From Catenulispora acidiphila DSM 44928 (GTDB lineage Bacteria; Actinomycetota; Actinomycetes; Streptomycetales; Catenulisporaceae), in contig NC_013131.1 of the NCBI RefSeq assembly GCF_000024025.1, positions 1,798,001 to 1,862,000 on the forward strand: a stretch of DNA of 64,000 nt. Reading direction: 5' to 3'. Below, piece after piece: positions 1 to 64,000 of this stretch (within the stretch, counting starts at the first letter, position 1; each line of letters starts with the position of its first letter). A program made the translations under genes and the position numbers. A model generated the notes under the pieces. The model was not told the DNA's origin. It searched no databases and saw only the letters and a list, made by a program, of their open reading frames with translations.

Positions 1-41
1 GAGCCGAGAACGATGGTGTCGGGACTGCTGCGCAGCCAAGG

Positions 42-59
42 TTGCGCAATCCAGGTTGC
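42..59. promoter_or_regulatory. Possible operator upstream of MarR gene
   Basis: An 8-bp perfect palindrome TTGCGCAA (42-49) sits between two copies of AGGTTGC (39-45 and 53-59), just upstream of the MarR gene. MarR proteins often bind short dyads near their own promoter, so an autoregulatory site is plausible. That role is inference. Confidence 0.3.
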
Positions 60-64
60 CTATC

Positions 65-70
65 TATCGT
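65..70 (+). promoter_or_regulatory. -10 box, leaderless-type start of MarR gene
   Basis: TATCGT fits the actinobacterial -10 consensus TANNNT and ends 6 nt before the GTG at 77. That spacing predicts transcription starting at or next to the start codon. No Shine-Dalgarno sequence is seen before this GTG. Confidence 0.4.
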
Positions 71-76
71 GAGGGC

Positions 77-538
77 GTGACCGAGCCCCCCACCGGTACC
101 GACGACCTCCCCGAGGCGGCGTCGCGTGCGGCCATGGAGATCTTCGTCGTCTTCGGCCGCCTGCGGCGCCGCCTCACCGCGCTGCCCGGCGACTCCGGAA
201 TGACGCCCACGCAGGCCTCGGTCCTGACCCGGCTGAGCAAGGTCGACTCCGCGACGGTCGGCGAGCTGGCCGGCGCCGAGCAGGTCACACACCAGGCGAC
301 GGTCAAGACCGTGGCCGCGCTCGAGCAGGCCGGGCTGGTCCGCCGGGACCCCGACCCCGGCGACGGCCGCCGCCAGCTCATCAGCCTCACCGAGGACGGA
401 CGCACCCGCGCCCACGGCGAGCGGCACGCCCGGCAGGAGTGGATGGCCCGGGCGCTCGCCGAGCTCGGCACGCCGGAGGAGATCCGCGCGGTGCTGGTCG
501 CGGCCGAGTTGCTCGGCAAGGTCTCCGACGCGCCGTGA
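77..538 (+). CDS. MarR family transcriptional regulator
   Basis: Predicted DNA-binding repressor of about 153 residues, the usual MarR length. The winged helix is visible from 'MTPTQASVLTRL' through 'VGELAGAEQVTHQATVKTVAALEQAGLV' (helix-turn-helix plus recognition helix). It is followed by the wing 'RRDPDPGDGRRQ', a typical MarR D-x-R-x2-R-type wing. An upstream TTG (56) is in frame, but I prefer GTG 77 because it follows a TANNNT box by 6 nt. The gene lies 85 bp upstream of a co-oriented isochorismatase-like gene, which it may regulate. The ligand is unknown. Confidence 0.85.
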   Translation: MTEPPTGTDDLPEAASRAAMEIFVVFGRLRRRLTALPGDSGMTPTQASVLTRLSKVDSATVGELAGAEQVTHQATVKTVAALEQAGLVRRDPDPGDGRRQLISLTEDGRTRAHGERHARQEWMARALAELGTPEEIRAVLVAAELLGKVSDAP

Positions 539-623
539 GCTCGCAGGTCCTGAGGCCCTGAGGCTCCCGAACCGCGAACGTCCCACGAAGAAACCCTCGC
601 AGTCCCCCAGGAAAGGCACCCCC

Positions 624-1205
624 ATGGCCATCACCACCATCGACCCGAAGACCGCGCTGGTCGTCATCGACCTGCAGAACGGCATCACCGCGATGCCCGG
701 CGCGCCGGTCCCGACCCCCGACGTGATCAAGAACTCCGTCGAGCTGGCGCAGGCGTTCCGCGAGCGCGGCCTGCCGGTCGTGCTGGTCAACGTCACCTTC
801 GCCGAGGACGGCGCGGACGCCCTGCCCGGCCGCACCGACCAGCAGCGTCCGGCCGGGCAGATGCCCGCGGGCTGGGACGCGGTCATCGCCGACCTCGAGG
901 GCCACGCGAGCGACATCCGCGTCACCAAGCGCAACTGGTCCGCCTTCTACGGCACCAACCTCGACCTGCACCTGCGGCGCCGCGGCGTCACGCAGATCGT
1001 GCTGACCGGGATCGCGACCAGCATCGGCGTGGAGTCCACGGCGCGCTTCGCGCACGAGCACGGCTACCACGTCACGATCGCCACCGACGCGGTCACCGAC
1101 TCCAACGCCGAGGCGCACCTGAACAGTGTGGAGCGCATCTTCCCGCGCCTGGCCGAGAACGGGACCACCGCGGAGATCCTCGCCGCGCTGCCGGCCGCCG
1201 GCTGA
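624..1205 (+). CDS. Isochorismatase-family hydrolase lacking the usual Cys
   Basis: 193-residue alpha/beta protein of the isochorismatase-like fold, probably cytoplasmic. The Asp of the family triad is in 'VVIDLQNG' (D16) and the Lys in 'VTKRNWSAF' (K102). At the nucleophile position, where cysteine hydrolases read 'GVATxxCVExTAR', this protein reads 'GIATSIGVESTAR', with Gly135 in place of Cys. True isochorismatases such as PhzD and EntB also lack the Cys. It may therefore hydrolyse a vinyl ether rather than an amide, or belong to a divergent subfamily. A GGAAAGG-type ribosome site precedes the ATG. It is co-directional with the MarR gene. Confidence 0.8.
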   Translation: MAITTIDPKTALVVIDLQNGITAMPGAPVPTPDVIKNSVELAQAFRERGLPVVLVNVTFAEDGADALPGRTDQQRPAGQMPAGWDAVIADLEGHASDIRVTKRNWSAFYGTNLDLHLRRRGVTQIVLTGIATSIGVESTARFAHEHGYHVTIATDAVTDSNAEAHLNSVERIFPRLAENGTTAEILAALPAAG

Positions 1206-1285
1206 GCCGAGGCTGCGCAGAACCCCCGCCACCTCGCAGAATGGGAGGTGACGGGGACTGCGGAGCGACCCCTCAGGAGGCGGCG

Positions 1286-1975
1286 ATGAGCGGCAGGATC
1301 AAACATCCGGTCTTCGCTCGGATCTACGCGAGGTACGCCGGACCTTCCCTGGAGAAGGCGGGCATCGGCGTGCACAGGGACCGCCTGCTGGCGGATCTGA
1401 GCGGCGACGTCATCGAGGTCGGAGCGGGCAACGGCCTGAACTTCCCGCGCTATCCCCACGCGGTGGACCGCGTCGTCGCCGTCGAGCCGGAGCCGGACCT
1501 GCGTGCCCTGGCCGAGCGGGCGGCGCGCTCCGCACCGGTGCCGGTGCAGGTCGTCGAGGGACGCGCCGAGGCGCTGCCGTTCCCCGACGGATCCTTCGAC
1601 GCGGCGGTGGCGTGCCTGATGCTGTGTTCGGTGGCGGACCAGGGCATCGCCCTCACCGAGATCGCCAGGGTTCTGCGACCCGGCGGCACGCTGCACTTCT
1701 TCGAGCACGTCCAAGCCGGCACCGCCGGCATGCGCCGCGTCCAGCGCGCCCTGGACGCGACGGTCTGGCCGCTGTTCGCCGGCGGCTGCCACACCGCCCG
1801 CGACACCGCCGCCGCGATCGCCGCCGCCGGTTTCACGGTCACCGAGCTGGACTGCTTCGAGTTCCCCGAGAGCCGGATCCCGCTGCCGATCCAGACGCAC
1901 ATCCTCGGGACCGCGACCAAGCCTTCAGCTGCACCATCACCCTCGTCTTCACCCACACGGTCATCCTCACCCTGA
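1286..1975 (+). CDS. Class I SAM-dependent methyltransferase
   Basis: About 229 residues. The SAM-binding motif I is 'VIEVGAGNGLNFPRY', the acidic motif II is 'VAVEPEPDL', and motifs 'ALPFPDGSFDAAVACLMLC' and 'EIARVLRPGGTLHFFEH' follow, typical of the UbiE/Methyltransf_11 group. The late 'FAGGCHTARDT' resembles METTL7-type or phospholipid-type methyltransferases, so a small hydrophobic or lipid substrate is possible. The start is ATG 1286 because CAGGAGG lies 7 nt upstream; an in-frame ATG at 1241 lacks such a site. The C-terminal Ser/Pro tail is low complexity. The substrate is not identifiable. Confidence 0.8.
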   Translation: MSGRIKHPVFARIYARYAGPSLEKAGIGVHRDRLLADLSGDVIEVGAGNGLNFPRYPHAVDRVVAVEPEPDLRALAERAARSAPVPVQVVEGRAEALPFPDGSFDAAVACLMLCSVADQGIALTEIARVLRPGGTLHFFEHVQAGTAGMRRVQRALDATVWPLFAGGCHTARDTAAAIAAAGFTVTELDCFEFPESRIPLPIQTHILGTATKPSAAPSPSSSPTRSSSP

Positions 1976-2214
1976 CCCGACCGCGGCTGGCGTTTCCTGA
2001 GGCGCCGCCGACGTTTCCGGCCGCCTGGCTTTCGAGGCTGCGGGGTTGGTGCGCGATGTCGCATACGAGGTTGACCGTTATCCCGGTGGTGGACGACGCC
2101 TGCGGCTACAGCGTTTCTGGATATCGCGGGTATCGCAGGTGCTGACGGACCGGCGTGACAAATCTCTGATCGAACCCCTCACCACCGAACCGCCCTATAC
2201 CCCAGGATGGGTGT

Positions 2215-2541
2215 GTGAGCGGGAACTACGATCGCCTGGCCGCGATGATCGTCAAGGCCCGGGAGGCCAGGGGCTGGAGTCAGTCCGACCTGGCCAATCT
2301 GGCGTACGTCACGGAAGTGGTGATCGCGCGCGTCGAGGCCGGCAATCCCCCCAACATGGTGGCGCTGAAGGCGGTCGAGCAGGCGCTGGGCTGGCTGCCC
2401 GGCATCTTCGACCTGATCCTCGGCCAGGACGCGGACGCCGACGGCGACGAGGACGCCCTGGCCGCCGCCGGGGACGACGAGGACGACGGTTCGGCGGAGC
2501 TGCGCGAACTCACCGTGGACAGCAGCATCGACTGGGCCTGA
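2215..2541 (+). CDS. Small XRE-family helix-turn-helix protein with acidic tail
   Basis: 108 residues starting at GTG. Residues 5-60 form a Cro/CI-type HTH ('IVKAREARGWSQSDLANLAYVTEVVIARVEAG'). The second half is strongly acidic (residues about 70-90, rich in Asp/Glu/Ala). It is a stand-alone DNA-binding protein, and the acidic tail might serve as a protein-contact surface or DNA mimic. It has no operon partner: the next gene is on the opposite strand and ends 26 bp beyond it. The target is unknown. Confidence 0.65.
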   Translation: MSGNYDRLAAMIVKAREARGWSQSDLANLAYVTEVVIARVEAGNPPNMVALKAVEQALGWLPGIFDLILGQDADADGDEDALAAAGDDEDDGSAELRELTVDSSIDWA

Positions 2542-2567
2542 CGCGGGACGCCGGACGCCGGACGCCG

Positions 2568-4481
2568 TCAGCCGAAAAGCTCTCCGAGCACGAACTCGTC
2601 GCGCCGGCCGTCGTCCCACGTCGCGACGAGGCAGTCGGCGGTCACCGCGATCGTGACCGGGACCGAGCCAACCGAATCACGCCCCAGCCGATGCGCTGAG
2701 ACATATGTCGTCGGCAACCCCGCAACCGGTTCGGCGGTGAGGTAGGGCGTGGCGCTGTACTCGCCGAACGCGTTGCCACCTTGGAAGCGGGCAACGCCGG
2801 AACCGGTCCAGCCGTGCAGAGGCGTGAGTTCGACGCTCACATCGTCGCCGCGTATCGCAGTGCCCTCAGCAACCGGTTCCTGAGCGCCGGCAACAGCGAA
2901 CGAACCCTCCCGCACCGTCCATCCCGGCGGCGCCGTGACCAGATGCGCACGCAGCTCAATGCCCTGATGAAGTATCGACAGCGCAACCACACGCGCCCCC
3001 GGCACATCGACGCCGCCCATCCGCGGCCGGTACCACGAGGCAGCCCACCTCTCGCCGGTGACCGTGCCGCGCAAGCCCTCACGCCGGCTCGCGCGCCCCC
3101 ACTCGTCGATCAGCGCCAACTGCCCGTCAACGCCTGCGATCCAGGCGTCGCCGACGCCGGGCGCGGTATGCGTGGAGTAGCCGACCGACGCGTAGTGCGG
3201 ATCGCCGCTGCCCGTAGCCGGATCGATGACGTGATCGCTGGCGTGGTTCGCGATCTGCACCACGCCGTCGCCGGAGCGGATCACCCACCCGACGGCATGA
3301 AGGGTTCTGACACAGTCGCCGCGGTCGGCGCGCTCCGACGGCTGCGGCTGTTCCGGTTCGGTCCACAGCGGATGGTCGGCGGGAGCGGCGAGCCCGAGAA
3401 ACCCCATCCCTGCGAAATACGGGGAGCCGGGTCCGCTGTAGACCTGGCACATCGGCAGGAACTGCCTCGAGCTCCAGCCCAACGAGGGCGGCCCGTCGAC
3501 CGCGGCGCCCAACTCCACAGTGAACCGCCGCAGCACGCCGCTAGCCAGACGCCGCGTCGCCCCCGCCGACTCGCTCCCGACTCCAGCGAGCGCGGCGGTC
3601 CACAACCCGCCCAACACGGCGTGCCGATACGTCAGTGACCGTCCCTGATGCAGCGGCGACCCGTCGGCGGCGAACAGCAGCGCGTAGGAGTCGGCGAACT
3701 CGCCCAACCGCCGCAAGTACTGCTCGCGCCGCTCAACGGCTTGCTCAGAGAGCTGATACCACTGCCACAGGAAGGGGTGGATCACCCATGAGTTGTAGTG
3801 GTCGACTCGATTCCCGTGTCCGGTCGTCGGGCCGATCGGACCGTCGTTGTACCAACCGTCGCCGAGATACCAGGACTCGAATACGTCCACGTCCTCCTGC
3901 GCGTGACCGCCGGGAACGTCGTATCCCGCCGAGGTCAGGAACGCCTCGATCACCGCCGTGAACAACAGCCAGTTGTTGTCCGAGCCGTGTTTCACGGCGT
4001 GGTGCGTCAGCCAGTCGGCGGTCTGATCGCGCAGTTTCTCGTCCAGCCGGTCCCACAGCTGCGCACGGCAGACGGCGAGCCCGAAGGCGAGATTCGCGGC
4101 TTCCACGATGGGCTGCGGCGTGCCGTTCCACTGCTTGATCTCGTCTACCCCGATGGCCCGCCCCCACCGGTCCGGGCCATCGGGAGCCATCGCGGCGGCC
4201 AGACCGCGGGCGTACCAGCCCGCGTGGTCGTGCGGGTCCTCGGCGCGGCCCGCCAGCAGGGGAGCCGCTGTCAGGAAGCTGCGAGCGAAGCCCTCGATGC
4301 CGTCGCTGCGGATTCCGGCCGCCGAGGGCCGTCCGGGCGGCGTGATCAGCCCGCCGTCCGGTGAGGCGTGGCGGCGGGCGGTCAGCAGCCAGTGGTCGGC
4401 CACCGCCTCCCAGTGCGCGCGCGTCCAGCCGGTACAGGGGGATAAGCCGCGGTCCTCAGGCGGGAGTCGCAGGTCGTTCAT
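2568..4481 (-). CDS. DUF2264 domain-containing protein
   Basis: 637 residues, no signal peptide. The N-terminal two-thirds ('WTRAHWEAVADHWLL', 'GIEGFARSFLTAAPLLAG', 'NNWLLF', 'WYLGDGWYNDGP', 'VDHYNSWVIHPFLWQW') match the DUF2264 pattern, an (alpha/alpha)6-type fold often encoded beside glycoside hydrolases. The C-terminal part is beta-rich. The ribosome site AGAGGA precedes the ATG. It is the last gene of a leftward run with the ROK regulator and alpha-mannosidase, 27 bp after the ROK gene. That context points to processing of an oligosaccharide, perhaps a uronic-acid sugar, but the reaction is unassigned. Confidence 0.75.
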   Translation of the reverse strand: MNDLRLPPEDRGLSPCTGWTRAHWEAVADHWLLTARRHASPDGGLITPPGRPSAAGIRSDGIEGFARSFLTAAPLLAGRAEDPHDHAGWYARGLAAAMAPDGPDRWGRAIGVDEIKQWNGTPQPIVEAANLAFGLAVCRAQLWDRLDEKLRDQTADWLTHHAVKHGSDNNWLLFTAVIEAFLTSAGYDVPGGHAQEDVDVFESWYLGDGWYNDGPIGPTTGHGNRVDHYNSWVIHPFLWQWYQLSEQAVERREQYLRRLGEFADSYALLFAADGSPLHQGRSLTYRHAVLGGLWTAALAGVGSESAGATRRLASGVLRRFTVELGAAVDGPPSLGWSSRQFLPMCQVYSGPGSPYFAGMGFLGLAAPADHPLWTEPEQPQPSERADRGDCVRTLHAVGWVIRSGDGVVQIANHASDHVIDPATGSGDPHYASVGYSTHTAPGVGDAWIAGVDGQLALIDEWGRASRREGLRGTVTGERWAASWYRPRMGGVDVPGARVVALSILHQGIELRAHLVTAPPGWTVREGSFAVAGAQEPVAEGTAIRGDDVSVELTPLHGWTGSGVARFQGGNAFGEYSATPYLTAEPVAGLPTTYVSAHRLGRDSVGSVPVTIAVTADCLVATWDDGRRDEFVLGELFG

Positions 4482-4508
4482 GCAGTGGTCCTCTTGCTGT
4501 GTGCCGGT

Positions 4509-6773
4509 TCAGGGCGAGCGCCGCAGCCTCGGCGTGAACGTGGAGTGGAAGATCGTCGACGCCGCGCCGACCGCGACCGCCTCGCTGCTGTTCACCGAGC
4601 GCTCGACGCGGATGCGGCGCAAGCGGCGCGCGGTCGGGTAGGCGTTGACCGCGTGCTCGATCTCGGTGAGCCAGACGTCGGCGACCTCGCCGGTGAAGAA
4701 CGGTCCGCCGACCACGACCAGCCCGACGTCCAGCAGGTCGATCACCGACAGCACGCCCCGGCTGACCGCCTTCGCCGCCTGCTGCACGGTCAGCTTCGAG
4801 CGCTGCCGCCCGATCGCGCGCGAGGGATGCTCCGCCGGCGCGTAGCTCCCCGGGTTGCACTCCGGGAGGATCTCCGGCCGTCCGGACTCGTCGAAGCGGC
4901 CCAGCGTGACCGCGCAGAGCTGGCCGAACTCGCCGGCGTTCGCGGTCAGTCCGCGATACAGGTCGCCGTTGAGGAACAGCCCGGTCCCGACGCCGGTGCC
5001 CAGATACAGATACACGAAGTCGCACGCGCGGCTGTCCCGGCCGATCCAGCGCTCGCCGACCGCCGCCGCCGAGCAGTCCTTCTCGATCACGATGCGGCAG
5101 GAGAACCGGCGCTCCAGCAAGGTGCGCAGCGGGACGTCGCGCAGCACCGACATCAGCGGCGGATCGAGCACCGTCCCGGAGACGGTGTCCACCGGACCGG
5201 GGGTCGCCACGCCGATGCCGAGGAACCCCTCCTCCCACCGGCCGTGCCCGGCTTGTTCGAGCACTGTCTCGCCCAGGTCGGCGATCTGGGTCACGACCGC
5301 GCCCGGCCGGGGGTCGGAGGTGATCGGTTCGGACCGCCTGGCGACGACCCGCCCCGAGAGGTCGACCAGCACCGCGGTCAGCACATGCGGGTCGATGTGG
5401 ATGCCCAATGCGTGCGCCGCGCCGTCCCGCAGCCGGACCGGGCTGCTCGGCTTGCCGACGGCGGAATGGCGCTGCCGCTCCTCCACGAGCAGTCCGCGCT
5501 GGATCAGCGAGCGCGCGATGCGGGACACCGACTGTTGCGTGAGCCGGGTGCGCTCGGCGATCTCGCCGCGGGTGATCCGGCCGGCGAGCCGCACCGTCTC
5601 GATCACCACGCACTCGTTGAACGAGCCGAGGTCGATCTGGTTCGCTCCGCCGCCGGTCCCCGGACCGGAATGGCCCGGTGAGGGCAGCGGGAGCGTCGGA
5701 GGCGCGGCGGACGGTGCCGGGAGCGGTTCGCGGATCCAGCGGACCCGCGCCGTTTCCGGGCCGTCGACGTAGCGCGACAGGACCGAGGCGACGTCGAGCA
5801 GCACGCGGGTGGAGGACTCCGGATGCCGGGCGGCGTCCAGGGCCAGCACGGCGCGGGTGAACGAGAGCCCGGTGGTCCGCTCCGGCGGCTGGTGGACGGT
5901 GATCCCCAGATGCGAGCAGCGCTCGGCGATCTGGGTCTGTAACGGCCGCGTGCTGGACGGTTCGGCGCGCAGGATCACGGCGTGCAGTTCCGGCAGCGGG
6001 TGGGTGCGGCGGACGGCGTCCAGGAAGGGACCGACGAAATCGGTGTCGTGGTGGGTGCCGGAGTTGAGCCCGGAGGTGAGTCCGGAACTGAGCCCAGAGG
6101 TAGAGACAGAGCCGGATCCGAAGCCAGGGCCTGGGCCGGCGATCGGCGCGGGCGCCGCGGCTTCGGCCTGCGCGGCAGCCGTCGCCTCGGTCAGTGCGTT
6201 CCCGACAGCTGCCAGCGCGTAGGGATCGACGGCTGGTTCGGCCGAGGGCGGCGGGACTGTCGCGACCGAGCGTCCGGCGAGCACCAGAACCGTGCAGCCG
6301 GCGTCCAAATGCAGCCCGACCGGCCACAGATCGCTCGGCTCCAGCGCGGGGATCACCGGGATCTGCGGCACGGTCAGCCGGCTGCCGGTCAGGTTCCAGC
6401 GGTGCCGGGTCTCGGCGACGACGGTGTGCGAGCAGCCGAGGCGGCGCGCGACCATCCGCGAGGTGCGGGCGTCCGGGGTGGAGGTGAGGATGCTGGCGAC
6501 GATCTCGCCCTCGTCCACCGCCGACGGGCGTCCGGTGCGGGCCCGGTCCAGCAGGCCGTCGAGTCCTTCGACGGCGTAGCGCTTGCGCCAGGTGCTGACC
6601 GTCTGCCGGGAGACGCCCAGGCGCCGGGCGATGTCGGCGTTGCGCAGTCCCTCGGCGGCCAGCAGCACGATCGACGCGCGCAACGCCTGCTGACCGTCGC
6701 CGTCGGCCCACCGGCGCAGCACCGAGTGCCCGTCGGCACCCGGCGCCGCGCCGGAGGAGGGCACCTCACCCAT
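4509..6773 (-). CDS. ROK-family regulator fused to an IS630-like N-terminal region
   Basis: 754 residues, about twice the usual ROK regulator length. Residues 28-130 look like the helix-turn-helix of IS630-type transposases ('GLRNADIARRLGVSRQTVSTWRKRY', 'GLDGLLDRARTGRP'). Residues 149-345 retain weak similarity to the IS630 DDE core but lack the acidic residues. Residues 380-445 are a MarR-like winged helix ('GRITRGEIAERTRLTQQSVSRIARSLIQRGLL'), and 450-740 a ROK domain ('GIGVATPGPVD', 'EKDCSAAAVGE', 'YLGTGVGTGLF', 'NAGEFGQL'). The phosphate-loop DxGxT is absent, so sugar kinase activity is unlikely. The start overlaps the end of the mannosidase gene by 8 bp. It probably senses a sugar and controls this locus. 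Confidence 0.8.
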   Translation of the reverse strand: MGEVPSSGAAPGADGHSVLRRWADGDGQQALRASIVLLAAEGLRNADIARRLGVSRQTVSTWRKRYAVEGLDGLLDRARTGRPSAVDEGEIVASILTSTPDARTSRMVARRLGCSHTVVAETRHRWNLTGSRLTVPQIPVIPALEPSDLWPVGLHLDAGCTVLVLAGRSVATVPPPSAEPAVDPYALAAVGNALTEATAAAQAEAAAPAPIAGPGPGFGSGSVSTSGLSSGLTSGLNSGTHHDTDFVGPFLDAVRRTHPLPELHAVILRAEPSSTRPLQTQIAERCSHLGITVHQPPERTTGLSFTRAVLALDAARHPESSTRVLLDVASVLSRYVDGPETARVRWIREPLPAPSAAPPTLPLPSPGHSGPGTGGGANQIDLGSFNECVVIETVRLAGRITRGEIAERTRLTQQSVSRIARSLIQRGLLVEERQRHSAVGKPSSPVRLRDGAAHALGIHIDPHVLTAVLVDLSGRVVARRSEPITSDPRPGAVVTQIADLGETVLEQAGHGRWEEGFLGIGVATPGPVDTVSGTVLDPPLMSVLRDVPLRTLLERRFSCRIVIEKDCSAAAVGERWIGRDSRACDFVYLYLGTGVGTGLFLNGDLYRGLTANAGEFGQLCAVTLGRFDESGRPEILPECNPGSYAPAEHPSRAIGRQRSKLTVQQAAKAVSRGVLSVIDLLDVGLVVVGGPFFTGEVADVWLTEIEHAVNAYPTARRLRRIRVERSVNSSEAVAVGAASTIFHSTFTPRLRRSP

Positions 6774-9700
6774 CCGAGGAACCGGGGGTCAGGCGCAGGG
6801 TGAGGATCTGGAAGGGACGCAGCGTCAGATCGACCGCGTCGGCGTCGATCGTCAGGGGAGTGTCGGGCCGCTCCAGCAGGTCGGTGATCGAGGCCTCGGC
6901 GACCGGGAAGCCGAAGCCCAGGCGCGTTTCCGCACGTCCGCTCCGGGATTCATAGAGGCGGACGACTATGTCGCCCGAGCGGTCGTCGGCGAGTTTCACG
7001 CACTCCACGACCACATCGGGGTTGTCGACCGTGACCAGGGACTGCCCGCTGCCGCCCGCCGCAGTTGCACGCAGCGGCAGGTTGAGCGCGTGCGCCTCGG
7101 CCAGTGCCGCGCGCGTGTCGGCGCCGGGCACGACGGCGTAGGCGAACCGGTGCCGCCCGAGATCGGCCTGGGGATCGGGGGAGTTCGGCGCGCGCAGCAG
7201 AGTCAGCCGTACGGTCGTGGTGCTTCCCCCTTCCGGGCGGGTCAGACGCGAAGCATCGTAGCCGTAGGTGGAGTCGGTGATCAGCGCCGTGCCCCAGCCG
7301 TGCTCGCCGACGTGGATCCAGCGGTGCGCCCAGACCTCGAAACGCGCCGCGTCCCACGAGGTGTTCTCGTGCGTCGGGCGGCTGACGTGGCCGAACTGGA
7401 TCTCGGCGGCGGTGTGCTCGGCATGCACGTCCAACTGCCACGCGGACTTCAGCACCGCGTCCCGCTCCCGCCAGTCGATGTCGGTGACGACATCCAGCCG
7501 CCGCGAGCCGACCCCGAGCCGCACATCCTGCACGAGCCGCGAGTCGCCGAACGTCCGCTCGACCCGCACGGTCGCCACCAGCGGGCCCGCGTCCAGGAGG
7601 GTCACGGTAGCCGGAGCGCCGTGCTCGGCGGTGAGGTCGGTCCGAACGGTGCGATAGTGGCGCTCCAGATTCCACGCCGGCCACAGGTTCGGCTGGTCGC
7701 GATGCAGCTGGAGCAGGTTGCCCGCACCGCCCGGGGCGATCGCGTCGCGGCCGAGAGCGAGGTCCCGCACGGAGCGCAGCAGACCGTCGGCGTCGATATG
7801 CGCCTCGATGACGCCATTGGCGAGGACGAAGCCGCCGCCGGAGTCCGCGGTGACGGTGACCGGCGCCAGATCGGCGAGTTCGGGAAGCAACGAGCCGATA
7901 CCGAGCGCCGGAACATCGGCGAGCGCCGCCACCCGGCCATCGGAGAGGACCTGGTGCGCCGCTTCGGCGGCGGGTGCGGTTGTGGTTGCAGTTGCGAGCA
8001 AGACCACCTCACGGCGATCATGCGCCGCCGCATTCAGAACACTGATACTCGATGCCGCATCGTCGCCATCCGAACCCGCGCCCCTGCCCGCGTCCTCGGC
8101 CAGCGCATCGGCAGCTTGCGCGATCACCGCTTCCAGCCGCTCGTGGATCCGTCCGTACACCGCCTCGGCCTCCCGGTGCACCCACGCGATCGAGGTGCCG
8201 GGCAGGATGTCGTGGAACTGGTGCAGCAGCACTTGCTGCCACAAGTCGTCCAGTTCCTCGTGCGGATACGTCGCTCCGGTGCGCACCGCCGCCGTCGCCG
8301 ACCACAGCTCCGCCTCGCGCAGCAGTGCCTCCGAGCGACGGTTGCCGCGCTTGGTGCGGGCTTGGCTGGTGTACACGCCGCGGTGGTACTCCAGGTACAG
8401 CTCGCCGCGCCACACTGGCGGGTTCGGGTAGTCGGCGGCTGCCTCCTGAAAGAACTGCGAGGGGTTCTGCACCTCTACGCGTGGCGAGCCTTCCAGGTCG
8501 CGGAGGCGGCGGGCTTTCTCGAGCATCTCGCGGGTGGGACCGCCGCCGCCGTCGCCGTGGCCGAAGGGTGCCAGCGACATCGTGGCGTCGCCCTTGTCGC
8601 GGAAGTTGGATTGGGCGTGGGCCAGTTCGCGGCCGGTGAGTTCGGCGTTGTAGCTGTCGATCGGGGGGAAGTGGGTCAGGATCCTGGTTCCGTCGATGCC
8701 CTCCCAGGCGAAGGTGTGGTGCGGCAGTTCGTTGGTCTCGCTCCAGTGCAGCTTCTGGGACAGGAACCATTCGGCGCCGGCGAGCCGGGCCAGCTGCGGG
8801 TAGGCGGCGGTGTAGCCGAAGGAGTCCGGCAGCCAGACGCCGTCCTGCTCGATGCCGAACTCCTCGGCGAAGAAGCGGCGGCCGTACACCAACTGGCGCG
8901 CGAGTGCCTCGCCGCCGGGCATGTTGCCGTCGGCTTCCACCCACATGCCGCCGACGGGGACGAACGTGCCCTCGCCGACCGCCTTGCGGATGCGCTCGAA
9001 CAGTTCCGGGCGCGATTGCTTGACCCAGGCGTACTGCTGCGCCGAGGAGCAGGCGAAGATCAGCTCCGGGTACTCCTCGGCGAGGGACAGGACGTTGCTG
9101 AAGGTGCGGACGCACTTGCGCATCGTCTCGCGCTGCGGCCACAGCCACGCCGAGTCGATGTGCGCGTGGCCGACGCCGCTGATCTTGTGCGCCGAGGTGT
9201 ACGCCGGGCGGGTGAGTGCCTCGACGAGTTCGCCGCGGGCGGCGCTCGCCGTGCCGGAGACGTCGCGGGGGTCGGTGGCGTCGGCGGCGCGGGCCAGGGC
9301 CCGCATGATCTCGTGCCGGCGCGGGCTGTCCAGCGGCAGCTCGCGCATCAGCTGGTCCAGCACCTCCACGTCGTGGATCAGGTGCCAGACCTCATCGTCG
9401 CGCACCGCGAGGTCGGCGGAGACCAGCCGGTACAGCGGGTCCTCGCCGGCGGTGGCGCGGTCGCCGAAGTGGGTGTCGCGGCCGTGCGCGCTCTCGATGC
9501 CGGGGTTGGCGGCGGCCTCGACGAGAAACTCAACGCTCGCACCGGCTTCGGCGCTTGTGCTGACCAACACGTCGCGGTTCATCGGGTGCAGACCGTGCAG
9601 CGCGCGGCCGTCGGGGGTGTGGACCAGGCCCTCGGCCTGGCCGCCGGGACCCCGGCCCGGATCGAATCCGAGGTCGAACACCGCCTCCACGCGCCGTCCG

Positions 9701-9954
9701 GCCCAGGCGGCCGGAACGGTGCCGGAGAAACGGAACCAGGTGGTGGACCAGGGACCGCCCCACGCCTCGCCGATCGCGAAGGGCCGGTACTGCCCCTGCG
9801 GGACGGCGAGCGCCTCGGCCACCGGCACGGGTTCGCCGGGGACGTGCCAGGCGCTGACGGTCAGCGCTGTGCGCTCGGGATGGAGAGCGGGTTGGAGAAC
9901 GTGGCTCAGATACCGCGTGATGCGGTCTTCCACCAGTTTGCGGTCGTCGTGCAC
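6766..9954 (-). CDS. Alpha-mannosidase, glycoside hydrolase family 38
   Basis: 1062 residues, no signal peptide, so a cytoplasmic exo-glycosidase releasing mannose from imported oligosaccharides. The zinc-binding motif is 'GVGHAHIDSAWLWP' (H265 and D267 by position). The nucleophile motif is 'WLPDSFGYTAAYPQ' (D377), followed by the helical middle domain and the long beta-sandwich C-terminus of GH38. The start is GTG, with AAGGGAC upstream. It overlaps the ROK gene by 8 bp and follows the secreted GH42-like gene by 53 bp, so all are probably one transcript. Family assignment is firm; linkage specificity cannot be read from sequence. Confidence 0.92.
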   Translation of the reverse strand: MHDDRKLVEDRITRYLSHVLQPALHPERTALTVSAWHVPGEPVPVAEALAVPQGQYRPFAIGEAWGGPWSTTWFRFSGTVPAAWAGRRVEAVFDLGFDPGRGPGGQAEGLVHTPDGRALHGLHPMNRDVLVSTSAEAGASVEFLVEAAANPGIESAHGRDTHFGDRATAGEDPLYRLVSADLAVRDDEVWHLIHDVEVLDQLMRELPLDSPRRHEIMRALARAADATDPRDVSGTASAARGELVEALTRPAYTSAHKISGVGHAHIDSAWLWPQRETMRKCVRTFSNVLSLAEEYPELIFACSSAQQYAWVKQSRPELFERIRKAVGEGTFVPVGGMWVEADGNMPGGEALARQLVYGRRFFAEEFGIEQDGVWLPDSFGYTAAYPQLARLAGAEWFLSQKLHWSETNELPHHTFAWEGIDGTRILTHFPPIDSYNAELTGRELAHAQSNFRDKGDATMSLAPFGHGDGGGGPTREMLEKARRLRDLEGSPRVEVQNPSQFFQEAAADYPNPPVWRGELYLEYHRGVYTSQARTKRGNRRSEALLREAELWSATAAVRTGATYPHEELDDLWQQVLLHQFHDILPGTSIAWVHREAEAVYGRIHERLEAVIAQAADALAEDAGRGAGSDGDDAASSISVLNAAAHDRREVVLLATATTTAPAAEAAHQVLSDGRVAALADVPALGIGSLLPELADLAPVTVTADSGGGFVLANGVIEAHIDADGLLRSVRDLALGRDAIAPGGAGNLLQLHRDQPNLWPAWNLERHYRTVRTDLTAEHGAPATVTLLDAGPLVATVRVERTFGDSRLVQDVRLGVGSRRLDVVTDIDWRERDAVLKSAWQLDVHAEHTAAEIQFGHVSRPTHENTSWDAARFEVWAHRWIHVGEHGWGTALITDSTYGYDASRLTRPEGGSTTTVRLTLLRAPNSPDPQADLGRHRFAYAVVPGADTRAALAEAHALNLPLRATAAGGSGQSLVTVDNPDVVVECVKLADDRSGDIVVRLYESRSGRAETRLGFGFPVAEASITDLLERPDTPLTIDADAVDLTLRPFQILTLRLTPGSSDG

Positions 9955-10007
9955 GGTGGGGCGGTCCCTTCGAAACGGTGGTGCGGAAGTGCGTCAGGCG
10001 TGCGGCG

Positions 10008-12344
10008 TCAGCTGCTGGAGAGCGTCACGCTGCTGACATACAAGGGCTGAGTCGGATCGGTGACTGCCAGCCGCAGGTCCGCGGACAGGTTCTGCAGTTC
10101 GGCGAACTGCACGTTCGTCAGCGTCACCGTCGCGGTCTGCCAGCTGCCGGTACCGCTGCCCGCCACGGTCGGTCCGCCGAAGTACGGGGCGCCGGGGGAG
10201 TCGTACTGCACCTGGAAGCCTTGGCCGGCGACCGACCAGTAGGTGACGCTCGCCGTCACCGTCGAGGCCTTGGCGACCTGGCTGGAGGGGTCCAGCTGGA
10301 GGTACACGTTGGCCGGCGTGACGCCGCTCTGCGCGGAAGTCCAGGTTTCGTAAGCGGTTTGGCCGTCCTGGGTGACCTGGGTGAGGTTGCCGTCGCCGCC
10401 CAGACCCGTCGCGCCGACGGACAGGAAGATCAGACCGCCGCCGCTCTGTCCGGCGGTACCGGTGACCGAGGTCGCGCCGCCGCTGGTGGTCGGGCACGCC
10501 GCCGGGACCGGGGTGCCGGTCGGCGCCGCGCCGGGCAGCATCGACCACTGGTCGAGCTGCGCGGACTTCATCGCGACCGGTACGCACACGCTGCCGTCGG
10601 ACAGCGCCTTCTGCGCCGGGACCTGTCCGGTCAGCGCGTCCACGACGTGGTAGGTGCCCTTGACCAGGTTCAGCCCGTTCGGGTGCAGCGTGACCGAGCC
10701 GGTGTAGCCGAAGGTCGGGCTCACCTCGCCCAGCGAGATCGCCGAGCTGCGGTGGTCCGCGGCGGTGGCCGGGACGACCTGGAGCGCCTGCTGGCTGGTC
10801 AGGTCGGCGTAGGCCGGTGCGTAGGAAGGAAGCTGGGATCCGTTGCTCAGCACCGTTCCGCCGGCTTTCTGGTACGCGGCGATGTTGGCGTCCGAGCCGT
10901 TCATCGGCAGCACGGCGCGATAGTGCGACAGGCTGTCGGCGTGGTTCGCGATCTCCTCGCTGGTGACCACCGAGAAGCCGGCCTGGTAGCCGGACCACAG
11001 CGCGCCGATGCTGTTCTCGACACTGCTCAGGCTGCCGCCGCTGTCGTTGCCGCGGGCCTGCGAGTAGTCGATGTAGACCGCGACCGGCTGCGTCGGGTAG
11101 GAGCCGGTGATCTTCTGCAGCGTCGGCAGCCAGGAGGTGTAGATCGGGTAGCCGATGACGTCCTTGGTCGTGCCGTCGTGGATGAAGAAGTCCTCACCGC
11201 CGCCGTGGGGCAGCATCATGGGATACATGGACAGCCAGTTCACGGCTTCGGCAGGGATCTGATCGTCCGTGCCGAAGACAGTCCACTCCTGGGCGACCGG
11301 GACTTGGTAGGCGCGTCCCAGGCTGCCGAACAGCAGGCTCAGACCGGCGGAGTTCGCGGCGTCCTCGACGACCGTGGCGTGATACTTCCTGGCCAGGTTG
11401 AAGAAGATGTCCGGTAGGTTGCCCAGCTGCGGGGCGTTGGCGACGTGCCCGCCGAAGTAGTAGAACAGCGGACCGTTGCTGACCTTGCGGACCGAAGCGG
11501 TGAGCCGGTCGTAGGTGTCCTGCACACTCCACTGCCGGAACGCCTGGTACACGCTGTCCAACGGGGCACCGGGGAGCGCGGCCGGTACCTCGCCGAACGA
11601 GGTGTACGTGGTGCTGTACTTGGCATTGAAGGCGCTGATGGTCTTGTACGTGGCCGGCAGCCAGTTGGTGTGGAAGTACGCGATGTCCGCCGGAGCCCAG
11701 CCGCCTTCGCCGGGGTTGTCCAGCCACTGCGCGTCGAGGTGGCCGTAGTCCATGAACGAACCGCCGTAGCCCGGGCTGTGCGTGATGTGCGCGACGGTGG
11801 CCGTGACGTAGGCGAAGTAGTCGTTCTGCTCGGTCTTGTCCCACCAGGCCAGCGCGACGCCGGTGGCGCCGGTGCTGGTCACCTCGTGGTCGGTCTCGAA
11901 GGTCGCCGGACTTCCGCCCCAGCCGGACTGCCAGAAGATCGGCACCAGCTTGACGCCCGCCGCGGCGGCGTTGGCCAGTTCCTGGTCCATCTCGGTGAAG
12001 TCGAAGGTGCCGCGCGCCGGCTCCAGCTTCGACCAGGGCATGTTGAGCTCTGCGCGGTTGATCCCCTTGGCCTTGACCGCCGCGAAGTCGGCCGTCGACC
12101 ACGGCGTGCCGTTGTTGTCGAACTGGAACTGCGAAGCCCAGTAGTCCGAAGGTGCGTCGTGGCGCGCCGCGGCGCTCTGGTCGGTGCTCTGGCCGGCGTT
12201 CTGATCGGCGGCCGCGACCGTGGTGGATCGCGCGGAAATCGTGCTTGCTGGTGCGGGGCTGGCGGTCGCGTACTGGGCGAGCCCCACCGTCGCGGCGAGG
12301 CCGCACATGAGTGGAACCGCACCGCGTCGAACCGTGCGCAGCAT
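10008..12344 (-). CDS. Secreted GH42-like glycoside hydrolase
   Basis: 778 residues with an N-terminal signal peptide ('MLRTVRRGAVPLMCGLAATVGLAQYATA'). Residues about 70-430 resemble the (beta/alpha)8 barrel of beta-galactosidase-type enzymes (GH42/GH35 clan), with 'GINRAELNMPWSKLEPARGTFDF' and 'GVKLVPIFWQSGWGG'. A Rossmann-like trimerisation-type segment follows ('YRAVLPMNGSDANIAAYQKAGGTVL'). Residues about 620-778 form a beta-sandwich, probably carbohydrate-binding. No clear 'NE' acid/base pair is visible, so activity is uncertain. The ribosome site is AAGGGGG. It is the first gene of the leftward operon, divergent from the ABC transporter operon. Confidence 0.6.
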   Translation of the reverse strand: MLRTVRRGAVPLMCGLAATVGLAQYATASPAPASTISARSTTVAAADQNAGQSTDQSAAARHDAPSDYWASQFQFDNNGTPWSTADFAAVKAKGINRAELNMPWSKLEPARGTFDFTEMDQELANAAAAGVKLVPIFWQSGWGGSPATFETDHEVTSTGATGVALAWWDKTEQNDYFAYVTATVAHITHSPGYGGSFMDYGHLDAQWLDNPGEGGWAPADIAYFHTNWLPATYKTISAFNAKYSTTYTSFGEVPAALPGAPLDSVYQAFRQWSVQDTYDRLTASVRKVSNGPLFYYFGGHVANAPQLGNLPDIFFNLARKYHATVVEDAANSAGLSLLFGSLGRAYQVPVAQEWTVFGTDDQIPAEAVNWLSMYPMMLPHGGGEDFFIHDGTTKDVIGYPIYTSWLPTLQKITGSYPTQPVAVYIDYSQARGNDSGGSLSSVENSIGALWSGYQAGFSVVTSEEIANHADSLSHYRAVLPMNGSDANIAAYQKAGGTVLSNGSQLPSYAPAYADLTSQQALQVVPATAADHRSSAISLGEVSPTFGYTGSVTLHPNGLNLVKGTYHVVDALTGQVPAQKALSDGSVCVPVAMKSAQLDQWSMLPGAAPTGTPVPAACPTTSGGATSVTGTAGQSGGGLIFLSVGATGLGGDGNLTQVTQDGQTAYETWTSAQSGVTPANVYLQLDPSSQVAKASTVTASVTYWSVAGQGFQVQYDSPGAPYFGGPTVAGSGTGSWQTATVTLTNVQFAELQNLSADLRLAVTDPTQPLYVSSVTLSSS

Positions 12345-12423
12345 CAGTTTCCCCCTTCCGGGGTCGGCAGATGGCGGGTGTTTGTTTTCCTCCAGGACAC
12401 GCGCCGTCGGCGACGTGAGGGGT

Positions 12424-12452
12424 ATGTAACTCCAAGAGTGTTAGTCCGACAA
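12424..12452 (-). promoter_or_regulatory. Putative promoter of the GH42-like/mannosidase/ROK operon
   Basis: Reading leftward, TTGTCG (12447-12452) is followed after 17 bp by TTACAT (12424-12429), a reasonable sigma-70-type pair about 80 bp upstream of the GH42-like start. Confidence 0.4.
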
Positions 12453-12464
12453 GCCTTCTCATCG

Positions 12465-12506
12465 AAGTGCCATCATGAACCGCTCTGATCTGCGGTTATG
12501 ACACTT
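12465..12506. promoter_or_regulatory. Imperfect inverted repeat between divergent sugar operons
   Basis: The left arm (12465-12483) and right arm (12492-12506) pair as AAGTGyCAT...AACCGC / GCGGTTATGACACTT, with four extra bases in the left arm. It lies between the two predicted -35 boxes of the divergent operons. A further GCGGTT half-site follows at 12522-12527. It is a good candidate operator for the ROK regulator or another local regulator. Confidence 0.4.
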
Positions 12507-12564
12507 GAAGATCACAGCTTTAGCGGTTTTCCTTGTCAGAGAAGTCTTTTGACGCCGCCAAGCC

Positions 12565-12594
12565 TTGACCCCGCCGTCGAAACGATCCGATACT
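12565..12594 (+). promoter_or_regulatory. Putative promoter of the sugar ABC transporter operon
   Basis: TTGACC (12565-12570), an 18-bp spacer, then GATACT (12589-12594), about 90 bp before the binding-protein start. The rest of the 340-bp divergent region (12345-12684) holds the leftward promoter and the inverted repeat listed separately. I saw no other gene there. Confidence 0.4.
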
Positions 12595-12684
12595 TCGGGC
12601 ACCTCCAGGACTCCTTCGCACCGCTGTGAAAAGCGGTGGACGCCCGTCGGCTGTGACCTCCCAACTCTTCTCCGAGGAGCCGTC

Positions 12685-14055
12685 ATGGCCAGATCAACAT
12701 CTTTGCAATCAGTGCGGTGTCGCCGCGCTCTCGCCGCGCTCGCCGCCGTACCGCTCGCCGTGGGCCTGGCCGCCTGCGGCAGCAGCAGCGGGAGCGGTTC
12801 GGGGTCGTCGCAGACGCTGACGATCGCGATGTGGACGAACCCGGCCGCCGTCGCCCAGACCCAGAAGGTCGACGCCGAGTTCGAGAAGGCGCACCCCGGC
12901 GTCAAGGTCAAGCTCCAGACCGCGCCGACCGCCGCGAACGCGTGGCCGACGCTGTGGCAGAGCCTGGTCTCGGCCAAGAGCGTGGACGTGCTCGCGCAGT
13001 TCCCGCCGACCCCGCACGCCTACCCGCCGGCCTCGACCGGCATCGTCCCGCAGGGCACGCCCGCGCTGATCCAGTCCGGGCAGTTCGTCGACCTGACGAA
13101 CCAGCCGTTCATGAAGCGCTTCGACCCGGCGGCGCAGAAGTACGCCATGGGCTACAACAACGGCACGTACGGCGTGATGACGGCCGAGTACGTCAACAAC
13201 TCCGGCATGTTCTACAAGAAGGACCTGCTGACCAAGTACGGCCTGTCGGTCCCGACGACCTACAGCGAGTTCATCAAGGACCTGGACGTCCTGAAGTCCA
13301 AGGGCGTCACGCCGCTGTACGTGGCCGGCAAGGACGGCTACCAGAGCATCGCGTGGTTCGGCATCATGAACCAGCTGCTGATGCAGGGCAAGCAGAGCAC
13401 TGACGCCCCGGCGGTGTGGGAGAAGCGCGCGCAGGACTTCTGGGACGGTACCCAGAGCTGGACCGACCCGGTCTACGCCGACACCGCGAACCGGTACGAG
13501 AAGGTCCTGTCCTACATGGAGCCGAACGCCGCGGGTGTGCCCGCGCAGTCGGCGCCGGGGGTCTGGGCCGCCAAGACCAACGACTTCCCGTTCTTCTTCG
13601 ACGGCTCCTATGACGGCAACACCATCGCGCAGTCCAACCCGAGCCTGAACTTCGGCTTCATGGCGCTGCCCGGCGCCGACGACGCCGCGGCGAACCGCGC
13701 CGTCCTGGCGCCGGACCTGTCCTGGGTGGTCCCGACCTGGTCCAAGCACCAGCAGCTGGCGATGGAGTGGCTGGACATGTTCACCTCGCCGGACAACTAC
13801 GCGGCGTGGCTGAAGGCCACTGGATCGATCTCCACCGAGCCGGCGGTGCCCACGCCCTCGCTGTCCTGGACCGACTGGCTGTCCACGCACGCCTCGCAGG
13901 GCTTCGTCAACGCCGAGCAGCCCTGGACCTCGACCAAGTTCCCCACGGCGGCCGGCGACCAGGACCGGACCAAGATGCAGCCGTTCGGCTCGCAGACCCC
14001 GGCCCAGGCACTCAAGGAATCGGCGGACGCGTACAAGTCGGCAGCGGGGCACTGA
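12685..14055 (+). CDS. Sugar ABC transporter substrate-binding lipoprotein
   Basis: 456 residues. The signal peptide ends in a lipobox (LAAC) right after 'AVPLAVGLAAC', so the protein is lipid-anchored on the outer face of the membrane. The following 'TLTIAMWTNPAAVAQTQKVDAEFEKAHPGVKVKLQ' is the usual start of a CUT1-type extracellular solute-binding protein (SBP_bac_1), and aromatic residues late in the chain are typical sugar contacts. ATG 12685 is chosen over upstream in-frame starts because GAGGAG lies 5 nt before it and the signal peptide starts there. It is the first gene of the transporter operon. Confidence 0.9.
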   Translation: MARSTSLQSVRCRRALAALAAVPLAVGLAACGSSSGSGSGSSQTLTIAMWTNPAAVAQTQKVDAEFEKAHPGVKVKLQTAPTAANAWPTLWQSLVSAKSVDVLAQFPPTPHAYPPASTGIVPQGTPALIQSGQFVDLTNQPFMKRFDPAAQKYAMGYNNGTYGVMTAEYVNNSGMFYKKDLLTKYGLSVPTTYSEFIKDLDVLKSKGVTPLYVAGKDGYQSIAWFGIMNQLLMQGKQSTDAPAVWEKRAQDFWDGTQSWTDPVYADTANRYEKVLSYMEPNAAGVPAQSAPGVWAAKTNDFPFFFDGSYDGNTIAQSNPSLNFGFMALPGADDAAANRAVLAPDLSWVVPTWSKHQQLAMEWLDMFTSPDNYAAWLKATGSISTEPAVPTPSLSWTDWLSTHASQGFVNAEQPWTSTKFPTAAGDQDRTKMQPFGSQTPAQALKESADAYKSAAGH

Positions 14056-14058
14056 CCT

Positions 14059-14958
14059 GTGAGCACCATCCCCTTCGGTACGAAGCGGACACGGCGGTGG
14101 CTGCCCTGGGCCTCCATCGCCGTGCCCACCATCGGCTGGCTGGTGTTCGGTCTGTTCCCGTCGGTGTCGACCGTCTTCTTCTCCTTCACCGAATACTCCG
14201 GCTTCCCGGGCACGCCGCTGCACTTCTGCGGACTGTGCAACTACCACAACGCGTTCAACAGCTCCTGGACCGACTTCTCCACCTCCGTGACCGTCACGCT
14301 GAAGTACGTCGCCGGGGTCACGATCCTGCAGATCACGATCGGGCTCGGACTGGCGCTGCTGCTGCGGCACCGGCGGCGCGGGTTCGGGTTCTACCGCGCG
14401 CTGATCTTCATGCCGCAGGTGTTCTCCGTGACCATCGTCGGCGTGCTGTTCTCGCTGGTCTTCGACCCGCAGAACGGTCCGGCGGAACCGATGTACCACG
14501 GGCTGTTCGGCTCCACCAGCGCGTTCCTCGGCGACCAGACCTGGGCGCTGTGGCTGGTCATCATGATCAACGTCTGGATGTTCGCCGGCTACACCATGCT
14601 GGTCTACATCGCGGCGCTGCGGCGGATCCCGCCGGAGCTGTACGAGGCCGCCTCGCTCGACGGCGCCGGACGGTTCCGCACCTTCCGCCACATCACCTGG
14701 CCGCTGCTGGCGAACGCCACGACGGTGAACGTCTTCCTGACGGCGATGGGGTGTGTCGGTGAGTTCGCGCTCATCAGGGTTCTGACCGACGGCCACTACG
14801 GCACGAAGACGCTCGGCATGTACATGTTCGACACCGCCTTCGGCGTGAACCCCTCGCTGGGCTACGGCTCGATGCTGGCGGTGGCGCAGTTCCTCATCAC
14901 GCTGGTGATCGGCAGCGTGCTGCTGTTCTTCCTGCGCCGACGGGAGGTGACGCTGTGA
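14059..14958 (+). CDS. Sugar ABC transporter permease, UgpA/MalF type
   Basis: 299 residues, six predicted membrane helices beginning with 'WLPWASIAVPTIGWLVFGLFP'. The cytoplasmic EAA loop is 'YEAASLDGAGRFRTFRHITWPLL', which docks the ATPase. GTG start only 3 bp after the binding-protein stop. No ATP-binding gene is in the operon. Streptomyces CUT1 systems commonly share one ATPase (MsiK) encoded elsewhere, and that is the likely arrangement here. Confidence 0.9.
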   Translation: MSTIPFGTKRTRRWLPWASIAVPTIGWLVFGLFPSVSTVFFSFTEYSGFPGTPLHFCGLCNYHNAFNSSWTDFSTSVTVTLKYVAGVTILQITIGLGLALLLRHRRRGFGFYRALIFMPQVFSVTIVGVLFSLVFDPQNGPAEPMYHGLFGSTSAFLGDQTWALWLVIMINVWMFAGYTMLVYIAALRRIPPELYEAASLDGAGRFRTFRHITWPLLANATTVNVFLTAMGCVGEFALIRVLTDGHYGTKTLGMYMFDTAFGVNPSLGYGSMLAVAQFLITLVIGSVLLFFLRRREVTL

Positions 14959-15824
14959 GCCTGCGACTTCGGGAAATGACGCGCACCGGCGGGTTGCAGC
15001 TGGTCTGCCTGGTCATCTCGGTGGGCTTCTTCGCCCTGCCGCTGATCTATCTGGCGCTGCAGGCGTTCAAGACCAACAACGAGTTCCTGAACGACCCGAC
15101 CGGGCTGCCGCACTCCTGGACCATGTCCAACTTCAGCGACGCCTGGACCGAGGGCGACTTCTCCAGCGAGATGGTGAACAGCCTGCTGTACGCCATCGTG
15201 CCGGACGTCATCACCCTGATTCTCGGCGTCTTCCTCGCCTTCCCGATCTCCCGCGGCTGGTTCAAGCACTCCAACGCGCTCTACGGGTTCTTCGTGTTCT
15301 CCGGGTTCCTGCCCGCCGGGCTGATCCCGCTGTTCATCGAGGCGCAGAAGATCGGCACGTACAACAGCCGGATCGGCTACCTGATCATGACCTCGCTCAC
15401 CGGCGCCGGGTTCTTCTTCTTCGTGGGCTACATCAAGACCATCCCGCGTGAGATGGACGAGGCGGCGGCGCTGGACGGCTGCGGCTACATCCGCTACATC
15501 TTCACGATGATCATCCCGCAGATGAAGCCGGCGCTGGCCACCTTCGGCATCTTCGGCTTCGTCGCCGGCTGGAACAACCTGATCCTGCCCCTGGTCATGC
15601 TCAACGACCAGAGCCTGTGGCCGGTCACCCGAGGGTTGTTCTCCTTTTTCGGGCAGTACTCCTCGCAGTGGCCGCTGGTCTCGGCGGCGACCATCATCGT
15701 CGCCCTGCCGATCCTGGCGGTGTTCGCGATCCTGCAGCGCAACCTGGTCGAAGGCGTCGCCGGCGGGGCGGCGGCCGGGAGCCGGGGCGTCAACACAGCA
15801 CAACCTGTGGAGAACAACGAATGA
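14955..15824 (+). CDS. Sugar ABC transporter permease, UgpE/MalG type
   Basis: 289 residues with six predicted membrane helices. The EAA motif is 'EMDEAAALDGCGYIRYIFTMIIPQM'. The GTG start overlaps the stop of the first permease by 4 bp (GTGA), implying translational coupling. It pairs with the preceding permease to form the membrane channel of a CUT1-type importer. Confidence 0.9.
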   Translation: MSLRLREMTRTGGLQLVCLVISVGFFALPLIYLALQAFKTNNEFLNDPTGLPHSWTMSNFSDAWTEGDFSSEMVNSLLYAIVPDVITLILGVFLAFPISRGWFKHSNALYGFFVFSGFLPAGLIPLFIEAQKIGTYNSRIGYLIMTSLTGAGFFFFVGYIKTIPREMDEAAALDGCGYIRYIFTMIIPQMKPALATFGIFGFVAGWNNLILPLVMLNDQSLWPVTRGLFSFFGQYSSQWPLVSAATIIVALPILAVFAILQRNLVEGVAGGAAAGSRGVNTAQPVENNE

Positions 15825-16504
15825 CAGAACACGTACATCAGGGCTCGGCGACGAAGCGTGCGCTGGTCGTCCGCGGCGGCTGGGACGGCCACGTCCCGGT
15901 CCCCGCGAGCGACCGGTACGCCGCCGCGCTCAAGGACGACGGCTACGACGTCACCGTCTCCGACACTTTGGACAGCTACCTGGAGGAGGACCTGCTGGCC
16001 GCCACCGATCTGATCGTCCAGTGCTGGACGATGGGGCAGATCAGCGGCGAGCAGACCACCGGTCTGCTGCGGGCGGTGCGCGCCGGGACCGGGTTCGCCG
16101 GCTGGCACGGCGGCGTCATCGACGCCTTCCGCGGCGAGACCCGCTACCAGCTGATGACCGGCGGGCAGTTCGTGCACCACCCGCGCGAGTTCACCACGTA
16201 CGAGGTGCACGCGCGACCCGAGCGCGCCGACCATCCGATCATGGCCGGGATCGCGCCGTTCACCGTCACCACCGAGCAGTACTACCTGCACATGGACCCG
16301 GCGGTGGAGGTCCTGGCGGTCACCGACTACGCCGAGGACCCGGACCATCCCGAACTCGCCGGCGTCGTCATGCCGGTCACCTGGACCCGGCAGTGGGGCG
16401 CGGGGCGGGTCTTCGTCACCGCGGTCGGACACCGGGTCGCCGACCTGGAGGTACCCGAGGTGGACGAGATGATCAGGAGGGGCATGGCATGGGCGACACG
16501 GTGA
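15821..16504 (+). CDS. ThuA-like domain protein
   Basis: 227 residues with the ThuA (trehalose-utilisation-like, class I glutamine-amidotransferase-like fold) pattern: 'DLIVQCWTMGQIS', 'VRAGTGFAGWHGGVIDAFR', 'YQLMTGGQFVHHP', 'WTRQWGAGRVFVTAVGH'. The ATG overlaps the permease stop (ATGA at 15821-15824). ThuA homologues act in disaccharide catabolism, probably with keto-sugars made by Gfo/Idh/MocA dehydrogenases. The downstream neighbour here is exactly such a dehydrogenase. The precise reaction is not known. Confidence 0.8.
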   Translation: MTEHVHQGSATKRALVVRGGWDGHVPVPASDRYAAALKDDGYDVTVSDTLDSYLEEDLLAATDLIVQCWTMGQISGEQTTGLLRAVRAGTGFAGWHGGVIDAFRGETRYQLMTGGQFVHHPREFTTYEVHARPERADHPIMAGIAPFTVTTEQYYLHMDPAVEVLAVTDYAEDPDHPELAGVVMPVTWTRQWGAGRVFVTAVGHRVADLEVPEVDEMIRRGMAWATR

Positions 16505-17625
16505 ACGCGGACGACACGGCGAAGGACCGCTCCGTCCTGCGCGTCGGCGTGGTCGGCGTCGGGAACATCAGCGGGCAGTACCTCCAGGCCATCCCGCGGT
16601 TGACGAACCTGAAAGTGACCGCGATTGCCGACCTGGACGCCGAGCGCGCCGCGAAGGCGGCGGCCGAGGTTCCCGGCGCGCGTTCGGTGAAGCCGGACGA
16701 GCTGTACGCGGCAGAGGACGTCGATCTCGTCCTGAACCTGACCATCCCCGCCGCGCACGCCGAGGTCGCGCAGCTCGCCATCGCCGGCGGCAAGCACGTC
16801 TACGGCGAGAAGCCGCTCGCGGCCACCACCGCCGAGGCGCGCGTGGTGCTGGAATCCGCCGAGCGGGCCGGGGTGCGCGTGGGCTGCGCGCCGGACACGG
16901 TGCTCGGCACGGGGATCCAGACGGCGCGCGCGGTCCTGGACGCCGGGGACATCGGCGTCCCGGTCGCCGCGACCGCGTTCATGGTCACGCCGGGACACGA
17001 ACGCTGGCATCCGGCGCCGGAGTTCTACTACCGCCCCGGCGGCGGTCCGCTGCTGGACATGGGCCCGTACTACCTCACGGCGCTGATCACGTTGCTGGGC
17101 CCGGTGAAACGCGTGGTCGGGATGTCCTCGACGCCGCGTCCCACGCGGGTCGTCGGGAGCGGTCCGCGCGCCGGGACGGAGTTCGGCGTCGAGGTGGAAA
17201 CGCACGTGACCGGCGTGCTGGAGCACGAGGGCGGCGCGCTGTCGACGCTGGTGATGAGCTTCGAGGTGTGGGCCGGGCAGCTGCCGCGGATCGAGGTGTA
17301 CGGGACCGGCGGCTCGCTGGAGGTGCCCGACCCCAACGGCTTCGACGGGGAGGTGAGCATCTTCCGCGCCGAGGCCAAGGAATGGGAGCAGGTCCCGGAG
17401 AGCGGCGGATATCGGGACGCCTCGCGCGGATACGGCGTCTCGGATCTGGCTCGGGCGCTCGGCGAGGGCGTCCCGCACCGGGCGAACGGACAGTTGGCGT
17501 TCCATGTGCTGGACGTCATGGAATCGCTGCTCGCCGCCGCGAAGAGCGGGGAGTCGGTGACCGTCGGCAGCACCTGTGAGCGGCCCGCGGCGGTACCGGC
17601 CGCGGCTCGTCCCGAAGTCCGGTAA
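16489..17625 (+). CDS. Gfo/Idh/MocA family oxidoreductase
   Basis: 378 residues. The N-terminal Rossmann fold has 'LRVGVVGVGNISGQY' and the family signature 'GKHVYGEKPLA' (Lys of the EKP motif). The C-terminal alpha/beta domain includes 'FYYRPGGGPLLDMGPYYLTAL'. It is a predicted NAD(P)-dependent sugar or sugar-acid dehydrogenase. The start is ATG 16489, 8 nt after AGGAGG, overlapping the ThuA gene by 16 bp, so the two are probably coupled. The operon context suggests oxidation of the imported sugar; the substrate is not identifiable. Confidence 0.88.
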   Translation: MGDTVNADDTAKDRSVLRVGVVGVGNISGQYLQAIPRLTNLKVTAIADLDAERAAKAAAEVPGARSVKPDELYAAEDVDLVLNLTIPAAHAEVAQLAIAGGKHVYGEKPLAATTAEARVVLESAERAGVRVGCAPDTVLGTGIQTARAVLDAGDIGVPVAATAFMVTPGHERWHPAPEFYYRPGGGPLLDMGPYYLTALITLLGPVKRVVGMSSTPRPTRVVGSGPRAGTEFGVEVETHVTGVLEHEGGALSTLVMSFEVWAGQLPRIEVYGTGGSLEVPDPNGFDGEVSIFRAEAKEWEQVPESGGYRDASRGYGVSDLARALGEGVPHRANGQLAFHVLDVMESLLAAAKSGESVTVGSTCERPAAVPAAARPEVR

Positions 17626-17708
17626 CCCCGAGAACTTGTTGCCCCGCCTCGCTGGAAATGGGGAGCGCGGCGGGGCGGCAAGCCGCCACCTGCGGAGGAA
17701 TCAGAACC

Positions 17709-18725
17709 TTGACCGCCCGTCCGACCGTGCTGTTCGCGATGACCCACGAGAACCTGCCCCGGCTGTTTTCGCCGCGGGCGCTCGACCGGCTCCGGGAGCT
17801 GACCGAGATCGACGCCTGCCTGGTCGTCGACGATTTCCGCGGACCCGACGCGGCCCGCGCCCTGGCCTCGACCGAGGTGCTGATCACCAGCTGGGGCGCG
17901 CCGCCGATCGATCAGCGCGTCCTGGACGCCGCCCCGCGCCTGCGCGCCGTACTGCACGCGGCCGGGACCGTGCGCGGCTACGTCACGGACGCCTGCTGGG
18001 AGCGCGGACTGCTGGTCTCCTCGGCCGCCGAGGCCAACGCGATCCCCGTCGCCGAGTACACCCTCGCCGCGATCCTGTTGGCCGGCAAGAACGCCTTCGC
18101 CCTCCGCGAGTCGTTCACCGCACTTCGCGGCGCCACCGACCCTGACCGCGAGCGGCGCCGGGACACCCTCGGCAACCACCACCGGCGGGTCGGCGTCATC
18201 GGCGCCTCGCGCGTCGGACGGCGGCTCCTGGAGCTGCTGCGCCCCTTCGACTTCGAGCTCTTCCTCAGCGACCCGTACATCGGCCCGACCGAGGCGACCG
18301 ACCTCGGCGCCGTCCTCCTCTCCCTGGACGACCTGCTGCGCAGCAGCGACATCGTGACCCTGCACGCCCCGGACCTCCCAGCGACGCGCGGCATGCTCGA
18401 CCGCCGCCGCCTCGCACTGATCCCCGACGGCGCCACCGTGATCAACACCTCCCGCGGCACCCTCATCGAGCCCGAAGCCCTGACCGACGAACTACTCTCG
18501 GGCCGCCTCAACGCCATCCTCGACGTCACCGACCCCGAGCCGCCGCCCCCCGATTCCCCCTTGTACCGATTGCCGAACGTCTTCCTGACCCCCCACATCG
18601 CCGGCTCCCTCGGCAACGAGCTGTCCCGCATCGGCGACGCGGTGGTGCAGGAGGTCGAGCGGCTGGCGGGCGGACGGCCGCTGGAGCACCGGGTGGTGCG
18701 GGCGGATCTGGAGCGGGTGGCGTGA
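17709..18725 (+). CDS. D-2-hydroxyacid dehydrogenase family protein
   Basis: About 338 residues. The NAD-binding core reads 'RRVGVIGASRVGRRLLELLRPFDFELFLSDPY', with catalytic-region motifs 'INTSRGTLIEPEAL' and 'LTPHIAGSLGNE' (catalytic His in TPHIAG). 'HAAGTVRGYVTDACWERGLLVSSAAEANAIPVAEYTL' matches phosphoglycerate-dehydrogenase-like enzymes. I choose TTG 17709 because GGAGGA lies 9 nt upstream. It is 83 bp after the Gfo/Idh/MocA gene and probably belongs to the same catabolic operon, reducing or oxidising a hydroxy/keto acid. Confidence 0.85.
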   Translation: MTARPTVLFAMTHENLPRLFSPRALDRLRELTEIDACLVVDDFRGPDAARALASTEVLITSWGAPPIDQRVLDAAPRLRAVLHAAGTVRGYVTDACWERGLLVSSAAEANAIPVAEYTLAAILLAGKNAFALRESFTALRGATDPDRERRRDTLGNHHRRVGVIGASRVGRRLLELLRPFDFELFLSDPYIGPTEATDLGAVLLSLDDLLRSSDIVTLHAPDLPATRGMLDRRRLALIPDGATVINTSRGTLIEPEALTDELLSGRLNAILDVTDPEPPPPDSPLYRLPNVFLTPHIAGSLGNELSRIGDAVVQEVERLAGGRPLEHRVVRADLERVA

Positions 18726-18728
18726 GAA

Positions 18729-19799
18729 TCAGCTCTCTTCGAAGGTGACGACCATCTTCCCGACGTTCCCGCCGCCGAGCATCGCCACGAAGGCGTCGAC
18801 CGTGTTGCCGAAGCCGTGGACGATGGTCTCGTCGACCGGTACGGCGCCGGAGATGATGTGGGGGATGAGGAAGGACTCGAACTCCTCGCGGGCGTCGAGG
18901 TGGTCGCGGACGAGGAAGCCTTCGAGGCGCAGTGCTTTGCCGACGATGTCGTAGAGGTTGGCGGGTGCGGCAGGTGGGTTCTCCAGGTCGTCGTATTGCG
19001 CGACGGCACCGCACCAGGCGATGCGCCCGGAGTGTCGCAGGATGCTGATGGCTGCTTCCAGGTGGGTGCCGCCGACGTTGTCGAAGTAGACGTCGATGCC
19101 GTCCGGGGCGGCGGCGCGCAGCTGATCGGCCAGCGGGGTCGCCGCGTGGTAGTCGATGGCGGCGTCGAAGCCGATGTGCTCCATGAGGTGCTTGGCCTTG
19201 GTGGAGGAGCCGGTACTGCCGATGAGTCGGCCGGCACCCATGACGCGGGCGATGCGCGCCGCCGCGGTCCCGACGCCGCCGCCGGCTGCCGAGATGAACA
19301 GGTCCTCGCCCGGCTGGAGTTCGGCGACGCGCTTCAGTCCGACGTAGGCGGTCAGTCCCGTGCCGCCGAGGATGCCGAGGTAAGCGGTCAACGGGACGCC
19401 TTCGGGCACTGTCAGGACTCGGATATCCGCCTTGGCGACGACGGCATGGGTGGCCCAGCTGTGACGGTGGAAGACGATGCTGCCCTCGGCGATCACAGGG
19501 TCCTTCGACGCCACGACGCGGCCCAGCGCCCGGCCCTCGAGTCCAAAGCCCTTCTCCCAGCCGCCCCAGTGCATCGCCTCGCGCATGTAGGGATCGACGG
19601 ACTGCGCCAGGTTCCGGACCAGGATCTCGCCCGGCGCGAGCGTCGGGATCGGGCTGGAGACGATCTCGAAGTCGGCGGCGGTGGGGCGGCCCTGCGGACG
19701 GCGGGCTTGGCGGATGGCTCGGTAGTTAAGCGCTGTAGACGCTGTCGACACTGTCGATGCGGTCGTGGTGCTCGGCATGTCCATGACGCTAGCGAACAT
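18729..19799 (-). CDS. Medium-chain NADP-dependent oxidoreductase (PTGR/curcumin reductase type)
   Basis: 356 residues (the start may instead be the ATG at residue 6 or 8). 'EILVRNLAQSVDPYMREAM' and 'GGTGLTAYVGLKRVAELQPGEDLFISAAGGGVGTAAARIARVMGAGRLIGSTGS' mark the zinc-independent leukotriene-B4-dehydrogenase-like branch of medium-chain reductases. It likely reduces alpha,beta-unsaturated ketones or aldehydes with NADPH. It is divergently transcribed from a LysR gene with 91 bp between starts, the classic arrangement for a LysR-controlled enzyme. Confidence 0.85.
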   Translation of the reverse strand: MFASVMDMPSTTTASTVSTASTALNYRAIRQARRPQGRPTAADFEIVSSPIPTLAPGEILVRNLAQSVDPYMREAMHWGGWEKGFGLEGRALGRVVASKDPVIAEGSIVFHRHSWATHAVVAKADIRVLTVPEGVPLTAYLGILGGTGLTAYVGLKRVAELQPGEDLFISAAGGGVGTAAARIARVMGAGRLIGSTGSSTKAKHLMEHIGFDAAIDYHAATPLADQLRAAAPDGIDVYFDNVGGTHLEAAISILRHSGRIAWCGAVAQYDDLENPPAAPANLYDIVGKALRLEGFLVRDHLDAREEFESFLIPHIISGAVPVDETIVHGFGNTVDAFVAMLGGGNVGKMVVTFEES

Positions 19800-19870
19800 C
19801 GCTGGTCAGAAGCAGATCGCGGCGTTTCTGGATAACCGTCTTCCATGAGCGGGCTTCATGGTCACGCATC

Positions 19871-19880
19871 CTAGGCCTAG
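19871..19880. promoter_or_regulatory. Palindrome in LysR/oxidoreductase intergenic region
   Basis: CTAGGCCTAG is a perfect 10-bp palindrome between the divergent oxidoreductase and LysR genes, and overlaps the predicted LysR -10 box. It could be the regulator's own binding site; this is inference. Confidence 0.3.
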
Positions 19881-19883
19881 AGT
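19878..19883 (+). promoter_or_regulatory. -10 box, leaderless-type start of LysR gene
   Basis: TAGAGT fits TANNNT and ends 7 nt before the ATG at 19891, predicting a leaderless or nearly leaderless transcript. The palindrome CTAGGCCTAG overlaps it, which would allow autorepression. Confidence 0.35.
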
Positions 19884-19890
19884 GATCAGC

Positions 19891-20772
19891 ATGACCGATC
19901 TCGCCCCCTCGGAGCTGCGCGTGCTGGTCGCCGTGGCGCGGACCGGGAGCTTCACCGCCGCCGCCGAGGCGACCGGGACGACCCAGTCCGCGGTGTCGCA
20001 CGCGGTGCGGGGCGTGGAGCGCAAGGTCGGCGCGGTGCTGTTCGAGCGCGGCCGCAGCGGGGCGCGGCCGACTCCGGCGGGGGAGCGCGCCGTCGTTCGC
20101 GCCCGGCAGGTGTTGCGGCAGCTGGAGTTGCTGGGAGCCGAGGCGCGCGGCGCCGAGGAGGGCACGGTCACCGGAACGCTGCGGATCGCGGCGTTCCGCA
20201 GCGCGGCGGCGGTGCTGCTGCCGCCGGCGATCATGGGCCTCGCGGCACGGTATCCGGGCGTCGCGCCGCATGTGCTGGTCGTCCCCGAACTCGGTGCCGG
20301 CACGGTCGGCGAGGTCGAGGAAGGCCGCGCGGACCTGGCGATCGCCACTCTGGACGACGAAGCGCCGACGCCGCCGGGAATGGTCGTCGGCGAGCTGCTC
20401 CGCGAGCCGTATGTACTGGTCTACCCCGCCGCCCGCAAAGAACCGCGCGGCCTGCCCTTGATCGACTGGCCGGAGAACTGCTCCTCGTACACCCGTGAAT
20501 GGTGGCGCAGCCAGGACTTCCTGCCCAAGGCGACCCTGGAGGTCGCCGACGACGGCGTGGTGCTCTCGATGGTCGCGCAGGGCGTCGGCATGGCGATCCT
20601 GCCCCGCCTGACCGTCACCGGTCCGGTCCCCGGCGTCACCGTGACCGGTCTCGGCGCGGACGGGCCGACGCGGCGCATCGTCAGTGTGGCGACGCGTGCG
20701 GACGCCAAGGCCGCTGCGCCGCGCGAGCTGGTGCGGCTGCTGCGCGGGGTGGCTCGGGAGATGCTGGGCTAG
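19891..20772 (+). CDS. LysR family transcriptional regulator
   Basis: 293 residues. The N-terminal winged HTH is 'ELRVLVAVARTGSFTAAAEATGTTQSAVSHAVRGVERKVGAVLFERG', and the C-terminal two-lobed effector domain begins near 'GTVTGTLRIAAFRSAAAVLLPPAI'. I choose ATG 19891 over an upstream in-frame start at 19858 because a TANNNT box lies 7 nt before it and the HTH begins immediately after. Likely controls the divergent reductase gene. Confidence 0.88.
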   Translation: MTDLAPSELRVLVAVARTGSFTAAAEATGTTQSAVSHAVRGVERKVGAVLFERGRSGARPTPAGERAVVRARQVLRQLELLGAEARGAEEGTVTGTLRIAAFRSAAAVLLPPAIMGLAARYPGVAPHVLVVPELGAGTVGEVEEGRADLAIATLDDEAPTPPGMVVGELLREPYVLVYPAARKEPRGLPLIDWPENCSSYTREWWRSQDFLPKATLEVADDGVVLSMVAQGVGMAILPRLTVTGPVPGVTVTGLGADGPTRRIVSVATRADAKAAAPRELVRLLRGVAREMLG

Positions 20773-21105
20773 TTTGCAAGCCTTGTGTCGCATAGGTAAC
20801 GCAAAGCGCTGATACGCCCCATAGGCGACCGCCGCCTGCGCCCGACCCCGTCGCGCGGGGGTGTTCCGCGCCATGCCGCGAGCCCTGCTGCCGGCGCCCG
20901 CACATCAGGACCTTGACCTGCTGAAACGCGGCGTGGGTCGGGGACATCGCGATTTTTCAAGGAACAGCAAACTCTTGCGGGATTGAGATCAGGATATTGC
21001 GCGCAAGTGTCGGCGGCGTTACGCTCCCGCTGCGACATCTCCCCACCCGGGCCGAACCCCACGGCCCGTACCCCGCACGGTGCCCCATCGAAGGAGCCCT
21101 TTGTG
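20773..21105. other. Gene-free upstream region of the GH87-like gene
   Basis: 333 bp between the LysR gene and the large secreted protein. It contains a perfect palindrome TTGCGCGCAA (20997-21006) and the ribosome site AAGGAG (21091-21096). I see no convincing ORF or structured RNA. A promoter probably lies around 20960-21010, but no consensus pair stands out. Confidence 0.4.
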
Positions 21106-24100
21106 ATGTCCAGATCCACACGCGCCGGGATTTCCGGCGCGCGACCGTACTCGCCACGCCGTTCGCTGGCCGCCGCCCTCGGGGCGGTGCTGGTCTCCAC
21201 CGGTACCCTGGTCGCCCTCGCCGCCTCGCCCGCGGCCGCGGCCGGCGCCACCGGCGGATCGGGGGCGAACCTGCCCTATGTGGAGGTCCAGGCCGCGAAG
21301 GCGACCGCGACCACCGGAACCCTGATCGGTCCCAGCGTCATGCAGGGGCAGCTGGCCGACGAGGCCGCCTACCGGCAGGCCGTCACCCTGGCCGGCAACG
21401 GCTCGGGCCAGAGCATCACCTTCACCACCCCGGTCGCGACCAACTCGATCAACATCCGCTACAGCATCCCGGACAGCTCGAACGGCTCGGTCTACACCGC
21501 GCCGCTGTCGCTGTACGTCAACGGGACCAAGCAGCAGAACCTGACGCTGACCAACGCCTACAGCTGGTACTACGGCGGCTATCCGGGCAGCAACTCCCCG
21601 GGCAGCACCCCGCACCACTTCTACGACGAGGCGCACCAGCTGTTCAGCACCACCTATCCGGCCGGCACGACGTTCAAGCTGCAGGTCGACTCCGGGGACA
21701 GCGCCGCGTCCTACACGGTCAACTTCGCCGACTTCGAGAACGTCGGCCCGGCGCTGACCCAGCCGGCCGGCTCGGTCTCGGTGACCAGCGAGGGCGCCGA
21801 CGCCACCGGCGCCGGTGACTCCACGGCCGCCTTCAACGCCGCCATCGCCGCCGCCGGGCCCGGCGGCACGGTGTGGATCCCGCAGGGCACGTTCAACATC
21901 CCGCGCCACATCACGGTCAACAACGTGACGGTGGCCGGCGCCGGCATGTGGTACTCCACGGTGACCGGCGCGGCGCCCGGCTTCTACGGCCTCGGCGAGC
22001 CCGACAGCTGCGGAGTCGGCGGCAACAAGGGCTCCAGCAACAACGTGCACCTGTCCAACTTCGCGATCTTCGGCAATGTCCAGACCCGCAACGACTGCGA
22101 CCAGGTCAACGGCATCGGCGGCGCGATGAACAACTCGACCGTCAGCAACATCTGGATCGACCACATGAAGGTCGGCGCCTGGATGGACGGGCCGATGGAC
22201 AAGATCTCCTTCAGCGGGATGCGCATCCGCGACACCTCCGCCGACGGCATCAACTTCCACGGCGGCGTCACCAACTCCTCGGTGACGAACAGCGACATCC
22301 GCAACACCGGTGACGACGGCATCGCGCAGTGGGCCGACTCGGGCCTGGGCGCCGACGCCAACGACACCATCTCCAACAACACGGTCTCCGACCAGATCCT
22401 GGCCAACGGCATCGCGATCTACGGCGGCCACGACAACACCGTCACCGGCAACCTGGTCGTGGACTCCGGCATATCGCAGGGCGGCGGCATCCACGTCGGA
22501 CAGCGCTTCACCTCCACCCCGGTCGGTCTGACCACGATCTCCAACAACACCCTGATCCGCGACGGCGACCTGGACCCGAACTGGCAGTTCGGCGTCGGCG
22601 CGCTGTGGTTCGACGGCAGCCAGGGCGCGATCACCGGGCCGATCAAGGTCAGCAACGCCCTGATCGAGCAGAGCCCGTTCGAGGCGGTCCAGTGGGTCGA
22701 GGGCACGGTCAGCGGCGTCTCGCTGACCGACGTGACCATCGCCGGGACCGGCACCTTCGCGATGCAGGAGCAGACCGGCGGCTCGGCGACGTTCACCAAC
22801 GTCACCGCCACCGGCGTCGCGCAGGCCAACCAGGGCAACGCCCCGAGCTACAGCTGTGAGGGCAACGCCTTCGCGGTCACCGACGGCGGCGGCAACTCCG
22901 GCATCAGCCCGACCTCGTGCCTGAGCGACAACCCGACCGAGGTCTTCCCGCCCTACCCGGCCAGCAGCGTCACCACCAGCCCGGGTTCGCTGAACTTCGG
23001 CTCGGTGGCGACCGGCGCGACCAGCGCGGCGCAGACCGTGACGGTCTCGAACCCGACCGGTTCGGCCGCCTCGGTGTCCTCCATCACCGCCAGCGGTGAC
23101 TTCGCGCAGACCAACAACTGCGGGTCGTCCATCGCCGCCAACGGCTCCTGCACGGTGAACGTCACCTTCAAGCCGACCGCCTCCGGTGCGCGCACCGGCA
23201 GCCTGACCGTCACCGCCGGCGGCGTCACCAACACCGTCACGCTCTCCGGCAGCGGCATCGCGCCCGGACCGGTGCTCAACGCCAACCCGGCGAGCCTGTC
23301 CTTCGCCCGCACCGCGGTCGGCGCCTCGACCGGGACGCAGGCGGTGACCATCAGCAACAACGGCACCAGCGCGGCGAGCGTCTCAGGGGTCTCGGTCACC
23401 GGCGACTTCAGCCAGACCAACAACTGCTCCTCGATCGCCGTCAACGGCTCCTGCACGGTGAACGTCAAGTTCGCCCCGACCGCCGGCGGCTCGCGCACCG
23501 GCACACTGACCGTCGCCAGCAACGCCAACAACGCCCCGACCACCGTGGCGCTCAGCGGTACCGGCGTCGACGGCTCGGTGAACCTGGCCGCCGGGCAGCC
23601 GGCCACGGCCAGCTCCAGCAACGGCTCCTTCGTTCCGGGCAACCTGACCGACGCCGACGCCTCGACCTACTGGGAAAGCGCGAACGGCGCCTTCCCGCAG
23701 TGGGCCCAGGTCGACCTCGCCCAGAACTGGAACGTCGGCAAGGTCGTGCTGCGCCTGCCGCCGTCGACCGCGTGGGGTGCCCGCACCCAGACGCTGTCGG
23801 TGCTCGGCTCGACCGACGGCTCGAACTTCAGCACCCTGGTGGGTTCGGCGACGTACACCTTCGACCCGAACGCCAACAACAACACGGTGACCATCCCGTT
23901 CACCGGCACCTCCGTCCGCTACGTCCGGATCAACGTCACCGCCAACAGCGGCTGGCAGGCCGCGCAGCTCTCGGACATCCAGGCCTACCTCGGTAGCGGC
24001 GGCGGCACCACGGGCCCGTCGATCGCGACGAACCCGGCCAGCGTGTCCTTCGGCAGCCAGGCCGTCGGCAGCACCTCGGCCGCCAGCGCGGTGAGCGTGA

Positions 24101-24744
24101 GCAACACCGGCAACGGTGCGGCGTCGATCTCCTCGATCACCGCCAACGGCGACTTCGCGCAGACCAACAACTGCGGCAGCTCGCTGGCCGCCGGCGCGTC
24201 CTGCACCGTGAACGTCACCTTCACCCCGACCGCCTCCGGCGCCCGGACCGGCACGCTGAGCATCGCCAGCAACGCCCCCGGCAGCCCGGCGACGGTCGCT
24301 TTGAGCGGCACCGGCGGCTCCAGCGCGAACACCAACCTGGCGCTGAACCAGCCGACGTCGGCCAGCGGGTCCACGCAGAACTACGTGCCGGGCAACACGG
24401 TCGACGGCAACACCAACAGCTACTGGGAGAGCACGGACAACGCGTTCCCGCAGTGGCTGCAGGTCGACCTCGGCGCGTCGAAGAGCATCAGCAAGATCGT
24501 GCTCGACCTCCCGCCGTCCAGCTCCTGGGCCACCCGGACCCAGACGCTGTCGGTGCAGGACTCCACCACCAACAGCACCTTCTCCACTGTGGTGGGGTCG
24601 GCGACCTACACCTTCAACCCCTCGACCGGGAACACCGTGACCATCACGTTCCCGGCGGCCACCACGCGGTACGTGCGGCTGAACTTCACCGCCAACAGCG
24701 GGTGGCCGGCCGGGCAGCTCTCGGAGTTCCAGATCTTCCAGTGA
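21106..24744 (+). CDS. Secreted GH87-like beta-helix enzyme with Ig-like and discoidin modules
   Basis: About 1212 residues with a signal peptide ending near 'AASPAAAA'. Order: an N-terminal beta-sandwich (about 55-215); a right-handed beta-helix starting 'GADATGAGDSTAAFNAAIAAAGPGGTVWIPQGTF', with 'NTGDDGIAQW' (D403/D404), the pattern I associate with alpha-1,3-glucanase/mycodextranase GH87; two HYDIN/choice-of-anchor Ig-like modules from about 623; an F5/8 type C domain from 825; a third Ig-like module from 971; a second F5/8 domain from 1075. It probably attacks an extracellular glucan, possibly fungal. ATG 21106 follows AAGGAG; GTG 21103 is possible. GH87 is my best guess among beta-helix families. 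Confidence 0.7.
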   Translation: MSRSTRAGISGARPYSPRRSLAAALGAVLVSTGTLVALAASPAAAAGATGGSGANLPYVEVQAAKATATTGTLIGPSVMQGQLADEAAYRQAVTLAGNGSGQSITFTTPVATNSINIRYSIPDSSNGSVYTAPLSLYVNGTKQQNLTLTNAYSWYYGGYPGSNSPGSTPHHFYDEAHQLFSTTYPAGTTFKLQVDSGDSAASYTVNFADFENVGPALTQPAGSVSVTSEGADATGAGDSTAAFNAAIAAAGPGGTVWIPQGTFNIPRHITVNNVTVAGAGMWYSTVTGAAPGFYGLGEPDSCGVGGNKGSSNNVHLSNFAIFGNVQTRNDCDQVNGIGGAMNNSTVSNIWIDHMKVGAWMDGPMDKISFSGMRIRDTSADGINFHGGVTNSSVTNSDIRNTGDDGIAQWADSGLGADANDTISNNTVSDQILANGIAIYGGHDNTVTGNLVVDSGISQGGGIHVGQRFTSTPVGLTTISNNTLIRDGDLDPNWQFGVGALWFDGSQGAITGPIKVSNALIEQSPFEAVQWVEGTVSGVSLTDVTIAGTGTFAMQEQTGGSATFTNVTATGVAQANQGNAPSYSCEGNAFAVTDGGGNSGISPTSCLSDNPTEVFPPYPASSVTTSPGSLNFGSVATGATSAAQTVTVSNPTGSAASVSSITASGDFAQTNNCGSSIAANGSCTVNVTFKPTASGARTGSLTVTAGGVTNTVTLSGSGIAPGPVLNANPASLSFARTAVGASTGTQAVTISNNGTSAASVSGVSVTGDFSQTNNCSSIAVNGSCTVNVKFAPTAGGSRTGTLTVASNANNAPTTVALSGTGVDGSVNLAAGQPATASSSNGSFVPGNLTDADASTYWESANGAFPQWAQVDLAQNWNVGKVVLRLPPSTAWGARTQTLSVLGSTDGSNFSTLVGSATYTFDPNANNNTVTIPFTGTSVRYVRINVTANSGWQAAQLSDIQAYLGSGGGTTGPSIATNPASVSFGSQAVGSTSAASAVSVSNTGNGAASISSITANGDFAQTNNCGSSLAAGASCTVNVTFTPTASGARTGTLSIASNAPGSPATVALSGTGGSSANTNLALNQPTSASGSTQNYVPGNTVDGNTNSYWESTDNAFPQWLQVDLGASKSISKIVLDLPPSSSWATRTQTLSVQDSTTNSTFSTVVGSATYTFNPSTGNTVTITFPAATTRYVRLNFTANSGWPAGQLSEFQIFQ

Positions 24745-24788
24745 CGCCTGATCGGTAGTGCGGCAGCCGGTTTCCGGTTGCCGAGCTC

Positions 24789-24828
24789 GCGGCGCCGTCC
24801 CCGTTGACGCGGGGGCGGCGCCGCTTTT
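24789..24828 (+). terminator. Strong Rho-independent-type hairpin
   Basis: The 15-nt arms 24789-24803 and 24810-24824 pair with one G-U wobble around a 6-nt loop and are followed by TTTT, 45 bp after the GH87-like stop. Confidence 0.75.
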
Positions 24829-24840
24829 CGGTGCGCGCTC

Positions 24841-24864
24841 GACGACTCGACGACTCGACGACTC
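24841..24864. repeat. 8-bp tandem repeat, three copies
   Basis: GACGACTC is repeated three times without interruption just after the terminator of the GH87-like gene. It is non-coding. Confidence 0.8.
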
Positions 24865-24907
24865 GGCAACAACCCAGAGCCCTGATTCGGTGCGCTGATC
24901 GTCCTGT

Positions 24908-24959
24908 TTGACCGCCTTTGCCGGTTCACATATGGGGACACCAATTCTGGTTATGAACC
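24908..24959 (+). promoter_or_regulatory. Probable promoter region of the PL7 gene
   Basis: In the 369-bp gap 24745-25113, this AT-richer island holds TTGACC (24908-24913), 17 bp, then TATGGG (24931-24936). A second possible pair is TTCACA (24925-24930) with TTATGA (24951-24956). Inverted half-sites GGTTCA (24923-24928) and TGAACC (24954-24959) flank it and may bind a regulator. Only the terminator and the 8-bp repeat were seen elsewhere in the gap. Confidence 0.35.
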
Positions 24960-25113
24960 TTTACTCAACCTTGACCGCCCTACCATTGCCCGTCCGCGCC
25001 CCGGCCCAGACGATGGACACGCGCTTCACAAGGTCCGGACACACCCCCACCGGCACTCGGTCCATGGCTCCCGATCGCCGACGTCCACGCCACCCACCCG
25101 AAGGGACGCTCTC

Positions 25114-25938
25114 ATGTTGAGAGGCGCATCACCCAAGCTCGTCGCCGCGGCCACCGCGGCCACCGTGGTCCTCACCGGCGCCGTGATCGCCGCGTCGTCG
25201 ACGGCCGCCCAGGCCGCCCCGGCCGTGACCCGGGCCGCCGCCCCCAAGCTCAGCACCACCGTCGCGCCGGGCGGCAACTTCAACCTGTCCGTCTGGGAGC
25301 TCCAGGAGCCCGTGGGCAGCCCCGGCTCGCCCCGCACGATCCCCTCCGCGCAGCTGCAGGGCGCCAAGGGGTATCAGGACTCGTACTTCTACACCGACAC
25401 CAAAGACGGCGCCATGACCTTCTGGGCGCCGGAGAAGGGCGTCACCACGCCCAACTCCAACTACGCCCGCTCCGAGCTGCGCGAGATGAACACCGACGGC
25501 AGCTCCGCGGACTGGAAGCTGGCCGGCTCCCACCAACTGCAGGCCACCTTGCGCGTGGACTCGGTGACCGACCACGTCTGCGTGGGCCAGATCCACCTGG
25601 GCACCGGCGGCTCCTCCACCAAGCCGCTCGTCGAGCTGTACTACTACAAGAACGGCAACATCGTGCTCGGCGAGGAGAACTCGCCCTCCGGCGGCCAGAC
25701 GACGCACCAGATCGCCAACGTCCCGGTCGGCACGCAGTGGAGCTACACCATCGCCGTCTCCGGCGGGAACACCATCAACCTGACGGTGAACGGCAAGACC
25801 ACGAAGTACGCGATCCCGTCGTCCTTCAACGCCTACCACATGTACTTCAAGGCCGGTTCCTACAACCAGTCCTCGTCGAGCAGCACCACGAAGGGGGCGC
25901 GCGTCGCCTTCTACGCGCTGACCGTGAAGCACAGCTGA
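25114..25938 (+). CDS. Secreted polysaccharide lyase family 7 (alginate lyase-like)
   Basis: 274 residues with a signal peptide ending near 'AAQAAPA'. The jelly-roll lyase motifs of PL7/alginate lyase 2 are present: 'YARSELREM' (catalytic Arg strand), 'GQIHLG' (Q-I-H) and 'YHMYFKAGSYNQ' (Tyr strand). It would cleave alginate or a related uronate polysaccharide by beta-elimination outside the cell. The ATG follows AAGGGA by 7 nt. It stands alone between two other secreted polysaccharide-active enzymes, and no oligoalginate lyase or DEH reductase is obvious nearby. Confidence 0.88.
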   Translation: MLRGASPKLVAAATAATVVLTGAVIAASSTAAQAAPAVTRAAAPKLSTTVAPGGNFNLSVWELQEPVGSPGSPRTIPSAQLQGAKGYQDSYFYTDTKDGAMTFWAPEKGVTTPNSNYARSELREMNTDGSSADWKLAGSHQLQATLRVDSVTDHVCVGQIHLGTGGSSTKPLVELYYYKNGNIVLGEENSPSGGQTTHQIANVPVGTQWSYTIAVSGGNTINLTVNGKTTKYAIPSSFNAYHMYFKAGSYNQSSSSSTTKGARVAFYALTVKHS

Positions 25939-26004
25939 CACAGGCCGGCTGACACAGCACGACTGACACAGCCCAACTGACACAGCTCAGCTGATGTGGC
26001 ACAG
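25935..26004. repeat. 14-bp tandem repeat, about five copies
   Basis: Units starting at 25935, 25949, 25963, 25977 and 25991 share CTGACACAG plus five variable bases; the last copy is degenerate. The first unit overlaps the stop codon of the PL7 gene. Confidence 0.8.
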
Positions 26005-26014
26005 CACGCAAAGC

Positions 26015-26049
26015 CTCCCCGCGCCCGAACCGCCATCGGACGCGGGGAG
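26015..26049. terminator. Bidirectional-type terminator hairpin
   Basis: CTCCCCGCG (26015-26023) pairs perfectly with CGCGGGGAG (26041-26049) across a 17-nt loop, between the convergent PL7 gene and the small leftward gene. It has no long U tract. Confidence 0.5.
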
Positions 26050-26050
26050 C

Positions 26051-26317
26051 TCAGAGCCCGAACGCTTCCTTCGTCTTCTCCCGCTGCGCCCGAGCCAGCC
26101 CCCGCATCACCTCATAGCTCCGGCCGTCCATGGTCGACACGATGATGACGTCATGGCCCTGCCGCTCCTCGACCGTGGAGATCGAAGCCCGCGCCAGCGA
26201 GATGTTGTCGTTGAACAGCATCCGGAACGGCGCCTTGAGATGAATCGTATGTTCATCGAATTCCGTCACGGTCCACCGCTTGTGCTCGGCCTTGTCCGCC
26301 GCCTTGTTCTCGGTCAT
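26051..26317 (-). CDS. Small hypothetical protein
   Basis: 88 residues, charged N-terminus ('MTENKAADKAEHKRWTV') followed by a compact segment 'FDEHTIHLKAPFRMLFNDNISLARASISTVEERQGHDVIIVSTMDGRSYEVMRGLARAQREKTKEAFG'. Codon use is like its neighbours. No family recognised and no signal peptide or membrane helix. It is convergent with the PL7 gene, so it is not an obvious operon partner. Confidence 0.55.
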   Translation of the reverse strand: MTENKAADKAEHKRWTVTEFDEHTIHLKAPFRMLFNDNISLARASISTVEERQGHDVIIVSTMDGRSYEVMRGLARAQREKTKEAFGL

Positions 26318-26536
26318 GCCTGTTAGCGTTGCGCCGCCGGTACCGCCCCGGCCGCGCGGGTGAGCCGTTCGGGTGTGTCGCGGGCGGATCGGGGCGGAAT
26401 TTCTTGTGAGACGGGACGGCTAGTCTGCCGCGGGCGGCTCTGTAGAAGAAGACTCCCGCCGAGTACTACAACGGGACAGGGGACAGCTGCTGCCCCGCCG
26501 ACCTGGCAGAACTATGTCGGTGCTCGGTGGACGAGG

Positions 26537-26779
26537 ATGGCGCAGACATGTGGGTGGGGCTTGTACGGCAGCCCACGAGACTTACTCCAGGTCTCCGAGG
26601 CCGAGATCGTCGCGGCGTTCGGCCACGACAAGCCGACTCGCGCCGAGTTCGAGCGGCTTTCGGACGCTACCTACTCGCCGCTGCTGGAGGACGACGGCCG
26701 GGGTCGCGGGCGCTGTCTGGTGCTGTTCCAGGGCGGCGTGCCTGAGGCGGTCGTCTTTTGGGGGCACTCGGGAGACTGA
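26537..26779 (+). CDS. Possible small hypothetical protein
   Basis: Reading from ATG 26537 gives 80 residues ('MAQTCGWGLYGSPRDLLQVSEAEIVAAFGHDKPTRAEF...VFWGHSGD') with mixed composition that looks protein-like. The frame stays open upstream to 26360 but reads as Arg-rich noise there. No ribosome site is clear and no family recognised. The remainder of the 26318-26985 interval holds only the GH3 promoter elements. Confidence 0.3.
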   Translation: MAQTCGWGLYGSPRDLLQVSEAEIVAAFGHDKPTRAEFERLSDATYSPLLEDDGRGRGRCLVLFQGGVPEAVVFWGHSGD

Positions 26780-26814
26780 GCTACTCGGGCGGTGCTCGGA
26801 TTCGCCGGAACCGG

Positions 26815-26849
26815 TAACGGATGCGGTTACGGGAACGGTTCCGGAACCG
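26815..26849. promoter_or_regulatory. Cluster of palindromes upstream of GH3 promoter
   Basis: A 14-bp perfect palindrome CGGTTCCGGAACCG (26836-26849) is preceded by GTAAC/GTTAC inverted half-sites (about 26815-26830). It ends 8 bp before the predicted -35 box. It probably binds a repressor or activator, possibly of the LacI type that commonly controls beta-glucosidases; the regulator identity is inference. Confidence 0.45.
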
Positions 26850-26857
26850 GTTCTTCA

Positions 26858-26886
26858 TTGACAGTGGTTGACGCGCGCGCAATATT
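26858..26886 (+). promoter_or_regulatory. Consensus-like promoter of the GH3 gene
   Basis: A perfect -35 TTGACA (26858-26863), 17-bp spacer, and -10 AATATT (26881-26886). It leaves a leader of about 90 nt before the ATG at 26986. Confidence 0.55.
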
Positions 26887-26985
26887 CAAGCCGAACGAGG
26901 GCGCCCTCCCTGATTCGTCGCACAGATTTCGCATCGGCTCTTCGCTGCTGCCATCTGTGGGATCTCCGGGACTGAAGGGACAGCA

Positions 26986-29900
26986 ATGAGGCTCCTCACA
27001 CCTGCGCGCTGGTCCACGCCCGTGCGCGGGCGACCACGGTCGTCCAGGCCACGGCCGGTTTTGCGTACCCTGCTGGCGGCGGGGGCGTTGTTCGCCGCGT
27101 CGCTGGCGGGGTTGCCGAGTCCGGCGAACGCCGCTGCCGGCGCGCCGTTCGGCGGGACGGCTGCCGCCGTGCCGGGTCTGGTGCAGGCTGCGAACTACGA
27201 CACCGGCGGGCAGGGCGTCGCCTACAACACAGCTGCGGGCAACGGCTCTGCGAACAGCTACCGCGCCGATGGGATCGATCTGGAGACCACCGCTGACACG
27301 CTGGGGACCAGCCCGGCAGGCGGTGCCTATGACATCGGCTGGACGACACCGGGGCAGTGGTTCAACTACACGGTCAACGTCGCCACGGCCGGGACGTACA
27401 GCGTTGCTTTCAGGCTGGCTTCGCCGTATGGCCTCACCGACGCCCTGCACATCGCCAACGCCTCCGGTACCAACCTCACCGGCTCGGTCGCAGTCCCCAA
27501 CACCGGTGGTTATGAGACCTGGACGACGGTCACCGCGAGCCTGGTGCTGCCGGCAGGCACCCAGACGCTGACGGTGAAGCAGGACTCGAACGGCTGGAAC
27601 TTCCACAACATGGCCTTCACTCTCACCTCAAGTGGTGGCGGTGGAGGTGGCACTGACAAGCCGTTTGGCGGGACGCCCGCGCCGGTTCCCGGCACGGTCC
27701 AGATCGCCAACTACGACACCGGCGGAGCAGGCGTCGCCTACAACGTGACCGGCACCAACGGCACTGCGACTACTTACCGCACCGACTCGGTGGACCTGGA
27801 GAACACGCCCGACACCCAGGACACCACTCCTCCCGGCGGCGCCTATGACATGGGCTGGACCAACGCCGGACAGTGGTTCCACTACACCGTCCAAGTCGCG
27901 ACCAGCGGCGTGTACACCGTCAGCTTCCGCGTGGCAGCACCGGCGGCGATCGCCGACGCCCTGCACCTCGAAAACGCCTCCGGCGCCAACCTGACCGGCG
28001 CCGTCGCCGTCCCCGCCACCGGGAACTACGCGACGTTCACCACGGTCACCGCGTCCATCACCCTGGCGGCCGGAGCCCAGACGCTCACCCTGAAGCAGGA
28101 CGCGAACGGCTTCAACATCCACTTCCTGTCCTTCGTCCAGGGCACGAGCGGCGGCGGACCCGGCCCGAACCAGTACTGCGGCACGCAGGACCTGGCGATG
28201 GACCAGCCGACCACAGCCTCCTCGACGTACACCACCACCGGCAACCCGGCGTCCTCGGCCACCGACGGCGACCCCGGCACCCGCTGGGAGAGCGCGTACA
28301 GCGACCCGCAGTGGCTGGACGTGGACCTCGGCGCCCAGACGCAGATCTGCAGCATCGGCCTGCTGTGGGAGGACGCGTACGCGTCCGGCTTCCAGATCCA
28401 GGTCTCCAACGACAACGCGACGTGGACGAACGTCTACTCCACGACCACCGGCACCGGCGGACACCAGACGATCCCGGTCTCCACGACCGACCGCTACGTC
28501 CGTCTGTACGCCTCGAAGCGCGCGACCCAGTGGGGCGACTCAGTCCTCGAGTTCGACGTCTACGGCTTGACCAGCACCCCGCCGGTCACCGGCGGCAACG
28601 GCAACGGCGGCAACGGCGTCTGCCCCTGGGTCGGCTCCACCGCGCCGGTCGCGCAGCGCGTCCAGCAGGTCCTCAACACCATGAACCAGTCCGAGGAACT
28701 GACGCTGGTCGCCGGCGACGGCACGACGAACTACATCGGCCACGTCGCAGGCGTCCCCAACCTGTGCATCAAGCAGATGAACATGGAAGACGGACCCTCC
28801 GGCGTCGGTGACGGCAACGGCGGCGTGACGGCCTTCCCCGACGGCGAGTCCGCGGCATCCACCTGGGACCCGAATTTGATCCAGCAGGAGGGCGCCGCCA
28901 AGGGCGCGGAGTTCGCCGGCAAGGGCGTCACCATCTCGCTCGGCCCGACGTCGAACCTGGTGCGCGACCCGCGCTGGGGACGCACCTATGAGACCTACGG
29001 CGAGGACCCGTTCCTGGCCGGACAGATCACCTCCTCGGAGGTGAAGGGCATGCAGAACCAGGGCGTGATGGCCGACGTGAAACACGTCGCCGCCTACGAC
29101 CAGGAGCAGTATCCGAACGGCGCCAACAACGAGATCGTGGGACAGCAAGCGATGCAGGAGCTGTATCTGGCTCCCTTCCAGTCCTCGATCGCGCAGTCCG
29201 CACCGGCTTCGTTCATGTGCTCCTACGCGGTGGTCAACGGCGCCTCGTCCTGCGCGAGCGCCCCGATGCTCCGCAACGGTCTGGACACCCAGGCGAACTC
29301 CGGCGGCTTCGTGGTCTCCGACTGGGGCGCCGCGGGTCCGGCGGTCGCCGACGCCAACGGCGGCCTGGACATCGCGATGCCGTTCAACTCCTACGCGACC
29401 AACCTGGGCAACGCGCTGGCCGCCGGCCAGTTCGACCAGGGCACGCTGAACGCCATCGTGGCCAGGATCCTGACCCAGATGTTCGCCTTCGGCGTCTTCG
29501 ACAACCCGGCGAGCGGTTCGCTGGCCGCCACGGTGACCAACGCGGCGCACCAGCAGACCGCGCTGCAGCTCGGTGAAGAGGGCACGGTCCTGTTGAAGAA
29601 CAACGGAATCCTGCCGCTGAACCCGAATCCGGCCACTGCGAAGTCCATCGCGGTAGTCGGTACCGACGGCGGCGCCGCGGTCGAACTCGCCGGCGGTGGC
29701 AGCGGCGGGGTCGACAGCTCGAATACGGTCTGGCCGATCACCGGCATCCAGAACGCGGTCGGGCCGAACGTGAAGGTGACCTACACGCCCGGCGACGACA
29801 ACGGGACGGCGAACATCCCGCAGGCGGTCGCGGCCGCGCAGGCAGCGACCTACGCGATCGTCTTCGTCAGCGCGCCCGAAGGCGAAGAGAGCGACTTGCA

Positions 29901-31002
29901 GACGCTCGACGTGTCCGCTGCCGACGAGACGATGATCAGCAATGTGGCGGCGGTGAACCCGAACACCATCGTGGTGATCAACAGCGGTTCGCCGGTGGTC
30001 ATGCCATGGCTGAACAACGTGGCCGGTGTCCTGGAGAACTGGTACGGCGGTCAGGAGACCGGTGCCGCGGTCGCCGCGCTGCTGTTCGGGACCGTGAACC
30101 CGTCCGGCAAGTTGCCGGTGACGTTCCCGGCGTCGCTGAGCCAGGTCCCGGCGCAGACCACCGCGCAGTGGCCGGGCACCCCGGCCGGGCCGATCTACAG
30201 CGAGGGCGTGAAGATCGGGTACCGCTGGTACCAGTCGCAGAACATCACCCCGGCGTTCCCCTTCGGATACGGCCTGTCCTACACCAAGTTCTCCTTCTCC
30301 AACTTGGCAGTCGGAGGCTTCAACTCCAACGGCCAAGCCACCGTCACCGCAACGGTGACCAACACCGGATCGGTCGCCGGGGCGGAAGTGGCGCAGATGT
30401 ATGTCGGCGATCCGGCAGCCAGCCAAGACCCGCCCAACCAGCTGGCCGGATTCCAGCGCGTCATGCTCAACTCGGGGCAGAGCGCACAGGTCACCTTCCC
30501 GTTGACGGTTCACAACCTGGCCTCTTGGTCAGCTACTGATAACCAGTGGGAGGCACAGGCAGGGACCTACGCGATCCGGGTTGGCGACGCCTCCAACAAC
30601 CTGCCGCTGACTGGGTCCACCTCGCTGGCCAACACGCTCACCGGTCAGGTCGCCGCAGGCGCCTCCTACGCCGGGATATCGACCGCGAACACTGCGGTCA
30701 GCGCCAACGTCACACCGAATTCCGGTGTCCCCGGCTCGGAAACCGTCGGGGTCGTGAACCCCTTCGGCTACAGCAGCCCCAAGGGCACTGGCGTGTCGTT
30801 CCAGATGCAGGGTGTTGACTCCAACACCTCGCAGACACTCACCTACACGGCAAGTGGTCTGCCGCCGGGCATCAGCATCAGCGGCAACGGCACCTTCTCC
30901 GGCTCGGGCAGCACGCTCGGGACCTACACCGTGACCGTCACCGCCAAGGATGGAGCGGGGGTGACGGGCACAGCCACCTTCGTGTGGTCGATCGTTCAGT
31001 GA
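26986..31002 (+). CDS. Secreted multi-domain GH3 beta-glucosidase
   Basis: 1338 residues. Signal peptide (to about residue 46, 'PSPANAAAG'); two tandem CBM6-like modules (about 50-215 and 222-385, each with 'NYDTGG.GVAYN' and 'GGAYD.GWT..GQWF.YTV'); an F5/8 type C domain (about 395-530); GH3 N-domain with 'RWGRTYETYGEDP', 'VADVKHVAAYDQ' and nucleophile D779 in 'FVVSDWGAAG'; GH3 C-domain ('EEGTVLLKNNGILPL'); a fibronectin-III-like domain; and a C-terminal Ig-like domain. It releases terminal sugars from plant-type or other beta-glycans outside the cell. The AAGGGA ribosome site precedes the ATG. It is a single-gene unit with its own promoter and operator-like palindrome. Confidence 0.92.
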   Translation: MRLLTPARWSTPVRGRPRSSRPRPVLRTLLAAGALFAASLAGLPSPANAAAGAPFGGTAAAVPGLVQAANYDTGGQGVAYNTAAGNGSANSYRADGIDLETTADTLGTSPAGGAYDIGWTTPGQWFNYTVNVATAGTYSVAFRLASPYGLTDALHIANASGTNLTGSVAVPNTGGYETWTTVTASLVLPAGTQTLTVKQDSNGWNFHNMAFTLTSSGGGGGGTDKPFGGTPAPVPGTVQIANYDTGGAGVAYNVTGTNGTATTYRTDSVDLENTPDTQDTTPPGGAYDMGWTNAGQWFHYTVQVATSGVYTVSFRVAAPAAIADALHLENASGANLTGAVAVPATGNYATFTTVTASITLAAGAQTLTLKQDANGFNIHFLSFVQGTSGGGPGPNQYCGTQDLAMDQPTTASSTYTTTGNPASSATDGDPGTRWESAYSDPQWLDVDLGAQTQICSIGLLWEDAYASGFQIQVSNDNATWTNVYSTTTGTGGHQTIPVSTTDRYVRLYASKRATQWGDSVLEFDVYGLTSTPPVTGGNGNGGNGVCPWVGSTAPVAQRVQQVLNTMNQSEELTLVAGDGTTNYIGHVAGVPNLCIKQMNMEDGPSGVGDGNGGVTAFPDGESAASTWDPNLIQQEGAAKGAEFAGKGVTISLGPTSNLVRDPRWGRTYETYGEDPFLAGQITSSEVKGMQNQGVMADVKHVAAYDQEQYPNGANNEIVGQQAMQELYLAPFQSSIAQSAPASFMCSYAVVNGASSCASAPMLRNGLDTQANSGGFVVSDWGAAGPAVADANGGLDIAMPFNSYATNLGNALAAGQFDQGTLNAIVARILTQMFAFGVFDNPASGSLAATVTNAAHQQTALQLGEEGTVLLKNNGILPLNPNPATAKSIAVVGTDGGAAVELAGGGSGGVDSSNTVWPITGIQNAVGPNVKVTYTPGDDNGTANIPQAVAAAQAATYAIVFVSAPEGEESDLQTLDVSAADETMISNVAAVNPNTIVVINSGSPVVMPWLNNVAGVLENWYGGQETGAAVAALLFGTVNPSGKLPVTFPASLSQVPAQTTAQWPGTPAGPIYSEGVKIGYRWYQSQNITPAFPFGYGLSYTKFSFSNLAVGGFNSNGQATVTATVTNTGSVAGAEVAQMYVGDPAASQDPPNQLAGFQRVMLNSGQSAQVTFPLTVHNLASWSATDNQWEAQAGTYAIRVGDASNNLPLTGSTSLANTLTGQVAAGASYAGISTANTAVSANVTPNSGVPGSETVGVVNPFGYSSPKGTGVSFQMQGVDSNTSQTLTYTASGLPPGISISGNGTFSGSGSTLGTYTVTVTAKDGAGVTGTATFVWSIVQ

Positions 31003-31015
31003 GCTCAGCGAAAGT

Positions 31016-31972
31016 TCAGTGAGCCAGGTCGGACGGATCGGTGTTCGCGCCGCAGAGCACGACAGCGATCCGTTCGCCCTCACTGGGGGAGTACCGCCCG
31101 GACAGCAGCGCGGCCAGCGCGGCCGCGGCGCCGTGCTCCACCAGCACCCGGCGGTGCTCCCACAACGCGGTGCGGGCCGCGATGATCTGCTCGTCGGTGA
31201 CCAGGACGGAGGTCGCCAGAGGGTTCGTGGCCAACTGGTAGGCCGTTTCCGAGACGCGCCGCGCGCCGAGGGAGTCAGAGGCGACGGACTCCACGTCGAC
31301 GTCGGTCGGGCCTCCGGCCTCCAGCGCAGCGTTGAGGGCGCGGCAGTTCTCGGGCTCCACAGCGATGACGCGGACGCCGTGCGGGAACATCGCGGCGGCG
31401 GTTCCGGCGAAGAAGCCGCCTCCGCCGACGGCGACCATGACGGTGTCCACGTCCGGGATCAGGTCGCGGATCTCGGCGGCGCAGGTTCCGGCGCCGGCGG
31501 CGACCAGGGGGTTGTCGTAGGCGTGGGAGAGCAGGGCTCCGGTTTCGTCCGCGTGCTGGATGGAGGCTTCGAGGGCGTGGGCGTAGACGGTGCCTTCGAG
31601 GCGCACGTCGGCGCCGAGCGCGCGGAGCTTGGCGATCTTGATCGTCGGCGCGGTCGCCGGGAGGAAGACGGTGACCTTGATACCGGCGGCGCGACCGGCC
31701 CAGGCGGCGGCGATCGCGGCGTTGCCGCCGGAGGCGATGGTGATGCCCTCCTCGGGCATGGTCCCGTTCTCGAGGTGGTGCAAGGCGAGGTTGAGCGCGC
31801 CGCGGGCTTTGAAAGAGCCGCCGTGCTGCATGTACTCGGCGGCCAGCCATACCGCTGAGGCTCGTGGCACGGTGCCGGGATCGGCGGGGGCGACGGTGAC
31901 GCGGCGTACCCGGGAGGCGATGCGGTCGGCGGCGGTCTTGACGTCGGCCTCGGTGATGACGGGGGTGCTCAT
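31016..31972 (-). CDS. Serine/threonine dehydratase-family PLP enzyme
   Basis: 318 residues, fold type II. The PLP lysine is in 'HGGSFKARGALN', and the phosphate-binding glycine loop is 'VAVGGGGFFAG'. 'ASGGNAAIAAAWAGRAAGIKVTVFLP' matches threonine/serine dehydratases. There is no C-terminal ACT domain, so it is more like catabolic or serine-dehydratase-like enzymes than allosteric biosynthetic IlvA. It is convergent with the GH3 gene (13 bp between stops) and 60 bp downstream of the leftward beta-lactamase-family gene, possibly in one transcript with it. Confidence 0.88.
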   Translation of the reverse strand: MSTPVITEADVKTAADRIASRVRRVTVAPADPGTVPRASAVWLAAEYMQHGGSFKARGALNLALHHLENGTMPEEGITIASGGNAAIAAAWAGRAAGIKVTVFLPATAPTIKIAKLRALGADVRLEGTVYAHALEASIQHADETGALLSHAYDNPLVAAGAGTCAAEIRDLIPDVDTVMVAVGGGGFFAGTAAAMFPHGVRVIAVEPENCRALNAALEAGGPTDVDVESVASDSLGARRVSETAYQLATNPLATSVLVTDEQIIAARTALWEHRRVLVEHGAAAALAALLSGRYSPSEGERIAVVLCGANTDPSDLAH

Positions 31973-32032
31973 CAGAGTTCCTTGGGGTGAGTGATGGTCA
32001 GGCGTCAGGCGTCAGGCGGCGGGCGTTAGGCG

Positions 32033-33268
32033 TCACGAGGCGGGATCGGTGGCGGCGGCTTGCGATGCGAGGGTGTCGAACTCGTCCGTGGTTCCGTTGA
32101 AGATCGCATCAGAAGTCTGCGATAGGAAGATCGCGCAGATCCCGCGGCTCGGGTCGTTGAACCAGGATGTGCCGTAGCCGCCGTTCCAGCCGTAGCGGTC
32201 GGCGGTGACGGACACGCCCATGCCCCAGCCGCTGCCGTTGAGCGGGAAACCGGCTTCGGAGACCTGCTCCGGGGTGAGCTGGTTGGTCGTCATCATCTCG
32301 ACCGATTCCGGCGAGAGGATCTGGCGGCCTTCGTGGGAACCGCGCCGCAAAAGCATGCGGGCGAAGGCGTAGTAGTCGTCGGCGGTACTGATTAGCCCTG
32401 CCGCGCCGGAGGGGAAGACGGCCGGAGCCGCCCACGTCTGCCAGGGATCGGCCGGCTGTCGGGTCAGCTTCCCGGTGGCGAAGTCGGTGACGTAGTAGCC
32501 GGGCAGCCTGCGCGCCTCGGCTTCGGGGACGTGGAAGCCGGTGCTGCTCATGCCCAGCGGGTCCAGGATGCGTTCCTTCACGACCTCTTCGAGTGGCGCT
32601 TTGGCGGCGCGGGCGAGCAACACGCCCTGGACGAGCGAGCCCACGTTGTAGCGCCAGCGGGTTCCGGGCTGCTCCATCAGCGGCAGTTCGCCGAACAGGC
32701 GGGTCCAAGCGTCGGGAGAGTGCGCCGTGCGCGGTTCCGGCTGCGCGAGGACCAGGTCACGCTCCTCGGCGGCGAGGTTGATCGGGGATGGCGGGTTGAT
32801 GTCCGGCGGCTCGCCGTTCATGCCGAAGCCGAGGCGGAAGGTCAGCAGGTCGCGGACGGTGATCGCGCGGTCGGCCGGGACGGTGTCGTCCAGCGGGCCG
32901 TCCAGGCGGGTCAGGACCCTGCGGTTCGCCAGCTCGGGGAGGAAGGGGTCGATCGGCGCGTCGAGGTCCAGGATTCCGGCGTCGACGAGGCTCAGGACCG
33001 CGGCGGCGACGATCGGCTTGGTCATCGACGTGATGCGGAACGGCGTGTCGCGGCGCAGCGGATCGCCGTCGGTCAGGTCGGTCTCGCCGAAGACGCCGAC
33101 GTCGACCTGCTCGGAGCCGCTGCCGCTGCTGTCGCCATGATCGTCGCCGTCGCCGACGCGGGCGACGAGCGTCACGACGCCGGGCAGCTCGCCGCGCCCG
33201 ACGCGTGCCGCGATCGTCCGGTGGAGCCTGCGGAGGGCGTCCTGGTCCAGGTGGGGTGCCGTTGCCAT
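32033..33268 (-). CDS. Beta-lactamase-family serine hydrolase
   Basis: 411 residues, no signal peptide. The class C/esterase motif S-x-x-K is 'ITSMTKPIV', and the second motif Y-x-N is 'WRYNVGSL'. 'GFGMNGEPPDINPPSPINL' and a late 'YGWNGGYGTSWFNDP' match the esterase or D-aminopeptidase-like branch rather than true beta-lactamases. It likely hydrolyses a small ester or peptide in the cytoplasm. GGAGAGGAG lies upstream of the ATG. It is divergent from a GNAT gene with 77 bp between them. Confidence 0.85.
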   Translation of the reverse strand: MATAPHLDQDALRRLHRTIAARVGRGELPGVVTLVARVGDGDDHGDSSGSGSEQVDVGVFGETDLTDGDPLRRDTPFRITSMTKPIVAAAVLSLVDAGILDLDAPIDPFLPELANRRVLTRLDGPLDDTVPADRAITVRDLLTFRLGFGMNGEPPDINPPSPINLAAEERDLVLAQPEPRTAHSPDAWTRLFGELPLMEQPGTRWRYNVGSLVQGVLLARAAKAPLEEVVKERILDPLGMSSTGFHVPEAEARRLPGYYVTDFATGKLTRQPADPWQTWAAPAVFPSGAAGLISTADDYYAFARMLLRRGSHEGRQILSPESVEMMTTNQLTPEQVSEAGFPLNGSGWGMGVSVTADRYGWNGGYGTSWFNDPSRGICAIFLSQTSDAIFNGTTDEFDTLASQAAATDPAS

Positions 33269-33303
33269 CCGGCCATTCTCCTCTCCGGGGCGGACGGAAC
33301 AAT

Positions 33304-33317
33304 GTCTTGTGCAAGAC
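33304..33317. promoter_or_regulatory. Dyad between divergent hydrolase and GNAT genes
   Basis: GTCTTG and CAAGAC form perfect 6-bp arms around a 2-bp centre, in the 77-bp intergenic region. It is a candidate operator, or part of overlapping promoters. Confidence 0.3.
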
Positions 33318-33345
33318 TTGCCAGATCCCCGGAGGTGCCCGAACC

Positions 33346-33855
33346 ATGCCCATCGTCATCCGCCGCGCCGACCTGCCCGCCGAGGCCGACGAGATCGCCA
33401 AGCTCCTGACGGACTACATCACCACGGCGCTCCAGGAGCTTCGGGAGACCTTCGGCGTCGAGGACTCCCCGACCGACGTCTCCAGCCTGCGCGATTCCCT
33501 GCAGGAGTACAGCGACCCGTCGAAGGCATTGTTCGTCGCGCAGGACGAAGCCGGCGCGTTGGTGGGCGTCGCGGGCTTGCGCACGCTGGAGCCCGGCGTC
33601 GTCGAGATCAAGCGGATGTACGTGGTCCCCGAGTGCCGCGGCGCGCACCTCGGCTCCCAGCTGCTCGATCGCCTGCTCGCCGAGGCCGGACGGATGGAGG
33701 CGCGGACCGTGCGCCTCGACACGGCCCGCTTCATGGCAAGCGCTCAGCGTCTATACCGGTCGCGCGGGTTCGCCGAGCGGACGCCGTACGCGGGGACGGA
33801 GATCCCGCCGCACTTGCAGCAGTACTGGATCTTCTTCGAACTACTCCGTCCTTAG
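33346..33855 (+). CDS. GNAT family N-acetyltransferase
   Basis: 169 residues. The acetyl-CoA-binding motif A is 'VVEIKRMYVVPECRGAHLGSQLLDRLLAEA', with 'AQRLYRSRGFAERTPY' as motif B. ATG 33346 is chosen because GGAGGT lies 9 nt upstream; an extended upstream frame is not supported. The acceptor is unknown. Its 3' end overlaps the stop region of the convergent ABC permease gene by 15 bp. Confidence 0.88.
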   Translation: MPIVIRRADLPAEADEIAKLLTDYITTALQELRETFGVEDSPTDVSSLRDSLQEYSDPSKALFVAQDEAGALVGVAGLRTLEPGVVEIKRMYVVPECRGAHLGSQLLDRLLAEAGRMEARTVRLDTARFMASAQRLYRSRGFAERTPYAGTEIPPHLQQYWIFFELLRP

Positions 33856-36180
33856 GATCTCCGCGGCCGATGCCCTTGAGGCACGGAACGAGGGAACGAG
33901 CGACCCCAGCACGGCGATCACACAACCAGAAAGCACGAGGGCGGGAAGCCACCACCAATGCCACACGTCCAAGACAGCGGCGGGTAGGTCGCGTCCGGTA
34001 CCGCGACCGGTCGCCGGGATGACGACGCGGTGCGCGAGCATGCCGGCTGGGAGGCCGAGGAGACCGCCGAGCGATCCCAGTACCGCCATCGCCGTGACCA
34101 CCAAGGCGATCAGCTGACCGGGGGTCATACCGATCGACTTGAGGACGCCGAGGTCCTTGCGGCGTTCGCGGGTGCTCAGCACGACGGTGTTGAAGACGCC
34201 GAGCGTGCAGACGGTGACGAGCATCGCCGTCAGGGTCGAGACCACGCTGATCATCGTCTTCTCGATCGAGCCCGTGCCGTCGTTCACCGCCGGCTGGACG
34301 CCGGGGTCGAGGTGGGAGGCGGCTGCGGCGTAGGCGGTCGGATCGGTGCCGTGGGTGAGACTGACGGAGAACGTGCTGGCACGGTGTGTGCCGCCGAGGC
34401 CGATGAAGCGGTTCCAGTCGGTGGTCGTCAGGTCCCAGCCGTCGGACTGTTCGCCGACGACTGTTTCAGAGACCTGCTTCCCCTCGGCGTCGGCGATCTC
34501 GATCGTCTGTCCCAGTCGGAGACGTTGCTGGTGCCAGAACTGCGAACCGGCCACGACCTCGCCAGGGCCGTGGACCCAGCGTCCGCGGACCAGGTCGGGG
34601 GAAAGCGCTGCGGTGTCTCCCGTCTCGATGCCCAGCCGGACGGCAGCGCTGCTTCCGGCCACGTGGGTTTGTCCGACTGCGCTGGCGGAGACGTGAGCCG
34701 TGCCGGGAAGAGCGCGCAGCAGCGCGAACAACTGATCGTCGGTATGGGTCGGCGCTGCGGGGCGTGCCGGCGACTCCGGATTGTCGACTCCGATCGTCAC
34801 CTGGACCTTGTCCTGCTGATCCTGGGTCCGGTTGAAGGCGAGGACGGACGCCGCGAGCCCGATCGCCAGCGTCGCGCTCGTCACGGCGAGGACGATGGTC
34901 GACAGAGTCAGGGCCGTGCGACCCGGTCTCGCCAACGGCCAGCCCAGCCCGAGGCTCACCGCTCGGGGCAGCCGCGACTCGCCTAGGCGGCGCTGGGCGG
35001 CCAGGCCGCGTCCGGTGTGCTGCGCGCTGCCGGAGCCGATCGCCACCGCAGCGGGCAGGCGGCGGGCTCTCACGGCTGGAATGAGTGCGGACACTGCGAC
35101 GAGGACCGGCATGCCGATCAGCACCAGCGGATAGATCCAGGTCGGCACGGTCACCATGTTCCGGACCAGATAGTTGCCGGAGACGCCCCAGAACGCGCCC
35201 TGCGCCATCCAGGTCCCGACGACCGAGCCGAGCGCCGTGCCTATCACGCATCCGATCGCCCCCGGAGCGGTGACCATGAGCAGGTAGACGGCGGTCACCT
35301 GGTTCGGGGTGAATCCCAGGGCTTTGAGAATCCCGATATGTCGGAAGCCGGCGACCACGGCGCCGCTGACCACGGTGCCGACGATCAGGACCGAGACGAC
35401 GAGGCCGAGGATGCCGAAGGCGGTCAGGAACGCGACGTAGGTGTTCGGTCCGGTGGCCAGGTGGGCTTTGAGGGTGAGGTAGGAGGCGGTTCCGGTCAGG
35501 GCACCCCGCGGCAGCCCAGCGGTGATCGCTGCCGTGTCGGACGTGAGCGCCGCGCCGGTTCCGGCGTCGTGGAACCGGTACATCATCTGCGTGGAGGACA
35601 CACCCAGCGCCCGGGCTTGGTCGGGGGTGACCCAGCCGTTGGCGGACTGGCTCACGGAGGTGGCGTAGCCGACGACCTTCAGGTCGATGCCGCCTGGCGC
35701 CACGACGTGCACGTCTTTGTCGAGCAGCCGGGCCGCGCCGTATCCCTGGGGCAGGTTCAAGACGATCTCGCCCGGGCCTTCGACCCAGCGTCCGGCGTAG
35801 ACCTTCATCGTGTCGACCGGGGTGTCGGGCCGGTCGCGGCCGACGACGGTGAAGGTGCCCGCGACTTCGAACGGGGCGCCTACGGCAGTGGGCTGATGAA
35901 GTACGGCGACGGGGTAGGGACCGGCGGAGGCGGTGACCCCGGTCGTGTCGGCGGTCTGTGCGAGCTGCGCATCTGAAGCTTTGGTGTCGTCGAACTCTGC
36001 GATGACATGGGCTCCGTGGGACGCGTTGTACGCCTTGTCAAAGGGCCCTGATACGGCGGCCATCAGTCCCAGCGTGACCACGATCATTCCCGTCGAGGCC
36101 AGGACGACCACGCCGAGGATGAAGGTCTGGAGACGGCGCCGCTTGATCGCGGCTCGGGCTACGCTCCACACCGCTGTCAT
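33841..36180 (-). CDS. FtsX-like ABC transporter permease
   Basis: 779 residues of MacB/FtsX architecture: an N-terminal helix ('LQTFILGVVVLASTGMIVVTLGLMAAV'), a periplasm-side domain, then repeated three-helix FtsX bundles with 'FRHIGILKALGFTPNQVTAVYLL' and 'RKDLGVLKSIGMTPGQLIALVV', the conserved loop after the first helix of each bundle. Such permeases act in lipid, peptide or antibiotic efflux or in mechanotransmission rather than import. The ATG overlaps the ATPase stop (ATGA at 36177-36180), so the two are translationally coupled. It is likely controlled by the divergent two-component system. Confidence 0.9.
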   Translation of the reverse strand: MTAVWSVARAAIKRRRLQTFILGVVVLASTGMIVVTLGLMAAVSGPFDKAYNASHGAHVIAEFDDTKASDAQLAQTADTTGVTASAGPYPVAVLHQPTAVGAPFEVAGTFTVVGRDRPDTPVDTMKVYAGRWVEGPGEIVLNLPQGYGAARLLDKDVHVVAPGGIDLKVVGYATSVSQSANGWVTPDQARALGVSSTQMMYRFHDAGTGAALTSDTAAITAGLPRGALTGTASYLTLKAHLATGPNTYVAFLTAFGILGLVVSVLIVGTVVSGAVVAGFRHIGILKALGFTPNQVTAVYLLMVTAPGAIGCVIGTALGSVVGTWMAQGAFWGVSGNYLVRNMVTVPTWIYPLVLIGMPVLVAVSALIPAVRARRLPAAVAIGSGSAQHTGRGLAAQRRLGESRLPRAVSLGLGWPLARPGRTALTLSTIVLAVTSATLAIGLAASVLAFNRTQDQQDKVQVTIGVDNPESPARPAAPTHTDDQLFALLRALPGTAHVSASAVGQTHVAGSSAAVRLGIETGDTAALSPDLVRGRWVHGPGEVVAGSQFWHQQRLRLGQTIEIADAEGKQVSETVVGEQSDGWDLTTTDWNRFIGLGGTHRASTFSVSLTHGTDPTAYAAAASHLDPGVQPAVNDGTGSIEKTMISVVSTLTAMLVTVCTLGVFNTVVLSTRERRKDLGVLKSIGMTPGQLIALVVTAMAVLGSLGGLLGLPAGMLAHRVVIPATGRGTGRDLPAAVLDVWHWWWLPALVLSGCVIAVLGSLVPSFRASRASAAEILRTE

Positions 36181-36911
36181 CGCGCCTGCTCCCTGCCGTG
36201 TGCAGTGACCTGTTCGGCGATGTGCTCGCCGGCGATCCGGCCGTCCACGACGTCGACGACTCGGCGTGCGCAGCGTGCCGCGAGCCTGCGGTCGTGCGTG
36301 ACCACCACCAGCGTCTGGCCCTGCCGGTTCACCTCCGTCAGCAGCTCCACCACCGAATCTCCCGAGCGGCTGTCGAGCGCGCCGGTCGGCTCGTCGGCCA
36401 GGAGCAGCGCCGGGCGGTTCATCAGGGCCCTGGCTACCGCGACGCGTTGGCGTTCGCCGCCGGACAGCGAGGCCGGATAGACGTCCTGGCGGTCGGCGAT
36501 CCCGAGCTGGTCCAGCAGCTCCATCGCTCGTCGCCGCGCCGGTCCGGCTTTGAGTCCGACCAGCCGTCCGGCGAGGACGACGTTGTCCAGCGCGGGGAGG
36601 TCGTCCAGCAGGTTGAAGAACTGGAAGACCATCCCGATCCGGCGCCGGCGGAACAGGGCCAGCTCCTTCTCGGTGAGCTTGCCGAGGTCCTGCCCGCAGA
36701 CCACAACGCTGCCGGCTGAGGGTCGGTCCAGCCCGGAAAGCAGGTTCAACAGGGTCGACTTGCCGCTGCCGGACGGGCCCATCACCGCGACCGACTCGCC
36801 GGCTCGGATCTCCAGCCCGACGCCGTCCAGCGCCGAGTAGTCGCCGAAATCCTTGCGCACGTCTGAGAGGCGCACCACGGTCTGGAGCGGCTCGGAATCC
36901 TTGGGAATCAT
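36177..36911 (-). CDS. ABC transporter ATP-binding protein (MacB/LolD type)
   Basis: About 244 residues. Walker A 'GPSGSGKSTLLNLL', Q-loop 'GMVFQFFNLL', signature 'SLSGGERQRVAVARAL', Walker B 'ALLLADEPTGALD', and switch His 'VVVTHDRRL' are all present. It powers the coupled FtsX-like permease. I start at ATG 36911; the frame extends to a TTG at 36965, but neither start has a clear ribosome site. It is divergent from the histidine kinase gene, with about 130 bp between. Confidence 0.9.
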   Translation of the reverse strand: MIPKDSEPLQTVVRLSDVRKDFGDYSALDGVGLEIRAGESVAVMGPSGSGKSTLLNLLSGLDRPSAGSVVVCGQDLGKLTEKELALFRRRRIGMVFQFFNLLDDLPALDNVVLAGRLVGLKAGPARRRAMELLDQLGIADRQDVYPASLSGGERQRVAVARALMNRPALLLADEPTGALDSRSGDSVVELLTEVNRQGQTLVVVTHDRRLAARCARRVVDVVDGRIAGEHIAEQVTAHGREQAR

Positions 36912-37030
36912 GGGATCGAGGCTGCCGTCGGCGGTGGGTCCGCCACATCGGAGCAGGACCGGCAATCGGGTCGGCGTTGTCGCCCGGGGGAGTACGCCCT
37001 GGGTCCGATGTGGGAAGGCGGTCTGCTTCT

Positions 37031-37036
37031 TAGGAT
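37031..37036 (+). promoter_or_regulatory. -10 box, leaderless-type start of histidine kinase gene
   Basis: TAGGAT ends 6 nt before the ATG at 37043. The same string TAGGATCGGGGC followed by ATG also precedes dapF at 48454. Confidence 0.4.
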
Positions 37037-37042
37037 CGGGGC

Positions 37043-38266
37043 ATGTCCGAAGCCCGACCGCTGATGACGCGGGTGACTCCGGCGCGGGTGGTCGCGTGCG
37101 TCTGGGTTCTGTCGACGCTGTCCTTGTTCATCGCGCAGGCGCTGCGGTTGAAGCGGCCGTGGGGCGGGACGGTGGTAGGGCGTGATCCGTCGTCCGATCC
37201 GCTGATGACGGACCATCGGCAGCTGGTGGTGCTGATCGCCGCGGCGGGGTTGGTGGCGCTCGGCTGTCGGTTGCTAGGTCGGCGGCCGGTTTCGGCGGTG
37301 GCGGCGGTGGCTGCGTTGATGGCCAGCGTGTTCGCGGTGAACTACGACCTGCATACCTCGGCGATCGCGCCTGATCAGTATGTGGCGGTGTGCGTCGCAG
37401 TGTTCTTCGTCGCGGCCGGAGGCGGCAGGCGGGTCGGGATCTGGTGTGCTGCGCTGGCGTTCGCAGGGGTGGTCGGCTACGTCGCTGCGAGCCTCGTGTT
37501 GGGGCTGCGTGTGGACACGTCGATCGAGGTGGTCGTGCTGTTGATCACGGTGCTGGCGTGGGTGCTCGGGGACGCGCGGCGTGCTGAGCGTGAGCATGCC
37601 GAACAGCTGCGGGCTCAGGTCGCCGGTCGGGCGGTGACGGCTGAACGGCTGCGGATCGCGCGCGACCTGCATGACATGGTCGCGCACGAGATCGGTGTGG
37701 TCGCGCTTCAGGCGGGAGCTGCCAGGTTGGTGGTGCTGCGGCGGCCGGATGCGGCGGAGCAGGCTTTGGGGATCATCGAGGACACGAGTCGGACGACGCT
37801 GGCCGGGCTTCGGCGGATGGTGGCGACGTTGCATGACGCGCCTGCCGATCCCGTTGGGTTGGAGGGCATCGGCCGTCTTGTGGCGAATGCGCGAGCTGCG
37901 GGAGTGCGGGTCGACGTGCAGTGGCGTGGTCGGCGCCTGCCGCTGCCGCCCGAGGTCGATAGTTCTGTGTTTCGCGTTATCCAGGAATCGGTCACTAACG
38001 TGATCAAGCACTCTGGGACGAAGCAGTGTCGGGTGTCTGTGGGGTTCGAGGATGGGGCTGTGTCGGTCGTGGTCGTCGATAGCGGCGCCGGCTCGGATGC
38101 CGGTGGTGTCGGCAGTACTGGCTACGGCTTGCCGGGCATGCGCGCCAGGATCGAGATCCTGCATGGCGAGTTCAGCGCTGGTCCGCGTCCGGAAGGCGGC
38201 TTTCGTGTTGCCGCGCGAGTGCCGGTGTCGGCGCCGGTGTCGGCGTCGGTTTCGGTGGAGGTCTGA
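37043..38266 (+). CDS. NarL-type sensor histidine kinase
   Basis: 407 residues. Several N-terminal membrane helices (about residues 15-180) form a membrane sensor without a large extracellular domain. HisKA_3 phosphoacceptor His210 lies in 'RIARDLHDMVAHEIG', and the HATPase_c region includes 'VIQESVTNVIKHSG' (N box) and 'GYGLPGMRARIEILHG' (G box). The Val/Ser/Pro tail is low complexity. It overlaps the response regulator by 1 bp. Divergent position to the FtsX-type ABC genes suggests it detects envelope stress or a toxic peptide and induces the exporter. Confidence 0.92.
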   Translation: MSEARPLMTRVTPARVVACVWVLSTLSLFIAQALRLKRPWGGTVVGRDPSSDPLMTDHRQLVVLIAAAGLVALGCRLLGRRPVSAVAAVAALMASVFAVNYDLHTSAIAPDQYVAVCVAVFFVAAGGGRRVGIWCAALAFAGVVGYVAASLVLGLRVDTSIEVVVLLITVLAWVLGDARRAEREHAEQLRAQVAGRAVTAERLRIARDLHDMVAHEIGVVALQAGAARLVVLRRPDAAEQALGIIEDTSRTTLAGLRRMVATLHDAPADPVGLEGIGRLVANARAAGVRVDVQWRGRRLPLPPEVDSSVFRVIQESVTNVIKHSGTKQCRVSVGFEDGAVSVVVVDSGAGSDAGGVGSTGYGLPGMRARIEILHGEFSAGPRPEGGFRVAARVPVSAPVSASVSVEV

Positions 38267-38946
38267 TGCCGGTCCGCGTCCTGCTTGCCGACGACCAGCC
38301 TCTGGTCCGTGCCGCTTTGGCGATGGCGATCGCCGACCTGCCCGACATCGAGGTCGCCGGGGAGGCCGGCGACGGGCTGCACGCGGTGCGGATGACCCGC
38401 GAGCTGTGCCCCGACGTGGTCGTCATGGACATCCGCATGCCCGGGACCGACGGCATCGAGGCGACGCGGATGATCACCGGCGGCGCCGGGAGCGCCCGGG
38501 TCATCGTTCTGACGACCTTCGACGATGACGACAACGTCTACAACGCGTTGCGCGCCGGTGCGTCGGGATTCCTCGTCAAGGACATGGCGGTCAGCGACAT
38601 CCTCGCCGGCATCCGCGTGGTCGCCGCCGGTGACGCGCTGATCGCCCCGAAGGTCACCCGGCGCCTGATCGCGCAGTTCGCCAGCCGTCCGCGTCCCGCG
38701 ACCGCGCCGCCGACGGTGCCCGCGGCGCCTCCCCGCCGGATCGAGGCGATCACCGGCCGCGAACGCGAGGCGCTGACCTTCGTCGGCCGCGGACTGTCGA
38801 ACGCCGAGATCCAGGTCGCGATGGGCATCAGCGCCGCGACCGTCAAAACCTACGTGACCAGGCTGCTCGCCAAGCTCGACGCCCGCGACCGCGCGCAGCT
38901 CGTCATCGCCGCCTACGAGAACGGCCTCGTCACACCTGGCGAGTAG
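38266..38946 (+). CDS. NarL/LuxR-type response regulator
   Basis: 226 residues. The receiver domain has acidic pocket 'LLADDQP', phosphoacceptor D55 in '[10 protein letters not shown]', and the Lys in 'FLVKDM'. The C-terminal LuxR HTH is '[43 protein letters not shown]'. TGATG overlap with the kinase shows co-translation. It probably regulates its own operon and the neighbouring ABC exporter. Confidence 0.93.
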
Positions 38947-38971
38947 CGGCCGGACGCCGCGGCACTGGCCG

Positions 38972-38977
38972 TATCCT
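38972..38977 (+). promoter_or_regulatory. -10 box, leaderless-type start of miaB
   Basis: TATCCT ends 7 nt before the ATG at 38985, in the 38-bp gap after the response regulator. It gives miaB its own promoter with little or no leader. Confidence 0.4.
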
Positions 38978-38984
38978 GGTAGGC

Positions 38985-40514
38985 ATGCCCGACACCGCGA
39001 CCGACAAGACCTACATCGTCCGCACCTACGGCTGCCAGATGAACGTCCACGACTCCGAACGCCTCTCCGGCCTGCTCGAGGGCGCCGGCTACGTGCGCGC
39101 GGCCGATGGTGCCGGCGAGGCGGACGTGGTGGTGCTCAACACCTGCGCGGTGCGGGAGAACGCCGACAACCGGCTCTACGGCAACCTGGGGCACCTGGCC
39201 TCGGTGAAGGCCGGGCGGCCTGGGATGCGGATCGCGGTCGGGGGGTGTCTGGCGCAGAAGGACCGCGGGGAGATCACGCGGCGGGCGCCGTGGGTCGACG
39301 TGGTGTTCGGGACGCACAACATCGGGTCGCTGCCGGTGCTGCTGGAGCGGGCGCGGGTGCGGGACGAGGCCCAGGTGGAGATCCTGGAGTCGCTCGACGT
39401 GTTCCCCTCCACGCTGCCGACGCGGCGGGAGTCGGCGTACGCGGCGTGGGTCAGCGTGTCGGTCGGGTGCAACAACACCTGCACCTTCTGCATCGTGCCG
39501 GCGCTGCGCGGCAAGGAGAAGGACCGGCGGCCCGGCGAGATCCTGTCGGAGATCGAGGCACTGGTCGCCGAGGGCGTGTGCGAGGTGACGCTGCTCGGGC
39601 AGAACGTCAACGCGTACGGGTCGGAGTTCGGAGACCGCGAGGCGTTCGCGAAGCTGCTGCGCGCGTGCGGGCAGATCGAGGGTCTGGAGCGGGTGCGCTT
39701 CACCTCGCCGCACCCCCGGGACTTCACCGACGACGTGATCGCGGCGATGGCCGAGACGCCGAACGTCATGCCCCAGCTGCACATGCCGCTGCAGTCCGGC
39801 TCGGACACGGTGCTGCGCGCGATGCGCCGCTCCTACCGGCAGGACCGCTACCTGGGCATCATCGAGCGGGTCCGCGCGGCGATGCCCGACGCGGCGATCA
39901 CGACCGACATCATTGTCGGCTTCCCCGGGGAGACCGAGGAAGACTTCGAGCAGACGATGCACGTCGTGCGCCAGGCGCGGTTCTCGGCGGCGTTCACCTT
40001 CCAGTACTCCAAGCGGCCCGGCACGCCGGCGGCCACGATGGAGGAGCAGGTGCCCAAGGCGGTCGTGCAGGCGCGGTACGAGCGGTTGGTCGCGCTGCAG
40101 GAGGAGATCTCCTGGGAGGAGAACAAGAAGCAGGTCGGGCGGACCGTCGAGCTGCTGGTCGCCGAGGGCGAGGGACGCAAGGACGGCGAGACCCGGCGGA
40201 TGTCGGGGCGGGCTCCGGACAACCGGCTGGTGCACTTCGCCGTCGGGGACACCGCGGCCGCCGACCTGCCGCGTCCCGGCGACATGGTCTCGGTGGAGGT
40301 CACCTACGCCGCGCCGCACCACCTGAACGCCGACGGTCCGGACGGCGCGAGCGCTATCAAGGCCCTGCGACGTACCCGGTCCGGGGACGCTTGGCAGGCT
40401 CGGCAGGAGCAGCCGGAGTCCGAGCGGCGCGCGGCGGCCGTCACGCTGGGGATGCCGTCGATCGGCAAGCCGGCGGTGTCGGCGGAGGCGGAAAGTGCTT
40501 GCGGCGTCTGCTGA
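38985..40514 (+). CDS. miaB: tRNA-2-methylthio-N6-dimethylallyladenosine synthase MiaB
   Basis: 509 residues. A radical-SAM methylthiotransferase that adds the 2-methylthio group to i6A37 of tRNAs reading UNN codons, using two [4Fe-4S] clusters. The UPF0004 domain carries C17, C54 and C88 ('RTYGCQMN', '[10 protein letters not shown]', 'VGGCLA'); the radical-SAM triad is C162/C166/C169 in '[12 protein letters not shown]'. A C-terminal TRAM domain follows ('[14 protein letters not shown]'). The tail after about residue 455 is variable. Its partner enzyme gene miaA lies 7 kb downstream. Confidence 0.96.
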
Positions 40515-40544
40515 TTCTGGGTTCTGAACTGATCCTGATTCGTG

Positions 40545-40589
40545 AACTGATGAAGGCCTCTGCGACCATCGCAGAGGCCTTCATCAGTT
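40545..40589. terminator. Perfect 21-bp bidirectional terminator hairpin
   Basis: Arms 40545-40565 and 40569-40589 pair perfectly over 21 bp around a 3-nt loop (CCA), between convergent miaB and the pseudokinase gene. It is unusually long and perfect. Confidence 0.85.
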
Positions 40590-40605
40590 GAATGGGCTAC
40601 CAGCG

Positions 40606-43600
40606 TTACTGGTTACCGGACCAGTTGTCAGGACCCGCGGTGTCCACGGCCTTCTTCGCGGCGGCGTCGAGCCACGGCGCGATCTCACTGGACTCCGAGT
40701 GGTTCACGGCCAGCGCCACCGACAGGATGATGTAGCGGTGCTGCTGCTCGCGGTACTGCTTGATGGTGGCCGACTGGTAGTCGCCCTGGCAGGTCGTCGA
40801 GCCGGCACCGCTGCCGGGGCACCAGATGCCGAAGTCGGCAGCGGACTGCTTGGCGAGGTCGTTGTAGACGACGGTCGCGGTGTGCTGGTCGGGCAGCGGC
40901 AGGACCTTGACCGAGACCAGGTACTGGCCGCTGTCGTCGACGAAGCTGGCCGCGATCTCCTTGCTGCAGCTGTTGGAGGTCAGGATGTCCTGCATGTTCG
41001 AGGACATGTCGGTCTGCACGCACGGCTGCACACTGCCAGCCTTGAGCGTGTAGTGCACACCCTTGTCGTCGGTGAACTCCTGCGGCACCAGCGCATTGAG
41101 CTCCAACGGCGTCTTGTCCGTCTGGAACGCGTTGAACTGCGTCGGATCGAACGGCGTGGACGTCAGATCCGGCGGCGAAGCGGCGTCGCTGTCCGACTCG
41201 GTGTCGGTGACATCGTCGCTCGAGGAGTCACTGGCCGAATCGGTCGGACCCGACTTGTCAGAGCTGGACGTCGAGGACCCGGTGGGGAAGTTGGTACTCG
41301 GCACCGACGTCGGACCGTTCGAAGCAGACGAACTCGACGAGTGCCCCACCGCCCCGAGATTGTCAGACGACCCCCCACCATTACTCCGCGTCGCCAGCAC
41401 AACCAGCGACACCACCGCCGCGACCGCCGCCACCGCCCCAACAATGATCGCCGCGGTCTTGCCGCGATTGCCCTTCCCAGGCGGCGGTCCCTGCTGCGGG
41501 AAGTAGGGCGGCTGGTTGGGCGGGTAGGGCGGCTGCCCAGGCCCGGGCCCGACGCCGGCGTTGCCGCCGGGACCCCATGGGCCGGGCGCGGGCTGGGGTC
41601 CGGGACCTGCTTGTGGCCACGGGCCCTGCTGCGGCTGGGGCTGCGGTTGCGGCTGAAGCTGAGGCTGCGGGGATTGCAGCCACGGATTCGGCGCACCGGC
41701 GGACGGCGGAATCGCATCGGACTGGCTCGCCACAGGCGACACGATGTCAGCAGCCTGCGTGGGCGCAACGAAAGGATTAACAGGCGCCGGCTCGGCTTGC
41801 GCAGCCGCGGGAATGGGAAGCGCGCGGGTCGCCGAGTTGTCCGGCGAGGCGATTTCCTGAGTGGAGGACTCGGGAACCGCGTCGGCGCCGGCGATCAGGG
41901 GAACCTGGCGAGTCGCTTGGCTGTCGGCATCGGCTGCCGGGACTGCGTCGGCGATCAGGGGAACTTGGCGAGTCGACTGGCTGTCGGAATCGAGCGCCGA
42001 GACCTGCTGGGTGGCTCTGTCATCGGCATCGGCTGCGACCAGAGGAACCTGGCGGGTGGAGTCGCTGTCGGTGTCGGCCGCCGGAGTGTCATCGGCAGCA
42101 GCGATCGGAGTGGACTCGCTGGTGTCGGCATCGGCTGCCGGGATTTCGGCGGCGGCCGCGACCAGAGGGACCTGGTGAGTGGGCTTGTCGCTGGTGTCCG
42201 AGCCGGTCTCTGAGTCAGAGTCCGCGTTGGCGGCCGAGCTGGTGTCCGAGTCCGAGCCTGAGCCAGAATCGGTGTCCGAGCTGGTGTCCGAGTCCGAACT
42301 GGCTTCCGAGTCGACGGTATCCGAGTCGGTGTCGGCGTCCGAGTTGGCGGCCGAGCTGATGTCCGAATCCGGGTCCGAGCTGGCGGCCGAATCCGAGCTG
42401 ATGTCCGAGTCCGCATCCCAGCTGGCGGCCGAGTCGATGTCGGTATCCGAGCCGGTGCCGGTGTCCGAGTCGATGGCCGTGTTGGCGTTGGAGTCGGAGC
42501 TGGGGCTGGAGGCGCTGTCCGAGTCCGAGTCGGTATTGGCGTCCGGGCTGGCTTCGGTGTCGGTTTCCGAGCTGGCGTCCGTGTCCGAGCCAGTGTCCGA
42601 GTCCGTGTCGGCATCCGAGTTGGCGGCCGAGCTGGCTTCGGTGTCGGTGTCGGTGTCTGAGTCAGTGTCCGAGCTGGAGCTGGAGGCGCTGTCCGAGTGT
42701 GAGTCGGTGTTGGCATCCGAGCTGGCTTCTGAATCGGTGTCGGCGTCGGAGCTGAGGTCGGAGGCGCTGTCCGTGTCCGAGCCGGAGTCGGTGTCGGAGC
42801 TGAGGTCGGCGCTCGAGTCGGAATCCGTGCCTGAGCCCGAGTGCTCGCCATCGCCATCGCCATCGCCATCGCCATCGGCGTCGTCAGAGGCAGCGGCAGC
42901 CTCGTTCTCGCCGGTCTCGGCGAGGAGGTCGGCGGGCGACATGGGCTGGGTGGCGTCGTTGGGGTCGTCGGGTTCGGGGGTGGGGGCTTCTTCGGCTGCT
43001 GCGGCGCTGGCTGATTGGGCTTCGTGGAGGGCGTCGGGTGCGTGGGGGGGTTCGAGGGGGGCGCCTAGGCGGGTGAGTTCGGTGATGGTGCGGTCGATTG
43101 TTGTTGTGCGGTCGGGTTGGGTGTTGTTCAGGGTGGTGAGCAGGGTGGTGAGGGTGGGTTGGCGGGGGGGTTGGGGGGTGTCGGGGCCTTCGGCGGCTAG
43201 GTGGAGGGCTGTGGCGAGGGTGGGGAGGTCGTTTTCGTTTGTTTCTATGGGGAGGAGGAGGACTTGGCCGTCGTCGGTGAGGAGGATGTGGTCGGCGGCG
43301 GGGGAGATGCGGGGGCCGGGTGCTGATATTGCTGTGATGGCGCCGGCTGCTATGAGGAGGATTTGTTCGGCGGGGAGGGCGCCCCATTGGGTGACGGCGT
43401 CGGCTAGGGTGCGGGCCGGTATGGGGTCGGCTACTAGCCAGGCGCCTGCGTCGCCGGTTGCTGTGCCGGTGACGGGGAGGGTGCCGGTGCGGTTGCGCCA
43501 GCGGTGGGGGTCGAGGGGGTTGGTGACGGCGGGGTCGGGCGTGGTGGGCGCCTCGGTGGTCGTGCCGCTGTCGCTGGTGCCGTCGGTGTTGTCGTGGTCT

Positions 43601-43749
43601 GGCTCGGTCGTGATCGGGACCAGCACCACGTCGGTGCCGTCGATCTCGTCGTGCGCGCGCCACGCCGGTCCCAGCGGCTCGCTGGTCCGGTACCTTCCGG
43701 CGACCAGATCCCCACTTTGTACGGACAAGGCCCCGCCCTCCCTCGTCAT
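40606..43749 (-). CDS. Membrane pseudokinase-like protein with Ser/Asp-repeat stalk
   Basis: 1047 residues. Residues 13-240 resemble the kinase domain of the next gene ('GDLVAGRYRTSEPLG', 'GALPAEQI', 'HILLTDDGQVLLLPIE') but lack the Gly-loop, the VAIK Lys, HRD and DFG. Residues 288-521 are Ser/Asp/Thr/Ala repeats; 523-645 hold repeated T-R-Q-V-P-L motifs; 690-760 are Pro/Gln-rich; one membrane helix follows (765-788); and the outside domain has C910, C928, C977 and C987, matching the neighbour. It may be a regulatory or docking partner of the adjacent kinase. It starts 65 bp after the kinase stop, same strand. Confidence 0.75.
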   Translation of the reverse strand: MTREGGALSVQSGDLVAGRYRTSEPLGPAWRAHDEIDGTDVVLVPITTEPDHDNTDGTSDSGTTTEAPTTPDPAVTNPLDPHRWRNRTGTLPVTGTATGDAGAWLVADPIPARTLADAVTQWGALPAEQILLIAAGAITAISAPGPRISPAADHILLTDDGQVLLLPIETNENDLPTLATALHLAAEGPDTPQPPRQPTLTTLLTTLNNTQPDRTTTIDRTITELTRLGAPLEPPHAPDALHEAQSASAAAAEEAPTPEPDDPNDATQPMSPADLLAETGENEAAAASDDADGDGDGDGDGEHSGSGTDSDSSADLSSDTDSGSDTDSASDLSSDADTDSEASSDANTDSHSDSASSSSSDTDSDTDTDTEASSAANSDADTDSDTGSDTDASSETDTEASPDANTDSDSDSASSPSSDSNANTAIDSDTGTGSDTDIDSAASWDADSDISSDSAASSDPDSDISSAANSDADTDSDTVDSEASSDSDTSSDTDSGSGSDSDTSSAANADSDSETGSDTSDKPTHQVPLVAAAAEIPAADADTSESTPIAAADDTPAADTDSDSTRQVPLVAADADDRATQQVSALDSDSQSTRQVPLIADAVPAADADSQATRQVPLIAGADAVPESSTQEIASPDNSATRALPIPAAAQAEPAPVNPFVAPTQAADIVSPVASQSDAIPPSAGAPNPWLQSPQPQLQPQPQPQPQQGPWPQAGPGPQPAPGPWGPGGNAGVGPGPGQPPYPPNQPPYFPQQGPPPGKGNRGKTAAIIVGAVAAVAAVVSLVVLATRSNGGGSSDNLGAVGHSSSSSASNGPTSVPSTNFPTGSSTSSSDKSGPTDSASDSSSDDVTDTESDSDAASPPDLTSTPFDPTQFNAFQTDKTPLELNALVPQEFTDDKGVHYTLKAGSVQPCVQTDMSSNMQDILTSNSCSKEIAASFVDDSGQYLVSVKVLPLPDQHTATVVYNDLAKQSAADFGIWCPGSGAGSTTCQGDYQSATIKQYREQQHRYIILSVALAVNHSESSEIAPWLDAAAKKAVDTAGPDNWSGNQ
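41815..42183 (-). repeat. Repeated T-x-Q-V-P-L motif in pseudokinase
   Basis: Within residues 523-645 the protein shows THQVPLV, STRQVPLV, ATQQVSAL, STRQVPLI, ATRQVPLI and ATRALPI, separated by Asp/Ala-rich linkers of 10-30 residues. Each has Thr with a Val or Leu at +3, the spacing seen in many bacterial phospho-Thr/FHA ligands. Confidence 0.65.
42187..42888 (-). repeat. Ser-Asp dipeptide-rich low-complexity coding repeat
   Basis: About 234 codons reading mainly Ser, Asp, Thr and Ala, preceded by (GD)n. At DNA level it is a degenerate hexamer-type array of GAC/TCC/TCG codons, prone to length change. It resembles Sdr/clumping-factor stalks of Gram-positive bacteria in composition only. Confidence 0.85.
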
Positions 43750-43769
43750 CAGGTCCCTGCTGTCTGGAG

Positions 43770-43811
43770 TTACTGCACCGCTCTTACTGCACCGCTCTTA
43801 CTACACCGCTG
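43770..43811. repeat. 14-bp tandem repeat, three copies
   Basis: TTACTGCACCGCTC occurs perfectly at 43770-43783 and 43784-43797, then with two changes at 43798-43811. It fills most of the 65-bp gap between the kinase stop and the pseudokinase start. Confidence 0.9.
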
Positions 43812-43814
43812 CTG

Positions 43815-45926
43815 TCACTGCGTCGCGACCTGGGGTCCGCCTTGCTTCGCCGCGCTGGTGGCGGCGGGGGTGAGCCAGGTCAGCGCGGACTTGTCCTTCG
43901 TGAGGTTCACGTAGAGCGACACGGCGTGGACCAGGTACCGGTGGTCGGGCTGGATGTAGCCGTACTGCTCGGCGTCGCCGGTGGTCTTGTCGGACGTGCA
44001 GATGTCCGCGCCGGGCCCGCTCTTGGGGCACCAGATGCCCCAGTCCTCGACCGTGAACGCGCTCTTGGCCTGCATGTCCTTGAACGCCGTCTGCGCCGTC
44101 GAGGCGTCCGCCAGCGGCAGCACCGCTATGTCGACCATGACGCGGCCGGCGCTGTCGGTGTACGTGCCGATCGCCTGGTCGGCGCACTTGTACTGGGTCA
44201 GCATGGCCTTCAACCGCGTGCTCTCGTAAGAGTTGACGCACTTGTCGGTCCAGCGGTTGGTCGCCGTGTAGACGACGCCCTTGGAGTCCGTGAACGACAC
44301 CGGCAGCAGCGAGTCGGGGTCGAACGTCGTCTGGTCCGTCGAGGACGAGTCCCAGCTCGCCGGGTCCGTGACGGCGTCCGAGCTCTGCGTGTCCGAGTCC
44401 GACGGGCTCGAGGGCTGCGAGGAGTCCGGGCCGTTCACCGGCGCCGAGGACGTCGTGGATCCCGAGGACGGCGCCGAGGAATGCGGCACGGAAGCCGAGG
44501 TCGGGGCGGTCGGCGGGGGCGGGGTCGCCTTGTCGCTCTTGCCGCCGCCGGACAGGGCGATCGCCGCGACGACGCCGCCGACCACGACCAGCGCGCCGAT
44601 CGCGAGGCCGACGTTGCGACCGGTGTTGTCCTTCCGCGTGGGCATCGGGCTGGTCTGGAAGCCAGGACCGAAACCGGGACCAGGACCAGGACCGAAACCG
44701 GGACCGTTGCCCGGGCCCATCGGGCCCATCGGCATCGAACCACCCGGGCCGCCCGGCCCGTAGGGACCAGGACCCCCAGGACCAGGACCGAAAGGCATAG
44801 CCTGCGGCGGATAAGGAGTCTGCGACCCCCCGCCCGGACCGCCCATCGGACCACCCATCGGACCGACCGCGTCAGCGGCCATCGTCGCCGGCGCCGTGGA
44901 GACCGGGAAAGGCGTTCCCGTCCCAGGAGTGTTCGCGCCCCGAGGGCCCGGAACCGTAGCCCCCGGCGTACTGCTGTCCCCGTTCGTCCCGGCCACCATC
45001 GTCGACGGCACGAACGGATTCGGCGTGCCGCCGGACCCGGGTATCGCCTCCCTCAGCGTCCCCGAACTCGGCGTCGCCCCGCTCAGCCGCTCCAGCTCCG
45101 GACGCGCCCGCGCCGCGGTCCAGCGCGCCGCGGGGTCCTTCGTCAGCAGCCCGCTGATCAGCGGCGCCAGCGCGGGCACCCGCGTGACCGGCGCCGTGTC
45201 CTCGAACAGGATGGCCGTCAGCACCCCGACCGCCGTGTCGCGCATGAAGGGGGAGCGCCCCTCGGCCGCGTAGTACAGCGTCGCGCCGAGCGAGAACAGG
45301 TCCGAGGCGCCGTCGCTGGCCTCGCCGCGGGCGCGCTCGGGCGCCACGAACTCCGGGGAGCCGACCAGGACGCCGGAGGCCGTCATGGTCAGGTCGGCCT
45401 CCTGGACCGCGATGCCGAAGTCGGTGAGCAGCACCCGGCCGTCGGTGGTGAGCAGCACGTTCGCCGGCTTCACGTCGCGGTGCAGGATGCCCGCGGCGTG
45501 GCTGGCGGTCAGCGCGTCCAGCACGCCGAGGCCGATCTTGGCGACCTGCTCTTGGGGCAGCGGGCCGAACTGCTCGACGGCCTGCATCAGGTTCTGCGAG
45601 GGGATCAGGTCCATGATGATCCACGGCAGCCCGCGGTCGGAGACCATGTCGTGCACCGAGACGATGTGCGGGTGGTTGCGCATCCGCGCGGCGTTGCGGG
45701 CCTCGCGCTGCGCCCGCGCGAGGCGCTCGGCGCGCTCGCTGTCCGAGAGCATCGGCGGCAGCCAGACCTCCTTGACCGCCACGTCGCAGTCCAGCGCCTC
45801 GTCGTGCGCCTTCCAGACGCGCCCCATGCCGCCGGCGCCCAGCCGTTCCACGAGCCGGTACCGCCCGGCTACCAGGATCCCCTCCACGCCGTGGCTGTCC
45901 TGCTCGTTGTCGTGTTCCCCAGCCAC
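43815..45926 (-). CDS. Transmembrane Ser/Thr protein kinase, PknB-like
   Basis: 703 residues. The kinase domain (about 18-280) is intact: Gly-loop 'LGAGGMGRVW', K52 in 'VAVKEV', 'ILHRDVKPANVLL' (D151, N156), 'LLTDFGIA' (D169), 'GSPEFVAPERARG' activation/P+1 loop. A Pro/Gly-rich linker (360-425) leads to one membrane helix (about 438-458), a Ser/Thr-rich stalk and an extracytoplasmic domain with C563, C581, C633 and C643. There are no PASTA repeats, so the sensor domain differs from cell-wall-binding PknB. GTG start with GGAGGGG upstream. Likely substrates include the downstream pseudokinase, by inference. Confidence 0.93.
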   Translation of the reverse strand: MAGEHDNEQDSHGVEGILVAGRYRLVERLGAGGMGRVWKAHDEALDCDVAVKEVWLPPMLSDSERAERLARAQREARNAARMRNHPHIVSVHDMVSDRGLPWIIMDLIPSQNLMQAVEQFGPLPQEQVAKIGLGVLDALTASHAAGILHRDVKPANVLLTTDGRVLLTDFGIAVQEADLTMTASGVLVGSPEFVAPERARGEASDGASDLFSLGATLYYAAEGRSPFMRDTAVGVLTAILFEDTAPVTRVPALAPLISGLLTKDPAARWTAARARPELERLSGATPSSGTLREAIPGSGGTPNPFVPSTMVAGTNGDSSTPGATVPGPRGANTPGTGTPFPVSTAPATMAADAVGPMGGPMGGPGGGSQTPYPPQAMPFGPGPGGPGPYGPGGPGGSMPMGPMGPGNGPGFGPGPGPGFGPGFQTSPMPTRKDNTGRNVGLAIGALVVVGGVVAAIALSGGGKSDKATPPPPTAPTSASVPHSSAPSSGSTTSSAPVNGPDSSQPSSPSDSDTQSSDAVTDPASWDSSSTDQTTFDPDSLLPVSFTDSKGVVYTATNRWTDKCVNSYESTRLKAMLTQYKCADQAIGTYTDSAGRVMVDIAVLPLADASTAQTAFKDMQAKSAFTVEDWGIWCPKSGPGADICTSDKTTGDAEQYGYIQPDHRYLVHAVSLYVNLTKDKSALTWLTPAATSAAKQGGPQVATQ

Positions 45927-46001
45927 TGCTGGCCCCTCCAGAATTCCGACTTTACGCAGACCAGTGTGTCAGCACCTGCCGACCGCCGCGACCACGTGCC
46001 C

Positions 46002-46007
46002 TACCCT
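46002..46007 (+). promoter_or_regulatory. -10 box, leaderless-type start
   Basis: TACCCT ends 6 nt before the GTG at 46014 of the dioxygenase-like gene, which has no Shine-Dalgarno sequence. Confidence 0.35.
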
Positions 46008-46013
46008 GGACGG

Positions 46014-46766
46014 GTGTTGATCGCCGCCGCCGTCGTACCGCATCCACCGGTCCTCGTGCCCGAGGTCGCGCAGGGCTTTTCCCCGGACCTGGACACGCTG
46101 CGCTCCGCCTGCGAGACGGCAGTCGGCCGCCTGTACGCCGCCGGAGCCGACGAAGTGCTGATTGTAGGCGCAGGACCCGGTCAAGGTGACGATGTTGCCG
46201 CGCGGGGTGATTTCCGTGCTTACGGAGTGGATCTGACCGTTGACGGGCGGTGGGGAACGCCGGATTCGGTCACGCAGGGCACCGCTCCGATGACGCTCCC
46301 GTTCCTGATCGCCGCCTGGCTCCTGCGCGACCGTCCGACCGAGCCCGTGCGGCGGCCGGTGATGGTGGACGAACACGGCGGGGCAGTCGGCAACGGGGCA
46401 GTCGGCAACAGGGCAGTCGGCAACGGGACAGGCAGCAGCGACACAGTGAACAGCGCTGCGCGCCAAGCGATGCTGGTCCTCGGCGACGGCAGCGCCTCGC
46501 GCACCCCGCAAGCGCCCGGCCACTTCGACGAACGCGCCGAACCCTACGACGCGGCAGTCGCCCGAGCCCTCGCCACCGCGGACACCGCGGCGCTCGCCGC
46601 CCTCGATCCGGACCTGTCGCGCGCACTGCACGTCGCCGGGCTCCCCGCCTGGAAGCTCCTCGCCGACGCGGCGACCGCATCAGGAGTCGAATACGACGCC
46701 GAGCTGCTCTACGACGAAGCGCCCTACGGCGTCGGCTACTTCGTCGCCACCTGGCTCGCTCGTTGA
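46014..46766 (+). CDS. Class III extradiol dioxygenase subunit B-like protein
   Basis: 250 residues. 'IAAAVVPHPPVLVPEVAQG' with a His-Pro-Pro metal-type motif, 'ETAVGRLYAAGADEVLIVGAGPG' and the C-terminal 'ELLYDEAPYGVGYFVATW' match an actinobacterial family annotated by similarity to LigB-type dioxygenases. Activity is unproven for this group. Residues about 123-138 are a low-complexity insertion (AVGN repeats, see 46381-46425), probably in a surface loop. It is divergent from the kinase gene with 87 bp between starts and convergent with the small protein gene downstream. Confidence 0.75.
   Translation: MLIAAAVVPHPPVLVPEVAQGFSPDLDTLRSACETAVGRLYAAGADEVLIVGAGPGQGDDVAARGDFRAYGVDLTVDGRWGTPDSVTQGTAPMTLPFLIAAWLLRDRPTEPVRRPVMVDEHGGAVGNGAVGNRAVGNGTGSSDTVNSAARQAMLVLGDGSASRTPQAPGHFDERAEPYDAAVARALATADTAALAALDPDLSRALHVAGLPAWKLLADAATASGVEYDAELLYDEAPYGVGYFVATWLAR
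46381..46425 (+). repeat. In-frame 15-bp tandem repeat, three copies
   Basis: GGGCAGTCGGCAACG is repeated three times (one base change), encoding AVGN-G/R units inside the dioxygenase-like protein. As a multiple of three it can vary in copy number without frameshift. Confidence 0.9.
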
Positions 46767-46787
46767 CCGTTGATCGGCACCAAGCGC

Positions 46788-46823
46788 CGCCCTATATACA
46801 GACACCGCCCTCTATAAAGACAC
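46788..46823. repeat. 18-bp direct repeat pair
   Basis: CGCCCTATATACAGACAC and CGCCCTCTATAAAGACAC lie head-to-tail just after the dioxygenase-like gene and before the terminator. They are unusually AT-rich for the window. Confidence 0.7.
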
Positions 46824-46827
46824 AGCA

Positions 46828-46863
46828 ACGGCCGCGGTCTCCATCCCTGGAGCCCGCGGCCGT
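46828..46863. terminator. Bidirectional terminator hairpin
   Basis: The 16-nt arms 46828-46843 and 46848-46863 pair with a single mismatch around a 4-nt loop, between convergent genes. Confidence 0.7.
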
Positions 46864-46915
46864 GTTGGATCCCCCATCCGACGGCGCCCGCCGCTGAACC
46901 GGCGCCGCAGGCGTG

Positions 46916-47386
46916 TCAGCCCAGCTTGTCCTTCGCCTGCCGGACCCCGGAGTCGGTCTTCTCGTCGAAACGGTTGCCGGTGGCGCCCTCGGCCATCTCC
47001 CCGGCTCTCATCTCCCCGGCCTGGTCGGCGCCGCTGGCGGCGTTGCCCTTGATGCTCTGGGTCATCCCGCCGGCGGAGTCCTTGGGCGGAGCGCCGTCGT
47101 CGCCGACGCCGGGTGCCGCCTCGCCGGCGGTGGCCACGGGCGCGCCCTCGGAGACCATGGTGGACGCGCCGGCCTCGGAATCGGCCTCGGCGCCCGCCGG
47201 GGCGTGGGCCGCGGGCGGGGCGGAAGGATCGGCCGCTTCGCCCTTCTTCTTGTCCATCATGTCCGAGACCTTGTCCTTGGCCTGGCCCGCGACGCCGCCG
47301 GCCTTGTCCCAGGCCTGCCCCGCCACGTCGCCCGCCTTGTCGGCGGCTCCGCTCACCTTGGTCTTGAACACATCGAAGATGCCCAT
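46916..47386 (-). CDS. Small antitoxin-like (MT0933/Rv0909-like) protein
   Basis: 156 residues. 'MGIFDVFKTKVSGAADKAGDVAGQAWDKAGGVAGQAKDKVSDMMDKKK' is a Lys/Ala-rich amphipathic helix pattern as in actinobacterial proteins annotated as MT0933-like antitoxins. The rest is Ala/Pro/Gly-rich and acidic, and probably disordered. No toxin gene is adjacent, so a stress-response or DNA/membrane-associated role is as likely as toxin neutralisation. ATG 47386 is the first Met of the recognisable N-terminus; the frame upstream runs antisense to miaA and is not real. Confidence 0.65.
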   Translation of the reverse strand: MGIFDVFKTKVSGAADKAGDVAGQAWDKAGGVAGQAKDKVSDMMDKKKGEAADPSAPPAAHAPAGAEADSEAGASTMVSEGAPVATAGEAAPGVGDDGAPPKDSAGGMTQSIKGNAASGADQAGEMRAGEMAEGATGNRFDEKTDSGVRQAKDKLG

Positions 47387-47464
47387 GTCGCCTGCGTTTC
47401 CTTCCGTGAAGCGGGACCTTCCCCCAAGTGGATCACGCAGAGCGTCACCTGTCGAGCCGAATCC

Positions 47465-47496
47465 GTCACTATGTGTGACAGTGTTCAGGCGCCTGA
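47465..47496. promoter_or_regulatory. Two dyads upstream of miaA
   Basis: GTCAC (47465-47469) and GTGAC (47475-47479) flank a 5-bp centre, and TCAGGCGCCTGA (47485-47496) is a perfect 12-bp palindrome. Both lie in the 168-bp region between the divergent antitoxin-like gene and miaA and may bind regulators. Confidence 0.35.
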
Positions 47497-47554
47497 CCGG
47501 CGGGTCCGGTCCGGGATGGAAGAATCGTCGGGTGAGCGCCGCAGGATCGCCAGC

Positions 47555-48469
47555 ATGAACCCAGCCACCGTCCCGGTGATCGCCGTGGTCGGCCCGACCG
47601 CCTCCGGCAAATCCGACCTCGGCGTCGCGATCGCCGAAGCGCTGCGCGGCGAGGTGGTCAACGCCGACTCGATGCAGCTGTACCAGGGCATGGATGTGGG
47701 CACCGCCAAGCTGACCGTCGCCGAGCGCCGCGGTGTCCGGCACCATCTGCTCGACGTCTGGCCGGTGACCCGCGCCGCCAACGTCGCGGAGTACCAGACG
47801 CTGGCGCGCGTCGAGACGGACCGCCTGATCGCGCGCGACCGGCCGCCGGTCTTCGTCGGCGGCTCGGGACTGTACCTGCGCGGGGCGCTGGACGAGTTCG
47901 AGTTCCCCGGCACCGACGGGCTGATCCGCGAGCGGCTGGAAGCCGAACTCGCCGAGGCCGGTCCGTTCGCGCTGCACCAGCGGCTCAAGGACCAGGACCC
48001 GCAGGCCGCCGAGACGATCCTGCCGTCCAACGGACGCCGCATCGTGCGCGCGCTGGAGGTGATCGAGCTGACCGGCGGCCGGTTCACCGCGACGCTGCCC
48101 GAGCACACCGACCACTACCCGCGCACCGTGCACCTCGGGCTGGACATCGACCGCCCCGCGCTGGACGAACGCATCACCGTGCGGGTGGACCGCATGTGGG
48201 AGGCGGGCTTCGTCCAAGAGGTGCGGGACCTGGAGCCGCAAGGACTGCGCGACGGCCTCACCGCGAGCCGCGCGCTCGGCTACGCGCAGGTCCTGCGCTT
48301 CCTGGCCGGGGAGTGGACCGAGGAGCAGGCGAAGGAGGAGACGGTGCGCGCCACCAAGCGGTTCGCGCGGCGCCAGGACTCCTGGTTCCGCCGGGACCCG
48401 CGCGTGACGTGGTTGCGCTACGACCGGTCCGACCTGCTGGAGGCGGCGCTGGATAGGATCGGGGCATGA
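47555..48469 (+). CDS. miaA: tRNA dimethylallyltransferase MiaA
   Basis: 304 residues. Transfers a dimethylallyl group from DMAPP to N6 of A37 in tRNAs reading UNN codons, the substrate for MiaB upstream. P-loop 'VVGPTASGKSDL', 'VNADSMQLYQGMDVGTAK', the DMAPP/tRNA motif 'VGGSGLYLRGALD' and 'TKRFARRQDSWFRRD' are all present. I start at ATG 47555; an in-frame ATG at 47516 would add 13 residues. The 3' end overlaps dapF by 4 bp. Confidence 0.96.
   Translation: MNPATVPVIAVVGPTASGKSDLGVAIAEALRGEVVNADSMQLYQGMDVGTAKLTVAERRGVRHHLLDVWPVTRAANVAEYQTLARVETDRLIARDRPPVFVGGSGLYLRGALDEFEFPGTDGLIRERLEAELAEAGPFALHQRLKDQDPQAAETILPSNGRRIVRALEVIELTGGRFTATLPEHTDHYPRTVHLGLDIDRPALDERITVRVDRMWEAGFVQEVRDLEPQGLRDGLTASRALGYAQVLRFLAGEWTEEQAKEETVRATKRFARRQDSWFRRDPRVTWLRYDRSDLLEAALDRIGA
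48454..48459 (+). promoter_or_regulatory. -10 box, possible internal promoter for dapF
   Basis: TAGGAT inside the last codons of miaA ends 6 nt before the dapF ATG (48466). The 12-nt string through the base before ATG is identical to that before the histidine kinase gene at 37031. Confidence 0.3.
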
Positions 48470-49347
48470 TCCTCGACGGCCTGCCGGCCCGCACCACCCT
48501 GACCAAGGGCCACGGCACCGAGAACGACTTCGTCATCGTCCCGGACCCGGACGGCACGCTGGAGATCGCGCCCTCGCGCGTCGCCGCGCTGTGCGACCGG
48601 CGAGCCGGGATCGGCGCCGACGGCGTGCTGCGCGTGGTGCGCACCGCCCGCATGCCCGGGTACGAAGACCAGGCCGCGGAGGCGGAGTTCTTCATGGACT
48701 ACCGCAACGCCGACGGCAGCGTGGCCGAGATGTGCGGCAACGGCGTCCGTGTCTTCGCGCTGTTCGTCACGGCGCGCGGACTGGTCAAGGGCGGCGGCGT
48801 CGGCGAACCGGTGGAGTTCGCCGTGGGCACGCGCGGCGGGATCAAGCGCGTGACGCTGAGGGCCACCGGCGAGAACACCGCGGACGTGACCGTCGACATG
48901 GGCATCCCGGTGTTCCCGACCGAACGCGGCGCCGTCACGGTCGACGTCCACGGGACGCCGCGCGACGCAGTGGACGTGGATATGGGGAATCCGCACGCTG
49001 TCGTCTTCGTGGACTCCACCGACGATGCCGGATCTCTCTATGAGATGCCCACTGTGTCGCCCACAGGCGTCTACGCAGAGGGCGTCAACGTGGAGTTCGC
49101 CGCGGACGTCGCTCCGCGCCACCTCGCCATGCGCGTCTACGAACGCGGCGTCGGCGAGACGCGTTCCTGCGGCACCGGAGCCTGCGCGGTGATGATCGCC
49201 GCCGCGCGCCGCGACGCCGCGGACGCCGGGACCGAGTACACCGTGGACGTTCTCGGCGGCCGGCTGCGCTTCGTCGAGCGCGCCGACGGCCACCTGGAGA
49301 TGACCGGGCCGGCGGCGCTGGTCTTCGACATCATGGAGTCCCGCTGA
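48466..49347 (+). CDS. dapF: Diaminopimelate epimerase DapF
   Basis: 293 residues. Interconverts LL- and meso-diaminopimelate for lysine and peptidoglycan synthesis, by a cofactor-free two-base mechanism. The two catalytic cysteines are C90 in '[10 protein letters not shown]' and C235 in '[10 protein letters not shown]'. '[11 protein letters not shown]' is the N-terminal signature (usually GxGNDF; here TEND). The ATG overlaps the miaA stop (ATGA). Confidence 0.96.
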
Positions 49348-49348
49348 C

Positions 49349-50440
49349 ATGTCGACCACCGCTCCGTACGACGCTTTGCTCCTGGTGTCCTTCGGCGGTC
49401 CCGAAGGACCCGAGGACGTGGTGCCCTTCCTGGAGAACGTGACCCGCGGCCGCGGCATCCCGCCGGAGCGGCTCAAGGAGGTCGGCGCGCACTACTTCGA
49501 GTTCGGCGGCGTCAGCCCGATCAACGCGCAGTGCCGCGACCTCATCGCCGCGCTGCGCCAGGACTTCGCGGACACCGGCCTGAAGCTCCCGATCTACTGG
49601 GGCAACCGGAACTGGTCGCCGTTCCTCGCCGACACGCTCGCCGAGATGGAGGCCGACGGAGTCCGGCGCGCGCTCGCGGTGTTCACCAGTGCCTACTCCT
49701 CGTACTCCGGCTGCCGGCAGTACCGCGAGGATCTGGCGCGGGCGCTAGAGCAGTCCGGCACCTCGATCCAGTTCGACAAGATCCGGCCGTATTTCAACGA
49801 GCCCGGGTTCGTCGAGCCGATGGCGGACGCTGTCGCGGCGGCGGTCGCAGGGCTGCCGGAGAGCGCGCGTATGGCGCCGCGCCTGGTGTTCGTCACGCAC
49901 TCGCTGCCGCGCACCTATGCCGAGACCTCCGGTCCGATCGGCGGCGCGTACGTCTCGCAGCACCTGGAAGTGGCGCGTCTGGTGGCCGAGGGCGTCAGCC
50001 GCCGCACCGGCCTGGTGCTCCCGCACGAACTCGTCTTCTGCTCGCGCAGCGGACCGCCGCAGATGCCGTGGCTGGAGCCGGACGTCAACGACCACCTGCG
50101 CGACATCAAGGCGCAGGGCGCGACCGGCGCGGTGCTCGCTCCGATCGGCTTCGTCTCCGACCACATGGAGGTCATCTACGACCTCGACACCCAGGCCGCC
50201 GAGACCGCGCAGGAGATCGGCCTGCCGATGGCGCGCGCCGCCACGGTCGGGACCGATCCGCGGTTCGTCGCCGGACTGCGCCGCCTGATCCTGGAGCGCG
50301 CCGCGGTGGCCCGCGGGGACAGCGAGGGCGAATCGCTGTCGACGGTCGTCGGCCGGCTGCGCGCCTTCCCCGACGTGTGTCCCCTGAACTGTTGCCCGAA
50401 CCCGCGCGCGCCGCTCCCGGCGGTGGCGGGGGAGGATTAG
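49349..50440 (+). CDS. hemH: Ferrochelatase (coproporphyrin type, CpfC/HemH)
   Basis: 363 residues. Inserts Fe2+ into a porphyrin; actinobacteria use the coproporphyrin route, so coproporphyrin III is the likely substrate. Catalytic His184 is in 'VFVTHSLP', and the conserved Glu is in '[15 protein letters not shown]'. C122 ('SGCRQY') and the C-terminal '[10 protein letters not shown]' (C344, C348, C349) are candidate [2Fe-2S] ligands, as in mycobacterial ferrochelatase. It starts 1 bp after the dapF stop, consistent with an operon. Confidence 0.94.
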
Positions 50441-50469
50441 CAAGATCCCTATAGGAAGGTCCACCCCTC

Positions 50470-51294
50470 ATGTCTGACAACGCCGATCCCAAGGAACTGC
50501 TGGAACTGGCGGTGCGTCTGGCCGCCGAGGCGGGACGGCTCCTGGTCGAGGACCGTCCGCGCGATCTCGGGGTGGCCGAGACCAAGTCCAGCCCGACCGA
50601 CATTGTGACGGTCATGGATCAGCGTTCGGAGAAGCTGATCGTCGAGGGCATCCTCGCCGAGCGGCCCGACGACGGCATCCTCGGCGAGGAGGGCTCGGAG
50701 CGCGCGGGGACCTCCGGGGTGCGGTGGGTGATCGATCCGGTCGACGGCACGGTGAACTACCTCTACGAGCTTCCGATGTGGGCCGTCTCGATCGGGGTGG
50801 AGATCGACGGCGAGATGGCCGCCGGCGTGGTCGAGATACCGATGCTGCGCGAGAGGTTCACCGCGATGCGCGGGCACGGCGCTTTTCTCAACGGAGAGCC
50901 GATCCGCGCCTTTAGCGCGCAGTCGGAGGGCAAGCCGGTGCCGCTGGAGCGCGCGCTGGTCGCCACCGGTTTCGGGTACGCGGCGCAGCGGCGTGCGGTG
51001 CAGGGCGCGATCGTGGCGGAGTTGATGCCGCTGGTGCGGGACATCCGGCGCGGGGGTTCGGCGGCGATCGATCTGTGCTCGGTGGCGTGCGGACGCGTGG
51101 ACGCCTACTACGAGCGCGGGGCGAAGCCGTGGGACTTGGCGGCCGGCGCACTCATCGCCCAGGAAGCCGGGGCGATGGTCGGCGGCCTATATGGAGCGGC
51201 CGCCTCCGACGAGATGACGGTGGCGGCCGCTGACGGGCTTTTCCAGGCCTTGCGCGAGTTTCTTGAGGGACGCAACGCGGCGCGGGACTCCTGA
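50470..51294 (+). CDS. Inositol monophosphatase family protein (SuhB-like)
   Basis: 274 residues, Mg2+-dependent Li+-sensitive phosphatase fold. Metal-binding motifs 'GILGEEGSE', 'WVIDPVDGTVNYLYELP' and 'KPWDLAAGALIAQEAGA' are complete. Likely substrates are inositol-1-phosphate, histidinol phosphate or related sugar phosphates. It follows hemH by 29 bp in the same direction. Confidence 0.92.
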   Translation: MSDNADPKELLELAVRLAAEAGRLLVEDRPRDLGVAETKSSPTDIVTVMDQRSEKLIVEGILAERPDDGILGEEGSERAGTSGVRWVIDPVDGTVNYLYELPMWAVSIGVEIDGEMAAGVVEIPMLRERFTAMRGHGAFLNGEPIRAFSAQSEGKPVPLERALVATGFGYAAQRRAVQGAIVAELMPLVRDIRRGGSAAIDLCSVACGRVDAYYERGAKPWDLAAGALIAQEAGAMVGGLYGAAASDEMTVAAADGLFQALREFLEGRNAARDS

Positions 51295-51339
51295 GGGGTT
51301 GAGGGAGGGAGTCCGGCACCTTCCTGCCGGGATTTCCGG

Positions 51340-51522
51340 TCAGGCGGCGCGGGGGAGGTCGTCGCGGACCTCCACGTGGTGGTTCGCGGCGATCCGGAGC
51401 AGGTTGTCCAGCTCCGCCTGTTCCACCTGCACCGCGTAAACGTCCTCGGCGATCATCGCACCTTGCAGGCGGGACTTCGTCTCGCGGATACGCTGGGTCA
51501 GGCCGGTGACGAATTCGAGCAT
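51340..51522 (-). CDS. Small conserved hypothetical protein
   Basis: 60 residues, predicted all-helical ('MLEFVTGLTQRIRETKSRLQGAMIAEDVYAVQVEQAELDNLLRIAANHHVEV'). AGGAG lies 8 nt upstream of the ATG, a strong ribosome site. Similar tiny helical proteins are common in actinobacteria, with no function I can name. It is convergent with the phosphatase gene. Confidence 0.7.
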   Translation of the reverse strand: MLEFVTGLTQRIRETKSRLQGAMIAEDVYAVQVEQAELDNLLRIAANHHVEVRDDLPRAA

Positions 51523-51595
51523 GGTCTCTCTCCTGCGGGGGTGACGCTAGGGGGCTTCGTGCCTTCTGCCCGGCATCCTCGCCAGGGAAACTTTG

Positions 51596-51663
51596 GATCA
51601 CCTGAGAAAACCCTGTGATCATGAGACGTGTGTCACTTACCCGGTGTTTACCTGGTGACCAGG
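51596..51663. promoter_or_regulatory. Inverted repeats upstream of OmpR-type regulator
   Basis: GATCAC (51596-51601)/GTGATC (51615-51620) with a 13-nt spacer, and a perfect 13-bp dyad CCTGGTGACCAGG (51651-51663), lie upstream of the response regulator start. They are candidates for autoregulatory binding. Confidence 0.35.
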
Positions 51664-51724
51664 CATGATGGGCGCCGGACCCGGAGCGCCGGGGACCGCC
51701 TGCCGGACCGAGGGAGAGCGCGCT

Positions 51725-52381
51725 GTGCGGGTGCTGGTCGTGGAGGACGAGCAGGTGCTGGCCGACGCCGTGGCCACCGGGCTCCGCCGGGACTCCATGG
51801 CGGTGGACGTCGTCTACGACGGCGACGCCGCGCTGGAACGGATAGCCGTCAACGACTACGACGTGGTCGTGCTGGACCGCGACCTGCCTCTGGTGCACGG
51901 CGACGACGTCTGCCGCCACATCGTGCACAGCGGTCTGTCGACCCGGGTCCTGATGCTGACGGCGGCCGGCGACGTCGCGGACCGCGTGGAGGGCCTGACC
52001 CTCGGCGCCGACGACTACCTGGCGAAGCCTTTCGCGTTCCCAGAGCTGATAGCGCGCATCCGCGCTCTGGGCCGCCGCGCGGTCCCGGCGCTGCCGCCGG
52101 TGCTGGAGCGCGCGGGTATTCGCGTGGATCCCAGCCGGCGCGAGGTTATGCGGGACGGACGGCTGGTGCCGTTGTCCCCCAAGGAATTCGCGGTACTGGA
52201 AGTCCTTATGCGGGCCGACGGTGCGGCTGTGAGTTCCGAGCAGTTGCTGGAGAAGGCGTGGGACGAGAACGCCGACCCGTTCACCAACGTGGTGCGCGTC
52301 ACGGTGATGACGCTGCGCCGCAAGCTCGGTGAGCCGCCGGTGGTGCTGACCGTTCCCGGCGCGGGCTACCGGATTCCCTGA
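51725..52381 (+). CDS. OmpR-family response regulator
   Basis: 218 residues. Receiver domain with 'VRVLVVEDEQ', phosphoacceptor D51 in 'VVVLDRDLP', 'DYLAKPF' (Lys), then the winged-helix effector ('PLSPKEFAVLEVLMRADGAAVSSEQLLEKAW', 'VVRVTVMTLRRKLG', 'VPGAGYRI'). I start at GTG 51725, where the receiver begins and GGGAGAGCG precedes. An ATG at 51665 would add 20 residues of unstructured sequence. It overlaps the kinase gene by 1 bp (TGATG). Confidence 0.92.
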   Translation: MRVLVVEDEQVLADAVATGLRRDSMAVDVVYDGDAALERIAVNDYDVVVLDRDLPLVHGDDVCRHIVHSGLSTRVLMLTAAGDVADRVEGLTLGADDYLAKPFAFPELIARIRALGRRAVPALPPVLERAGIRVDPSRREVMRDGRLVPLSPKEFAVLEVLMRADGAAVSSEQLLEKAWDENADPFTNVVRVTVMTLRRKLGEPPVVLTVPGAGYRIP

Positions 52382-53658
52382 TGCAGGAAGTCCACGGTAT
52401 ACAAGGCGTGATGGCGGGCAATTCCGGAGCGGTCGACAGCACCTACGGCGGCGAGGTCGGGCCGGCCGCGGTGCCGCAGGGCGTCCGCCGGCGCGGGCTG
52501 ACCATCCGGCTGCGCATGACGATCACGTACGGCGCCTCGGTGTTCGTGACCGGCGCGGTCCTGATCTACACCGCCTACACGCTGTTCAAGTGGCGGCTCG
52601 GACACCCGGTCGCGGACGTCTCCGAGCCCGCGGACTGCCAGCGGCCCAAGGCGTCGATGACCCTGGCCGAGACGAAGAACTGCAAGGCCATCGCCGACCA
52701 GCAGATCCTGCGCCAGATCGACAAGCCGCTGATCTTCGTGCTGCTGATCTCCGCGGTGGTCGCGCTCGTGATCGGCTACTTCCTGGCCGGCCGGTTCCTG
52801 CACCCGATCAACCGCATCACGCGCATGGCGCGGCGCGTGGCCAGCCGCCCGGACCGGAGCATGCACGCGCGCATCGACATGGACGGCCCGCAGGACGAAC
52901 TCGTCGAGCTCGCCCAGACCTTCGACGGCATGCTGGACCGGCTGGACCAGGCCTTCGAGGGGCAGCGCCGGTTCGTCGGCAACGCCTCGCACGAGCTGCG
53001 CACGCCGCTGGCGATCAACCGCACGCTGCTCGAAGTGACGCTGATGGACCCGGAGGCCTCCGAGCAGACCCGGCAGCTGTGCCGCACCCTGCTGGCCACC
53101 AACGAGCGCAGCGAGCGCATGATCGAGGGCCTGCTGCTGCTGGCCCGGGCGGACAACGAGCCGGCCCACCGGGAGGACGTCGACCTCGCCGAGGTGGCGT
53201 TCCGCTCGGTCACGCAGTGCGAGCTGGAGGCGGCCGAGCGGCAGGTGGCGATCCGCACCTCGCTGCAGCAGGTGTCGGTCTCCGGCGACGGCATCCTCAT
53301 CGAGCGCATCGCGATGAACCTGATCCAGAACGCGCTGCGGCACAACATCGGCGCCGGCGGCTGGGTCGACGTGCTCAGCTACGACCGCTCCACCGACCTG
53401 CCCGGCCACGGCCTGCTGGTGGTCGCCAACACCGGTCCGGAGGTCCCGGCGTACGCGGTGGAGACGCTCTTCGAGCCCTTCAAACGCGGCACGCAGCCCT
53501 CCGGCGCCTCCCCGGCCCGCGATCCGAAGGACAAGGGCGTCGGGCTGGGCCTGTCGATCGTGCGCTCCGTGGTGCGCGCGCACGGCGGCCGGGTCGCCGC
53601 CGAGCCGCGGCCCGGCGGCGGGCTGATCGTGCGGGTGTGGCTGCCGGTCGGCATGTGA
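52381..53658 (+). CDS. Sensor histidine kinase, HisKA/HAMP type
   Basis: 425 residues. First membrane helix near 'MTITYGASVFVTGAVLIYTAYTLF', a short extracytoplasmic loop with two Cys, second helix 'IFVLLISAVVALVIGYFLAGRFL', then HAMP. Phosphoacceptor His204 is in 'GNASHELRTPLAIN'. The ATPase domain has 'LIQNALRHNIG', 'KGVGLGLSIVRSVVRAHGG' and 'GGGLIVRVWLP'. It is co-translated with the response regulator. The signal is unknown; the short sensor loop suggests a membrane-proximal or small-molecule cue. Confidence 0.93.
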   Translation: MQEVHGIQGVMAGNSGAVDSTYGGEVGPAAVPQGVRRRGLTIRLRMTITYGASVFVTGAVLIYTAYTLFKWRLGHPVADVSEPADCQRPKASMTLAETKNCKAIADQQILRQIDKPLIFVLLISAVVALVIGYFLAGRFLHPINRITRMARRVASRPDRSMHARIDMDGPQDELVELAQTFDGMLDRLDQAFEGQRRFVGNASHELRTPLAINRTLLEVTLMDPEASEQTRQLCRTLLATNERSERMIEGLLLLARADNEPAHREDVDLAEVAFRSVTQCELEAAERQVAIRTSLQQVSVSGDGILIERIAMNLIQNALRHNIGAGGWVDVLSYDRSTDLPGHGLLVVANTGPEVPAYAVETLFEPFKRGTQPSGASPARDPKDKGVGLGLSIVRSVVRAHGGRVAAEPRPGGGLIVRVWLPVGM

Positions 53659-53668
53659 GGGTTCGACC

Positions 53669-53674
53669 TAAGAT
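53669..53674 (+). promoter_or_regulatory. -10 box, leaderless-type start
   Basis: TAAGAT ends 6 nt before the ATG at 53681, in the 22-bp gap after the kinase gene. Confidence 0.4.
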
Positions 53675-53680
53675 CGAGCC

Positions 53681-53977
53681 ATGATTATCGCGTTCTCTGT
53701 GACCCCGATCGGTGCCGGCGAAGGTGTCAGCGAGTATGTCGCCGACGCCGTGCGGGTGGTGCGCGAGAGCGGGCTGCCCAACTCCACCGACGCGATGTTC
53801 ACGAGCATCGAGGGGGAGTGGGACGAGGTGATGGCGGTGGTGAAGGCCGCTGTGGACGCGGTCGCTGCGAAGGCGCCGCGGGTCAGCGTGGTGTTGAAGG
53901 CGGACATCCGCGCCGGGGTCACCGATGGTCTGACGGCGAAGGTGGCTGCGGTCGAGGAGAAGCTCGCCGGGCAGTGA
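53681..53977 (+). CDS. MTH1187-family thiamine-binding protein
   Basis: 98 residues of the UPF0045/YqgV ferredoxin-like family ('[33 protein letters not shown]', '[21 protein letters not shown]', '[11 protein letters not shown]'). Homologues bind thiamine or HMP-like ligands and may serve as cytoplasmic carriers. The downstream gap carries three loose copies of GCCTTGACGC (53979-54028) before the convergent flavoprotein gene. Confidence 0.85.
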
Positions 53978-54029
53978 TGCCTTGACGCTTTGTTGCTTTG
54001 ACGCCTTGGCTCTCTGCCGCCTTGACGCC

Positions 54030-54539
54030 TCACCCCGGCAGAAGTTCCGCCATCGCCAACCGTAGTTGCCGCCACGGGAACTGCTGAACATCCTCGTCCG
54101 GCTGGATGAAACGGACACCGCTCTCGAAGAGCAGCTGCGCGTGCGCGTCGAACGCAGGGTGCTTCTGCAGCTCGTCCTTGGCCCAGATCGTCGCCGCGAT
54201 CGGCAGTCCGGCGCCCAGGTTCTCGTTGAGGATTCCCAGGACCAGGGTGTCGGAGATGCCCAGCGCCCACTTGTTCAGGGTGTTGAACGTCGCCGGTGCG
54301 ACCAGGATCGCGTCCGGTGAGGGCAGCACGTCCGGCTCGCCCGGCAGCCGCTGCTCCACGCGTACCGGATAGCCGGTCGCGATCGACACCGCGGCGGTGT
54401 CCAGGAAGCGCTCCCCGTTCGGCGAGCAGAGCACGCACACGGTCCAGCCGTCGGCCTGCAGGCCTGGTACCGCCTCGGGGTGGGACAGCAGTTCCGCGGC
54501 CGGCGGGGCGCCGCACGCGATCAGGTAGAGGACTGGCAC
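54030..54539 (-). CDS. Flavoprotein (phosphopantothenoylcysteine decarboxylase-like)
   Basis: 169 residues of the Flavoprotein/HFCD Rossmann-type fold: 'VLYLIACGAPPAAEL', 'DAILVAPATFNTLNKWALGISDTLVLGILNE' with the PATxNTLxKxAxG FMN-binding signature, and 'PIAATIWAKDELQKHP'. It is much shorter than CoaBC, so it is a stand-alone FMN-binding decarboxylase-like protein of unknown substrate. It is divergent from the XRE regulator (119 bp), a pairing I recall as common in streptomycetes. Confidence 0.82.
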   Translation of the reverse strand: MPVLYLIACGAPPAAELLSHPEAVPGLQADGWTVCVLCSPNGERFLDTAAVSIATGYPVRVEQRLPGEPDVLPSPDAILVAPATFNTLNKWALGISDTLVLGILNENLGAGLPIAATIWAKDELQKHPAFDAHAQLLFESGVRFIQPDEDVQQFPWRQLRLAMAELLPG

Positions 54540-54658
54540 AGGGATCCTCCCGGCGGGTCGGGGACATTCTGTCGACCTGGCCCGAACGGCACCGTGCCCG
54601 GGCGGACGATGGGTCTCGCAATCGGGATGTTCCTCATTGACCGGATTGTGAGGCTGGC

Positions 54659-55864
54659 ATGGCGACCTACGAGCAGGAGCCCGACGGCGGGCGGATCCGC
54701 CGTCTGCGCAGACGCGCCGGGCTCACGCAGGCCGAGTTCGGACAACTCATGGGCCGTTCCCAGGGCTGGGTGTCGGGCATCGAGAACGGCGACCTGGAGC
54801 TGGATTCGGTGACCCTGATCGTACGCGCCGCGAGCGTCCTGAAGGTCTATCCCAACGAAATCACCGGACGCCCCTACGACCCGGGCACCCGGGCCGAGGA
54901 CCGCGGCCACCGCGCGATCCCCGCCCTGCGGCGCGTGGTCTCGCGCCACGATCTGCCGCCGGACTGGCCGGTGGAACCGCGCTCGCGCCGGGAGTTGGAA
55001 GCCGCGGTGGAGCAGCTGGCGGTGCTGCGCATGGCCGCGCGCTACGCCGATCTCGGCGAAGCCGCTCCGAACCTCATCCGGGAGATCCACGCGGCGGCGT
55101 ACGTCGCCCGATCCGGGGAGGAGTCCGAACGGCTCCACGGACTCCTCGCGCGGGCGTATAAGGAAGCGGACACGGTCGCCCACGAGCTCGGCTACGACGA
55201 CCTGTCCACGCTCACCACAGAGCGCTTCCGCGCCGCCGCCCAGCGCGCCGGGGACCCGTGCTTGTCAGTGGTCTTCGACTACCTGCGGGTCCGCGACTTG
55301 TGGGCCGCGGACTTGTGGCCCGACGCGCTGGATCTGATCGACGGCGCGATCGGCTTCGTCGGCGAGCCGCGCCAGAAGGAGCAGGCGTCGGTGTGGGGCT
55401 CGCTCCAACTGCGCGCGGCGATCACCGCGGCGCTGTCGTCCAAGGAGGACGAGGCATGGCAGCGCATCGCCCTGGCCGACGAGACCGCGCGCCGCCTCGG
55501 CGAGGGGTACGACCCGTACAAGCTCGCCTTCTGCTCGGCGAACGTCGACATCCACAAGCTCGCGGTGGCGGTGGAGATCCGCGACGGGGCGCGCGCGGTC
55601 GCGCTGGCGTCCCAGACCCGGCTGCCGGCGAGCTTCCCGGCCTCCCGGCGCGGACGCTTCCATCTGGACGCCGCGCGCGGCTGGATCTACCACGGCGGCT
55701 ACGACCAAGCGCTGAACGAGATAGAGCGGGCCGAGCGGATCGCGCCGCTGCTGGTGCGGAACAACCCGGTCGCGAAGGCCGCCGTGCGCTCGCTGCTGAG
55801 CCACGAGCGGCGCAGCCAGCGGGAGCGGCTGCGGCGTATGGCGGGGCGGATGCACATCTCCTGA
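54659..55864 (+). CDS. XRE-family regulator with TPR-like helical domain
   Basis: 401 residues. The HTH is residues 10-65 ('GRIRRLRRRAGLTQAEFGQLMGRSQGWVSGIENGDLELDSVTLIVRAASVL'). The remaining 330 residues are all-helical with repeated pairs ('AYKEADTVAHELGYDD', 'AWQRIALADETARRLGEG', 'AARGWIYHGGYDQALNEIERAERIAPLL'), resembling the TPR-like region of large actinobacterial XRE regulators. It probably controls the divergent flavoprotein gene. The start ATG is 10 nt after a weak GTGAGG. Confidence 0.85.
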   Translation: MATYEQEPDGGRIRRLRRRAGLTQAEFGQLMGRSQGWVSGIENGDLELDSVTLIVRAASVLKVYPNEITGRPYDPGTRAEDRGHRAIPALRRVVSRHDLPPDWPVEPRSRRELEAAVEQLAVLRMAARYADLGEAAPNLIREIHAAAYVARSGEESERLHGLLARAYKEADTVAHELGYDDLSTLTTERFRAAAQRAGDPCLSVVFDYLRVRDLWAADLWPDALDLIDGAIGFVGEPRQKEQASVWGSLQLRAAITAALSSKEDEAWQRIALADETARRLGEGYDPYKLAFCSANVDIHKLAVAVEIRDGARAVALASQTRLPASFPASRRGRFHLDAARGWIYHGGYDQALNEIERAERIAPLLVRNNPVAKAAVRSLLSHERRSQRERLRRMAGRMHIS

Positions 55865-56191
55865 GGCGGTCCTTATGGCGCGCCCAGGGAGAAGGTGCGC
55901 ACAGGGAAGGGCTTCAAGAGCGCGGGATGACCATCCGTTTCGGTATCAAGAGTCGGCGGCTGCGGATGAGGGAGGTTCCGGTCGAGCGCGTAGCGGTGGC
56001 GGCGGAGGCGGGACGCGGGGAGCGTCGAGCGGTCCGGCGGGGCGTGGGCGGCCTCCAGGAGGTCTCGGAACGCGTTCTCCCGCCGGGGCTGTTCGGCGTG
56101 CCGCGCCAGGCGGTCCAGAGCCTCGCGGAGCGCGCCGCCGAGGCGCTCGGCGGGCTCAGTCGGGTCAGCTGGTTCAGCGGGGTCAGCCGGG
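55865..56191. other. 327-bp interval, possible coding remnant
   Basis: Between the XRE regulator and the convergent carbonic-anhydrase-like gene. A rightward frame from ATG 55927 ('MTIRFGIKSRRL', later 'LQEVSERVLPPGLFGVPRQAVQSLAERAAEALGGL') has coding-like third-position GC but runs on antisense into the next gene, so it may be a degraded or frameshifted gene. A 9-bp tandem repeat closes the interval. No family recognised. Confidence 0.3.
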
Positions 56192-56197
56192 TCAGTC
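56153..56197. repeat. 9-bp tandem repeat, five copies
   Basis: Five consecutive 9-mers of the form GGGTCAGNN (56153, 56162, 56171, 56180, 56189). The last overlaps the stop codon of the leftward carbonic-anhydrase-like gene. Confidence 0.85.
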
Positions 56198-56710
56198 GAC
56201 GCGCCGCAGTTCCTCGCGGTAGCGCTTGCCGTTGGCCACGTAGCGGGCGACGGCGTCGTCGAAGCTGCCCTCCGGGACGGTGTTCTCCCGGATTTTCGCC
56301 GGGACGCCGAGGGCCATCGCGCGGGAGGGGACCTCCACCCCGTTGCTCACAACGGCGTTCGCGCCCACCAGGGCTCCCGTGCGCACCACGGCGCGGTGCA
56401 GCACCACCGAACCCGAACCGATCAAGCACCCGTCTTCCACCACGCACCCCTCCAGATGGGCGATGTGACCAACGACACAGTCTGATCCGATCACTGTGGG
56501 CAACATCTCAGTGGCATGCACCACTGTGCCGTCCTGAATCGACGTCCGGTCGCCCACGGTGATCCGGCCGTAATCGCCGCGAAGGACGGCACCGGGCCAC
56601 ACGGTACTTCCGGCACCCACACTGACCTGGCCGATCACCGTGGCGTCCGGGTGGATGTAGGCGTCGGGGTGGATTTCCGGCACTGCGTCGCCGATTGCGT
56701 AGACGGCCAT
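56192..56710 (-). CDS. Gamma-carbonic-anhydrase-like hexapeptide protein
   Basis: 172 residues, left-handed beta-helix of hexapeptide repeats ('YIHPDATVIGQVSVGAGSTVWPGAVLRGDYGRITVGDRTSIQDGTVVHA'). His65 and His82 match zinc ligands, but the third position, usually His in 'GHxAxxHGC', reads Glu ('VGHIAHLEGC', with His85 nearby). So carbonic anhydrase activity is uncertain; it could be an acyl-CoA-binding or structural homologue (PaaY/YrdA group). An AAGGAAGG ribosome site precedes the ATG. Confidence 0.85.
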   Translation of the reverse strand: MAVYAIGDAVPEIHPDAYIHPDATVIGQVSVGAGSTVWPGAVLRGDYGRITVGDRTSIQDGTVVHATEMLPTVIGSDCVVGHIAHLEGCVVEDGCLIGSGSVVLHRAVVRTGALVGANAVVSNGVEVPSRAMALGVPAKIRENTVPEGSFDDAVARYVANGKRYREELRRVD

Positions 56711-56789
56711 GGTTGGTCATCCTTCCTTCGTGTGGCTGACGTGATGTCCGGAACGAAACGGGGCGAGATGGGACGGATGGGACGGCGGA

Positions 56790-56882
56790 TCAGGCACTCG
56801 GATCACCTGTTCGGGTCTGTTCCGGGGTGTCGATTGCGTAACGGGTCTTGAAGTACGGCACAATCTGCGCTTCAGCGGGCAC
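56790..56882 (-). CDS. Probable 30-residue small protein upstream of carbonic anhydrase-like gene
   Basis: GTG start preceded 7 nt upstream by GGAG within AAAGGAGC (56889-56896), one of the best ribosome sites in the region. It encodes 30 residues including 'IVPYFKTRYAIDTPEQ' with a non-random, mixed composition. It lies 79 bp before the carbonic-anhydrase-like ATG in the same direction, so could be an operon leader peptide or a true small protein. The longer frame upstream (to 57014) reads as Arg/Ala noise. The rest of the 338-bp gap 56711-57048 shows no other gene. Confidence 0.45.
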   Translation of the reverse strand: MPAEAQIVPYFKTRYAIDTPEQTRTGDPSA

Positions 56883-57048
56883 AATTGCGCTCCTTTCCGC
56901 GTTACTGCGCTGACGGCGAAACGCCGACGGCGCCCGAGCGCAGACGGTAGCGCACCGCTTGTGCCGGCCGCGTCGGGGCGCCACCGCCGTCGCCGCACTG
57001 AACAGCACCAACACGACGACGAAAAGCCGTCAGGGGAGAGGGATAAGA

Positions 57049-57342
57049 ATGGCTACCGACTACGACACACCGCGCAAGACCGACGACGACCTCAACGAGG
57101 ACAGCCTGGAGGAGTTGAAGGCCCGGCGGACCGACAAGGCCGCGGGCCTGGCCGACCTGGACGAGGGCGACAACGAGTCGCTCGAACTCCCAGGCGCCGA
57201 CCTGTCCAACGAGGAACTGTCGGTGCGTGTGCTGCCGCGCCAGGCGGACGAGTTCACGTGCACCAGTTGTTTCCTGGTGCACCACCGCAGCCAGCTGGCG
57301 CGCGAAAAGGGCAACGAGATGACCTGCAAGGACTGCGCCTGA
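57049..57342 (+). CDS. DUF4193 family zinc-ribbon-like protein
   Basis: 97 residues. The acidic N-terminal half ('TDDDLNEDSLEELKARR', 'LADLDEGDNESLELPGADLSNEELSV') leads to a C-terminal zinc-ribbon pattern C-x2-C ... C-x2-C ('FTCTSCFLVHHRSQLA', 'MTCKDCA'). This is a near-universal actinobacterial small protein of unknown function, possibly an RNA-polymerase- or ribosome-associated factor by analogy to other acidic zinc-ribbon proteins (inference). GGGGAGAGGG precedes the ATG. Confidence 0.88.
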   Translation: MATDYDTPRKTDDDLNEDSLEELKARRTDKAAGLADLDEGDNESLELPGADLSNEELSVRVLPRQADEFTCTSCFLVHHRSQLAREKGNEMTCKDCA

Positions 57343-57376
57343 CCGCGTCGTCGCCAGGTAGTCTCTGCGCCCCTTG

Positions 57377-57398
57377 GGCCCCGCTTCGCGGGGCCTTT
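57377..57398 (+). terminator. Rho-independent-type terminator of DUF4193 gene
   Basis: GGCCCCGC (57377-57384) pairs perfectly with GCGGGGCC (57388-57395) around TTC, then TTT; 35 bp after the stop. Confidence 0.75.
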
Positions 57399-57458
57399 GC
57401 GCTTCGCGGGGCCAGTGCGGGGCCAGCCGGGGCTCGTGCGGCTCATACGGGGCTTGAA

Positions 57459-57508
57459 GGGGGTCTGGGGGCGATCGGGGTCGCTGGGGGGCGCTCAGGG
57501 GGAGTGGG
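57459..57508 (+). other. G-quadruplex motif with six G-tracts
   Basis: Six runs of 3-6 G (57459-57463, 57467-57471, 57477-57480, 57486-57491, 57498-57502, 57506-57508) are separated by 3-6 nt loops, well within the standard G3+N1-7 rule. It is on the + strand in the non-coding interval between convergent DUF4193 and DUF3093 genes. Confidence 0.75.
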
Positions 57509-57594
57509 CCTCGCCCAGGATCCGTGCCGGACCCGCCGCGGGTCAAGGAATGCCGACGGAAGTTGCTGCGAACGGGCGAGAAACGCGCGGCGCC

Positions 57595-58044
57595 TCAGCG
57601 CGCGGAGAGCACCTTCACCAGCTTGTCCGGACGCCGCGTCGACAGGTACAGGTACGGCGTGGGGTCCTCGGGATCGGTGACGTCCACGCGTACCGCGGTG
57701 GTCACGTAGCCCCGCAGCAGGATGAACGCGCGCGCGTCGGCCTCGGTGGTCCGGAGCCGCCGGGCCGCCTCGGCGTCCAGGGCGGTGGCTGCCCCGAGCG
57801 CCGTGAGGGGGAGTCGGGCCGGGCCGGCTTCCAGGTACCCGTCCTGGACGCGTACTGCGATGCGTCCGTAGGCGACCACGAGGGCCGCGCCGAGCGCCGC
57901 CGTGACGATCGCCGCGACCAGGGCCGCGACCGGGCTCACGCGCAGAAAGACGAGCCCGCCCATCACCCCGGCCATCACGGTGACGGCCCACCAGCCGGCC
58001 GGCGCGGTGAGACGTTCCTCGTAGGTGCTGTCCTTGCCTGCCAT
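57595..58044 (-). CDS. DUF3093 membrane protein
   Basis: 149 residues. Two closely spaced membrane helices near the N-terminus ('WWAVTVMAGVMGGLVFLRVSPVAALVAAIVTAALGAALVVAYG') and a cytoplasmic beta-rich domain ('IAVRVQDGYLEAGPARLPL', 'PTPYLYLSTRRPDKLVKVL'), a PH-like arrangement typical of DUF3093. Function unknown. I start at ATG 58044 (GGGAGA 8 nt upstream). Confidence 0.82.
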   Translation of the reverse strand: MAGKDSTYEERLTAPAGWWAVTVMAGVMGGLVFLRVSPVAALVAAIVTAALGAALVVAYGRIAVRVQDGYLEAGPARLPLTALGAATALDAEAARRLRTTEADARAFILLRGYVTTAVRVDVTDPEDPTPYLYLSTRRPDKLVKVLSAR

Positions 58045-58100
58045 GCCGACAATCTCCCACATCCTCCTGAGGGGTCTGCAGCCGTCCCCTCCGCGGACCG

Positions 58101-58364
58101 TCACCGGTCCTGGGCCGTCCCCTCCCTTCCGGCTCCGGCGACCGTGTCCCACCCGGGGACCTCGGTGATCGTGCCGGGCTCCACGTCCCACTCGCGCCCG
58201 CCGCCGGGCGGGCGGAGCCAGGCCCGGGCCCGGGTGTAGGCCATCAGCCGGCCGATGCGGCCGCCGGCGTCCCGGACGAGGGCTCCGACCGGGGGAAGGC
58301 CGGCCGTGTCCACGGTGGATAGCGCCCTCCCGCGCTCCGATTCAGGGCTCTGTTCAGACTTCAT
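58101..58364 (-). CDS. Small hypothetical protein next to DUF3093
   Basis: 87 residues ('LPPVGALVRDAGGRIGRLMAYTRARAWLRPPGGGREWDVEPGTITEV'). The Gly/Arg-rich core looks like a small SH3-like barrel (a short beta protein), with charged ends. No ribosome site, but a TACCTT box lies 7 nt upstream, suggesting a leaderless mRNA. It sits 56 bp upstream of the DUF3093 gene, same direction. Function unknown. Confidence 0.6.
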   Translation of the reverse strand: MKSEQSPESERGRALSTVDTAGLPPVGALVRDAGGRIGRLMAYTRARAWLRPPGGGREWDVEPGTITEVPGWDTVAGAGREGTAQDR

Positions 58365-58371
58365 ATCCAGG

Positions 58372-58377
58372 AAGGTA
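58372..58377 (-). promoter_or_regulatory. -10 box, leaderless-type start
   Basis: On the minus strand TACCTT ends 7 nt before the ATG at 58364. Confidence 0.4.
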
Positions 58378-58500
58378 GGACGCGGGCGCGACGCGGATAT
58401 CAGTCACAGTGATACGAGGCGGATACGGAGGGTGTCCGGCAGACGCCCGATCGGGTGTGAGCGTGGCCACGCCCGATCGGAGCGGGGCGGGCCCAGCCGG

Positions 58501-58506
58501 TAGATT
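58501..58506 (+). promoter_or_regulatory. -10 box, leaderless-type start of thioesterase gene
   Basis: TAGATT ends 7 nt before the GTG at 58514; no Shine-Dalgarno sequence is visible. Confidence 0.4.
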
Positions 58507-58513
58507 CCTCATC

Positions 58514-59092
58514 GTGAGACCTGCCTCCACGACTCCGCCGGCCGACGCCGTGATGCCGGACAAGCACTCCAACGCCCCCGAGCCCGGCACCAAGCTCGGC
58601 TCGCACTACTCGCGCTGCTTCGGCTGCGGGGACGACGCGCTGGGCGGCTTGCGGGTGTCCTCGACAGTCGGCGAGGGCCTGAGCGTCACCACCGAGTTCA
58701 CCGTCACCGACAACCATCAGGGCGCCCCGGGCCTGGCCCACGGCGGGCTGCTGGCCCTGGCCTTCGACGAGGCGCTGGGCGCCGTGAACTGGCTGATCGG
58801 CGCGATCGCCGTCACCGGCCGGCTGGAGACCGACTACCTGATGCCGGTCCCGGTCGGGACCACGCTGCACATCACCGCGCAGTGCGACGGCATCTCCGGC
58901 CGCAAGATCTACACCTCCGCGGTCGGCCGCCTGGGCGGTCCCGAGGGCGAGGCCGCCGTCCGGGCGACCGCGATCTTCATCCAGGTGGGCGTGGACCACT
59001 TCCTGTCCAACGGGCGCTTGGAGGACGTGCAGGAGGCCATGCACGACCCCGAGCAGCTCCGGGCCGCGCGCGCCTTCGAGGTCAACCCGTAG
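58514..59092 (+). CDS. PaaI-family hotdog thioesterase
   Basis: 192 residues. After a variable N-terminus, '[17 protein letters not shown]' (a Cys pair common in this subgroup) and the hotdog core '[33 protein letters not shown]', with the H-G-G motif on the central helix, identify an acyl-CoA thioesterase of the PaaI/4HBT type. GTG 58514 is preferred because a -10-like box precedes it by 7 nt; ATG 58553 is an alternative. The stop overlaps the dut start by 1 bp. Confidence 0.85.
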
Positions 59093-59550
59093 TGTCCGGG
59101 GTCGACGTCCTCATCCGGCGGCTCGACGAGACGCTGCCGCTGCCCGCGTACGCCCATCCGGGGGACGCCGGGGCGGATCTGCTGACGACCGTGGACGCCA
59201 CCCTGGCTCCCGGCGAGCGCGCCGTGCTGCCCACCGGCGTCGCCATCGCGCTGCCGGACGGCTACGCCGCCTTCGTGCACCCGCGCTCGGGCCTGGCGGC
59301 GCGCTGCGGCGTCGCGCTGGTCAACGCCCCGGGCACGGTCGACGCCGGATACCGCGGGGAGATCAAGGTCATCCTGGTCAACCTGGACCCGGTGCATCCG
59401 GTGACGCTGAAGCGAGGCGACCGGGTGGCGCAGCTTGTAGTACAAAGGGTCGAGAGGGCGGTCTTCCACGAGGTCGCCGAGCTCCCGGGCTCGCACCGCG
59501 GCGACGGCGGTTTCGGTTCGACGGGGACGGCTGCGGGAACACTCGCCTAG
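59092..59550 (+). CDS. dut: Deoxyuridine 5'-triphosphate nucleotidohydrolase (dUTPase)
   Basis: 152 residues. Hydrolyses dUTP to dUMP and pyrophosphate, keeping uracil out of DNA and supplying dTMP synthesis. The five trimeric dUTPase motifs are present: 'HPGDAGADL', '[13 protein letters not shown]', '[17 protein letters not shown]', 'GDRVAQLVV' and the C-terminal P-loop-like '[11 protein letters not shown]'. GTG start overlaps the thioesterase stop (TAGTG), so it is translationally coupled. Confidence 0.95.
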
Positions 59551-59755
59551 ATCCTGCGCGTTCCTACAGAGGGGCCGAGTGACGGTACTCTCGCCAAGGT
59601 CTCGCGTGACGACCGTGCACCAACCGGCCCGGGTGGGCCGGGATCGAACCGTGTCCGTCGGCGTGGCCTTGCCGGCCCTGGCGGCCGGGGCGGGTGGCGC
59701 CCCGTGGAGAAGAGCGCTGCGTCGCAGGACGCAGAGATAGAGAGAGTGGGAAGCC

Positions 59756-60520
59756 GTGGTTTTCCGACGCGGACAGAAGGGCGACTCGGACCGGCGCGAC
59801 CGGGTGAGCGAGGCCGACGCCTACGGCGACCTGAGCGAGATCAAGGACGAGGAGCGCAAGATCAGCCTCGCCGACGTCTCGCGGGCCGCGGGACCCTGGG
59901 ACTTCAACGAGGTCGAGGATCCCAAGGCCGGACGCGTCGATCTCGGCGCGCTCCTGGTCCCGGCCGTGGAGGGCATGGAACTGCGGCTGGAGATGGCCGA
60001 CGCCGAACAGGTGATCGCCGCGACCGTGGTCTCCCGCCAGTCGGCCGTGCAGCTCCAGGCCTTCGCCGCACCCCGCAGCGAGGGCATCTGGGCCGAGGTC
60101 CGCGCCGAGATCGCCCTGGAGATCTCCAAGCAGGGCGGCACCGTCGACGAGCGCGACGGACCCTTCGGCATCGAACTCCGGGCCCAGGTCCCGGTCCAGG
60201 CGCCGGACGGCAGCCGCGGCGTCCAGCTCGTCCGCTTCATCGGCGTGGACGGCCCGCGCTGGTTCCTGCGCGGCGTCGTCTCCGGCCAGGGCGCGGTCCA
60301 GCCCAAGGAGGCCCTGGACATAGAGCACGTCTTCCGCGACACCGTGGTCAGCCGCGGCAACACCCCGATGGCCCCCCGCGACCCGATCCCGCTCCGCATG
60401 CCCGCCGAGGCCCAGGAGGCCATGCAGCAGCAGGCCGTGCCCGCGGAGGAAGGCAGCCAGTACACGCAGGGGGACCTGAACCCCTTCGAGCGCGGCCCGG
60501 AAATCACCGAGCGGCGGTAG
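59756..60520 (+). CDS. DUF3710 family protein
   Basis: 254 residues, usual for the family. 'RVDLGALLVPAVEGMELRLEMADAEQVIAATVV', 'LQAFAAPRSEGIWAEVRAEIA' and 'VRFIGVDGPRWFLRGVVSGQGA' match actinobacterial DUF3710. Charged, soluble, function unknown. The start is GTG 59756 (GAGTGGGA upstream). It sits about 200 bp after dut. The downstream tail is disordered Pro/Gln-rich. Confidence 0.85.
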   Translation: MVFRRGQKGDSDRRDRVSEADAYGDLSEIKDEERKISLADVSRAAGPWDFNEVEDPKAGRVDLGALLVPAVEGMELRLEMADAEQVIAATVVSRQSAVQLQAFAAPRSEGIWAEVRAEIALEISKQGGTVDERDGPFGIELRAQVPVQAPDGSRGVQLVRFIGVDGPRWFLRGVVSGQGAVQPKEALDIEHVFRDTVVSRGNTPMAPRDPIPLRMPAEAQEAMQQQAVPAEEGSQYTQGDLNPFERGPEITERR

Positions 60521-60858
60521 GCGGCGCTAAGCAGCAGTAGGCAGTGGTTCGCGGGGAACAGCAGGTAGTGGCAGGCGGTGCGTCGCGCGGCGGGTGAACG
60601 CGCGACGGCCGGCGGCGAGGACTGATGGGGATGACTGGCGGCGCTGAGCACATTGCTGAGCGCATCCGGGCACATATACGGCGGCGCTGAGCACGTCCGG
60701 CGGCGCTGAGCGTGCCGAGGGGTGACAAGTCCGGCTCAACCGGTCTCCGCCCCGCTTGGGCCCCGGCGGGTTGCAGCGGTTGGGGAATCCGCGCCCAGGA
60801 GTGACTGGTGGGCCGAGCAGTCCTGTTCCGGGCGGCTCGGCCCGCTACAGTTCGGAGT
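60521..60858. other. Gene-free interval with dispersed GGCGGCGCTRAGCA repeats
   Basis: 338 bp between DUF3710 and DUF3159. Copies of GGCGGCGCTGAGC lie at 60637, 60680 and 60699, and a variant GGCGGCGCTAAGCA near 60521. No ORF looks real. The DUF3159 -10 box lies at its end. Confidence 0.6.
60846..60851 (+). promoter_or_regulatory. -10 box, leaderless-type start of DUF3159 gene
   Basis: TACAGT ends 7 nt before the ATG at 60859. Confidence 0.35.
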
Positions 60859-61665
60859 ATGTCCTTGGAGAGCGGCCAGCGTGCCGAAGCGATGAGCCGG
60901 GCCCGGCACGCGGCGCCGGACACCGAGGCCGGCGGCGACGGGGTCGTCCTGGACGCGGCTCAGGCTGAGCGCGACGCGGTGGCCAAGCAGGCTGAGACCA
61001 AGGCCTATGAGGACGCCGTCAAGAAGGCCTTCGGCGGCAAGATGGGTATGGCCGACGCGGGTCTGCCGGCCATCTGCTTCCTGATCGTCTACACCGCGAC
61101 CAACCACCTCAACCCGGCCGTCATCGGGTCGGTCGGGGTCGCGCTGCTGATGTTCGTGATCCGGCTCCTGCGCAAGGAGACGCTGCAGCACGCGCTGTCG
61201 GGCCTGTTCGGCGTTCTGGTCTGCGCCGCCTTCGCGAAGTTCTCCGGCCACGCGCAGAACTACTACCTGCCGGGCATCCTGATCAACCTCGGCTCGTTCC
61301 TGCTCTTCGCCGGAACCGCGCTGGTCCGCTGGCCGATCGCCGGTCTGATGATCGGACCGATCACCGGTGAGATGACCACCTGGCGCCAGGTCCCCGGCCG
61401 GCTGCGCGCCTTCACCAAGGCCACCTGGCTGCTCGCCGGGCTGTTCGCGGTGAAGCTGGCGGTGCAGGTCCCGCTGTATCTGACGCACCACACGACGGCG
61501 CTCGGCGTGGCCCGGCTCGCGCTCGGCTACCCGCCCTACCTCGCGTGCCTGTACGTCGCGTGGCAGTGGATCAAGAACGCGCCGCCGCCGGTGATGCCGG
61601 AGACCGCCGACGGCACCGCCGAGGTCGAGGCCGTGACGGCGGCCGAGGGCAACAACCCGGCCTGA
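60859..61665 (+). CDS. DUF3159 family integral membrane protein
   Basis: 268 residues. After a charged helical N-terminus (1-70), about six membrane helices follow ('LPAICFLIVYTATNHLNPAVIGSVGVALLMFVIRLL', 'YYLPGILINLGSFLLFAGTALV', 'LAGLFAVKLAVQVPLYL'). 'RWPIAGLMIGPITGEMTTWRQ' is the conserved loop I associate with DUF3159. Function unknown; it usually lies in this dut-TrkA neighbourhood. Confidence 0.85.
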   Translation: MSLESGQRAEAMSRARHAAPDTEAGGDGVVLDAAQAERDAVAKQAETKAYEDAVKKAFGGKMGMADAGLPAICFLIVYTATNHLNPAVIGSVGVALLMFVIRLLRKETLQHALSGLFGVLVCAAFAKFSGHAQNYYLPGILINLGSFLLFAGTALVRWPIAGLMIGPITGEMTTWRQVPGRLRAFTKATWLLAGLFAVKLAVQVPLYLTHHTTALGVARLALGYPPYLACLYVAWQWIKNAPPPVMPETADGTAEVEAVTAAEGNNPA

Positions 61666-61704
61666 GTCCGCAACGTGATCGCCGCACCGCCTCGTCACAG
61701 GGGC

Positions 61705-62481
61705 ATGCGACGACACGTCTCCCAGGCTCCCCGATTTCTTCGCGTTCTCCGTGCGCTGCCCGTGCTGGCGGCGGTGACCGCTCTCACGGTGTCCGGCTGC
61801 TCTTCGGGCGGCTCCAAGCCCGCCGCGTCCGGTTCCACCGCCCCGGCCACGCCGAGCGCGTCCCCCTCGGTCGAGGCGATCTGCCTGCTCGACACGCCCG
61901 GCGAGAAGCAGGTCACGCACTTCGAGGGCGGCAACGACCACCTGGTCGAGGCCTACACCACCGGTGACGGGCCGGTCGGCGTGGTCCTGGCGCACCAGGT
62001 GGGCGCCGACCTGTGCCAGTGGTCTGGGATCTGGACCGACTTCCCGGCCAAGGACTACACGGTGATGGCGATCACCATGGGCGGCGGTATCGACACCGAC
62101 GTCAGCAAGGCCGTGGAGCAGCTGCGGGCGCGCGGGCTGAAGAAGATCGTGCTGATCGGCGCCTCGATGGGCGGCAGCGCGGTGCTCGCGGCCGCCGGCG
62201 AGGTCACGCCGCCGGTGCAGGCGGTGGTGTCGCTGTCCGGGCCCGCCGCCTACGGCGTGGCCGACGCGTTCTCGGCGGTGAAGAAGTTCCAGGTGCCGGT
62301 CGCGTACTTCGCCGGCGAGCAGGACACGCAGTTCGCCACGGACGCGCAGAAGATGTACGACGCCACGGCCGAGACGGACAAGACGATCGACATCCTCAAG
62401 GACGACGGCGACCATGGTGTGGCCCTGTGGCCGCAGGTCAAGGACCAGGTCTTCGCGTTCATCACCAAGCACGCGCAGTGA
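61705..62481 (+). CDS. Alpha/beta-hydrolase lipoprotein
   Basis: About 258 residues. The signal peptide ends in the lipobox 'LTVSGC', so the enzyme is membrane-anchored outside the cell. A Ser/Pro/Ala linker precedes an alpha/beta-hydrolase domain with oxyanion region 'GVVLAHQVGADLCQW', nucleophile elbow 'LIGASMGGSAVL' (G-x-S-x-G), acid in 'AGEQDTQF' and His in 'DDGDHGVALW'. Probably a dienelactone-hydrolase-like or esterase activity. I prefer ATG 61705, where the n-region begins; GTG 61675 is in frame and possible. Confidence 0.82.
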   Translation: MRRHVSQAPRFLRVLRALPVLAAVTALTVSGCSSGGSKPAASGSTAPATPSASPSVEAICLLDTPGEKQVTHFEGGNDHLVEAYTTGDGPVGVVLAHQVGADLCQWSGIWTDFPAKDYTVMAITMGGGIDTDVSKAVEQLRARGLKKIVLIGASMGGSAVLAAAGEVTPPVQAVVSLSGPAAYGVADAFSAVKKFQVPVAYFAGEQDTQFATDAQKMYDATAETDKTIDILKDDGDHGVALWPQVKDQVFAFITKHAQ

Positions 62482-62486
62482 CGGCG

Positions 62487-62519
62487 AAGGGCTCGCCGGG
62501 ACATTCCCGGCGAGCCCTT
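62487..62519. terminator. Perfect 14-bp bidirectional terminator hairpin
   Basis: Arms 62487-62500 and 62506-62519 pair perfectly around a 5-nt loop, between the convergent hydrolase and TrkA genes. Confidence 0.85.
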
Positions 62520-62561
62520 CCGCGCGGCCTGTTCGGCGTACTCGGCTGCTCGGCTGCTCGG

Positions 62562-63263
62562 CTACTCGTTCTCCGAGCCGCGCTCGCCGTTCTCACCGGC
62601 GAAGGTGGCCGGCGAGAGCAGCTCCTCGAGCTCCTCCTCGCGGTCCACGTGCGCCACGAACAGCAGCTCGTCCAGCGCCGCCAGCGGCTCCTCGGGGGTC
62701 GGGATCAGCACCCGGCCGCCGCGGATGATGGTCACCAGCGCGGTGTCCTCCGGCCAGTCGACCTCGCCGACGGTGGTGCCGACCAGCGCGGTGTCGTTCG
62801 GCAGGGTCAGCTCGACCAGGTTCGCGTCGCCCTGGCTGAAGCGCAGCAGGCGGACCAGGTCGCCGACCGAGACGGCCTCCTCGACCAGGGCCGAGAGCAG
62901 GCGCGGGGTGGAGACGGCGACGTCCACGCCCCACTTCTCGTCGAACATCCACTCGTTCTTCGGGTGGTTGATGCGGGCCACCACGCGCGGCACCCCGTAC
63001 TCGGTCTTGGCCAGCAGCGACACGACCAGGTTGGCCTTGTCGTCGCCGGTGGCGGCGACCACCACGTTGCAGCGCTGCAGCGCCGCCTCGTCGAGCGAGG
63101 AGATCTCGCAGGCGTCGGCCAGCAGCCACTCGGCCGTCGGCAGGCCCTCCACGGCGATCCGCGACGGGTCGCGGTCGATCAGCAGGACCTCGTGGCCGTT
63201 CTCCAGCAGTTCCTTGGCGATGGAGTTGCCGACGTTGCCCGCCCCGGCGATTGCGACACGCAT
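62562..63263 (-). CDS. TrkA-type potassium channel regulatory subunit (second of pair)
   Basis: 233 residues. RCK_N Rossmann domain 'MRVAIAGAGNVGNSIAKELLENGHEVLLIDRDPSR' binds NAD(H) or nucleotides; RCK_C begins near 'ANLVELTLPNDTALVGTTVGEV'. It acts on the cytoplasmic face of a Trk/Ktr potassium channel. The ATG overlaps the upstream TrkA stop by 1 bp (TGATG), and the two paralogues probably form a heteromeric gating ring like mycobacterial CeoB/CeoC. No channel gene is in the window. Confidence 0.9.
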   Translation of the reverse strand: MRVAIAGAGNVGNSIAKELLENGHEVLLIDRDPSRIAVEGLPTAEWLLADACEISSLDEAALQRCNVVVAATGDDKANLVVSLLAKTEYGVPRVVARINHPKNEWMFDEKWGVDVAVSTPRLLSALVEEAVSVGDLVRLLRFSQGDANLVELTLPNDTALVGTTVGEVDWPEDTALVTIIRGGRVLIPTPEEPLAALDELLFVAHVDREEELEELLSPATFAGENGERGSENE

Positions 63264-63922
63264 CAGGCGCCCGGTCCCTTCGCGAATGCTGCCTCGACCC
63301 GCGCGATGTCCGCCGGGTTCACCATGACCTGCACCAGGTCGCCGTCCTGCAGCACGGTGTCGGCCGCCGGGAGCACGGCGTCGCCGAGCCGGGTCAGGAA
63401 CGCGACCCGGGTGCCGGTGGCGTCCTCCAGTTTGGCTATGCGGTGCCCCATCCACCCCGGGGCGGTGTGCACCTCGACCAGGACCACCTGGCCGCTGGGG
63501 TCGCGCCAGATCTCGGTGGAGCCGGTGGGCAGCAGGCGCCGCAGCATCTGGTCCGCCGTCCAGCGCACGGTGGCCACGGTCGGGATGCCCAGCCGCTGGT
63601 ATATCTCGGCGCGGCGCGGGTCGTAGATGCGGGCGCAGACGTTCTCCACGCCGAAGTTCTCGCGGGCGACCCGCGCGGCGATGATGTTCGAGTTGTCGCC
63701 GCTGGACACCGCGGCGAAAGCGCCGGCGTCCCCGATCCCCGCCTCGGCGAGGGTGTCGCGGTCGAATCCGGCCCCGGTCACGCGGCGGCCGGCGAAGTGC
63801 GGGCTGAGCCTGCGGAAGGCCCCGGGGTCCTGATCGATGACCGCGACCGTGTGGCCGAGGTCCTCCAGGCTGTGCGCCAGGGTGGAGCCCACTCTGCCGC
63901 ACCCCATGATGACGACGTGCAC
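63263..63922 (-). CDS. TrkA-type potassium channel regulatory subunit (first of pair)
   Basis: 219 residues. RCK_N 'MHVVIMGCGRVGSTLAHSLEDLGHTVAVIDQDP', with 'AVSSGDNSNIIAARVAREN' and a C-terminal RCK_C ('TRVAFLTRLGDAVLPAADTVLQDGDLVQVMV'). GTG start with GAGAGGG upstream. Its nucleotide-binding glycine motif is GCGRVG, whereas the partner has GAGNVG. Transcribed leftward, first of the pair. Confidence 0.9.
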   Translation of the reverse strand: MHVVIMGCGRVGSTLAHSLEDLGHTVAVIDQDPGAFRRLSPHFAGRRVTGAGFDRDTLAEAGIGDAGAFAAVSSGDNSNIIAARVARENFGVENVCARIYDPRRAEIYQRLGIPTVATVRWTADQMLRRLLPTGSTEIWRDPSGQVVLVEVHTAPGWMGHRIAKLEDATGTRVAFLTRLGDAVLPAADTVLQDGDLVQVMVNPADIARVEAAFAKGPGA

Positions 63923-64000
63923 GTTCGACCCTCTCGGGAGACTTAGGACGGCGGACTTTCGATGTTCGTAACTCGACGGTACTACGGGGCGTGAGCCCCT

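Follow-up and report, generated by a model that had tools for sequence, protein, structure and literature searches.

Transmembrane pseudokinases of actinobacteria are already known as the families ActPs1-3 (PMC12599244), and according to the same 2025 review the conserved families of bacterial pseudokinases have unknown functions, while the two transmembrane examples that it explains, MviN and EssB, belong to other machines. In M. tuberculosis, PknB phosphorylates the tail of the pseudokinase domain of MviN/MurJ (Rv3910, a member of ActPs3), which FhaA then reads (PMC12599244, PMC6180346), and the phosphorylated juxtamembrane linker of PknB also binds FhaA (PMC12077195). The inactive receptor HER3 is likewise phosphorylated on its tail by its active partner, HER2, and recruits an effector (PMC13259870). 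The words 'extracellular', 'tandem' and 'adjacent' are absent from the text of the review (PMC12599244), and none of the open-licence titles and abstract beginnings listed reports a dead twin paired with any receptor Ser/Thr kinase of bacteria. The nearest bacterial parallel among the matches listed is the pseudokinase form of ChrS from C. glutamicum (PMC9491836), a bacterial sensor kinase that, as at the locus described here, has a paralogue and occurs in a pseudokinase version, which for ChrS alters signalling; unlike our case, ChrS is a histidine kinase of another fold, and its pseudokinase form apparently represents variation in a single gene as opposed to a dead twin that is fixed.

The locus lies in a 64,000-nt stretch of the Catenulispora acidiphila DSM 44928 genome, called the window, and comprises the following features:

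38985..40514 (+), miaB (Radical_SAM + UPF0004), convergent neighbour and landmark only, 88-97% identical in nine other genomes of the genus
40606..43749 (-), receptor pseudokinase, 1047 aa, ATG start (open reading frame; BLASTP to the neighbour; alignment)
40609..41142 (-), outside domain of the pseudokinase, residues 870-1047 (conserved across the genus)
41395..41454 (-), single transmembrane helix of the pseudokinase, residues about 766-785 (hydropathy maximum 2.87)
41455..43059 (-), cytoplasmic juxtamembrane linker of the pseudokinase, residues about 231-765, with eight T-[QRH]-x-[VILM] candidate phospho-docking sites (motif count, register test)
43042..43749 (-), kinase-like N-domain of the pseudokinase, residues 1-236 (alignment, phmmer and tree, model, Foldseek)
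43815..45926 (-), receptor Ser/Thr protein kinase, 703 aa, GTG start (Pfam Pkinase match, 1e-40; alignment)
43818..44324 (-), outside domain of the kinase, residues 535-703, homologous to that of the pseudokinase (BLASTP; conserved across the genus)

Comparisons included this genome (G000), nine others of the genus Catenulispora (G001-G009) and four of its family (G010-G013).

Architecture, catalytic loss and descent

An earlier note on this DNA had described two open reading frames of common architecture; both are at the coordinates given there, and two BLASTP blocks bore out homologous ends with the parts in the same order. Both genes are on the minus strand, the kinase gene first and the pseudokinase gene 65 bp downstream; no promoter- or terminator-like match was found in the 65-bp gap, which is weak evidence in such a GC-rich genome. 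The kinase protein is ordered as a kinase domain (residues about 16-280), a linker, one transmembrane helix, a Ser-rich stalk and the outside domain. The first BLASTP block covers the transmembrane helix, stalk and outside domain (33% identity, E 1e-30) and the second the N-domain (34% identity, E 2e-16). In the alignment the kinase domain has every catalytic motif; it matches NF033483 (PASTA kinase) with E 3.7e-67, below that model's cut-off and over the kinase domain only, and the PASTA domain that would define such kinases is absent from the Pfam matches of both proteins. A genome-wide profile search returned 52 Pkinase matches in the 10,467,782 bases of the genome, the pseudokinase not among them, and a Pfam search with the latter gave no match at E<=10; a pseudokinase of this kind can escape Pfam annotation altogether.

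The extent of the loss was examined in an alignment of the N-domains of nine pseudokinases (the window copy and eight others of the genus) and ten kinases. In all nine pseudokinases five residues of the Gly-loop are gone, the beta3 Lys of VAxK is replaced by Val or Ile, the HRD loop has given way to a four-residue gap with no HRD, and about 33 residues are deleted from DFG to past the APE region, that is, the activation segment; part of the C-lobe is also missing. Since these losses are common to all the aligned copies, they are older than the members of the genus compared. The losses proposed in the earlier note (Gly-loop, VAIK Lys, HRD Asp and DFG) thus hold and extend further, to the HRD loop and activation segment, and the framework strings that it had recognised (LVAGRYR, GxLPxEQ and LLTxDGxVLL) are kept across the genus. 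The alphaF string AAEG is also kept in the nine copies, extended to AAEG[RH]SPF in L081, L082 and L083, and the seven copies not cut by a contig end retain the last helix (ELxRL). Judged by eye on the alignment, conservation within the domain is highest in the beta1-beta2 and hinge-alphaD segments.

Structure prediction of the N-domain, the check proposed for its assignment as a kinase relative, returned a kinase fold (AF2, pLDDT 83, pTM 0.79), from an alignment of ten rows (A6) of which seven are kinases, which leans the model. This alignment takes in four of ten matches that a wider profile found in a viral collection, where no close kinase relatives were found. Foldseek with the model matched 1167 PDB chains at E<=0.001, the best 50 of which are all kinases or the MviN domain, with TM (query) values of 0.46-0.60. 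The first rank is the kinase homology domain of Rv3910 (MviN; 3uqc_A, E 2.0e-7, TM 0.59), nearly tied by Stk1 (2.1e-7 vs 2.0e-7), a tiny margin at an rmsd of about 6 A, and the fifth rank is the MviN domain in complex with FhaA.

The pseudokinase has the features by which ActPs3 is defined, namely complete motif loss, deletion of the activation loop and, as in many members of that family, a transmembrane helix after the domain (PMC12599244). Like MviN, it is a membrane-tethered dead kinase fold with an activation-loop deletion; in MviN, an FHA domain recognises the flanking tail once this has been phosphorylated in trans (PMC12599244). The MviN domain, however, belongs to a lipid II flippase protein, whereas here the dead domain is part of a receptor with an outside domain common to the kinase next door; furthermore, the candidate docking sites form a multi-site array, and the domain groups with the subfamily of the neighbour kinase. 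In a tree of 55 domains, from which published ActPs3 sequences were absent, the pseudokinase falls away from the long branch of L179, a protein of this genome encoded directly downstream of a MurJ/MviN gene. L179 (4778-6577, +) has a kinase-like domain without HRD and DFG and a hydrophobic helix, and perhaps represents the MviN pseudokinase in split form. EssB/YukC of type VII secretion is comparable in that it is a transmembrane pseudokinase with a degraded Gly-loop and a short activation loop, and it acts as a scaffold (PMC12599244); unlike the receptor, it is part of a secretion machine, and the review's account of it mentions no active twin (PMC12599244).

Searches within the genome point to the neighbour. 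Using tblastn with the pseudokinase domain, the neighbour kinase came first (E 3.3e-12) and the next kinase reached 1.8e-5, and by phmmer against the neighbour and the ORFs around the other Pkinase matches it was the sole match (E 2.1e-13). In the 55-domain tree the pseudokinases form one clade (100/100) on a long stem (1.4), placed inside the subfamily of the neighbour kinase (99/96) and sister to the neighbour at a weak support of 84/43. These results support, at the level of sequence, a non-catalytic receptor derived from a kinase and situated beside an active relative. Duplication of the whole receptor, as suggested in the earlier note, is likely and the simplest reading; the sister support in the N-domain tree is weak, and the tree of outside domains, nearly a star, neither backs nor opposes it.

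Threonine motifs in the pseudokinase linker

The linker of the pseudokinase contains repeated stretches with TQPMS, TRQVPL, TQQVP or TRALP. Occurrences of T[QRHKEV]x[VILM] were counted and their expectation obtained by shuffling; the expression was written after reading two linkers, those from the window and G003, and for that reason a neutral spacing test was added. There are eight sites in the window linker versus 0.5 expected, and 9, 10, 7, 7 and 3 in those from G007, G009, G005, G006 and G003, respectively, and three in the second piece of G004, counts that are inflated by repeat duplication within linkers. The linkers of the partner kinases have no site in eight of nine genomes and one in the ninth (G003), so that within the pair the array belongs to the pseudokinase. 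As controls we used 47 other kinase-bearing ORFs of the genome, which are the phmmer matches to the window kinase in stretches around other Pkinase matches and not all 51: 25 have no site, 12 have one, eight have two, one has four and one has five, and five ORFs, with two to five sites, reach p<0.05. Some of these control linkers are mis-set, either through a merged domain that ends too far downstream (e.g., L154, L168, L143, L170 and L159) or, when no transmembrane helix was found, because all of the protein past the domain was counted as linker.

In the register test, V/I/L/M at +3 from Thr was enriched in six of seven pseudokinase linkers (p 0.001-0.028), the neutral T..[VILM] not being significant in that of G003 (p 0.13); without Met, five of the seven remained enriched and two were not significant. 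No enrichment appeared at Thr +1, +2 or +4 in any of the seven, at Ser +3 in any pseudokinase linker, or in the nine kinase linkers. Mycobacterial sites that depend on PknA are preceded by acidic residues and have Leu/Val at +3 (PMC7164672), and the residue at pT+3 adds to FHA binding (PMC5549992). In the relatives upstream acidity is higher at motif sites than at other threonines, and in the window copy hardly so (2.1 vs 1.9 acidic residues in the six upstream positions); the preferences of PknA sites for Pro (+2) and basic (+4) residues are unmatched by most linker sites.

The window linker also includes a block of 221 residues rich in Ser (33%) and Asp (26%), encoded at 42187-42849 (-), whereas in five relatives Ser makes up 4-11% of the linker over its first 280 residues; none of the eight motif sites is inside the block. 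SD-rich NCBIfam matches (MSCRAMM ClfB and others) were rejected, as they fall in this low-complexity cytoplasmic linker. The contigs of G002, G008, G004 and G001 end inside the pseudokinase gene, and perhaps such linker repeats lie behind these ends.

An array as a general trait of proteins with this outside domain was considered and rejected, since among 38 others, for which the last 300 residues before the transmembrane helix were examined, significance was reached only by L103 and L106 (p 0.003 each). One or two sites occur in L102, L112, L108, L127, L056 and L057, and none in the other 30. L103, L106 and L102 (family f19, from G183, G246 and G269) are receptors without a kinase that carry a distant version of the outside domain and, in the cytoplasmic linker, DATQxVPP-type sites (three, three and one); they are possibly stand-alone phospho-docking receptors.

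The genome has 12 FHA matches and the 64-kb window none, so no FHA partner is named. At L134 (G000:C1:1591800-1600000), an FHA match (1593152-1593379) lies on the opposite strand some 0.5 kb upstream of two adjacent kinases.

The earlier note had left the non-catalytic partner as an allosteric co-receptor, decoy or scaffold; its non-catalytic kinship beside the kinase holds, and the linker array favours a phospho-docking scaffold. The chances that the pseudokinase is such a scaffold and is served mainly by the neighbour kinase appear to us evenly balanced. The two receptors, with their related outside domains, would sit side by side in the membrane, a heteromer that we infer from these domains and the linkage only. 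Engagement of the outside domains by a presumed signal would lead the active kinase, or some other cellular Ser/Thr kinase, to phosphorylate the linker threonines, and the phosphorylated T-[QR]-x-[V/M]-P/S sites would act as a docking array for FHA-domain proteins, with a presumed downstream effect. Catalysis would then reside in one protein and docking in the other, unlike in the PASTA kinases (PknB/StkP/Stk1), the candidate sites here being on the dead twin and not on the kinase. The pseudokinase domain would survive as a fold without an active site, perhaps to hold on to the kinase; tight binding of the kinase by the surface of the N-domain would have led one to expect better conservation than that of this domain, the lowest among the parts compared.

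Linkage and selection on the pair

Kinase and pseudokinase are adjacent on one contig in nine of the ten genomes of the genus, and in the tenth (G001) the kinase and the outside domain are at two contig ends, which hides adjacency and does not contradict it. The pseudokinase is flanked by miaB in all ten. Its N-domain gave strong matches (E<=4e-43) in nine of the ten, and was not seen in the 70 other relatives among the 80 genomes searched, which yielded weak matches (best 2.4e-7) or none. As for adjacent co-occurrence across actinobacteria, raised as a check in the earlier note, the linkage is consistent and no unlinked homologues appeared, the pseudokinase having been seen in one genus only.

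The linker array could be served by a different kinase, and the pseudokinase might be an independent phospho-acceptor receptor of other kinases whose adjacency is a relic of duplication; the 52 Pkinase matches leave many candidates, and the TQxVP arrays of kinase-free receptors from another family (L103, L106) would need a kinase in trans. We regard such independence from the neighbour as very unlikely with adjacency held in nine of ten genomes.

Identity to the window across the genus is 84-93% for the kinase domain (nine loci), 67-82% for the kinase outside domain (eight loci), 50-68% for the pseudokinase N-domain (eight loci) and 82-95% for the pseudokinase outside domain (nine loci), which is near the 88-97% of miaB (nine). 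The better-kept half is thus reversed, being the kinase domain in the kinase and the outside domain in the pseudokinase. For 15 pairs from six genomes, dN/dS was 0.13-0.33 for the kinase domain, 0.12-0.49 for the kinase outside domain, 0.17-0.62 for the pseudokinase domain and 0.15-0.53 for the pseudokinase outside domain. The pseudokinase is under purifying selection (dN/dS <1 in 15 of 15 pairs), weakest in its N-domain. A decaying pseudogene with a low-complexity linker might account for the faster divergence of the N-domain relative to the kinase domain and for the 221-residue Ser-Asp block, but it is barely conceivable and was rejected on the high identity of the outside domain and on dN/dS in every pair, together with a frame that is open in all six complete copies.

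In a further reading the pseudokinase domain would act as a switch for the active kinase domain by binding to it, in the manner of HER3 towards HER2/EGFR (PMC13259870), and the linker threonines would be incidental. It would fit the retention of a kinase-like N-lobe, modelled at high confidence, whose beta1-beta2 and hinge-alphaD segments are the best kept by eye. However, no other domain compared is as poorly conserved as the N-domain, which has also lost the activation segment and part of the C-lobe, and neither the +3-specific array nor its absence from the kinase is explained; we consider such an allosteric role unlikely.

A stronger form of the docking proposal, to which we hold somewhat less than to its negation, is that an active kinase and its dead twin form one receptor and evolved independently into a pair like HER2/HER3, the twin providing a phosphothreonine array for FHA docking and the better-conserved sensor. 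As in HER2/HER3, two homologous receptors would be involved, one of them catalytically dead. Unlike those, this pair concerns Ser/Thr and not Tyr and has a single compact outside domain, so that the likeness would be convergent; HER3 keeps its ATP site, whereas the pseudokinase has lost the motifs for one. If this were true, the splitting of catalysis from docking between paired receptors arose also outside animals, and a small soil-bacterial system would be at hand in which its logic is testable.

The outside domain beyond the pair

The outside domain is more widespread than the gene pair. That of the pseudokinase is present in all ten genomes of the genus at an identity of at least 82%, and the six named records with it are all from Catenulispora or Catenulisporales. 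Two family members (G012, G013) have one kinase-free protein each with the domain, and the other two lack it. Of 394 genomes in the class, 46 matched its profile, a count that takes in this genome; beyond it G406 was the only strong match (2.9e-58), the rest being at 3e-11 or weaker. Seven plasmid records contain the domain, all below 60% identity; the five listed carry the annotation of Streptomyces Ser/Thr kinases.

The occurrence of this outside domain on proteins without a kinase, both within the genus and beyond it, would suit a receptor that senses or sequesters a ligand and so tunes the kinase, its cytoplasmic part being a passive anchor, and so would the conservation of this domain, which is far better than that of the N-domain and of the kinase's own outside domain. 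Neither a dead kinase fold under purifying selection nor a motif array is what one would expect a passive anchor to preserve, and we judge a ligand-binding or decoy receptor of this kind distinctly unlikely.

A third membrane protein of this genome (L087, 4526-5719, -; G000:C1 about 211516-212499) is kinase-free and combines the outside domain with a Pro-rich cytoplasmic part, and a similar protein exists in G007 (L089). L182 of G406 (3304-4923, -) has the outside domain (E 7e-60) and an N-domain unmatched by the kinase profile.

The model of the outside domain was poor (pLDDT 57.8). Its best Foldseek match was the extracellular domain of PknH (PknH_C, 4esq, prob 0.89, E 0.039), and assignment to PknH_C (PF14032) was rejected despite this hint, with an hhalign probability of 3.5; PF14032 was not among the Pfam matches of 15 family members scanned. 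Pfam offered nothing better than E 0.13 for the window domain, and DUF7373 was touched by three of the 15, its C-terminal part by two, with E 0.0008 or worse. In G008 the outside domain is found on a different kind of kinase (L088, 2632-4716, +), 37% identical to the window kinase, and hence the domain has probably moved between kinases.
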